In this document: in pieces, positions 1 through 38,176 of the stretch | How the letters are laid out: each line of letters begins with the position of its first letter | Numbering within the stretch: the stretch's first letter is position 1 | NCBI GenBank assembly: GCA_902764345.1 | Contig: CACWVT010000014.1 | Span: 1-38,176 of the forward strand | Direction: 5' to 3' | DNA: 38,176 bases | From: an uncultured Ruminobacter sp. | GTDB lineage: Bacteria; Pseudomonadota; Gammaproteobacteria; Enterobacterales; Succinivibrionaceae | Position numbers and translations under genes: made by a program | The notes under the pieces: generated by a model | What the model saw: the letters and a program-made list of their open reading frames with translations, nothing else | Database searches by the model: none | Told to the model about the DNA's origin: nothing

Positions 1-2200
1 TAGCCGGAACCGTCTTCTTGCCACGGAACAGTCTACAGAAAAATCCCGGCTTTGTATTTTCCACCTTCTTCTCCTCAACCACTTTTTTGACTGATTTCTT
101 ACGGGAATTAGGCAGAATAAACTTGTTCAGACTGCTTTCCGTGCTTGAAGCAAGGGTATCGAGGGTCTGACTGGTAATGGCCAGTGCCTCAATCTGAATC
201 TGATTATCATTAGACAGATCACTGATTCTTTCAATGTTTGAAGAAATGCTTTCAGAGGTCTTCATCTGCTTGTTGACGGAATCGACGATGATGGAAGCCA
301 TTTCGTTAATGTGAACAACGGAAACCTTGATATCGTCAATTGCCCTGCTTGCCTCTTCAGCCTTGTCTTTGGTAAGCATCATCTCTTTTAAACATTCCTC
401 GGAACTGTTTACAGCTTCGATTACGGTATTCTGCAGATCCTCAATCATCTTACGAATATCATTGGCGGAATTAGCCGTTGTATTTGCAAGACTTCTTACC
501 TCATCCGCAACAACCGCAAATCCTCTGCCGTACTCTCCGGCACGGGCAGCCTCAATGGCCGCATTAAGAGCCAGAAGATTTGTCTGTTCGGCCACTCCTC
601 TGATAATGTCGATAATCTTAGCGATATCGGAACTCAGAGTGCTTACATTCTTAATTACCTTGGTGTTCTCCTGAATCTTGTCTGAAAGATCCAGAGTCTT
701 CCCCATACTTTCAGTCATTATATCCTGAGACTTGACGGCTTCGTTCTCCACCCCCTGAATCTCGGTCATGGTACTGCTTACGGCCTTGGCAATGTCATTA
801 ATGTTTACAAGCATTTCATTCATTGCCGAAGCAAGATTCAGTGTCTCATTACGCTGTTCGTTAATCGCATTCTTGGATATGTCGGCTGCGACGAGGTTAT
901 CGGTTGATGCCATTTTAAGTTTTTTGGCGGAATCAGCCATTTTCAGCATCACCTCACCGGTTTCAGCCGTAACCCTGTTCAGATTGTTGATGATAACCCC
1001 AAATTCGTTGACATCCCTGGTTACAATCTGGTTGTCCAGATCACCCTCAGCAAATTCCTTCATTCGTCTGACAATTACTTCCATAGGCTTCTTGATGCTG
1101 CGGCTCAGGAAGAAAAGCACGCCGGCGGTAATAACGAGTGAGAGTATCAGCGACACGATAATAATGATAATGGACTTTTCATATTTATCTGCCGCATGCT
1201 CCTTTGCGCTGGAAAGTTCCTTTGCAACCAGAAGCTGAATGTTGGTTATTTCAGTTTTGATTTCATTAATCCTTTCTCTGGCGGTAATCATGTTCTCCAC
1301 CAGTGCATTGGTATTCTCCACAAGGCGCTCATGCTGTCCGACCACGCCGTTGTCATCACCGCATGAATATTTGAAATTAGCTACCAGAGCACCGATTTCA
1401 TTCTGAGCCTCAGGCATTTCGGAATAAAGATTGTCTGCCCAGTTCTCATATTCATCAAGAAAAACATCAATAGATTTGCGGGCCTTTACGATCTCTTCGG
1501 TGTTGTTTGAGCCCAGAGCCTCAAGAACCTTCTTTTCAGCCAATGACTGATAGGTAAGCAGATTGAGCATGAGATTATCCACGTAGTCATCAAACACCTT
1601 CAGCTTCAGTTCCTGGAGCATCTGTCTGAATACCGGCAACCATGCAATAAAATCAGCCTGACTTTTATTGGCTTTCTGCAGAAGCCGCAGATTATCCTGC
1701 TTAAGCTCCGGCATCACTTTAATGATATTCAGGTAGTCCCTTGAAAGATCCGCAACCTTGGACATACCTCTCATGAGCTCATCATCGTTACGGGAAAAAT
1801 CTATGAATTTGCTGAGACTGTTCTCGAATTCCTCTCTGGAACGATTCATGATAGCCGTCTGTCTCTCAAGCTCCTCCTCTGAGTTTGAATTAATGACGTC
1901 ATAAAGACGCACTGACAGGGAAAGAAGTTTGATTTCAATATCCTGAGACTGATTATTCAGCGGAATGTTTATGTCTGTTATCTCTTCAACGGATGAGTTG
2001 ATACTCTTTATGTTATATCCACCACCGATGGAAAGAAAGAATATAAGAATTATGAGAATACCGAAACCTACGTATACGCCATTGATTATGGACTTTCTGA
2101 CCAGTGCACCGCCGCCAAGGGTCATGACACTCAGCCATTTGTTCCTGATATCGGAAAACAATTTGGCCTTAATTTGCCTGATAAGTTCTTTTATATCCAT
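1..2200 (-). CDS. Methyl-accepting chemotaxis protein, C-terminus cut by window edge
   Basis: This is a membrane chemoreceptor that signals ligand binding to CheA/CheW. It reads open from an ATG at 2200 to base 1, about 733 residues, so its stop lies outside. In order it shows a basic cytoplasmic N-terminus, a membrane segment at about residues 40-60, an all-helical periplasmic domain at about 60-342, a second membrane segment at about 343-366, a HAMP region, and the long signalling hairpin. The conserved tip, with [20 protein letters not shown] and [12 protein letters not shown], lies at about 533-570. A Lys-rich tail follows. The sensor domain of roughly 280 residues is about the size of helical-bimodular types and is larger than a Tar-type four-helix bundle. 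GAGAAG lies about nine bases before the ATG. The ligand is unknown. The sensor resembles the secreted protein at 3619-4503. Confidence 0.95.
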
Positions 2201-2619
2201 ATATCGTTCTTCTCAAGAGATGTTATCCAAAACATGCCTGGAAAGCATGCTGTAGTTCTTCTTTCCGTTCGATTCATTAGAGCCGGAGCCACGCTCAGCT
2301 TGAAACAAAAAGAACACTACATAGGTATGCTGTATTCAATGATAAAATGAACGCCCCAAAAAAAATGAGACAACAGCTATAAATCAAGAAAGAAAAAAGC
2401 TAATAAGGCTTACTGTCATTAGTTTTTTCAAGGGATATCACACACTTTTAATATTTTCTGCAGAGCTTGTTTATGGTTCTGAAAACGCCCTTTCCACCCA
2501 AACACATTCACGACTGGGAAATTCACAAAAAATTCTTTTAGAACCGGATCCTTAGAGAAAACAACAGGTCTCGGCATCATTTCGGCTGAACAAACAACCT
2601 GTTGACCGTAGTGATGTAA
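2201..2619. other. Intergenic region upstream of the chemoreceptor
   Basis: No open frame or RNA gene can be supported here. It should contain the chemoreceptor promoter on the minus strand, but I see no convincing sigma-70 or sigma-28 (flagellar-type) pair. No strong terminator for the lipoprotein gene is visible. Confidence 0.5.
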
Positions 2620-3510
2620 TCAGTGTCCGATATGATAAAACCGGGAAAAACTGCAGAGATTCATGGCGAGACATCCAGATCTGGAATTCAGACCATAACT
2701 GACGTTTTTACCATCGTAGTGCATGTCTATTGCCAGATCAGCTCCTTTCCCGAACTGCGCCTCAGAGGTATTGAACCTGACTATATAATCACTGTCGCCG
2801 CTTACCACCACATCAACCGAATCAACATAATCTGTTCTGAAACTCTTCCAGTTCATCATTCCAGGCATTTTTCCGGCTTCACATATTCCTATCCCGCCAA
2901 AACGGTAAAGACAGTTTTTGAGCTCGGCCACCAATCTCTCAGCAGGCTTTTCCACCTCATCTGAATATATAATCTTCTTTCTGAGATAATCCATGTCCGT
3001 CTTATCGGTTATGAATTTGCGGTTAACGCGTATAAGATTCTCAACCACTCCGATGTCATATGAGAGGTCATAGCCTTTCGCCGCCCCTTTTTCAAGAGAA
3101 ATCAGCTGACGCACACTCATTTCCAGATAAGAGTTGAGCCAGACCTGGTTATTTCTCTGACTGACATACTCAATCAGTGGTCTTCCCCGGAACCTGTCAC
3201 ATGGAACCCCGTTTCTCCCCATTTCGGCAACAAAAAACAGTTCCGGATATTTCTGCATAAAAAAGACGGAAAACCCGGAGTTTCCATGACTCTTCCCGAA
3301 ATCGTCAACATCTTTCCTTACGGCATTAATGTCCAGTCCGGAAAGTTCCTTTATTACGCCTCCATTGCAGGCGGCAATAGTAAGATTCAGAATTTTTTCG
3401 GTTCTGTCTTTATCATCTGACAGGATGGCAGATCCTTCATTTTTCACATCGCAGGAAACAGTTGCCGCAACCAGTACGGGCATAAGAAAAAAGAATTTAT
3501 TCAAACGCAT
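2620..3510 (-). CDS. Putative lipoprotein of unknown function (296 aa)
   Basis: I do not recognise this family. The first 20 residues form a lipoprotein-type signal peptide: a basic start (MRLNK), a hydrophobic core, then TVSC with Cys20 as the likely lipidated residue. The lipobox is not ideal because it lacks Leu at -3. The mature protein is soluble and mixed in composition, with several cysteines (for example Cys48) that could form disulfides in the periplasm. GGAG sits five bases before the ATG. It lies between the chemoreceptor and the secreted sensor-like protein, all on the minus strand. An intrinsic terminator at 3543-3590 separates it from the gene upstream, so it probably has its own promoter. 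A role in sensing is inferred from position only. Confidence 0.75.
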   Translation of the reverse strand: MRLNKFFFLMPVLVAATVSCDVKNEGSAILSDDKDRTEKILNLTIAACNGGVIKELSGLDINAVRKDVDDFGKSHGNSGFSVFFMQKYPELFFVAEMGRNGVPCDRFRGRPLIEYVSQRNNQVWLNSYLEMSVRQLISLEKGAAKGYDLSYDIGVVENLIRVNRKFITDKTDMDYLRKKIIYSDEVEKPAERLVAELKNCLYRFGGIGICEAGKMPGMMNWKSFRTDYVDSVDVVVSGDSDYIVRFNTSEAQFGKGADLAIDMHYDGKNVSYGLNSRSGCLAMNLCSFSRFYHIGH

Positions 3511-3542
3511 TACCGCTCCGAATCAGCATGAAACAACAAAAA

Positions 3543-3590
3543 CAAAAATCCCGTCACCGGCATACAGACAGGACACCGATAACGGGAATG
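3543..3590 (-). terminator. Intrinsic terminator of the secreted helical protein gene
   Basis: Read on the minus strand, arms TCCCGT (3549-3554) and ACGGGA (3582-3587) close a hairpin with extra inner pairs, followed by a run of five T. It begins about 30 bases after the stop codon of the gene at 3619-4503. Confidence 0.7.
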
Positions 3591-3618
3591 CACACATTCT
3601 CAGACCTTGGAATACGTA

Positions 3619-4503
3619 CTAGCCAAGTCTGGCCTTTATCTTGATTTCAACCTTATCAATTTCCTTGATAAGATCCCTTACCGCAGTATGGAAGTAGGCA
3701 TCTATACCATCCTGAACCTCTTTCAGCTGCAGATATGAGTACATTTCCGAACCGTAACCCTTGTTTGCAAACATCTTCTTGAAAGCCTGATTTGCTTCAT
3801 CAAAAGCCTGCTTAAGCTCAGGAAATTCTTCTACATTATCATTTATAAGTCTCATGTATTCGTCATGAGTCTTCTGAACTCTGTCAACAACCTCGGTCAT
3901 CTCAGAACTTGATCTGCTGGCAAACAAATCCTCAATAGCGGTTTCGTATGCTCCGCGAGCACTGGTTATCTGAACATATCTAACTTCCTCTTCAGGAGAA
4001 AAGTTTCTCTTGCTTACCAGATGTTCGGTTTCCCTGATACTCTTGAAAACTCCTGACATTACGACAGGACCGTCCTTATAGTTGTTGTACTTTGCCACAA
4101 TCTCATTCTGGTTGTTGGCATAGTCCTCACACTTGAGGAGAAGCTCCCTCACGTGATTTGCAATTTCAAAAGCTTCAGTAGCATACGGACTTGATGTATT
4201 GTCTTCAAGAACCTTCACAATATAACTCAGTTCTTCTCTGCTACGCCACAGTTCATCACGATTGATAAGAAAATCATCGCGATTGTTGGTATTGGCCATA
4301 AGAATCATTGCAGCATCGAAACGGTATACGTTGGCCTTAAGATCCTTAATCTGAGCAGAACTTACCAGAAATGGAATATCCCCGGAGGTGTAATTTCTCG
4401 GCTCATCAGCCCAGGCTTCCGGCATAAAACCGGCACCTAGGGATAAAACCCCCGCCATCATTAATCCCAGAGATTTTCTACGAAATACATTCAATATATT
4501 CAT
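3619..4503 (-). CDS. Secreted all-helical protein homologous to a chemoreceptor sensor domain (294 aa)
   Basis: This is a periplasmic, probably ligand-binding protein. It has a classical signal peptide with cleavage expected after AWA (Ala32), then about 260 residues of predicted helix and no further membrane segment. It aligns with the ectodomain of the chemoreceptor at 1-2200. RSREE occurs at residues 87-91 here and 120-124 there. About 125 residues later an ungapped 47-residue block (196-242 here, 231-277 there) shares Asp-Glu-Tyr, Glu-x-Pro-Glu and a final Phe-Lys at identical spacing. The frame is open further upstream to 4638. I chose the ATG at 4503 because the signal peptide starts there and because a near-consensus promoter at 4580-4608 lies inside the longer version. 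A detached sensor domain is my inference. Function is unknown. Confidence 0.85.
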   Translation of the reverse strand: MNILNVFRRKSLGLMMAGVLSLGAGFMPEAWADEPRNYTSGDIPFLVSSAQIKDLKANVYRFDAAMILMANTNNRDDFLINRDELWRSREELSYIVKVLEDNTSSPYATEAFEIANHVRELLLKCEDYANNQNEIVAKYNNYKDGPVVMSGVFKSIRETEHLVSKRNFSPEEEVRYVQITSARGAYETAIEDLFASRSSSEMTEVVDRVQKTHDEYMRLINDNVEEFPELKQAFDEANQAFKKMFANKGYGSEMYSYLQLKEVQDGIDAYFHTAVRDLIKEIDKVEIKIKARLG

Positions 4504-4579
4504 TATAGTCTCGCTAAAACTAAAATTACAAAATTTGTCCAAAACTTTTAAATATATTAAGTACACGGATTGTAGGAAA

Positions 4580-4608
4580 ATTATATATTCTGCTACCTGT
4601 CTATCCAA
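4580..4608 (-). promoter_or_regulatory. Sigma-70 type promoter for the secreted helical protein
   Basis: On the minus strand, TTGGAT (4603-4608) and TATAAT (4580-4585) are separated by exactly 17 bases. Transcription would start near 4573, giving a leader of about 70 bases to the ATG at 4503. This rules out the longer open frame beginning at 4638. Confidence 0.75.
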
Positions 4609-4638
4609 CGGCAAAATGACAAACGTGTTACGGCACAT

Positions 4639-5360
4639 ACACTGACTTTTTCATTTTTTCGTCCACATCACAGAAAGGCAGTCATTTTACGTTTACTGAC
4701 AAACATCCTCAGTTTCACATCGTCATCCATGACCATCTTTGCGGATTCCCTTCTGAAAGGAACTCCGGCATAAATAATTCTGATAAAACAGGCTGGTGCG
4801 CCAATACACCAAAACTGATGCAAATTACATGCGCAACCGGTATTGTAACCACTTCCATATCCGAGAAACTCCGATCACGGAACAGAAATGCTTCTGACAA
4901 TTTATTCTGAATATCTGTTTTATCCTTCGGAAGCATCTTTTTATATTTATCTATTCTGCTTTAATCCGGTGAGTACAGCGATTATCTCGCTAATGATCAA
5001 TGTATGCATCCCGCCGGCAGATACTTCCTAAACTCGAAATATTATAAATACGTATGCAACAAAAACATTAGATATTAGGGCACCACCGACAATATTTGTG
5101 ACATATTTAAAAAATCAGAAAAATTTTTCGGACTGGTTATTGAAGAAAAACACATGCACGACCACACAAAAAAAACAAAATGCGGCACATTGCCGTCACA
5201 CTCTCTAAGACAGTGCCAGAGAAACAGGCCATGTGCAGGTCTGTTTTTTCGACGTACATATTTGCTTTTCCGGTTCAGATGCAGTCACGACTAAAAGCAC
5301 ACATGGGATAATCTGTTTATTTTCTTCCTGAAAATCCCCTAAGACTGAACCGTGCCGCAA
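4639..5360. other. Intergenic region without a confident gene
   Basis: A 73-codon minus frame at 4715-4936 is the only notable open frame and looks unconvincing. A terminator-like hairpin on the plus strand lies at 5223-5250. The rest is A+T-rich with no recognised RNA or repeat. Confidence 0.5.
5223..5250 (+). terminator. Orphan terminator-like hairpin on the plus strand
   Basis: AACAGGCC and GGTCTGTT pair over eight positions (one G-T) around a seven-base loop, followed by a T run. No plus-strand gene lies upstream within this window, so it may end an unannotated small RNA or be chance. Confidence 0.45.
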
Positions 5361-5397
5361 AATAAAAAGATCCGCCATCCATTCCGAACAGCGGATC
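5361..5397 (-). terminator. Intrinsic terminator of rubrerythrin
   Basis: On the minus strand, GATCCGC (complement of 5391-5397) pairs with GCGGATC (complement of 5369-5375) around a 15-base loop and is followed by TTTTTATT. It lies about 65 bases after the stop codon. Confidence 0.7.
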
Positions 5398-5461
5398 CTT
5401 TCTGAAAATCATCAGCGGTGCGCATTTAACCTACGAACCGGTACACCGGAACGGTACAATC

Positions 5462-6037
5462 CTACTTAAGAGGTTCGTACACTTCGAAGTGAGCCTGTGG
5501 ATGAGCACATGCAGGACAAACCTTTGGTGCTTCGGTACCTTCATGAATGTAACCGCAGTTTCTGCAACGCCAGATAACCTTGTCACCACGCTTGAACACC
5601 TTGCCTTCCATCAGATTGTTGTATAAGGTAACATAGCGTTCTTCATGGCACTTTTCAGCTACGGCAATAGCTTCAAAAATTGCGGCAATTGCAGGGAAAC
5701 CTTCTTCTCTTGCAGTAGCGGCAAATGAAGGGTACATGTGAGTCCATTCCTCATTTTCACCTGCTGCCGCAGCCTTCAGATTATCAAGGGTTTCACCGAT
5801 AATACCTGCAGGATAGCTGTCGGTAATTTCAACAACACCGCCTTCCAGGAGCTTGAACAGACGCTTTGCATGTTCCTTTTCCTGATTTGCGGTTTCCTCA
5901 AAGATTGCACTAATCTGCACAAGACCTTCCTTCTTGGCCACACCTGAATAATAGGTGTAGCGGTTTCTGGCCTGAGATTCGCCGGCAAAAGCCTTGAGAA
6001 TATTCTTCTCAGTCTGTGTTCCTTTTATACTAGCCAT
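5462..6037 (-). CDS. rbr: Rubrerythrin (191 aa)
   Basis: This is a cytoplasmic non-haem iron protein that reduces hydrogen peroxide in anaerobes, taking electrons through its rubredoxin domain. The four-helix diiron domain supplies Glu20, Glu53 with His56 (EKEH), a Glu at 96-97, and Glu128 with His131 (EKCH). The C-terminal rubredoxin-like domain has Cys158/Cys161 and Cys174/Cys177. The length is the family norm. A clean AGGAG precedes the ATG. It appears to be a single-gene unit with a long A+T-rich upstream region and its own terminator. Peroxide-responsive control is plausible, but I could not assign an operator. Confidence 0.97.
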
Positions 6038-6479
6038 GATAATTTACTCCTCTTCAAAGATACAATCATCCGCTTTCATGAAAAATGACAGTCTCCGAAT
6101 TTATAAATCAGAAAAGCCCCTACAGCGCATGAAAAAACGAATTCCTTCCATTTGAGTGTATCATAACTGAAAAAAATTTTTTCTTAATTTTAAAAAAACA
6201 AGATATAAATCATACATTGTTTTTTCTCACTGCATATATACACATTCCACGCCGTCTGACAAATGTTCTTTTCCGAAAAATGTCAGTTTACCGTCTATAA
6301 AAACCTGTTGTCAGACAAAGAATCATCCATACTCAGGATTAAACTTAACTTTCATGCTGTTCAGAAAGGAAATACGGTGTCAGTCGGACGTATTTCCACA
6401 CATTTTGTGCAAAAAAACATCTGACAGTTTTAAAACCGCGTTCAATTGGTTAATTATCAAGCGTACGGAACAAAAAAGC
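6038..6479. other. Divergent intergenic region between rubrerythrin and the tRNAs
   Basis: This region should hold the rubrerythrin promoter. A TATGAT about 150 bases upstream of the ATG is a possible -10, but no good -35 is paired with it. No gene is seen. Confidence 0.4.
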
Positions 6480-6507
6480 TTGACCAATCAAATTAAAGAT
6501 ATATAAT
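6480..6507 (+). promoter_or_regulatory. Sigma-70 promoter of the tRNA-Pro pair
   Basis: TTGACC (6480-6485), a 16-base spacer and a perfect TATAAT (6502-6507) lie about 19 bases before the first tRNA. The spacing places the start site near 6514, leaving a short 5' leader for RNase P. Confidence 0.8.
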
Positions 6508-6525
6508 GAACACACTTTCGAGGTA

Positions 6526-6602
<77 letters not shown>

Positions 6603-6626
6603 TTCGAAATAAATCCATAAGAGACT

Positions 6627-6703
<77 letters not shown>

Positions 6704-6879
6704 TCTTTTCAAAATGCCTTTCAAATCTTTATCTTCATCAGTCTTTTAAAACATTTCAGCAGTTAGTCATTAGGATTTATTGTCTGTTTTCTCTATATTT
6801 CTCTGTTTTCGCAGAATTACCGTTTTTCTTTCATCTGCCTGTCACAAGAAGCTTTTGCCTACACGTAAATAAAGACAGT

Positions 6880-6917
6880 AATAAAAGCCCCGCTATCGGA
6901 CATAGAGAGCAATAGCG
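6880..6917 (-). terminator. Weak terminator candidate for the nuclease/ATPase operon
   Basis: On the minus strand, CGCTAT and ATAGCG pair (6-bp stem). After a four-base gap comes CTTTTATT. It lies about 40 bases after the stop of the DUF2357 gene. The gap before the T run makes it uncertain. Confidence 0.35.
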
Positions 6918-6957
6918 TGACCGCATAATACCGGCTGTTCAATTCTTTTTATCAGGC

Positions 6958-8874
6958 TTATTTTACGGAATCTTCACCTTGAAGCCTTCTGGCAAGCTTA
7001 ATGACTCTCTCATATTCAGCATGATGAACCTTTCTGAGATTGCCGATAAAAAGTGACAGATACTCCTTTATGTTCTTTTCATTTTTTTCCTTGTCTGCTA
7101 CAGGCCTTACCGCCACGCCTGCAATCGAAGGAAATACCGGATACTCACTGTCAAGATCATGAACGGACGCATACTCGGAGAAACGATTTACATTACCTCT
7201 TGAATAAATCGCAAGAACTCCTCTTATGCCGCTGTCAAAACCCAAGGCGTTCTTTACGCGGATGCTGTTCATATACTTATTGACCAGCATTGGCAGGGAA
7301 GCTTTTCTTACCGTATCATAAGAGCTGTATTTAGCATCCATGATGAGATAATCCACAAACCCAGAAGCCTCCCACCGGATTCTGATGACAAAATCCGGTG
7401 TGTAGTAGAAATCTCTACCATAGTTCTTACTGCACACAACCATCGGTTCCTCGTCGTCAGTTCTGCCGACAGTAAAGATCTTAGGTTCGTACCACAGCTC
7501 AAGCGTATACTCCTTGTTCTCTGAAAGCCACCGGTAGTAATTAAAAGGTTCACTGAGAGGGCGCTCGGCCACTCTTCCGCCGAAATGATCCACGGACATG
7601 TCATGCCATTCGCGGGAAACACAGATTCCCCCCAGCTGGCTGACAACATTTACTATTCTGGAAAGAACCATGAACTCATAGAGTTTCTCTATCTTCTTGA
7701 AATGAGACGTAAAATCATTAAGAGTCAGCGTAACCGCACTGACACCGTACCATTTAGCCACCTGCTCAAACAGTTTGCGGTAAACTAGAGTTCTTGCCAC
7801 AAAAGGTGTGATTCTGGGCATCAGCGGCTTATCAAGATAATTTATTCCGGTTACCTTCTCAAAACTGGTGTACAGCTTGTAGAAACCGTCAAGAAGGTTC
7901 ATAACCCTGCTGTACTGATTCTGGAGATTCTTGGACAGAACTCCGTGCACGATTCCGGAATATCGGCAATAGCCGGGATACGTCAGAGATTCTCCGTCAG
8001 GCCTTTGCTGACTCTGCTCATGTCCGTTGATAAAATCCTTTACGGCACTCAGCTTCATTCTGATGTGATTTATGAATCCGGCAATTACCAGATTCTCAAA
8101 AAGCCTGTAAGAAGGTATCATTTTCTCTTCTGCCGCAAACTCCGTCTTGACCGGCATATTGTTTATCTGAAAGGTCTGCTCATACGGAGAACACAGAGCA
8201 ACCGCATCACTGTTAAGAGACAGCCAGTGTATGGCCTCCGGAGAATTCGGCAGACCATTAGGAGTTACATCAAGTCTCGGTTCAAGAATGTATCTCAGCT
8301 GTCTTAACAGCACGCTCCACAGACTTTTACATAGAATATATGTTCTTTCCGCCTCATTGATAAGATCGGCAATGACCCCGTTATTTTCAGGATTTCCGTC
8401 CAGACACATCTGAGAAATGGCATCGTAGTCATCATTTATGAAATCCAGTATCGTGGTTATTTCCCTTGCTCGCGCCCTTGTGGCCAGAACCTCGACCTGA
8501 AAAGACTCCTCAAAATACTCTTCTCTGTCAAGAAAACTCTGAATTCTGATTTCATGAACACCCGGCAGCCCGAAAAACGGACGGCCGCAGTGAGCCAGCT
8601 CCGGCCTCCATTCAAGATGCCAGAGTCCCTCTTCGGACAGAAATCCGCAGTAATAACTGTCCTCACCGATTACAATTCTCGGACTTATATCCTCCAGATC
8701 CCCTTCCAGAACCTCGGTATAACGGATATAAATATCAAGATAATAGTCCTCGGGGATTTCCAGAAAACCCGTTTCCGAATCAAATCTCAGTGCGGAATCA
8801 TCACTAACCACGTCATAGATCTTTCTGTTTTCCTGGTTAGTGTGCTCCGAAACCGCCAACTTAACGTCTAACAT
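6958..8874 (-). CDS. DUF2357 / PD-(D/E)XK nuclease protein, McrC-like (638 aa)
   Basis: This is the probable nuclease subunit of a McrBC-like restriction system. The N-terminal part is a beta-rich region (about 1-130), followed by a helical DUF2357-like region. The C-terminal part carries a PD-(D/E)XK core: Pro-Asp at about 491-492 (PDFVIRI), a strand, then Asp-Ala-Lys at about 512-514 (IMDAKYSS). This matches the DUF2357 plus DUF524 (PF09823/PF04411) architecture that pairs with McrB-like ATPases. AAGGAG lies seven bases before the ATG. The gene starts 48 bases after the ATPase gene ends on the same strand, so the two are probably one operon. The catalytic motif appears intact. The family call rests on motifs and context; targets are unknown. 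Confidence 0.85.
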   Translation of the reverse strand: MLDVKLAVSEHTNQENRKIYDVVSDDSALRFDSETGFLEIPEDYYLDIYIRYTEVLEGDLEDISPRIVIGEDSYYCGFLSEEGLWHLEWRPELAHCGRPFFGLPGVHEIRIQSFLDREEYFEESFQVEVLATRARAREITTILDFINDDYDAISQMCLDGNPENNGVIADLINEAERTYILCKSLWSVLLRQLRYILEPRLDVTPNGLPNSPEAIHWLSLNSDAVALCSPYEQTFQINNMPVKTEFAAEEKMIPSYRLFENLVIAGFINHIRMKLSAVKDFINGHEQSQQRPDGESLTYPGYCRYSGIVHGVLSKNLQNQYSRVMNLLDGFYKLYTSFEKVTGINYLDKPLMPRITPFVARTLVYRKLFEQVAKWYGVSAVTLTLNDFTSHFKKIEKLYEFMVLSRIVNVVSQLGGICVSREWHDMSVDHFGGRVAERPLSEPFNYYRWLSENKEYTLELWYEPKIFTVGRTDDEEPMVVCSKNYGRDFYYTPDFVIRIRWEASGFVDYLIMDAKYSSYDTVRKASLPMLVNKYMNSIRVKNALGFDSGIRGVLAIYSRGNVNRFSEYASVHDLDSEYPVFPSIAGVAVRPVADKEKNEKNIKEYLSLFIGNLRKVHHAEYERVIKLARRLQGEDSVK

Positions 8875-8922
8875 AAACAGCTCCTTACATTAATTAATGT
8901 GGACCAGACAGTTCCGTTACGT

Positions 8923-11900
8923 CTATGCCAGGAACTGATAGCTGTTCATGCGGTCTTCACCCTCGGAAATAATTCTCTGCAGTACGGTCTGGGATTCAGT
9001 GAGATTATACTTATCCAGAATATTCAGAAGCTCTTCAAGGCGGTTACCGAAACTTTCACCAAAGCCGTTAATCATCGGCAGCACGAACTGTTTAATGGCA
9101 AAATCCATTGCTATGGTTTCATTATCACAGTTCTTCAGTGATGCCAGCAGAGGATCAACCACTGAAAGATAATTTATAATCTGCTGATGCTTTCTGTATG
9201 ACACAACGATTCTCTGACCTAGCTTACTGTCATCCTTGTAGAGAATCTCCTCAACATCATTCAGTACGGCATACATCTTGTTCTGAATTCTGCCATCTTC
9301 CGTATCAAACAGAGACATCCAGTCTGCAGCACTGTACGTGGTCTGCATTGCATGAGGGATAATCTTTGTTGTTCTGTTGTCATCACTCTGGCTCGGCTTT
9401 TCATCAAAAAGGATAACGGCAGAGCGGTCCAGCATTCTTGCAGACATGATGTTTACGGTATCATCACTGTTTACGGTTCCGACAAAACGCAGATATGAAG
9501 GAATTGTCAGATATGCCTTTTCAGGTGAACCGGTAAAGATCTTTCTTTCAGCAGCCGTATCAGCATCGGCAAGCTGCATGAATGATGAAAAATAATGTTC
9601 AGGAGAAGACAGATTCATTTCATCAAGAAGCAGAATGGCAGGGGTTACGCCGTTCATGTTCTTCTCGGCATCCAGAGTCGTCAGAAGCTCCCACAGACCT
9701 GTTGGGGCCGGCTGGAAACTGCTGGTAAGACTGTTCCAGTACCCCATTATATCCCGCTGAGATGTCCAGCCTCTGGCTACGGGAATGGTATGCAGACGAT
9801 TCCCCAAATTAAGAGCCTTACCCATGGTCTTAACAAAGGAAGTCTTACCTGAGCCCGGAAGCCCTGCCAGAATGGTAAACTGATTCTGGGCTATTGTAAC
9901 CACCATGGATACTAGTTTCTCAACGGAAATGGAGCGACCGTAACTCTTCATTGAGCTCAGCAGTTCCTCAATGTATCTCTTCCTTCCTTTATTAAGGTTA
10001 TCTATATTAATGATTGATGGCACACCGCTGTCAAAATTAAAACTGCTTTCCTTAACCTGTCTTGGTGTGGTGAAAGCCTTCAGCATGGAATGCATCTCCA
10101 GATAACGGGAACTGAGATCGGCGAATGAATGGTTCAGCTCCTCATCTATATTGTCCTTGGTTCTGCGCAGCTCATCCACCTGCTTCTTAAGGCTTTCGTA
10201 CTCATTCATAAGCTTTCTGTATTCAGACTTTAAAGCCTCATGCTCCTCAGAGGATACGATTTTGCCCTTAACCTTGACCTGAATCTTGGAATCTCTTGCA
10301 GCCACGGCGGCAGTATCCTTTGAGTCCTCTGCAGACTGCTCCTCGGACTCAACCCTGTTTTTGAGAGAATTCAGAACCTTTTTCTTCTGAGCTATTTCAG
10401 AATTGATGCGTTCAAGCTCCTTCTGCTCTCTGTCCTTCTCCTTTTTGACATTACTGAACAGATCCTTGCGGTAGTTTGCCAGGATGGATTCAAGGTTTTC
10501 ATTAATGTAGGTATTGAAGAACTCCTGGAACTTTGAAGTCTTCATCAGCATGCTGAAAAACCTGTTTCGTTCATTATCGAACTCAACAACACCCTGAAGG
10601 ATGTTAAAACATCTCGTTACGCGATCATGTTCATTCTTAAAAAGAGACAGTCCCTGAATATTCTGTTTAACCTTGGACAGCTGATTTATATTCAGATCCT
10701 TAAATACCGGATTGAGAAGAGTCGGTGCATAATTATCAATAAGCTTCTTGTCGTCGATAAGATCATGCTTCCTGCCACTGTTAAGCCAGCTCTGTACCGG
10801 CATCTGTACCAGATACCTTCTGACAATACCGTTAACATTAACCTCTTTTATGTAATCCTGAAGAAGATCGTATTCCACGGACTTGACGCAGGAATTCATG
10901 TCATCCTTAACGGCAAGCTGACAGCGCTTGTCAGGAATGTTCAGCACACATTCACATGAATATTCTCCACCGTCTTCAGTCTGCTTGAATTTTCCGACAA
11001 CAAAAGGTCCAAGCAGAACCTTTCTTGTTTTTATGAGAGACAGCAGTTTGTCTGAGAACACGGGAATATCCACCTTGGACATGGAATCTCCATATTCAGG
11101 AATCTGAATCTCTTCCTCCTCTTCCTCTTCGACAATCCCCAGAATCCCGTGCCCGGAAGGAAACTCATCCCTGTATGAGCGTCTGATTTCCCTGGTTACC
11201 TTGTTTACCGCTTTACCGAGAGAATTTGCTCCGGAGCCTTCAGCAGTCTTATTAATAATGGTAAAATCCATTGATTCAGTCAGTGCGTTAATTACCGGAT
11301 CCTCAGAAGAACAGCTTTCAGCCCTGCCTTTAAGATATCCGTATTTCCATTTCTCGGTATCAGCTCTGTAGGTGGTTTCGGTAATAATATATTCATTACT
11401 GCGCCCGCCGGGACCTTCGGCAAATGATCCGGTACCGGCCTTTTCCTTAGGAACAGCGGTCTGTGAAACCGGAGCTGCAGAAGACGCAGGGGATTCAGCA
11501 GCTGACTCCCTGTCAGAAACAGAAACTGTCCCTGAAGTCTGCACACCTATCGCTACTGCAGGCTCCGCTGCCATGACAGATTCTTTTTCAGAATCATTCC
11601 CGGTAACAGCAACATCCTCAGAATTCTTATCAGAACACTCCTCTACAGAGTCATCATCACTACCATGACACAATTTTGACAGGGCGTTCTCAACGCCGAC
11701 TTTGGCTCTGATGCCATTTGCCACCCTGGCAGCAGTATAGGACAGGAATCCATTATCTTCAGAAAGCTTTTTAAGACCTTCTCTGACAGATTCCCTGATT
11801 CTGTTCTCATCAGGTTTCTCACTTCCCAACTCCTCATGAGTCAGATCGGAACATACAATTTTATTAATGCTGCTGAAGAATCTTCTGTTCAGTTCGGTTA

Positions 11901-12504
11901 CGGCATGGATGTTATTCGCAATGAAACTACCCGCATTATCCAGGGTAATTTCACCATATGTGGAGTAAAAACAGTCCTTAAGGTACTTTTCCGCATCCTC
12001 CCGTCTGAAAAATTCCTCTGTTTTACTGACAAACGGAAAATCCTCCTTATCCACTATGAATTTAGTACACTTAACCACGACATAGTCTGTACTCGGTCTG
12101 TATTTCATAGAGGCAACCCTTTCGGTCGCAAAGAGGTTCTCAATCCTTGGTTCTACAATTTCCACAAAATCGTAGGGATCAACCTTGCTCATTTTTTCAT
12201 TATGTACCGTATATTTGCATCCCCGCTCCTCAGGAGACGTATTTGCAATGAGCCGTATCAGATGCTCCTCTCCGAATTTTGCTATTGAGTTTTTGGCATT
12301 GGATGTCAGAAACACCTTCGGCACCTCATCCAGAAACTTCTCCTGATTGACAATTCCGTATCTCTCGTGCCGGGTTTTGTCATATTCTTCCGTAAACTGC
12401 TCAAAAGCAATGTCCACGTATGAACAATCTTTATTGTTTGATTTTGTAACATATGTATGAGGATCTATGATCCCGACAAGTATTCTTTCTTCAAAATTGC
12501 TCAT
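8923..12504 (-). CDS. McrB-like AAA+ ATPase with long coiled coil (1193 aa)
   Basis: This is the predicted NTP-driven motor and recognition subunit of the system. The N-terminal region (about 1-285) is unrecognised. A Ser/Ala/Glu-rich, probably disordered linker spans about 290-370, and a run of six Glu lies near 459. A middle domain (about 470-680) is followed by a strong coiled coil (about 685-790). The C-terminal AAA+ module has Walker A GLPGSGKT (about 879), Walker B AILLLDEMN (about 955) and GTVNSDD (about 1007) in the place of the McrB signature Asn-containing motif. GTP or ATP cannot be told from sequence. The frame is open to 12543, but I chose the ATG at 12504 because AGAGGA lies eight bases upstream. 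It is far longer than E. coli McrB, mainly through its N-terminal extension. Confidence 0.85.
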   Translation of the reverse strand: MSNFEERILVGIIDPHTYVTKSNNKDCSYVDIAFEQFTEEYDKTRHERYGIVNQEKFLDEVPKVFLTSNAKNSIAKFGEEHLIRLIANTSPEERGCKYTVHNEKMSKVDPYDFVEIVEPRIENLFATERVASMKYRPSTDYVVVKCTKFIVDKEDFPFVSKTEEFFRREDAEKYLKDCFYSTYGEITLDNAGSFIANNIHAVTELNRRFFSSINKIVCSDLTHEELGSEKPDENRIRESVREGLKKLSEDNGFLSYTAARVANGIRAKVGVENALSKLCHGSDDDSVEECSDKNSEDVAVTGNDSEKESVMAAEPAVAIGVQTSGTVSVSDRESAAESPASSAAPVSQTAVPKEKAGTGSFAEGPGGRSNEYIITETTYRADTEKWKYGYLKGRAESCSSEDPVINALTESMDFTIINKTAEGSGANSLGKAVNKVTREIRRSYRDEFPSGHGILGIVEEEEEEEIQIPEYGDSMSKVDIPVFSDKLLSLIKTRKVLLGPFVVGKFKQTEDGGEYSCECVLNIPDKRCQLAVKDDMNSCVKSVEYDLLQDYIKEVNVNGIVRRYLVQMPVQSWLNSGRKHDLIDDKKLIDNYAPTLLNPVFKDLNINQLSKVKQNIQGLSLFKNEHDRVTRCFNILQGVVEFDNERNRFFSMLMKTSKFQEFFNTYINENLESILANYRKDLFSNVKKEKDREQKELERINSEIAQKKKVLNSLKNRVESEEQSAEDSKDTAAVAARDSKIQVKVKGKIVSSEEHEALKSEYRKLMNEYESLKKQVDELRRTKDNIDEELNHSFADLSSRYLEMHSMLKAFTTPRQVKESSFNFDSGVPSIINIDNLNKGRKRYIEELLSSMKSYGRSISVEKLVSMVVTIAQNQFTILAGLPGSGKTSFVKTMGKALNLGNRLHTIPVARGWTSQRDIMGYWNSLTSSFQPAPTGLWELLTTLDAEKNMNGVTPAILLLDEMNLSSPEHYFSSFMQLADADTAAERKIFTGSPEKAYLTIPSYLRFVGTVNSDDTVNIMSARMLDRSAVILFDEKPSQSDDNRTTKIIPHAMQTTYSAADWMSLFDTEDGRIQNKMYAVLNDVEEILYKDDSKLGQRIVVSYRKHQQIINYLSVVDPLLASLKNCDNETIAMDFAIKQFVLPMINGFGESFGNRLEELLNILDKYNLTESQTVLQRIISEGEDRMNSYQFLA

Positions 12505-13819
12505 TTTAATCGTCCTCTGAATGATGCCGGCGACTGCCTGCATGCTTTTCCTGTTTATGTCATATATAAGGGGGAATGCTCATATATATGGATATGCACG
12601 GGTGACATCGGTTTATATCCACACATTACCATATAAAGGAACAATGCCGGGCTTTTCCCAAAAACGCAGAAATCCGGCTGGCACAGGTCAAACGCTCCCC
12701 GGCGTGTGCCTGCATACGGAAGGGATAAAGAATTACGGCTCCGGCTTTCGGAATGACTTCAATCATTCCTGCGGAATATGATGAAAAAGCCTCAGGTGCA
12801 GATGGCAGACTTCTTTATGGATTAAATATTGTTTCCGCAAAGCAGAAAGAATACGTTTATCTCCCCCTAACAATGATTCTAACGCATATGAAAGACAATA
12901 TAAAAATAAAGAGGGCTGTATTGTGAAATGCGACAACAGCATATATTCCAACTGTATAAAAAACAAACTTAAAGGATATGACGTACTTAAAAAACAATCT
13001 TGCAGACCTTAAAACCACGCAGAACAAAAAACATTTCCCGGAGACATGACATAAGACAACACTTCAGCACAAACACAGGAAAACGAAAAAAACAGCAGGA
13101 AAAAATTGAAGAAATTCCGGATAAAGGTATTGGAAAAAGAAAAACAAACCAGAAAAAACAGCAAAAAAGAGGTCTAAAAATTGCCAAAAAAGATTAAAAA
13201 GGAAACAGATAACAGAAAAAATACTTTCAAAAACAGTCTATTTTTAAAACAAAACTTGATAATTGTCACGTTTTTACTAATTTTATTTCAGTCTGAATCT
13301 AGTAAATTTACATTTATTTAACATTTACAGACATTCCAAAATATTAATCATCAGAAGCATCTGGACGCATCATCAAAGAACCATGAGAACGACCAACCTC
13401 TTCATTCGAAAAAGAACATCAGGTAAAAAATAACAGCTGAACGGACATTAACCGGTGGCAGATGCCACAACGCCTTATTTTTCAACAAAAAAGTCAAGAA
13501 TGTATGGAATAGCAAACGCATCAAAACATAAAACCGTTTACAAAACCACCAATTTTCAGACAGTGAAAACACATCAAAAAAAGACGACAGCAGGGAGAAA
13601 AAACCAAAGAAAAAATTTATTAATTGAGTAGATATAGAAAAGATTAATTAAGGGTATTAATCACCAATAATAACAAAAGCCCTTGAATTTAACTTATTTT
13701 TAACAAGATAATCAAGAAAAAAGTCGGCTTTCAGTGATGAAAAAAAATAATTTATGTAATACAATAAGCTCATTCGAAAAGTCTTTATTTCGGATACGAG
13801 AATTCGGTAAAACACCATT
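12505..13819. other. A+T-rich gene-poor region
   Basis: No convincing gene is visible over about 1.3 kb. It contains a perfect 7-bp hairpin GGAATGA-CTTCAA-TCATTCC at 12750-12769 with no T run. It also has a strongly A-rich stretch (about 12950-13650) in which a Lys-rich open frame arises by composition, and one TTATTTAA at 13314. The ATPase promoter must lie at its left end but was not resolved. Confidence 0.5.
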
Positions 13820-13835
13820 TGTGAACGTTTTCACA
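13820..13835. promoter_or_regulatory. CRP-type binding site
   Basis: TGTGA-ACGTTT-TCACA matches the CRP half-site consensus perfectly in both arms with the correct six-base spacer, and the symmetry extends to TGTGAA/TTCACA. It lies about 150 bases upstream of the gene at 13982. The core promoter between them was not assigned with confidence. Confidence 0.75.
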
Positions 13836-13897
13836 GAACAAATCAAAATAAAAAAAGATTGTTTGAAAAAGATTTCCGTATTTGAAATAATTTAAAT

Positions 13898-13948
13898 GTG
13901 CAAGGGATATGCACTGTTGGATAATCTTGAATACCACCGAGATAATCC
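13898..13948 (+). promoter_or_regulatory. Two inverted repeats in the leader of the 202-aa gene
   Basis: GTGCA and TGCAC (13898-13914) are spaced by seven bases. Just downstream GGATAATCT (13919-13927) and AGATAATCC (13940-13948) form a near-perfect inverted repeat with one mismatch. They lie between the CRP site and the ribosome binding site, and could be operators or leader RNA structure. Confidence 0.4.
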
Positions 13949-13981
13949 AAAAACAGGTCAATAAGAGAAGGAGTAACAACC

Positions 13982-14590
13982 ATGACAGCAAAACTTTACG
14001 AACTCAATACCGAGATTCTGGGCAAATTAGTTGAAAGCTCAGAAGCTTCTCAGAATTTCATCGAATCAATCATCAAGGATTTACCTGATACTTTAGAAGT
14101 TGAAAGCATCAGCGACGTAACTGTTGGTGACTTAAACTCAAGTAAGGTTGCAGGCAAGAGTGCAGAAGGTTTTTCTCAGATCAACGGCATCGTTTTCCAG
14201 TTCCGTCTGAACAACAAGCCAGCCGAAATGATCCTTGTGGTTGAACCAGTTTCATTCCTTAAGTGGTGGCATGATAAGAGCTTCTTCAGCTACAAGCTCT
14301 ACCGCAATCACAGTAATATTAACGACGGCGTAAGACGTTTCGTAACATTCGTAGTTACCGACTCTGAAGTTAAGGCTTCACGCTTCCATGCTGTAAGCTG
14401 CTTCAACAACACCAATGGTGAAAAGTGCGAAACCTGCCAGATTCATGATATCTTCGCCGTTAAACAGTCAGGCAACGAAGATTCTATGCTTGAAAACTGG
14501 ATTCGCGCCTTGATATCCAAAAGCGACGCAGATGAAAGTACCAATAATGTATCAAGCATAACTGAAGCTTCAGGCTACAAGGTAGCTTAA
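13982..14590 (+). CDS. Unknown soluble protein, probably highly expressed (202 aa)
   Basis: I do not recognise this family. The protein has no signal peptide or membrane segment. It has an acidic helical N-terminus, a mixed central region with an aromatic stretch (LKWWHDKSFFSYKLY, near residues 96-110), and a Cys/His cluster of the form C-x8-C-x2-C-x2-H near residues 139-154 that could bind metal. The tail is Ser/Asn-rich and probably flexible. Codon use resembles pykF in this window (frequent TTA, GTT, AAC, CGT). With AAGGAG before the ATG and a strong terminator just after the stop, this indicates an abundant product. A perfect CRP-type site lies upstream, so cAMP-linked carbon control is likely. 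It is the only confident gene in about 4 kb of A+T-rich DNA. Confidence 0.9.
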   Translation: MTAKLYELNTEILGKLVESSEASQNFIESIIKDLPDTLEVESISDVTVGDLNSSKVAGKSAEGFSQINGIVFQFRLNNKPAEMILVVEPVSFLKWWHDKSFFSYKLYRNHSNINDGVRRFVTFVVTDSEVKASRFHAVSCFNNTNGEKCETCQIHDIFAVKQSGNEDSMLENWIRALISKSDADESTNNVSSITEASGYKVA

Positions 14591-14623
14591 TATAATAAAA
14601 TCTCTTATTGTATGTGGTATATT

Positions 14624-14654
14624 TCACCCGCTTTATGCGGGTGATTCTTTTTAT
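14624..14654 (+). terminator. Strong intrinsic terminator of the 202-aa gene
   Basis: TCACCCGC (14624-14631) and GCGGGTGA (14637-14644) form a perfect 8-bp stem with loop TTTAT, followed by TTCTTTTTAT. It lies 34 bases after the stop codon. Confidence 0.9.
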
Positions 14655-15859
14655 ATACAGAAAAACCAAACATTCATCCCTAGTACCACACCGGAAGACA
14701 AAACAAATACGGATTCAGCATCAGTCTCCTATCTTCCCCTATCTAAACCACTGCCCCGTCACCATTCATTTTTTAATCAGCTCTAAAATCATTAAATACA
14801 GATAAAGGCAATTGCCGGAGTCGTTTAAAACGGTATTTTACACAAGAACAGCAGTACGAATCATGGCAAAGCCTCTGAACAAAACTGATTCAGAAACCCA
14901 TGGTACAGGAGGATAAATCTTAAACAGAACGTTTCCAGACAAAACCAGGAACAACCGGATAAACAACACGGAATTCTGCCGGCAAATCATCACTAAAAAC
15001 ACATAAAGCTTCATCTCTACATTCCAATGGAATTTGAAAACGCATCAAAGGACCAAACCTGCAGCTGCATTAAAGCCCTATAAAACCGATACATCCAATT
15101 CAGGAAGACTCCATAGCCACATGTCTCTGGCAACAGCACACCTCCTAACCACCCATACACGATACACATGGCCGGAGAAAACCTATCCCATAACATCAAG
15201 TACAATTAAAACCCGACCAACCCCCGCCCTTAGCCTTCCGAGATTTTCTTCAGATAAACAAAAAGCCTAAAAAAACAGTCTGACAGAACCGGAAGATTAT
15301 ATCCCGGCATCCGATCCTAACCTGTTCCAAAACAGCTCCGGTTATAATTTAGAACATCCAGAGCTGCAGTATCTTCATATCACCAGTACCTGACCGCCAT
15401 AAAACAGGCTTAAACATTCCAAAAACCCGTTGGAGAGATTCAGAATTTTTATAATTAGAAAAACAGCACGGAATTCTGCTTCAGATACTAATCCGGTATT
15501 CTGCACCGATCTTTGTCATCAAATGCATCCATGCACGTTTTTCAATATTAATGCATATGAGCCCGCATAAGAGACCATATGACGCCATAAATCAGACTTA
15601 CGGAGAACACAAGTCAGTTATTAAACTTCTCACATATATACGGCTTTGTGATTCACTGAAAACTGTTTTCATCATAAATAGTTCCTTGTATCAAAATGAA
15701 AGAAACATACATTTTTGGCTAAATTCCGCGCTTTTTATATGATTAATAGTTATAATATAACCTGTGTTTTTTATGATTAATGTGTGAATGGTGTCAGCCC
15801 AAAAGAGTAAAAAATCCCTAAAATCAATGGTTTTTTCATTAATATTTTTGTTCTTTTGC
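14655..15859. other. Convergent gene-free region, left part
   Basis: No supported gene. A 41-codon minus frame runs from ATG 15045 to the stop at 14920 without a ribosome binding site. A 19-base direct repeat with one mismatch occurs at 14961 and 15461. Other open frames are short with atypical composition. It could be decayed coding sequence. Confidence 0.45.
14961..15479. repeat. 19-base direct repeat, copies 500 bp apart
   Basis: Copies at 14961-14979 and 15461-15479 read AAACARCACGGAATTCTGC and differ only at R. The sequence between them shows no mobile-element features. Confidence 0.6.
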
Positions 15860-16146
15860 TTATTTAAATTCTTATTTAATTTTAAATAATTAAAAATATT
15901 AAAACCAATATGTTATTTAATATTTGATTTTTAAAATATTTCTTATTTAATTACCCATTGAATTTAATTCTAAATTAACCATATATATTTTTTATAAAAC
16001 TATTTTTATTTAAAATAAACTACTCCCATATTATTTAAATTACCGTTAAATAACTTTAGATTAATATTATACATTTTTATTTCTGTTTTTATTAAACCCA
16101 CTTCGTTTTCCAGGCTCTTCAAACACCGAAGATTCATTTTAAATAA
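15860..16146. repeat. Cluster of nine TTATTTAA motifs
   Basis: TTATTTAA starts at 15860, 15872, 15913, 15943, 16006 and 16031. Its complement TTAAATAA starts at 15882, 16046 and 16139. The stretch is extremely A+T-rich, but a rough composition estimate gives about one copy by chance. The cluster is not upstream of any gene: the genes on both sides point into it. Three more copies lie in the pyrD-zapC gap. Confidence 0.65.
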
Positions 16147-16148
16147 CG

Positions 16149-16189
16149 TGTAATTACATGTAATATATACTGTAAATTACACTGTAAAT
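16149..16189. promoter_or_regulatory. TGTAA/TTACA palindromes, operator-like
   Basis: TGTAATTACA (16149-16158) is a perfect palindrome. TGTAAATTACA (16171-16181) is perfect around a central A. ACTGTAAAT is repeated at 16169 and 16181. They follow directly on the TTATTTAA cluster. Confidence 0.4.
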
Positions 16190-16666
16190 AATTAAGACAT
16201 ACTCCCTTTCGCTATTACCCCTCTTCTCTATACATCTTCTGTTATACCTCATACCCGGTTCCCTAAAACCCGGCTGAACCCTTCATCAGCAGCCGTGTAT
16301 CCATCTTCGCAAGACTCACCCCTGCCGATTCCGTTCTTTTGAAGGTTTTAACACATACCTGCTCATCCGCAGCACCAGATACTCATATGCGTACAGGCTG
16401 CGCCTTCTCTTACCCAGAACAAGCAGCTGCATACATAATGAATCAGATGCTGCTGGATACAGCCACACAAATTCAGTACGGAAGTATTCAGTAAACCGGA
16501 GGGGGAGTGAAATATTCAGTATAAATACGAGAAAAATCGAGCCATAAGGACCTTTTACATCCAGTCCTTTATGCAGATAACAAATAGGGATACAGCCCCA
16601 ATAACACGTCTCTGAGCGAGACTCCATACTCGGGGTGATATACGGGATACGGTATTCTATAAAGAC
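16190..16666. other. Region downstream of zapC without a supported gene
   Basis: A 128-codon minus frame (16316-16702) covers most of it, but it starts inside the zapC terminator, lacks a ribosome binding site and resembles no family I know. I see nothing else here. Confidence 0.5.
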
Positions 16667-16697
16667 AAAAAAATCCCCGGAAAAAACATCTCCGGGG
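16667..16697 (-). terminator. Intrinsic terminator of zapC
   Basis: On the minus strand, CCCCGG and CCGGGG (16692-16697 with 16675-16680) form a 6-bp GC stem, followed by ATTTTTTT. It lies directly after the zapC stop and ends the pyrD-zapC unit. Confidence 0.85.
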
Positions 16698-16710
16698 GGC
16701 AAAGACTAGC

Positions 16711-17328
16711 CTAAGCTATATTGAGAGTTTTAATCAGTGAATAATTTAATGAAGCAACCTTTACAATTCGGTCAAAGGAGAGCCTTATACAGGTTCCCAT
16801 CTTAAGGGATATATCAGCTTTATCCTTTGCCGTTTCTCCGACTACCAGCGGATTCTGGTTGATCTGCATTAAATAACAGTTTCTGTTTTCTTCATCTACT
16901 TCAACCACCATGAAGTCGCCTTCCTGAAAGCTACCACTATCTTTCAGAGTATACTGAGGAAAAGCCAGAACCACTTCCCCGACTTCGGGAGCTCTTCCGG
17001 CTTCAAACTTCCTGAATATGGCGTCTACTGGTTTCATTTCCTTATGAAAACGTCTTGTTGCCACGGCATTGAATGAAATCATGCTTCTGTCATTATAAGA
17101 GAAGGATAAATCTGACAGACGATTCATAAAGTCGTGATAACATTCGTTATCATCTTTAGTGAAGTAGTTTACACCTAAAGCCTTATCGCAGATATTTACC
17201 TTGCTGAGAAGAGTCTGTCCAACAGCTTCTCCGACGTTTGTAATAATTGTAACGCACAGTCTGTCGCTCTTGGCATCGTAATGCCACCTGAACTTATTCC
17301 ATTCATCAAACTTAACGTAATTAACCAT
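16711..17328 (-). CDS. zapC: Cell division protein ZapC (205 aa)
   Basis: ZapC is a cytoplasmic FtsZ-binding protein that stabilises polymers of the division ring. The N-terminus FRWHYDAKSDRL matches the WRWYYDEEHDR region of E. coli ZapC, and the length is close to the usual 180 or so. The rest is more divergent. It follows pyrD on the same strand, as in enterobacteria, which supports the call strongly. The ATG at 17328 has GAGG about eleven bases upstream, a slightly long spacing. The 118-base gap to pyrD contains three TTATTTAA motifs, so it may have its own regulated promoter. Confidence 0.85.
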   Translation of the reverse strand: MVNYVKFDEWNKFRWHYDAKSDRLCVTIITNVGEAVGQTLLSKVNICDKALGVNYFTKDDNECYHDFMNRLSDLSFSYNDRSMISFNAVATRRFHKEMKPVDAIFRKFEAGRAPEVGEVVLAFPQYTLKDSGSFQEGDFMVVEVDEENRNCYLMQINQNPLVVGETAKDKADISLKMGTCIRLSFDRIVKVASLNYSLIKTLNIA

Positions 17329-17379
17329 TATTAGTCAAACCTCGTAAATAAATGCTTTACTTATTTTCGAGTTTAAACG

Positions 17380-17446
17380 TTATTTAATTTTAAATCAACC
17401 CCAAAAAAGTTATTTAACTTAAATTACCAAAATTATTATTAAATAA
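17380..17446. repeat. Three TTATTTAA motifs between pyrD and zapC
   Basis: TTATTTAA starts at 17380 and 17410, and its complement at 17439, within the 118-base gap upstream of zapC. This is the same motif as the cluster at 15860-16146. It may mark a binding site for an unknown A+T-preferring protein. Confidence 0.5.
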
Positions 17447-18472
17447 TTATAAGTAGTTCACGATATTCTTAATTAACTCCGGACCTTTATAAATAAAACC
17501 GGAATATATTTGAATAAGTGATGCCCCGTTTTTAATTTTTTCTGCCGCAGCCATCGGAGAATCAACTCCCCCTACGCCGATAATCGGAATACGACCATTG
17601 ATAATTTTATTAATCTTTGCCAGAACATCAGTACTCTTTCTGAATTCAGGTTTGCCGCTCAGCCCCCCTGCTTCCGTTACATGAGGCATGTTCGCAATCA
17701 TTTCACGATCAAGAGTAGTATTGGTAGCGATGATGCCGTCCACATCGTTTTCCAGGAATATCCTGCAGATATTCTCTATTTCTTCATCAGAAAGATCAGG
17801 AGCGATCTTGATTGCAATCGGAACATATCTGTTATTCGCTACGGCAAGCTCATGCTGTTTCTTCTTCAGTGCCTGAACAAGCTCAACAAGTGCGTCACCA
17901 AGCTGCAGTGTACGCAGATTAGGTGTATTAGGAGAAGAAATGTTTACTGCCACATATGAAGCGTAGTTATAAACCTTTTCAAGACAGTACAGATAGTCAT
18001 TTACGCTTTCTTCAATCGGTGTAACCTTGTTCTTACCGATATTTACACCAAGAATTCCCTTGTAGCGTGACTTCTTGATATTCTCTACGAGATGATCCAC
18101 ACCAAGGTTGTTAAAGCCCATACGATTAATCAGCCCTTCCGCAGGAAGTACTCTGAACAGTCTAGGCTTATCATTACCTGGCTGAGGCTTCGGAGTTACG
18201 GTTCCCACTTCAATAAAACCGAATCCCAGAGCCGCAAAAGCATCAATGGCCTCACCATCCTTGTCCAGTCCTGCGGCAAGCCCTACCGGATTAGGAAAAT
18301 CAAGTCCCATTACCCTGCACGGTCTTGATTCAACCTTCTGGGAAACGAGACTGGTGAGAAGAGGACTGCGTGATGCAATGCTCATCATTTTCATGGTAAG
18401 AAGATGAGCTTTTTCAGGATCCATGGTAAAAAGACAAGGTCTTATTAACGGCTGATACAGAGAATAAAGCAT
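17447..18472 (-). CDS. pyrD: Dihydroorotate dehydrogenase (quinone), class 2 (341 aa)
   Basis: PyrD is a membrane-associated flavoprotein that oxidises dihydroorotate to orotate in pyrimidine synthesis and passes electrons to quinone. The N-terminal helical extension ([19 protein letters not shown]) is typical of class 2 enzymes. Matching E. coli segments include [14 protein letters not shown] (61-74), [18 protein letters not shown] (90-107), INRMGFNN (115-122) and VNISSPNTP (176-184), which carries the catalytic serine. AAGGA precedes the ATG. Gene order pepN-pyrD-zapC on one strand is as in enterobacteria, without the ssu genes between. Confidence 0.98.
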
Positions 18473-18654
18473 ATTTTATTTTCCTTGATTAAAAATTCTC
18501 AGATTCGTAAATGGATTTTCACGGCTGATACCGCCTGCTCCATCCGGCGAGTTCATTTTATCATAATAACAGTACGTTACTATTGCAAAAAGGCTGTCTG
18601 CAACAAAAATTCGGGCGTTTATCCGATCCCCTGTCTTTGCCGGTTCCCTTCTCC

Positions 18655-18682
18655 AAAAAAAAGTCCGGGCTGATGCCCGGAC
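18655..18682 (-). terminator. Strong intrinsic terminator of pepN
   Basis: On the minus strand, GTCCGGGC-ATCA-GCCCGGAC is a perfect 8-bp GC-rich stem with a tetraloop, followed by eight T. Confidence 0.9.
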
Positions 18683-18710
18683 CGAATCTTAAAAACTTTT
18701 TTACTGAACC

Positions 18711-18732
18711 ATCCGGAGAAATATCTCCGGAT
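18711..18732 (-). terminator. Additional hairpin just after pepN
   Basis: ATCCGGAGA and TCTCCGGAT form a perfect 9-bp stem with a four-base loop, 11 bases after the pepN stop and before the main terminator. No T run follows directly. It may protect the mRNA 3' end or act in tandem with the terminator. Confidence 0.6.
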
Positions 18733-18743
18733 TCACAGTATTA

Positions 18744-21398
18744 CTACTGCTTAAATGCCCTGTCTATCTTTTCAAAAATAGAGTCACTCAGACCTTCAAT
18801 GTGCAGAAGCCTGTTGAAACATGAAGTAATAAGGCCTTTTCTTCTGTTGTCAAGACGGTTGAGATTAAGCATCGGAGTCATTATGGTTGCAGCGACGTGC
18901 GGATTCGTACTGTTCAGTTTAATCAGAATTTCCGTAATGAATTCATACCCGGCACCGCTAATCTCATTAAAGCATTCGGTATTCTGCATTGAGAACGTTC
19001 CAAGAAGTGCCCTAACCCTGTTAGGATTGGTAATGTCAAAGCATCTGTGATTCATCAGACTCTTAACATTTTCCATCGTTTCAGGATAAGGCGCTGAAGC
19101 CACCGCCCTAAAGTAGTTGTCAAATACCAGAGGATTATCCTGCCACTTTTCCTCAAAATCCTTCAGGATTCCGTGTCTTGATTCAAGATTGTGTAAAGTA
19201 GCCGCATTAAGTGCAATCAGACTGTCAGTCATATTGTCGGAAACTGCATAATGCTGGGCAACAGTTTCTCCTGCCTTTCTGTCTTCGCCACGAAGAATCA
19301 GTCCCTTAACATAAAAATTCAGAGCCACCCTGGTCAGATCACGGGAACCTATCTGCTCCTCACTGCATTCGTATGCGGTACCTGAGGCAATTCTGTTCTT
19401 AAGATCGGCAGAAAGTTTAAGATACAGCTTTTCCCACAAATCAAACAGCTCAACGGCAAGTACTCTCACGAGCTCCTTGCGTGAAGCCGTAATGGCATCC
19501 AGATCTATTGCGGTGAAGAGGCTCATTAAAGTGCTTACCGGAGGTATGCGCAGAATATAAGCCTTAAACCTGTTATCAAGACCGGATTCCTCAAGAATGT
19601 ATCTCACACTCTGAACAACAAGCTCTGAATGGGTAAACGGAAGTCTTCTCTGGGCATTAACGGTATTGAGCACAATATAACTGTTTATGATATTCTGCAT
19701 AGATTCGTATCTTACCACCGGATCATCAGCGCACTTGAGCAGAGTTTCAAGTTCCCCCTGAGCATAAGGATATTCTATCCTCACCGGAGCACTGAAATTC
19801 TGAAGAAGTGCGGTAACAGGCCTTTCAGGAACATCATCAAACACGATTACGTTATGCTCCTCGGTAAGCAGCTGAACCTCGGACACTTCTTTACCGTCAC
19901 GCTTCAGAGGTATCCTTCTGCCATCAGACGCATAGAGAGCCATGCTTAACGGAATTACAAACGGTTCCTTTTTAGGCTGTCCCGGAGTTGCCGGAGTAGT
20001 CTGATTGAACGTATATGTAGCCTGCTTCATATTGCCGTCATATGACAGAGAACCGGAAACACACGGAGTTCCGGCCTGAGAATACCAGTTTCGGAACTGT
20101 TTCAGGCTGATTCCGGAGGCATCCTCCATGGCGGCCACAAAGTCTTCGCAGGTTACGGCACAACCGTCATGTCGCTTAAAATACAGCTTCATGCCCTTCT
20201 GGAACAAATCCTCGCCCAGAATGGTATGAATCATTCTGATGACCTCCGCACCTTTGTCATAAACGGTGACGGAATAGAAGTTATTCATTTCCATCACGTA
20301 ATCAGGACGAATCGGATGTGCCATAGGACCGGCATCCTCCGCAAACTGAGGTCCCTTGATGACGTTCACCGCCTTAATTCTTTCAATCGGACGACAGCAC
20401 AGATCACTTGAGAATTCCTGATCCCTGAATACGGTAAGACCTTCCTTAAGGCTCAGCTGGAACCAGTCACGGCATGTCACCCTGTCACCTGTCCAGTTAT
20501 GGAAATATTCATGACCTATTACCGAAAGCACGTTTTCAAAATCGGTATCAGTGGCTGATTTTGCGTCAACAAGAACATATTTTGAGTTAAAAATATTCAG
20601 ACTCTTGTTCTCCATGGCCCCCGCATTGAAGAAATCCACGGCAACCACGTTAAATCTGTTCAGATCATATTCAAGACCGAATCTCTTTTCATCCCATTGC
20701 ATGGCCTTCAGAATGGATTCAATGGCCACGGTACCGCATGATGCCTGCCCCTTGTCAACGTAGAGATAAACATCAACGTGTCTGCCGCTCATGGTTTCAA
20801 AATCACGGTGCAGTTCATCAAAATCACCGGCAACCAGAGCAAAAAGATATGAAGGCTTCGGGAACGGGTCTTCCCATGTAACGGTCCTTATACCGTCGGC
20901 AACACTGTCACTTATGAGATTGCCGTTTGAGAGCATATACGGATAGGCCCCTTCAGGAGCTCTGATGCGGGTAGTGTATCTGGCCAGCACATCAGGATGA
21001 TCCGTAAAGAATGTTATTCTTCTGAATCCTTCCGGCTCATTCTGGGTACAGAACTTTCCGTCGGAAACGTAAAGCCCCATCAGCTCAGAGTTATCCTTCG
21101 GATTGATTTCCGTTTTTACGGTAAGCTCAAATTCATCAGGAACATTTTCAATTGTTAGGGAATTGGAAGTTTCGTTATAGAGGCACTCCCTGCTGTCAAG
21201 CCTTACTTCCAGCAGCTTCAGTGAATCGCCGTCAAGAACGAGAGGCTTATCGCCGTCAGTGGTAAGACGTTTTACCCTGCTTACGGCCGTAACGACGGTA
21301 GCGGTAAGATCCAGGTCGAATGTCAGATCTATGTCAGTGATTGTAAAATCAGGCTTCTGATAATCCAATCTTCTCTTTTCCTGTCTGATTACCGCCAT
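18744..21398 (-). CDS. pepN: Aminopeptidase N, M1 metallopeptidase (884 aa)
   Basis: PepN is the main cytoplasmic zinc aminopeptidase for late steps of peptide breakdown. The exopeptidase motif GAMEN lies at 260-264. The zinc site HEYFH is at 296-300, with the third ligand Glu319 in the following helix (SLKEGLTVFRDQEFS), almost the same numbering as E. coli PepN. The length is slightly above E. coli's 870. AGGGAGG lies close before the ATG. Tandem hairpins end the transcript. No sign of truncation. Confidence 0.98.
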   Translation of the reverse strand: MAVIRQEKRRLDYQKPDFTITDIDLTFDLDLTATVVTAVSRVKRLTTDGDKPLVLDGDSLKLLEVRLDSRECLYNETSNSLTIENVPDEFELTVKTEINPKDNSELMGLYVSDGKFCTQNEPEGFRRITFFTDHPDVLARYTTRIRAPEGAYPYMLSNGNLISDSVADGIRTVTWEDPFPKPSYLFALVAGDFDELHRDFETMSGRHVDVYLYVDKGQASCGTVAIESILKAMQWDEKRFGLEYDLNRFNVVAVDFFNAGAMENKSLNIFNSKYVLVDAKSATDTDFENVLSVIGHEYFHNWTGDRVTCRDWFQLSLKEGLTVFRDQEFSSDLCCRPIERIKAVNVIKGPQFAEDAGPMAHPIRPDYVMEMNNFYSVTVYDKGAEVIRMIHTILGEDLFQKGMKLYFKRHDGCAVTCEDFVAAMEDASGISLKQFRNWYSQAGTPCVSGSLSYDGNMKQATYTFNQTTPATPGQPKKEPFVIPLSMALYASDGRRIPLKRDGKEVSEVQLLTEEHNVIVFDDVPERPVTALLQNFSAPVRIEYPYAQGELETLLKCADDPVVRYESMQNIINSYIVLNTVNAQRRLPFTHSELVVQSVRYILEESGLDNRFKAYILRIPPVSTLMSLFTAIDLDAITASRKELVRVLAVELFDLWEKLYLKLSADLKNRIASGTAYECSEEQIGSRDLTRVALNFYVKGLILRGEDRKAGETVAQHYAVSDNMTDSLIALNAATLHNLESRHGILKDFEEKWQDNPLVFDNYFRAVASAPYPETMENVKSLMNHRCFDITNPNRVRALLGTFSMQNTECFNEISGAGYEFITEILIKLNSTNPHVAATIMTPMLNLNRLDNRRKGLITSCFNRLLHIEGLSDSIFEKIDRAFKQ

Positions 21399-21621
21399 AT
21401 TTCCTCCCTTTAAAACTTTTAATACTCTATTATTTTATACTAGATATGTATATCATGTATATATTTTTCATTAAACATGCTTTCTGACAAAAATACACAA
21501 TATAATTTTTATATCTTGTATTTTAAATAATTGAATTATTTTGCATCAGCTCACAGTAATCACATTATACACTGCTTTAACAAATTATCATCACAAGAAA
21601 AAAATTTTTCTCCAAACAAAG

Positions 21622-21658
21622 AAAAAACCTCGGGTATTGTTTTTATACCCGAGGTTTT
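21622..21658 (-). terminator. Bidirectional-looking terminator of prc
   Basis: AAAACCTCGGGTAT (21624-21637) pairs perfectly with ATACCCGAGGTTTT (21645-21658) around a seven-base loop. A T run follows on the minus strand, about 27 bases after the prc stop. Confidence 0.9.
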
Positions 21659-21684
21659 AATTATCCGAAAAACTCAGACTGAGC

Positions 21685-23766
21685 CTACTTTTTCACGGTT
21701 GCGAGATTCTTTTTTTCAAGATCCGCAAGATCGAGCGCTATTCTCATACTTTCATCAAGATAGCTGTCAAAAGGCTCATAGCCTGAAGGAAGATCCTTAA
21801 CATTACTTACAGAAGGTTTTCCAGAAGCCTTGAGATTTCTGTTGACCATCTCCAGAAGTTCGGCATCATCCTTTTCCCTCTCCTTCTTTCTCTCTTCAAG
21901 ATTGAGAGAAATCTTTGTACCGGACTGGTATTCGGCACGCATCTTCTGTTCCGCCTTGGTCAGATCCCTGAACAGCTCATTGTCCTTGATACGCTTGTCA
22001 TGAAGAGATGATAGTTCAGTAATGTATCCCTTCATATTCTTGGAATCATATTTAACTGAACTGATTACGTCCCATTCCAGAGCATTAGGCTCATTCTCTT
22101 CACCCACAATGTCATAGCTAATCATCTTAGGGAACATGATGTCCGGCTGAACGCCCTTAATCTGGGTACTGCCGCCGTTTATGCGGTAGAACTTGGCAAT
22201 GGTATAGTGAATGCTGCCGAGAGGTTCGCTGTTATAGTCAAAAATGCGATCCAGCGGACGGCTCTGCTGTACCGTTCCCTTGCCGAAAGTGGTATCGCCA
22301 ACAATTACTGCTCTGCCGAGATCCTGCAGCGCAGCTGCCATGATTTCCGAAGCAGAGGCACTTAATCTGTTGGTGAGAACAACCAGCGGACCATTGTAGC
22401 TGACGCCAGGAGTAATATCGCCTCTTACGGCAACGTTACCAACCCCGTCCCTAACCTGAACGAAAGCGTCATTGTCGATAAACAGACCGGTTGAAAGAAT
22501 GGCTTCGTTAAGAGCACCGCCGCCGTTGAATCTTAAATCAAGAACAACTGCCTCAACATTCTCATCATTGAGCTTCTTGAGTTCCTTGTCTATATCCTGA
22601 TAAAGGTTAACATAGAAACTCTTTACGGTAAGCACGCCAACCTTGCGACCGCCTACATCCTTAACCTCAGCCTTGGCTGCGCTGTCTTCAAGACGAATGC
22701 GGCTGCGAACGAGATCAACGGTGAAGGTGGTTATCTTGCCACCGGTATCTCTCTGAATCTCCAGAGTAACCTTTGAGCCCTTCTTGCCCTTAACCATTGG
22801 TACAACGTCCTCAAGACGCATGCCGATGACATCGAGCATCTTGTTGTTTTTACCGTCATGCTGGCGGATACCTATAATATAGTCATTAGGCTTAAGCTTT
22901 TTGCTCATCTCCGCCGGAGAGCCCGGAATCAGGGAAACAATCTTAACGTAATCGTCTTCCTTGGTCAGAACGGCGCCGATACCTTCCATTGCAAGACTCA
23001 TTTCATCCATGAACTTGGCACTGTCATCAGGTGACAGATAGGAAGTATGCGGATCTATGGCATGAGCAAAAGCATTCTCAAAAGCACTGAATGCATCCTC
23101 ACTCTTTGATTCCGTCAGAATTCTGAGCTGGTTGGTATAGCGCTTTCTCAGAAGCTCTCTGGCCTTTTCCTCACTCTTTCCGTTAAGCATCAGCTTAATG
23201 ATGTCATTAACCACAAGCTTGTACCAGAGATGTTCCAGTTCAGTCTGGGTTTTCAGGGCCGGCAGCTTACTGCGGTCACTGTCCAGAGTATCACTGCCTG
23301 CAAGATCAACCGGCTTGTCAAGAACACTCAGATAATATCTGAGACGCTGGAACTTACGCTTAATGACGCTGCTGTACAGTTCAAAAGGATAATCAAGGCG
23401 ACATACCGTCATTGCGGATAAAACGTCATTGGCGTGAGCATACATGTCATCTATTTCACTCTGGGTAAAAAGACTGTGCATGCGATCATTTTCGTATAAA
23501 TATGAATCTATAACCTTGTCGGCGAATTTCTTATCCAGAATCACCTCCTTGTAATGGGACCTGGTAAAGAAACTGGAAACCCTCTTACATGAAAGTGAAT
23601 GATTGTGCTGAGCAGAAAGCTCAGGAAGATCCTTGACGGTAGGAACCGTCTGCTTAACCTTTTCAACGGCATAGACCGGTCCGCAACTTAACGCCAGCCC
23701 AATTAAAGAAGGCAGTATCAGTTTTCGCCAGCCATAACCAAACACGTTATTCTTATTATATTTCAT
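21685..23766 (-). CDS. prc: Carboxy-terminal (tail-specific) processing protease Prc/Tsp (693 aa)
   Basis: Prc is a periplasmic S41 serine protease that degrades tagged or misfolded envelope proteins and tunes peptidoglycan hydrolases. It has a basic N-terminus and a hydrophobic signal segment (about 14-33). A long helical N-terminal domain is followed by a PDZ domain (about 250-345) and the protease core. The Ser-Lys dyad is Ser471 in SASASE and Lys496 in TFGKGTVQ, spaced 25 as in E. coli. It follows proQ on the same strand, the conserved enterobacterial order, but a strong proQ terminator and about 280 bases separate them, so it probably has its own promoter. Confidence 0.98.
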   Translation of the reverse strand: MKYNKNNVFGYGWRKLILPSLIGLALSCGPVYAVEKVKQTVPTVKDLPELSAQHNHSLSCKRVSSFFTRSHYKEVILDKKFADKVIDSYLYENDRMHSLFTQSEIDDMYAHANDVLSAMTVCRLDYPFELYSSVIKRKFQRLRYYLSVLDKPVDLAGSDTLDSDRSKLPALKTQTELEHLWYKLVVNDIIKLMLNGKSEEKARELLRKRYTNQLRILTESKSEDAFSAFENAFAHAIDPHTSYLSPDDSAKFMDEMSLAMEGIGAVLTKEDDYVKIVSLIPGSPAEMSKKLKPNDYIIGIRQHDGKNNKMLDVIGMRLEDVVPMVKGKKGSKVTLEIQRDTGGKITTFTVDLVRSRIRLEDSAAKAEVKDVGGRKVGVLTVKSFYVNLYQDIDKELKKLNDENVEAVVLDLRFNGGGALNEAILSTGLFIDNDAFVQVRDGVGNVAVRGDITPGVSYNGPLVVLTNRLSASASEIMAAALQDLGRAVIVGDTTFGKGTVQQSRPLDRIFDYNSEPLGSIHYTIAKFYRINGGSTQIKGVQPDIMFPKMISYDIVGEENEPNALEWDVISSVKYDSKNMKGYITELSSLHDKRIKDNELFRDLTKAEQKMRAEYQSGTKISLNLEERKKEREKDDAELLEMVNRNLKASGKPSVSNVKDLPSGYEPFDSYLDESMRIALDLADLEKKNLATVKK

Positions 23767-24049
23767 ATTTATATCGCCTGTTTATCTGTAACGGGAATAT
23801 CCTTACAGTATTTTATCCAAGTTAAAAATGCATTTTTCATCAAACATCCTTTTACGCGTCGGGATGTTCGAAACTGTATATTCTGCGATAATCTTATTTA
23901 ACTGAAACGAAATGTAAATTTCCTCAAATTTCCCTCAGTTCGGTTTCCCCGTCAGGCATCATGCCTTTTACGTCCGGGTACTGCCCTAATTATTTTATCT
24001 CAAGTCGTCATTTTACTTGTAAATTCAAAGTTTTTTAAGCATGCGAGAC
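23767..24049. other. Intergenic region between proQ terminator and prc
   Basis: This is presumably the prc promoter region. One TTATTTAA occurs at 23894. I could not assign -35 and -10 elements with confidence. Confidence 0.4.
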
Positions 24050-24089
24050 AAAAAAAATCGCAGAGATCACGTTGCTGACCTCTGCGATT
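24050..24089 (-). terminator. Strong intrinsic terminator of proQ
   Basis: AATCGCAGAG (24056-24065) pairs perfectly with CTCTGCGATT (24080-24089). On the minus strand an eight-T run follows. It lies 24 bases after the proQ stop. Confidence 0.9.
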
Positions 24090-24112
24090 GTTACGGTAAC
24101 GCTTTTACGGAT

Positions 24113-24823
24113 TTATCTGCCGATGCGATCAGGACTTACCCTGATAACCATTCCGGTTACAAGTTCAACACCGACAACATCCTTTGCCATTTCAATAACG
24201 GTTGCCTCAACAGCCTTGGTACCGCCGCAAAGTACATGTACCTTGCTGCCCACGTCAACCGTGGTAATATCGATCTGTTCAAAACTTTCAGTACCGATAC
24301 TGTTGCCCTTGTAGGCACCTGAATTCTGATTGCGGTTCTGACGCGCAGCACCGCTGAACTTTCTGTTTCTGGCCGGCTTTTCAGCACCTTCAGCTGACTT
24401 TTCACCGTCAGTCTTTCTGAAAGGCTTCTTGACGAACTTACGCTTGGCTCCCGCATTCTGGCTCTTTTTCTTCTGTTCGAACACGGACTTTGAAGTTTCA
24501 AGATTCTTGGTTGCGTATTCAACCTGCTCAGCGGTAACGGTATCAACCTCGTTGCCGTCGAGATCTACTCTTGCGGCACCTTCCTTAAAGGCTTCAAGAT
24601 AATTCCAGCGGGTGGTATAGAATCTTAAAGCATGACGTAAACGAGTCTTGGACAGTTCAGGAGTTTCAGCGCAAACCCTTTCAGCCAAATCGTTAAACAA
24701 ACCAATCTTTAAAGGCTTACATTCGCCTTTCACAACAAAACACTTAGGGAATTTTTCAGCCAGGAATTCAACGATATCCTTAACTGTTGAAAATTTATTT
24801 TCGTTTTCCATATTCAAATCCAT
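24113..24823 (-). CDS. proQ: RNA chaperone ProQ (236 aa)
   Basis: ProQ is a global small-RNA-binding protein of the FinO family. The N-terminal FinO domain (about 10-125) keeps typical segments: FLAEKFPKCF, PLKIGLFNDL, LSKTRLRHALRFYT and GAARVDLDGN. A Lys/Arg/Ala-rich disordered linker follows (about 130-185). The C-terminal Tudor-like domain (about 190-236) ends in VIRVSPDRIGR. Length and layout match E. coli ProQ. The start is ambiguous: either the ATG at 24823 or the ATG four codons later (MENEN, closer to E. coli MENQ). Neither has a strong ribosome binding site. It lies upstream of prc, as in other gammaproteobacteria. Confidence 0.97.
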   Translation of the reverse strand: MDLNMENENKFSTVKDIVEFLAEKFPKCFVVKGECKPLKIGLFNDLAERVCAETPELSKTRLRHALRFYTTRWNYLEAFKEGAARVDLDGNEVDTVTAEQVEYATKNLETSKSVFEQKKKSQNAGAKRKFVKKPFRKTDGEKSAEGAEKPARNRKFSGAARQNRNQNSGAYKGNSIGTESFEQIDITTVDVGSKVHVLCGGTKAVEATVIEMAKDVVGVELVTGMVIRVSPDRIGR

Positions 24824-25247
24824 CCGTCAGGAGTGTTCCGTTCCGAAGGGCACGGCTTCAGTGTCACCGCTTCCCCGTCATTCCGGAATCTTTACGCACT
24901 GCTAATGCCGGGTTAACCCCGAAACTCCGACAGTCTGTCTGTTCCTATTCTAACTAAAGTACACTCTCAAATGATGTATGCAGATATACCTAGTATTCTC
25001 ATTCCCTGCAACAGGATGTTTCAATACGAATCATCATCAAAAAAACTGAAGAGGTACTCATATAAAAAGATACTAAAAAAACGTTTACCGCATAATGCAG
25101 GCGGGATTATATCACAATTTTCCGAATATACAGCAACTACAGCAATATTATCTGTCCATGTGCCTTAAATAATGCAATAAATCACACTTTGTCCCGACTT
25201 AAGTCATAGATTGAAACATCCGCTCAATCGTAAAAACGCATTACGGA
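24824..25247. other. Intergenic region upstream of proQ
   Basis: No gene is visible. It must hold the proQ promoter on the minus strand and the 3' end of the HD-domain gene. One TTAAATAA lies at 25165. No clear terminator for the HD gene was seen. Confidence 0.45.
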
Positions 25248-25877
25248 CTACTGTGCAAAAAGTTCATCACCAAGCAGACGGGAGTAGTCACCGGCAAGCA
25301 CGTCACATACACGGATACGCTCACGCACAATATCAATAAGATTATGGGCATATGCATCGGCAAGCTCAAGCAGCATCAGTTTTCTGAACGTTTCCTCACC
25401 GGCCTCTTCCATCAGACTTCTGATACTTGCTCCCCGACTGTTGTCAGACAGCATGTTGTCATCATGATGTCTTACATAAAAGAGCAGGCGGATTTTATCA
25501 CAGCCTTCCAGCACGAATCCCCTGCTTTCCAAATCGGGAATGATTTCCGTTTCAACCAGACTTTCGGAAACCTGCGGATGACCGTAATAATGCATGTTCA
25601 CGTCATCCGGATTCTTTCCGCGACACTGGGTGTCGGGCTTGCCGACATCATGCAGCAGAGCGGCAAGATACAGCATGTCATCATCCAGTTTTCTCGGAAG
25701 ATTAAGTACGGTGTGCAAACTGTGTTCCCAAAGAAAATACTGGTGACTGTAATGCTTCTGATCAAAATTTACGGCTCTTTTCATTAATGGAAAAAGCTCG
25801 AGCAGGTCTTCACGAATCGCCTGAAGCTCATCCACCGACGTTGCCGTCTTTAACACGTATATGGCCTTGTGCAGCAC
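25248..25877 (-). CDS. HD-domain phosphohydrolase-like protein (209 aa)
   Basis: This is a cytoplasmic metal-dependent hydrolase of unknown substrate. HD-superfamily residues are clear: His52/His55 in EHSLHTV, the His-Asp pair in LLHDVGKP (76-77), His100 in YYGHPQVSE, and later His137-Asp140 and an Asp in ELADAYAHN. The arrangement H-x(n)-HDxGKP-x(n)-GH resembles the HD region of CCA-adding tRNA nucleotidyltransferases, but no nucleotidyltransferase domain is present. The start is GTG with GAGGTG seven bases upstream. It is a single gene upstream of proQ on the same strand. The call is by motifs only; a phosphatase or phosphodiesterase activity is inferred. Confidence 0.85.
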   Translation of the reverse strand: MLHKAIYVLKTATSVDELQAIREDLLELFPLMKRAVNFDQKHYSHQYFLWEHSLHTVLNLPRKLDDDMLYLAALLHDVGKPDTQCRGKNPDDVNMHYYGHPQVSESLVETEIIPDLESRGFVLEGCDKIRLLFYVRHHDDNMLSDNSRGASIRSLMEEAGEETFRKLMLLELADAYAHNLIDIVRERIRVCDVLAGDYSRLLGDELFAQ

Positions 25878-26164
25878 TTTAACACCTCAAAAACACTTAC
25901 TACCTGAGAATCAATAATAACACAGCATGAAGGCTTCCATGTCACATAAAAATGAAAAAAGGTCGCATCCCAATCCCGGAACGTCATGTTGTATTTTCCC
26001 GTATAAGCACATATAATACCTTGACACGTAAGCCGTCATAAACGACTTCCGGGCATCAGCTGACTAAAGCCTCCGGAGCATGCCGGCGACCACTTTCGGA
26101 ACATTGAATAAAGTTCCATAACACCGGAATAACGACGGAAAAACAACAAACACAGAGAAGTTAA

Positions 26165-26845
26165 ATGACTGAACATCACCACTGCAGTGACTGCAACGAC
26201 GGCACCCACGGTTCATACAAACCAAACAGAAAGATTGAATTTCTAAAAGCCAGACTGGCAATGATCGTCGACAGCCGTCTCTACAAGAATGTTCCTCTTA
26301 AGGGAATTCTTGAGCTGGCCAGTCTTATAAACCCTACAAGCCTGATGCTTTTCAGCACCGACAGTGATTTTATTGCCGATTTTTCATCAAAGGCATCAGA
26401 ACTCGAAGAGATGGTTACCCTGTATGCCCCAAAGAATGAAGACATGAACACCTTTATTCCCGTATGCAGTCCCAAAGCCGCCAAAATTCCTAAAAACGTG
26501 GAATTTGCGAAGGACCGGGACGTACTTGCCTCTTACGAGAATGAAGACCTGCTGAAAAATCTGTGCGACATTCAGGTTGAAAACAAACTGAGTCTTATTC
26601 CCCTGCCTCTTACCGACATGCTGATTTTAAAAAGCATTACCACCGTTCAGCCTTACGACCTGCCTCTGGCAAGACTTTACCTGAAGCAGTATACTGAAGC
26701 GAAGGAAGCTCTTACGGAAGCTGACAGAAATCTGCTCAGAGACATCAAGGAACAGGGACTTCCTACACTTGATGACAGCTACAGTGAACAGGTATACAGA
26801 TTCCTAAAGGTTGAAAGAAAGCTGTTCACCCAGTATGCCCACTGA
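26165..26845 (+). CDS. Unknown soluble protein with His/Cys-rich start (226 aa)
   Basis: I do not recognise this family. The N-terminus contains a compact His/Cys cluster (HHHCSDCNDGTH, residues 4-15) that could bind a metal. The remainder is predicted cytoplasmic, mixed helix, without signal peptide or membrane segments. AGAGAAG lies a few bases before the ATG. The gene is divergent from the HD-domain gene. It lies 85 bases upstream of yciN on the same strand with no clear terminator between, so the two may be cotranscribed. Codon use is like its neighbours. Confidence 0.85.
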   Translation: MTEHHHCSDCNDGTHGSYKPNRKIEFLKARLAMIVDSRLYKNVPLKGILELASLINPTSLMLFSTDSDFIADFSSKASELEEMVTLYAPKNEDMNTFIPVCSPKAAKIPKNVEFAKDRDVLASYENEDLLKNLCDIQVENKLSLIPLPLTDMLILKSITTVQPYDLPLARLYLKQYTEAKEALTEADRNLLRDIKEQGLPTLDDSYSEQVYRFLKVERKLFTQYAH

Positions 26846-26930
26846 TTTTTTTATCGTTCCGGCGTTCCCGCGTCTGATTAAAGACCTGTGACCCCGGATG
26901 TTTTTTAAGTTAATCATGAGGAACATAATT

Positions 26931-27194
26931 ATGTTTATGGGACAGGAAGATACAAGAAAAGAAGCAACCGCTGAGGAAATCTTGACTCTTGCTAATAAAA
27001 TGATTAAAAGTGACTACGACTACATGGACGGCATGCATGCCGATTCCGTAACACAGAACGGAGAGGTTCTGGTTTTCAAGGGAGAATTCTTTCTGGATGA
27101 TGACGGACTCCCGACTCCTAAAACCAATGCCGTATTTAACATGTTCAAGAAGGTAACCACCGTTCTTTCAAAGCAGTACAAGCTTAAACAGTAA
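26931..27194 (+). CDS. yciN: YciN family protein (DUF2498, 87 aa)
   Basis: This is a small cytoplasmic protein of unknown function, conserved in gammaproteobacteria. The segments GEVLVFKGEFFLDDDGLPT and AVFNMFKKVTTVLSKQYKL align directly with E. coli YciN (GVLVFTGDYFLDEQGLPT and AVFNMFKHLAHVLSEKYHL), and the length is the same. The frame is open from 26898. I chose the ATG at 26931 because TGAGGA lies six bases upstream and the family begins there. Confidence 0.92.
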   Translation: MFMGQEDTRKEATAEEILTLANKMIKSDYDYMDGMHADSVTQNGEVLVFKGEFFLDDDGLPTPKTNAVFNMFKKVTTVLSKQYKLKQ

Positions 27195-27230
27195 TCACGC
27201 AATTCCGCATGAATACGACACATAATAAGA

Positions 27231-27268
27231 GAACCGGGAGACGGATGAAATCGTCCCCCGGTTCTTTT
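27231..27268 (+). terminator. Terminator after yciN, facing dapE
   Basis: GAACCGGG and CCCGGTTC, with inner GACG/CGTC, form a long hairpin followed by TTTTATT. The genes on both sides converge on it, so it may also stop dapE transcripts, although the opposite-strand T run is weaker. Confidence 0.85.
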
Positions 27269-27289
27269 ATTCCGAAAAACAGAACCTGA

Positions 27290-28444
27290 CTAGACCATCA
27301 AATCCTCAAGTACCTTTTCATATATAAGGGCCAGCTTTTCCAGATCTTCAGCTGACGTACACTCGTTGGCTTTATGAATCGTTTCACTTATGACTCCGAG
27401 TTCCATAACCTGACACCCGTCAAACCTGGCAATAAATCTGCCGTCTGACGTTCCCCCTGCAGTTGATTCCTCAGCTTCAATACCGCAGATATCCCTAACG
27501 GCCTTTTTGGTTATGTCGAGAAGTTCTCCGGTTCTCGTTATAAAGGGAGCCCCGGCAAATTCCCAGTCGATACGGTAGTTAAGCTTATGTTTCGTAAATA
27601 TCTCATCCGTAATGCGTTTGATCTCATCGGCGGTTATCTCATTACTGAAACGCCAGTTAATCTGAATGAAGCACTCACCGGGAATAATATTGGAAACTCC
27701 AAAACCTGCTTTTATATTGGGGATCTGCATTGATGTAGGCGGAAAATACTCGTTTCCCCTGTCCCATACATGTGACACCAGTTCATTCAGTGCCGGTATT
27801 GCACTGTGCACCGGGTTATTACCCAGATGAGGATAGGCAACATGCCCCTGGATTCCGAATACACTGACATTTGCGGTAAGAACTCCGCGTCTGCCGATTT
27901 TGATTGTATCTCCAAGCATCTTTGAGGAGCTGGGCTCCCCGATAAGACAGTAATCAAGAATTTCATTACGCTCGAGCAGTCTGCTTACCATATGCGGAGT
28001 TCCGTTCACAAACTTCCCCTCCTCATTGCTGGTAATCATCAGAGATATTTTACCCCTGTGATTGGGATGCTTTTCCACAAAGCGCTTGGCAGCCATCACC
28101 ATGGCCGCAAGTCCGCCCTTCATGTCTGCAGTTCCCCTGCCGTATATCATGCCGTCATGAATAACCGGATCAAAGGGACTGTATGCCCAGGCGGAAAGAT
28201 CTCCGGGCGATACCACGTCGGTATGGCCGAGAAAACAGAAAATCGGACCTCCGTTGCCGTGTGTTGCGTACATGTTGGTTGTATCAATATGAGACAGATT
28301 TTCTATATGAAATCCCGAATCACGAAGTTTTGTGGCTATAAGTTGCTGACACCCCTCATCCTTGGGAGTTACTGAAGGCTTTGACACAAGCTCCATGCAC
28401 AAAGAGACTACTTCCTGTCTGTTTTCACCATGAGAATCATTCAT
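27290..28444 (-). CDS. dapE: Succinyl-diaminopimelate desuccinylase (384 aa)
   Basis: DapE is a cytoplasmic dizinc M20 enzyme that removes succinate from N-succinyl-L,L-diaminopimelate in lysine and peptidoglycan synthesis. The metal site reads His74 and Asp76 in FLGHTDVVSPGD, Asp107 in YGRGTADMKGG, and the Glu141-Glu142 pair in SNEEGK. The C-terminal motif ECTSAEDLEKL is also typical. It has the usual length with a slightly longer N-terminus than E. coli. GGGAGG lies five bases before the ATG. It appears to be a single-gene unit. Confidence 0.96.
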   Translation of the reverse strand: MNDSHGENRQEVVSLCMELVSKPSVTPKDEGCQQLIATKLRDSGFHIENLSHIDTTNMYATHGNGGPIFCFLGHTDVVSPGDLSAWAYSPFDPVIHDGMIYGRGTADMKGGLAAMVMAAKRFVEKHPNHRGKISLMITSNEEGKFVNGTPHMVSRLLERNEILDYCLIGEPSSSKMLGDTIKIGRRGVLTANVSVFGIQGHVAYPHLGNNPVHSAIPALNELVSHVWDRGNEYFPPTSMQIPNIKAGFGVSNIIPGECFIQINWRFSNEITADEIKRITDEIFTKHKLNYRIDWEFAGAPFITRTGELLDITKKAVRDICGIEAEESTAGGTSDGRFIARFDGCQVMELGVISETIHKANECTSAEDLEKLALIYEKVLEDLMV

Positions 28445-28716
28445 AAAAACCTCCCTGTAATGTCACGCATCCGCTTCCGAATACCAATATATGCATTAAT
28501 TCAATATATCACATCACCGTTATTCAGGTTAAAACATCAGGATCTCTCCCGCCAAATAAGTGATAAGATTCGGGATTTCACGACTTCTACAACATTTTTA
28601 TCCGTTTTCTGGATGTTTAAGTGCTTTTTGGCCATGCATATGCGGAATATCGTGAACAAAATATAAAAAGGTGTAACCGGAGACTCGCTCTCTTGATACT
28701 GAAACTGGATACAGAC

Positions 28717-28748
28717 AAAAAAGGCGCTGCATATCTGCAGCGCCTTTT
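28717..28748 (-). terminator. Strong terminator of pykF
   Basis: AAGGCGCTGCA (28721-28731) pairs with TGCAGCGCCTT (28736-28746) over 11 bp around a four-base loop. On the minus strand a T run follows. It lies about 30 bases after the pykF stop. Confidence 0.9.
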
Positions 28749-28778
28749 CTTACATTCTGTACTGTTGTTCTTTAAATA

Positions 28779-30191
28779 TTAGAGAACGTGTACTGATGAG
28801 GTGTTGGTGGTACCAGCTGGAACTAAAGCACCTGAAACCATAACTACGGTATCACCGGCCTTAGCGAGACCAGACTTGATAGCGAGTTCCTTACCCTTCT
28901 TGAAGAAGTCATCGGTAGACTTGAATGCTTCAACAACCTGTGGAGTTACACCGCGAACGATACATAACTGACGTGCAGCCTTAACATCGTCGGTTAACGC
29001 AAGGATGTTAGAGGTTGGGAAGTACTTACGTAATGCACGTGCAGACTTACCCTTGTGGGTAGCAACGATGATTAATGGAGACTTTAAGTGTTCAGCGATT
29101 TCTACAGCACCCTTACAAACTGCTTCAGTTACGTGTAAAGATGAAGGAGTGTCGATGAAACGTGGCTGAACCATGGTATCGGTTAAGTCACAGATAGAAG
29201 CCATGGTGCGAACTGCTTCACGTGGGTACTTACCCTTTGCAGATTCGCCAGAAAGCATAACTGCGTCAGTACCGTCGAAAATAGCGTTTGCAACGTCACC
29301 TGCTTCAGCGCGGGTTGGACGTGGATTCTTCTGCATTGAATCAAGCATCTGGGTAGCGGTAATAACAATCTTACCTACTTCGTTACAACGACGGATGATG
29401 TGCTTCTGAGCAATGATAACTTCCTGAGGTGGAATTTCAACACCGAGGTCACCACGGGCAACCATGATACCGTCAGATGCAGCAAGGATGTCTTCGAAGT
29501 TATCGAGACCTTCCTGGTTTTCGATCTTAGAAATGATCTTAACGTCCTGACCGCCGTTGATGTCAAGCCAGTTACGAACGTCTTCAACGTCCTTCTTCTT
29601 ACGTACGAAAGAAACAGCGATAAAGTCTACGCCTCTTTCAATACCGAATACTAAGTCACCCTTATCCTTTTCGCTTAAAGCAGGGAGATTGGTGATAACG
29701 CCAGGAAGGTTAACACCCTTCTTGTTACCGAGCATTGCGTTGTTTAAAACTTCACAAACAGCTTCAGTTTCTTCAGCGTTCTTAGATAAAACCTTTAAGC
29801 CGATTAAACCGTCGTCGATAAGAATGGTGTTACCTACGGCGATATCCTTTACTAAACCTGCATAGCTTACTGAGCAGCGTTCGTTGGTGGTGTATGAAGG
29901 ATAGTCGGTAGTTACGGTGAACTTCTGACCCTTCTTTAATTCTACTTCACCGTCATTAGGTACTTCACCAGTACGGATTTCAGGACCCTTGGTGTCAAGA
30001 ACAATGGCAAATACCTTACCGGTTTCCTGCATGATAGCATTGATAGTGGTAATACGTGCGCCCTGTTCGTCATGGTCACCATGAGAGAAGTTCAAACGCA
30101 TTGCATTCATGCCTGAATTAAGAAGTTCCTGGAGAACTTCACGTGGCTCGGACTTTGGTCCGATAGTACATACCATCTTAGTCTTTTTCAT
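28779..30191 (-). CDS. pykF: Pyruvate kinase, PykF type (470 aa)
   Basis: PykF converts phosphoenolpyruvate and ADP to pyruvate and ATP at the end of glycolysis. It has exactly the length of E. coli PykF, with [66 protein letters not shown] and a C-terminal effector domain ending [10 protein letters not shown]. These fit the fructose-1,6-bisphosphate-activated type I form. Codon use is strongly biased to preferred codons, indicating high expression. AGGGA lies about eleven bases before the ATG. It is transcribed alone, with its own promoter candidate and terminator. Confidence 0.98.
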
Positions 30192-30215
30192 AAGATACGA
30201 TCCCTAATATTACAT

Positions 30216-30245
30216 AATATATGATGAATAATTTTCCCAGTACAA
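30216..30245 (-). promoter_or_regulatory. Promoter candidate for pykF
   Basis: On the minus strand, TTGTAC (30240-30245) and TATATT (30216-30221) are 18 bases apart and would give a very short leader. It is only a fair match to consensus, but it is the best pair upstream of the gene. Confidence 0.4.
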
Positions 30246-30408
30246 GCGGAAATTTTTGCGCATTTTACAGTAAATTTAATAAAAATTAAAGCACAATCAT
30301 AGCTGTTATCAAAAAAAATTACTCTTTTTCATCATAATTCATGCATCATGCAGCGGGGGCTCCATTCCATACATAATTCATGAAAAAGCCTATTCACATT
30401 ATGAACAA

Positions 30409-30442
30409 AAGCGGATGACATTTTTACAAACATCATCCGCTT
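30409..30442 (-). terminator. Terminator of the GT-C membrane protein gene
   Basis: AAGCGGATGA (30409-30418) pairs with TCATCCGCTT (30433-30442) over 10 bp with a 14-base loop. The following minus-strand sequence TTGTTC is a weak T run. It lies about 30 bases after the stop. Confidence 0.7.
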
Positions 30443-30469
30443 CTCTGAATCCGGGTTACACGTCAGAAA

Positions 30470-32488
30470 CTATTCGGCTTTCTTTTCCGGGTTTTCAGAC
30501 TGCGACTCTTTCACCGGATTTTCATTACCGGAGTCTGACGAAGAGTTTCCGCTCTCTGAAGAATCGACCTCTACAGCCTTAAGCTGAGGCTGGGATTGCT
30601 GTTCTGAGGTCTGGGATGAGTCAGTCTCATTCCCGGTGGCGGAAGCATCTTCTGAGTGTTCTTCCTCTTCTGCCACGACGTCTTCCTTTTCAGGAACAAC
30701 AACGTTCTTGACCTTCTTATATTTATACAGTCCCTTAACAACCTCATCATAGTTTGCTCTGATGAAACGGACAAAGGCTAAATCCTGCTGTGAGTATTTT
30801 CCGAGATCATTCTCCTTTTCAGCCGTTCTGAAATCATCAACACTCTTCTCGCGCACAACAATGAACTTAGGTCTGAAATAGTTGATACTGCTCAGCACCT
30901 TGGTCTTAAAGTCATAAGGAGCCATCAGCTGGGTAGTGATAAGATACGGAGACGATGTGGTTCTGTCGGTCCAGATGTAGTACTGGTACATGTTTCCTTC
31001 AACCCAGATCTTGTCATTGAGTTCAGTGTTCTCGTTAATGATACGTACCTTCTGTGCCGTACTTTCATCCCAAGGTACGCCAACGGTGTGACCTATTGAA
31101 AGCGCATAGACAGAAATTATGACGGAAATAAAGATGCTCAGACAGAGAAATACCGTATGGCTGTGTCTGTAGAATCCGAACCAGCGTCTCATAAAGAACA
31201 CGGCAAGACAGACGGCCAATGCAATGACGGCATTAATACCGGCGTGAATGTAGACATCCGGCTGTTCCCATTCCTGTCTGTTCCATTCCCATATTGCATG
31301 CTCAGAAACCAGGAACACAAGCAGGAACAGAATGGTCAGGAAACTGATATGAATATCCTGCTTTACGTGCAGATATCTGTGCATCAGAAATGCCAGAGGT
31401 ATGAACATGAACGGCAGATACAGCTGATCATAATGGTCATATATATGACCTGTAAGGCTGTTAGCCACAATGGTGGCAACAATGCCGAAACCTAAATAAA
31501 GGAAGAACCATCTGCGGTCATTTCCCTCTCTGCTCACAAACAGAAGATTGTCCTTACTGTACATGAGCCATACAAAACCTGCCAGAATAATCCAGAGTCC
31601 GGTTCTCACAAAACCCACGAAACCTGCAGAAAGATCCGGAATGTTGAGATTGTAGGCCTGTTCGTTGAAATGAATGACAATGCTGTAGAACACCACATTG
31701 TTTACCAGCTCCATTCCTCCTTCGAGATAGAAGTAGAGGAAATACAGTCCAAACACGACAAACATGGCAAGCACCACGGACAGCAGCATTTTCATGGCAC
31801 TTGAAAGTGAGCCGGCAGAACAGTAGAAAAGGAAGAGCATGGCATACCATGCAACGAAATAAGCCCCGTTGTTAAAATGAATTGATGTTGTTATCGCAAA
31901 GGCAAAAGCCGGAATCAGGCCGATACTCCAGTTAAAGCGGCGAAGATTGAACAGCAGTGCGAACGGATAGCTGGCTATCATTGCGAGATAAACCGCATAG
32001 TCTTCCACCATGTCGCCGTAATAGTAGCGGAGCCCCAGCAGGGATATAACGGTAACGATCGAACAGAAGCGGGAAAGAGGACTGAACTTAAACAGACGCA
32101 GAGCCAGATCGACGCTGACGATGCCGAATACCAGAAACAGGGTTTCTATAAATGCAATTCCCTGATATCCGCCCAGACGGTAGCCGACCATATTGATGAG
32201 ATAGATACCCGGACCTTTGATGTCAATCATGTCCTGATACGGAATTTCTCCGTGAGCCCACATCTTTCCGAAAAGCGCATATACAGAAGCATCAAATCCG
32301 GGAGCATGTCCGTACCACAGAGGGTTGAGGAAGGAAAAAATAATACCCACAATGCAGAGCGCAAAAAGAATCAGTTCATGTTCCCTGATTTTTGAAAGCT
32401 TTTCCCATAAAATCTTTCTTATATCGGTTTTCACGCTTACATCAGGTTTTTTCTGCTCTGTCGTATTGTACATCATGTCACCACGCAT
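30470..32488 (-). CDS. GT-C fold membrane glycosyltransferase-like protein (672 aa)
   Basis: This is an inner-membrane protein with about eleven to thirteen hydrophobic segments between residues 38 and 475. The first periplasmic loop reads GFDASVYALFGKMWAHGEIPYQD then DIKGPGIY, the Asp/Glu-containing pattern of polyprenyl-phosphate-sugar-dependent GT-C enzymes (ArnT/PMT-like). A soluble domain follows (about 480-600). The last 75 or so residues are a Ser/Glu/Gln/Asn-rich low-complexity tail. It probably transfers a lipid-linked sugar to an envelope glycan or lipid; substrate unknown. The start is uncertain: I use the ATG at 32488, but a TTG one codon earlier and a Met pair four and five codons later are possible. 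None has a clear ribosome binding site. It stands alone. Confidence 0.8.
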   Translation of the reverse strand: MRGDMMYNTTEQKKPDVSVKTDIRKILWEKLSKIREHELILFALCIVGIIFSFLNPLWYGHAPGFDASVYALFGKMWAHGEIPYQDMIDIKGPGIYLINMVGYRLGGYQGIAFIETLFLVFGIVSVDLALRLFKFSPLSRFCSIVTVISLLGLRYYYGDMVEDYAVYLAMIASYPFALLFNLRRFNWSIGLIPAFAFAITTSIHFNNGAYFVAWYAMLFLFYCSAGSLSSAMKMLLSVVLAMFVVFGLYFLYFYLEGGMELVNNVVFYSIVIHFNEQAYNLNIPDLSAGFVGFVRTGLWIILAGFVWLMYSKDNLLFVSREGNDRRWFFLYLGFGIVATIVANSLTGHIYDHYDQLYLPFMFIPLAFLMHRYLHVKQDIHISFLTILFLLVFLVSEHAIWEWNRQEWEQPDVYIHAGINAVIALAVCLAVFFMRRWFGFYRHSHTVFLCLSIFISVIISVYALSIGHTVGVPWDESTAQKVRIINENTELNDKIWVEGNMYQYYIWTDRTTSSPYLITTQLMAPYDFKTKVLSSINYFRPKFIVVREKSVDDFRTAEKENDLGKYSQQDLAFVRFIRANYDEVVKGLYKYKKVKNVVVPEKEDVVAEEEEHSEDASATGNETDSSQTSEQQSQPQLKAVEVDSSESGNSSSDSGNENPVKESQSENPEKKAE

Positions 32489-32702
32489 CAATATTGGTAA
32501 TACCGTCCGTCACTTTCTCTCTTCCGTTAAAACGGATACGGTATTTTCTCAGTCTTCCATATAATTCCGTAATAGATTATACAGATTCAGACAACAAAAA
32601 CATTAATAAGTTTTATATCAGACCGCTGCATTGGTTAAATTTCAGTTCCGGTCTCATTTTCCTGCATTTCACATAAAGGCTCTTGGCTTGGCCTGTCCGG
32701 CT

Positions 32703-34283
32703 TTACTTTTCGTTATCGTTTTCTCCGGTAACCTTTATGTTCACGACCTCAATGGTATGGTCCCTGACTTCCTTCACAGTCAGCAGACAGCCTTCAGTCT
32801 GAACCTGAGCCCCGACATCAGGAAGTATCTGCAGTGTTTCCATTATGAAGCCTGCAACGGAATGATAATGGGTTCCCTGAGGAATATATATTCCAGTCTG
32901 TCTTTCCAGTTCGGTAAGAGAAAGATCGGCCTGAACATCAAATGATCCGTCCTTTTTCCTTACACAGTCAAGAATTTCGGACTTCTCCGGCAACTCGCCT
33001 GCTATCTCTTCCATTATGTCCCTGAGAGCCACAATACCCTCAAAGTTGCCGAATTCATCAACCACAAACGTCGTGTAATTCTTAGCAGTCTTCATCTCCT
33101 CAAGGCAGGTAAGCACACTTACGGTCTCAGGAATGTAGAGAGGCTTACGTATAAGATTCTTAAGCACTACTTCTCCGTGTCCCTTTATGAGCTTTTCCAG
33201 GAGTTCGGTCTTATTTATTATGCCTAGAGGATTATCCCTGTTGTCATCGGTGTATACGACAATGTGTGAAAAGGCGTTGCTCACCATGTCACTCAGCACA
33301 TCCTTGTACGGTTCACTGATGTCAACCATAACAATGTCCCTTCTGGATGTCATTATGGCTCTCACCGGCTGATAATCGAGTCCGAGAACTCTGGATACAA
33401 GATCCTTTTCCTCTCTGGCAAAAACATTGTCTACGGGAGGAGAAACAATGGATTCCTTTATGTTCTGGAGCTGATTGTCACTCTTGACTCCGAGAATTCT
33501 CAGCACAAGACCGGCAGCCAGTTCCCTGCTGTTGTTACGAATGTTCTTATCAAGCTTAAGATTGTTCTTTCTGGCAATCTGGTTGAATATTTCTATCAGA
33601 ATTGAGAAACCGATTGAAGCGTACAGATATCCCTTCGGAACATGAATGTGAAGACCGTCGGCCAGCAGACTGAAACCAATCATCAGCAGGAAGCTGAGAC
33701 ACAGAATAACGAGCGTCGGATGACTGCTGACAAAGACGGTAAGAAATCTGCTTAGGGAAACCATCACGCACATGGCAATAATTACAGCAAACATCATGAT
33801 AAACACGTGTTCACACATGCCCACGGCTGTGATTACGGAATCCAGGGAAAAAATGGCATCCAGAACCACAATCTGCATTACCACCATCCAGAAAGCTCTT
33901 GCCACTGCCTTGTCAGAACCGGATGTTTCAGATGAATCCCTGCCTTCAAGCTTTTCATGAAGCTCGCTTGTGGCCTTGAACAGAAGGAACATGCCTCCTA
34001 TGAGGAGAATTATGTCTCTTATCGAAAAACCTATCCCGAAAACCGAAACTACGGGATCCTTGAGCGTTACTACCCATGAAATTGCGGCAATAAGGCACAG
34101 TCTTGTCAGCAGAGCCAGTCCGAGACCTATGTATCTTGCCTTGTCCTGCAGTCTGCCCGGAAGTTTTGAGGCAAGAATCGCTATGAACAGAAGGTTATCT
34201 ATGCCCAGAACTATTTCCAGAATTACGAGCGTAAACAACCCGACCCAGGCGGAAGGCTCGGAAACCCACCCCATGTCAAACAT
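32703..34283 (-). CDS. yoaE: TerC-family membrane protein with CBS and CorC/HlyC domains (526 aa)
   Basis: This inner-membrane protein is close to E. coli YoaE/YegH by whole-length pattern. The N-terminal TerC domain (about 1-235) has seven or so membrane segments with the acidic motifs LGIDNLLF and FSLDSVITAVG, thought to handle metal ions. A CBS pair (about 300-425) and a C-terminal CorC_HlyC transporter-associated domain (about 440-515) follow. TerC relatives are tied to manganese export and metal loading of secreted proteins; the role here is inferred. AGGA lies upstream of the ATG. No manganese (yybP-ykoY) riboswitch fits in the short gap to the rluB terminator. Confidence 0.92.
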   Translation of the reverse strand: MFDMGWVSEPSAWVGLFTLVILEIVLGIDNLLFIAILASKLPGRLQDKARYIGLGLALLTRLCLIAAISWVVTLKDPVVSVFGIGFSIRDIILLIGGMFLLFKATSELHEKLEGRDSSETSGSDKAVARAFWMVVMQIVVLDAIFSLDSVITAVGMCEHVFIMMFAVIIAMCVMVSLSRFLTVFVSSHPTLVILCLSFLLMIGFSLLADGLHIHVPKGYLYASIGFSILIEIFNQIARKNNLKLDKNIRNNSRELAAGLVLRILGVKSDNQLQNIKESIVSPPVDNVFAREEKDLVSRVLGLDYQPVRAIMTSRRDIVMVDISEPYKDVLSDMVSNAFSHIVVYTDDNRDNPLGIINKTELLEKLIKGHGEVVLKNLIRKPLYIPETVSVLTCLEEMKTAKNYTTFVVDEFGNFEGIVALRDIMEEIAGELPEKSEILDCVRKKDGSFDVQADLSLTELERQTGIYIPQGTHYHSVAGFIMETLQILPDVGAQVQTEGCLLTVKEVRDHTIEVVNIKVTGENDNEK

Positions 34284-34354
34284 AATAATCAGTCCTTTAC
34301 TTTATATCTTTCATATTAATATCAAACCGCATACGGCCGTTTTTTTACCGTCAG

Positions 34355-34386
34355 AAAAAATCCTGTATCCGTCATGCGGATACAGG
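34355..34386 (-). terminator. Strong terminator of rluB
   Basis: TCCTGTATCCG (34361-34371) and CGGATACAGGA pair perfectly over 11 bp around a five-base loop. On the minus strand TTTTTTC follows. It lies about 35 bases after the rluB stop. Confidence 0.92.
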
Positions 34387-34420
34387 AAACTGTGATTCAT
34401 CTTTTCAGACGGATTCGGTT

Positions 34421-35671
34421 CTAGCGGTCACCTTTACGACTCTCACGTCTTCTTCCGGCATGCTCATGACGCCCTTCAAAGCCTTTACCGTCACGACCGA
34501 AGTATTCCCTGCCGCCGTGTCTGCCGTCATTGGACCTGAAACCTTCATTATCTCTTCCAAAACGACCTGAACGTTCGCCGGTCTTCTTTCTTTCTCCGTT
34601 ATACGGTGCAAACTTGTTTTCAGGAGAACCGTGGCGCTTTCCGGCAGACTTTCTGTCTCCGCCGTTCTCTGCGGCCACCCTGTACAGTCTGCTCTCGAAA
34701 GCATCATTTCCTGCTGAAGAATTCTTTTTAAAATCCTTTCTGAAATCTCTCGAAACTGAAGATTTTCCCTGTGCGTCTCTGTTTCTGCCCGTTGCGGCAG
34801 ATCTGTCAAAGCCGCCGTGACGGGACTGATTCTTGTTCTGGCTGTTGAAATTCTGCACCGCACGGCGAACCTGACGGTTCTTTACATAAGCCTGTCTTAC
34901 GGTCAGTTCCTTGTCATCCACAAAAGTTTCCGTTTCAGGCTTCATGCCTGCAACCTCACGAAGAGCATTAACTTCTGCAAGATTGAGTTCTCTCCAACCG
35001 CCTACAGGCAGTCTGTCAAGTTCAACGTTGGCATAACGTATTCTTTTAAGACGGCTGACCTTAAAGCCGAGGGCTTCCCACAAACGGCGAACCTCACGCT
35101 TACGGCCTTCCTTGAGAACCACGTTGTACCACTGGTTAATACCTTCACCGCCGACATATTCAACGCTGTCGAAGTGAGCCGGACCATCTTCAAGCTCAAC
35201 ACCTGTCTGGAGCTGGCGGATCTGATCAGCGGTAACGCCGCCGAAAACTCGTACCGCATATACTCTCTCTATCGCATGACTCGGATGCATCAGACGATTC
35301 GCAAGTTCACCATCGGTGGTAAAAAGAAGGAGACCGGAGGTATTGATGTCCAGACGGCCGATATAAAGCCATCTGCCGTTACTCACGACCGGCAGTCGAT
35401 CAAAAACGGTAGGACGCCCCTCAGGATCGGAACGTGTACACATCTGCCCTTCAGGCTTGTTGTACATAAGCACGCGACAAACGGACTTTGGTGAATTAGA
35501 AGTATGTATAATCTGCCCGTCCACCCGGATAACCTCGGTACCCTCAACACGATCACCGAGTTTGGCGATTTTACCGTCGACACTCACACGGCCGGCGGAA
35601 ATGTATTCTTCCATGCTGCGGCGTGATCCCACACCGATTGCAGCAAGCACTTTATGTAATTTTTCGCTCAT
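34421..35671 (-). CDS. rluB: 23S rRNA pseudouridine2605 synthase RluB, with long Arg/Gly-rich tail (416 aa)
   Basis: RluB isomerises uridine 2605 of 23S rRNA. An S4 RNA-binding domain (about 1-60; GSRRSMEEYISAGRVSVDG) is followed by the synthase domain with the catalytic Asp108 in GRLDINTSGLLLFTTDG. Further segments such as ANRLMHPS, INQWYNV, GRKREVRRLWEA and GGWRELNL match E. coli RluB. The C-terminal tail from about 270 to 416 is rich in Arg, Gly, Ser, Asn and Phe, probably disordered and RNA-binding. It makes the protein about 125 residues longer than E. coli RluB. AGG lies upstream of the ATG. Its own strong terminator marks a single-gene unit. Confidence 0.95.
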   Translation of the reverse strand: MSEKLHKVLAAIGVGSRRSMEEYISAGRVSVDGKIAKLGDRVEGTEVIRVDGQIIHTSNSPKSVCRVLMYNKPEGQMCTRSDPEGRPTVFDRLPVVSNGRWLYIGRLDINTSGLLLFTTDGELANRLMHPSHAIERVYAVRVFGGVTADQIRQLQTGVELEDGPAHFDSVEYVGGEGINQWYNVVLKEGRKREVRRLWEALGFKVSRLKRIRYANVELDRLPVGGWRELNLAEVNALREVAGMKPETETFVDDKELTVRQAYVKNRQVRRAVQNFNSQNKNQSRHGGFDRSAATGRNRDAQGKSSVSRDFRKDFKKNSSAGNDAFESRLYRVAAENGGDRKSAGKRHGSPENKFAPYNGERKKTGERSGRFGRDNEGFRSNDGRHGGREYFGRDGKGFEGRHEHAGRRRESRKGDR

Positions 35672-36014
35672 AAAAACCTATAAACCCTTTATGCGATATA
35701 TTCTGCCTCACGGCAGAAACAACCTGTCTCACGACAATTTGACCAATACGTATATTCAAGCAGGCAGTCAAAGAATAATTTCGGAAGCCGTTTTCGGGAT
35801 ACTGAATTCCCGTCACATAACACTGACGCCTTTCAGCCGCTTCAGCAGTCGAGCCATCCGAATGCTACTTGTCATCAGCGTGTATTATATTTTATTTGAG
35901 TCTAAAAATACAGTGTCATTAGATATACGTTTCCCGATATTAAGGCGTATAATGTCCGCTAACCCCGGTTCACATTAAGATTAACTGCTTTTTACTCAGA
36001 GAAGACATGCGTAA
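35672..36014. other. Divergent intergenic region between rluB and the methyltransferase-like gene
   Basis: It must contain promoters in both directions. On the plus strand TTGAGT and TAGATA 18 bases apart (near 35898-35927) are a weak candidate. I see no operator, RNA or repeat. Confidence 0.35.
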
Positions 36015-36482
36015 ATGACTGTTTCAGCAAAAAAATCATTCATTCTGAGAATACTGCCGCCTCCGGCCGTATTCAGCCTTTTTGCAATTCTTCATGTTAT
36101 TTTCGGATTCTCGGAAGACATGACTATTCCCGTCCCTCTCGGACTAATAAGTCTCATCCTGCTAGCTGCTGGAGGAGTATTAGCAGCAACATCTCTCTAC
36201 CTGTTCTCGGCTGAAGGAATCAGCCCGCTTCCATGGAAAACAAACGACACGGTGCTTTTTACCGGGGGAGTTTACCGTCTCAGCAGAAATCCCATGTATC
36301 TGTCACTGATGCTCGGTCTTGCCGGAATAGGAATTACTTTCTGCCCTCTTTTACTTCTGATGACTCTGCCTATGCTGTTTCATTTTCTGAGCCTGATTAC
36401 GGAACGGGAGGAAACTGTTAACGGAATTATTTTCGGAGAGAAGTTCTCGGAATACTGCAACAGAACCCGCAGATGGCTCTGA
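36015..36482 (+). CDS. Isoprenylcysteine carboxylmethyltransferase-like membrane protein (155 aa)
   Basis: This is a small integral membrane protein with about four or five hydrophobic segments. The C-terminal half has the signature of the ICMT/PEMT-type membrane methyltransferases: GGVYRLSRNPMYLSLML (about 84-100), and an ERE-x(n)-F-x2-Y-x(n)-RRW ending (ITEREETVNG, FSEYCNRTRRWL). These residues bind S-adenosylmethionine in the family. Bacterial substrates are mostly unknown. AGAGAAG lies about eleven bases before the ATG. It is divergent from rluB and not obviously linked to zapA downstream. Confidence 0.85.
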   Translation: MTVSAKKSFILRILPPPAVFSLFAILHVIFGFSEDMTIPVPLGLISLILLAAGGVLAATSLYLFSAEGISPLPWKTNDTVLFTGGVYRLSRNPMYLSLMLGLAGIGITFCPLLLLMTLPMLFHFLSLITEREETVNGIIFGEKFSEYCNRTRRWL

Positions 36483-36699
36483 TAACATGGAGAGCAGGAA
36501 ACTCAGTCAGGCAAAACCTTTCGTGATGGCAGGCTTCTTTCCATAATCTGTGGCCGGACCGGCGGATATGGATTAAAATATAACCATCTATTGGCATTAG
36601 TGTATCTTAAACATACAAACAGACACGCAGGTCAAATTTTTCTCTTGAACCTGCGGCACCGCTGTGAAAGAATAAAAACGTTTGTTAAGGACAAACCGT

Positions 36700-37038
36700 A
36701 TGGAAGCAAAAGACCAGACAGACAGTTCCGATGTAAAACAGGCAGAAGGAACCACCGTTACAGTATCGGTGCTAGACTGCAGTTTTCACATCACATGTCC
36801 AACGGAAAAAGCTGAAAGCATGAAGGAAGCAGAAAAACGTCTAAACGAAAAATTAGACGCTTTAAAGAAGCTTGCACCGGGCTTTTCCAATGAAAAATTA
36901 GCCATTTTGGCCGCTTTGGACATTTATCACGATTTAATAAATCAGGAATTGAAAATGTCATCTTTTGTAGATATAGTTAAATTAAGGTTGGATGAGCTGG
37001 ATACCCTCGTTGAGGATAAATTAAAGAGTTCATCTTAA
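36700..37038 (+). CDS. zapA: Cell division protein ZapA (112 aa)
   Basis: ZapA bundles FtsZ filaments at midcell. The N-terminal beta part (VTVSVLDCSFHITCPTEKAE) and the long C-terminal helix (LAALDIYHDLINQELKMSS to LDTLVEDKLKSSS) follow the family plan at the usual length. The frame is open from a TTG at 36682. I chose the ATG at 36700 because AAGGA precedes it at good spacing. The order zapA, 6S RNA, fthC on one strand is the classic gammaproteobacterial arrangement and supports all three calls. Confidence 0.92.
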   Translation: MEAKDQTDSSDVKQAEGTTVTVSVLDCSFHITCPTEKAESMKEAEKRLNEKLDALKKLAPGFSNEKLAILAALDIYHDLINQELKMSSFVDIVKLRLDELDTLVEDKLKSSS

Positions 37039-37040
37039 CT

Positions 37041-37222
37041 GCAGAATACCTCGGGGTGTGGATGTTGCTTTTGGTCCTGAGCCGATGATACTAGATTAGA
37101 GGAATTACTTCTGCACGGTGTGCAGGCTCATTAAGTTGAGAAGCCTAAATGCAGGATATTTTTCTCGCCCTGAACTTGCGGGTTCTTGGTTTCGAATCGA
37201 CACACATTCCGGGGACTTTTTA
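37041..37222 (+). ncRNA. ssrS: 6S RNA
   Basis: 6S RNA mimics an open promoter and sequesters sigma-70 RNA polymerase. Conserved boxes CCTGAGCCGAT and GAGAAGCC match E. coli 6S. The ends pair: CCTCGGGGTGTG (37049-37060) with CACACATTCCGGGG (37201-37214), including wobble pairs, followed by ACTTTTT. It lies directly between zapA and fthC, the conserved location. The 5' end is approximate: TTGAGG at 37010 with TCTTAA 17 bases later inside the end of zapA is a possible own promoter. Confidence 0.92.
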
Positions 37223-37285
37223 TGGGTTTATAATAATCATTATAATTATTCTATTTGATTATATTTTATACGGGATTCCATAATC

Positions 37286-37879
37286 ATGTTTACATCTCGT
37301 CCTTTACTACGTCAAAAAATAAGAGATCTCAGAAAATCAATTTCCCCTGAACTTCACGCACATTACTCATCTCAACTTATAGATCAGTTCTCCAAAAACG
37401 AGAGAATCAGAAACGCCGAAAGCGTGGCTCTCTACATCAGTGTTGACGGTGAAATTGATACCCACGGTGTAATTGAATGGTGCCTTGCCAAGGGCAAAAA
37501 GGTAGCACTTCCGGTCATTCATCCTTTTTCCAAAGGTCAGCTGCTGTTTCTTAAATATGATAAGAACACGGTGATGAATCCGAACCGCTACAATATTCCT
37601 GAACCGGAACTCAACGTACAGAACGTTGTTCCGCTTAATCACATCGACATCATCTTTACGCCTCTGGTTGCCTTTGACAATCAGGGGAACCGTCTTGGTA
37701 TGGGCGGCGGTTACTACGACAGAACCCTGCAGTTCTATCATCAGGGCAAGAACGGACCATACCCTATCGGTCTGGCACTTGATATCCAAGAAGTTGAAAA
37801 CCTCCCTACCGACACCTGGGACGTTCCGCTTCCTGAAATCATAACCCCAACCAGAAATCTCGTATTTAAGCGCGATTAA
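37286..37879 (+). CDS. fthC: 5-formyltetrahydrofolate cyclo-ligase (197 aa)
   Basis: This enzyme (E. coli YgfA/FthC) uses ATP to convert 5-formyltetrahydrofolate to 5,10-methenyltetrahydrofolate, recycling a folate dead end. Seen are the basic N-terminus (LLRQKIRDLRKSI), the substrate-loop region YNIPEPE, and the ATP-binding GMGGGYYDRTLQF near residues 138-150. Length is normal. It follows the 6S RNA as in E. coli, where the two are cotranscribed. The ATG at 37286 has only a weak upstream GGGA. Confidence 0.95.
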   Translation: MFTSRPLLRQKIRDLRKSISPELHAHYSSQLIDQFSKNERIRNAESVALYISVDGEIDTHGVIEWCLAKGKKVALPVIHPFSKGQLLFLKYDKNTVMNPNRYNIPEPELNVQNVVPLNHIDIIFTPLVAFDNQGNRLGMGGGYYDRTLQFYHQGKNGPYPIGLALDIQEVENLPTDTWDVPLPEIITPTRNLVFKRD

Positions 37880-37888
37880 AAAACATTT

Positions 37889-37938
37889 AAATTCCTCCAT
37901 ATATATGTATAAATACGCCATATGTATTGGAGGAATTT
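37889..37938 (+). terminator. Hairpin after fthC
   Basis: AAATTCCTCCA (37889-37899) pairs perfectly with TGGAGGAATTT (37928-37938) over 11 bp. The loop is A+T-rich with further partial pairing. Only three T at the end of the stem follow, so termination strength is unsure. Confidence 0.6.
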
Positions 37939-38103
37939 CCTGTTCTGACCAGTTCCAAACTTAAGCAGAATGTCAGTTCTGCAGGATTTTGCCGTTTTTC
38001 ACAACAGCCGGCATGCACCTCTTTTTTCCGGTGTTTTTACATACCCTAAAAATTAGATAACCATTACTCAATCTAGATTTTTTTTAATATATTTGATTTT
38101 TTA
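37939..38103. other. Gene-free stretch between hairpins
   Basis: A perfect 6-bp hairpin GCAGAA-TGTCAG-TTCTGC lies at 37965-37982. A CACC/GGTG stem followed by TTTTTAC lies near 38016-38040. No open frame is supported. It could hold a small RNA ending at the next terminator. Confidence 0.35.
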
Positions 38104-38137
38104 GCTGATATTTCTTTGATTTATCAGCATTTTTTAT
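38104..38137 (+). terminator. Terminator-like hairpin near the right edge
   Basis: GCTGATA (38104-38110) pairs with TATCAGC (38122-38128) and is followed by ATTTTTTATT. No plus-strand gene lies directly upstream except fthC, more than 220 bases away. Confidence 0.55.
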
Positions 38138-38151
38138 TGCTTTTGTATTGA

Positions 38152-38176
38152 GTATATATTATAATATAATATATAC
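38152..38176. repeat. 25-base A+T palindrome at the window end
   Basis: Arms GTATATATTATA and TATAATATATAC are perfect reverse complements around a single A. It ends exactly at the window edge, so its full extent is unknown. Confidence 0.55.

Follow-up and report, generated by a model that had tools for sequence, protein, structure and literature searches.

A free, exported protein encoded near a Ruminobacter chemoreceptor is a distant relative, not a copy, of the receptor sensor domain

The window, by which we mean the whole stretch of DNA analysed here, comprises 38,176 nucleotides of a contig (CACWVT010000014.1) from an uncultured Ruminobacter sp. of the Succinivibrionaceae. Three minus-strand genes near its start are of interest (Table 1), coding for an exported protein of 294 aa, a lipoprotein-like protein of 296 aa and a chemoreceptor (MCP). 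A preliminary description of this DNA had placed a secreted 294-aa protein at 3619-4503 without giving the strand; the open reading frame is borne out, and it runs on the minus strand. The protein begins with MNILNVFRRKSLGLMMAG, with an apparent cleavage after AWA. Export was judged by eye and by a hydropathy scan. The family to which the protein belongs has seven members when it is counted in (291-307 aa), and all seven show by eye an A/V-x-A end at the signal-peptide position; in only three of them does this stretch exceed the hydrophobicity threshold of the TM scan, the window protein lying below it. The scan found no membrane segment after the signal peptide in any of the seven members, in agreement with the earlier statement that the protein lacks a membrane anchor. 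The start of the window protein is the same in three genus-mates (G001, G002 and G003, compared here together with the window's own genome, G000, as the genus Ruminobacter), and a longer reading of 339 aa starting at 4638 was rejected, as it is absent from these three.

A terminator is predicted 3' of the gene from the fold of the region; it is missing from a stricter terminator scan, the total of which (3) equals the shuffled mean. Promoter-like sites such as the one upstream of the gene number 7 in the consensus scan vs 9.5 in shuffles. Rfam returned two tRNAs only over the window, lying side by side with equal scores. Beyond them, an AAA_5 ATPase of 1206 aa, which matches the PADLOC candidate defence family PDC-M26A (8.4e-31), stands beside a 638-aa protein with no Pfam or PADLOC match. 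We take these two to resemble a McrBC-type pair, and similar genes adjoin this locus, by look, in G001, G003 and G011.

The contig ends within the MCP, of which 733 aa are present. It has Pfam matches to MCPsignal (1.2e-38), HAMP (1e-7) and 4HB_MCP_1 (1.3e-6), arranged in the order TM1 (38-56), ectodomain, TM2 (344-362), HAMP and MCPsignal. Its ectodomain lies between two TM segments, as in a receptor, an arrangement that the free protein does not have. All four Ruminobacter genomes carry another gene between the pair. In three of them (the window's own, G001 and G003) it is the 296-aa gene, for whose lipoprotein-like product no Pfam or NCBIfam family was found, and which was not seen at the same place in G002, G008, G009 or G011. 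A relationship of the 296-aa protein to pilins was considered and is unsupported by BLASTP (best E 6.0). In G002 the intervening gene is a second MCP (L014 5798-7744), similar by eye to the C13 MCP of G000 (L026).

Table 1. Positions of the features discussed (window coordinates unless a locus is named)
Feature	Position	Strand	Basis
Neighbouring chemoreceptor (MCP), 733 aa up to contig end	2..2200	-	MCPsignal, HAMP and 4HB_MCP_1 matches
MCP ectodomain used in comparisons, residues 60-342	1175..2023	-	AlphaFold2 pLDDT 87.7, pTM 0.77; PDB matches
296-aa lipoprotein-like protein between the pair	2620..3510	-	Pfam/NCBIfam: no match
Predicted intrinsic terminator 3' of the gene, 15-pair stem then T run	3549..3587	-	fold of region
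Gene of the 294-aa exported, very probably HBM-like protein	3619..4503	-	ORF; one of seven family members
Mature all-helical domain, residues 33-294	3622..4407	-	AlphaFold2 pLDDT 86.9, pTM 0.74; PDB matches
Glu-x40-Pro-Glu signature, residues 187-229	3817..3945	-	shared with MCP residues 222, 263 and 264, at identical spacing in the two proteins of the window
Second conserved stretch, residues 126-133	4105..4128	-	E126, Y128, N130, Q132, N133 invariant 7/7
Conserved stretch, residues 75-93	4225..4281	-	R75, F78, L79, R82, D83, L85, S88, R89, E90, L92, S93 invariant 7/7
Signal-peptide-like stretch, residues 1-32, ending AWA	4408..4503	-	by eye
Promoter-like site upstream, 10/12 matches	4580..4607	-	consensus scan only
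Two tRNA genes	6526-6599 and 6627-6700	+	Rfam
638-aa protein and AAA_5 ATPase	6958-8874 and 8923-12543	-	PADLOC PDC-M26A match of the ATPase
Anchored ectodomain copy, G000 C11	L062 9614-10714		A2 search
Anchored ectodomain copy, G001 C31	L048 1381-2481		A2 search
Anchored ectodomain copy, G003 C87	L063 148-1260		A2 search

The preliminary description had aligned the free protein with the nearby ectodomain on the strength of a shared RSREE and an ungapped block of 47 residues. RSREE starts at residue 87 in the free protein and at residue 120 in the MCP; from it to the first Glu of the block there are 100 and 102 residues, respectively, and to DEY 127 and 129, so that the two-residue difference first described holds, but not the distances of 125 and 123. 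Within the block 9 residues are identical, for a BLOSUM62 score of 35; shuffled ectodomains reach 34 on average with their best ungapped segment. The best ungapped segment of the pair scores 45, in another register, and 10/300 shuffles reach this value; BLASTP of the free protein against the MCP gives an E of 0.051 in a one-sequence database, also in the other register. The pairwise evidence for a resemblance is at chance level, which agrees with the view that two helical bundles merely look alike.

A different result was obtained with profiles, which confirm the homology and also the register first proposed. The alignment of the seven free homologues (A1) was compared with that of six MCP ectodomains from the same loci (A2), which leaves out G021 and the partner MCP of G008, whose gene is split by a frame change. 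Taken as values for one pair of profiles, the hhalign E is 1.3e-5 for A1 against A2 (probability 80.6%, 223 columns), with RSREE and the Glu/Pro-Glu block in that register, 1.1e-6 in the reverse direction (91.1%), and 4.6e-8 for A1 against 24 pooled MCP ectodomains (94.9%). The free protein and the MCP-family ectodomain therefore have significant profile homology in one collinear register. With the signal peptide removed, the scores in the two directions are 44.4 and 51.2. Reversed profiles reach 16.7 and 18.1, and the cytoplasmic part of the MCPs 13.6 to 13.8; the maximum in 120 block shuffles is 26.8, none of them being as good as the real pair. Moreover, the link between the two families was recovered by unprompted searches in both directions, A1 leading to an MCP ectodomain of G019 (2.9e-6) and A2 to the free homologue of G008 (6.6e-6).

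The signal is not confined to the neighbouring receptor, since the free homologues also match the ectodomains of other, non-partner MCPs. When MCPs were taken in groups of 3 to 7, the partner group scored highest with the free-protein profile (44.7 vs 20.0 to 31.1), and 17 pooled non-partner MCPs scored 50.8. The plain HMM of the free family matched MCPs of G019 (1.1e-7), G021 (2e-6) and G011 (9.6e-6), and then others more weakly; the best single match is a non-partner MCP, and the window's own MCP is unmatched at E up to 10. One group, the type 1 MCPs of g5, scored alone no better than its reversed control (20.0 vs 19.1), which, like the pairwise scores, would be expected if the likeness of the two bundles were due to chance. 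Against this, the partner and pooled groups score 44 to 60, far from the shuffles and from the reversed controls (13.3 to 19.1), the helical cytoplasmic part of the very same MCPs stays at background, the profile matches are reciprocal, and both proteins find the same specific folds, as described below. Chance similarity of helical bundles was rejected on the reversed, shuffled and cytoplasmic controls, and we regard it as very improbable.

AlphaFold2 models of the free protein and the MCP ectodomain, built on four-sequence alignments, have similar folds, that of the free protein being all-helical. DSSP splits them into 8 and 7 helices, respectively; the helix order matches if helices 76-110 and 113-132 of the free protein are equated with the single MCP helix 81-142, and the first and third helices of the MCP ectodomain are longer than those of the free protein. 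The leading PDB matches of both models are the sensor domains of McpS, TorS and PilJ, with a Foldseek probability of 1.00, at ranks 1-10 for the free protein and 1-12 for the MCP, followed by mostly unrelated long helical proteins at lower probability. Judged by these matches of predicted models, the fold would be the six-helix, two-module HBM fold. The TM-scores against the McpS, TorS and PilJ chains are moderate (0.32-0.67 for the free protein, 0.39-0.63 for the MCP ectodomain), neither model has a Foldseek match below E 1e-3, and the Pfam HBM model matches neither the free protein nor the MCP at E up to 10; for these reasons we speak of HBM-like proteins and not of members of the Pfam HBM family. 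Searching the sequences of solved structures with either profile gave no meaningful match. Solute-binding proteins like TorT and PstS have a two-lobed alpha/beta fold, which the free protein does not share, given its all-helical model and the lack of any such Pfam match. TorT is an alpha/beta binding protein and is not known as a relative of the TorS sensor; likewise, solute-binding proteins of the PstS type are not known to be related to the sensor domain of their receptor.

Both the structure predictions and the profile-profile comparison had been proposed as checks in the preliminary description, which would have given way to unrelated folds or to the lack of a significant profile match. 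Neither outcome was seen: according to both profiles and models, the free, exported protein is related to the sensor domain of the neighbouring receptor and is predicted to fold like it. That the free protein is an HBM-like homologue of the MCP ectodomain can be held with high confidence.

The word copy, which had also been used for it, does not apply. Comparison within four genomes shows the free protein and the ectodomain of its partner to be 11.4 to 13.3% identical. A tree was built from 34 rows (24 MCP ectodomains, 3 anchored copies described below and 7 free proteins); in it the free proteins come together as a single clade (100/100) that is set apart from every MCP ectodomain, and the stem of this clade measures 2.62 changes per column. 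The tree is midpoint-rooted and long branches meet in it, as the program warned, so only this separateness is safe. It was made without the pieces of the G008 partner MCP, which fell below the cut-off, and with the C41 MCP of G008, the gene of which is apparently also split. Partner-type MCPs fall outside a group of 17 others (97/97), and a single clade of partner MCPs is unsupported. The free protein neither groups with the neighbouring MCP nor has clear identity to it, and a recent duplication of the neighbour's ectodomain was rejected on the identity and the tree.

The conserved residues tell the same story. Within the two conserved stretches of the free family (Table 1), R89 is the one residue of the first that is likewise conserved in the partner MCP ectodomains, and Y128 the one residue of the second that is common to the MCP side. 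At 22 positions both sides, the free family and the partner-type MCPs, show conservation, and at 9 of them the residue is the same; six of the nine (Pro, Tyr, Glu, Pro, Gly and Ile) also occur in at least 17 of the 24 MCPs. The shared residues of the preliminary description survive in part. The Glu and the Pro-Glu of the block, and in addition a Gly, stand at matching positions, and the three residues of the Glu-x40-Pro-Glu signature are invariant in 7/7 free members and 7/7 partner-type MCPs. RSREE, on the other hand, was rejected as a shared functional motif: letter for letter it is found only in G000 and G001 among the six A2 MCPs, and only its second Arg is kept on both sides (7/7 free proteins, 6/7 partner MCPs, 13/24 MCP ectodomains). 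In degree of conservation the free protein equals or exceeds the partner ectodomain: against G002, G011 and G009 it is 61, 33 and 31% conserved, the partner ectodomain 47, 29 and 26%, which speaks for a role beside the MCP. Low identity, a separate clade and conserved residues of its own indicate that the free protein is an old relative of the receptor sensor domain, with a conserved site of its own. It is a distant relative and not a copy, and its homologues, as noted, match the ectodomains of other MCPs too.

The true recent copies of the receptor sensor domain, as far as sequence comparison tells, are other genes. The A2 search found ectodomain-only proteins of 366, 366 and 370 aa in G000, G001 and G003, respectively, and no such anchored copy in G002. 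A Pfam scan of the G000 and G003 proteins gave no sign of HAMP or MCPsignal, and a PF00015 search found four MCPs in G000, none of them on C11, where its copy lies. In the G000 and G001 copies, a lipobox-like signal peptide (by eye) replaces the first TM, and a TM and a short tail follow the ectodomain. The G003 copy has a zinc-ribbon-like start (Pfam E 5.1e-5, below the family cut-off) and one TM before the ectodomain, a second TM not being found in the scan. Compared with the MCP ectodomain encoded in the same genome, the copies of G000, G001 and G003 show 57, 57 and 72% identity, and in the tree they sit beside it separately (99/96 and 98/97). Such separate placements point to two origins, or else to a single one with later gene conversion; apparently the copies arose twice.

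A ligand scavenger, a decoy and a protein docking on the receptor were the candidate roles first put forward. The anchored copies bear on the idea that the free protein is a negative regulator or decoy, which would pair with the MCP ectodomain or take its ligand and so damp signalling. The free protein is indeed a sensor domain without output, and the recent copies in three Ruminobacter genomes, with two supported origins, suggest that an ectodomain without output is of use to this genus. These anchored copies are, however, much better candidates for decoys than the free protein. With an identity of 11-13% and conserved residues that for the most part differ, the latter probably does not share a ligand and its mode of binding with the MCP; a plain decoy also fits poorly with the strongly conserved polar positions of the free family itself. 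We consider a decoy quite unlikely.

The free protein was found in 7/56 Succinivibrionaceae genomes, belonging to four genera (the profile search gave 8 matches, one of which is the G019 MCP). Outside this family there was no match in samples of the order (394 genomes) and of the class (369 genomes). The order sample returned seven Succinivibrionaceae matches, namely six free proteins and the G019 MCP ectodomain, with G008 missing, and the class sample returned the window's own genome only. MCP ectodomains of the A2 kind are present in 15/56 genomes of the family. The same pair recurs, as a search proposed at the outset has now revealed, in every genome that has the free protein: in 7/7 it is followed on the same strand, 0.4-3.0 kb downstream, by a partner-type MCP, the gaps being 1418 (G000), 1423 (G001), 1427 (G003), 3037 (G002), 361 (G011), 467 (G009) and 729 bases (G008). 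Partner-type is a label by place; the G008 MCP, the gene of which is split by a frame change, was counted by place and by its A2 match (5.0e-46), not by the tree.

Conversely, a partner-type MCP occurs in eight genomes, seven of which have the free protein. In the eighth, G021 (84% complete), only 157 bases of contig are left upstream of the MCP, fewer than separate the pair in G011 of the same genus, and the absence of the free protein there was therefore not counted. Related MCPs without the free protein are found in seven other genomes (five of g5 and two of g11); around two non-partner MCPs, those of G007 and G019, nothing resembling the free protein was seen by eye among the neighbouring genes. 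Fold class, distant homology, a single deep clade and persistence near one kind of MCP are the computed properties of the free protein.

This persistence admits more than one explanation. The pair is probably not one transcript, given the strong predicted terminator after the free gene and another, in G011, between the free gene and the MCP. The Sel1 and BON lipoproteins downstream of the MCP are also kept (by look, Pfam having been run on those of G001 only), and the proximity of the pair may for this reason reflect a generally stable gene block. Downstream of the G001 MCP (L015) lie genes for a 160-aa protein of no known family (4899-5381), a Sel1/TPR protein (2547-4574) and a BON-domain lipoprotein (1314-2198); by look, other genera have this set, whole or in part, after the MCP. 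In G008, G009 and G011, a type IV pilin gene is the upstream neighbour of the free gene (Pfam N_methyl was tested on one G009 gene). The pilin-like genes in these three genera lie at L011 8803-9378, L012 12368-12964 and 11283-11891, and L013 10075-10662, and their relatives in the window's own genome are on C26 and elsewhere.

Such an arrangement would suit an independent periplasmic binding protein that has left signalling for the binding or buffering of a ligand, or for another task in the envelope such as assembling pili or keeping the envelope intact, and that stays near the MCP through inherited gene order. Its own conserved residues, its own terminator, the wider block kept with the Sel1 and BON lipoproteins and the upstream pilin genes all favour this reading, yet the free protein is found in no genome clearly without a partner-type MCP, although only seven genomes bear on the point. 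We regard such independence as possible but doubtful.

Any role beside the MCP has to be seen in cells that seem to lack flagella. FlhA was found in 0/4 Ruminobacter genomes (92-97% complete) and in 14/14 of the other family genomes tested (14 of 52). R. amylophilus is non-motile. The window's own genome has CheA-, CheB-, CheY-, CheW- and ParA-like genes in one cluster (named by look, with CheW-domain matches by search), and keeps ATPases of the type IV pilus/type II secretion kind together with pilin-like genes. Since FlhA is not found while chemosensory and pilus-type genes are kept, the output of the MCP in Ruminobacter is probably directed to type IV pili or another non-flagellar target. 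According to passages of one article, PilJ was reported to contact PilA, later data speaking against this model (PMC10896506); by analogy with this report, a pilus-related ligand for the pair may be put forward as a fair guess only.

Binding, docking and an effect on signalling are what we infer for the free protein as a functional accessory of the neighbouring MCP, a role that we think the best of the readings and to which we give about even chances. It would be a soluble periplasmic sensor domain of the HBM-like kind, split long ago from the ectodomains of this MCP family; its two membrane anchors would have disappeared and a signal peptide been acquired. The polar positions conserved in the free family, Arg/Asp/Glu on the second helix and Glu/Tyr/Asn/Gln on the third (helices as assigned by DSSP of the model), may serve to bind a small ligand or some other partner in the periplasm. 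The protein could then pack sideways on the MCP ectodomain, in the way HBM/4HB sensor domains pack in dimers, and this packing would change the signal of the receptor to CheA. The order of events, with the ligand bound first and docking afterwards, is a tentative element of the scheme that may well be wrong.

A bolder reading would see in the free domain of the Succinivibrionaceae a diffusible periplasmic co-receptor of a chemoreceptor of the same fold family, and in Ruminobacter a genus that has twice evolved anchored, output-less ectodomains. As a whole, this reading seems rather improbable to us. If it were true, chemoreceptor signalling would be tuned by free and headless sensor domains in flagella-less cells, in parallel to co-receptors and decoy receptors. 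A conserved free form together with recurrent output-less copies would mean that bacteria modulate a chemoreceptor with spare sensor domains. It would also offer a lead on the role of chemoreceptors in bacteria without flagella. HBM-type sensor domains are described as parts of receptors in passages of two articles (PMC12632253, PMC9769921), and searches of an open-access library, which lacks most subscription papers, turned up neither a free HBM domain nor an MCP ectodomain without output.

Among known systems, the nearest in predicted fold are full receptors. The ligand-binding domain of McpS of Pseudomonas putida, an HBM domain (PDB 2yfa, 2yfb), resembles the free protein with a Foldseek probability of 1.00, a TMq of 0.54-0.57 and an identity of 14-15%; it is, however, the ectodomain of a transmembrane MCP, whereas the window protein is free and exported and has no Pfam HBM match. 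The periplasmic region of PilJ of P. aeruginosa (PDB 7zjr, 8wdf), the structure of which is given as HBM-type in parts of PMC12632253, is matched with a probability of 1.00 and a TMq of 0.57-0.62, and the type IV pilin gene beside the free homologue in three genera adds to this likeness. PilJ, nevertheless, is a full MCP of the Pil-Chp system, while the free domain lacks both TM and signalling part. In Corynebacterium glutamicum, GlnX likewise has sensor modules of the 4HB type without a standard signalling domain, but it is a multi-pass membrane protein that consists of a duplicated 4HB unit and has the binding protein GlnH as its partner (passages of PMC9769921).

Periplasmic proteins that act on such receptors are also known. 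PstS may deliver a ligand to the MCP CtpL, according to parts of PMC12632253; the window protein differs from the PstS type in being all-helical in its model. The TorS sensor (PDB 3o1h, 3o1i, 3o1j, 3i9y, 3i9w) is resembled by the models of both the free protein and the MCP ectodomain, and the titles of the PDB entries make TorT-TorS a precedent for a periplasmic protein acting on a sensor of this kind. The pair encoded in the window differs from TorT-TorS in that the candidate partner protein has the fold of the receptor itself.
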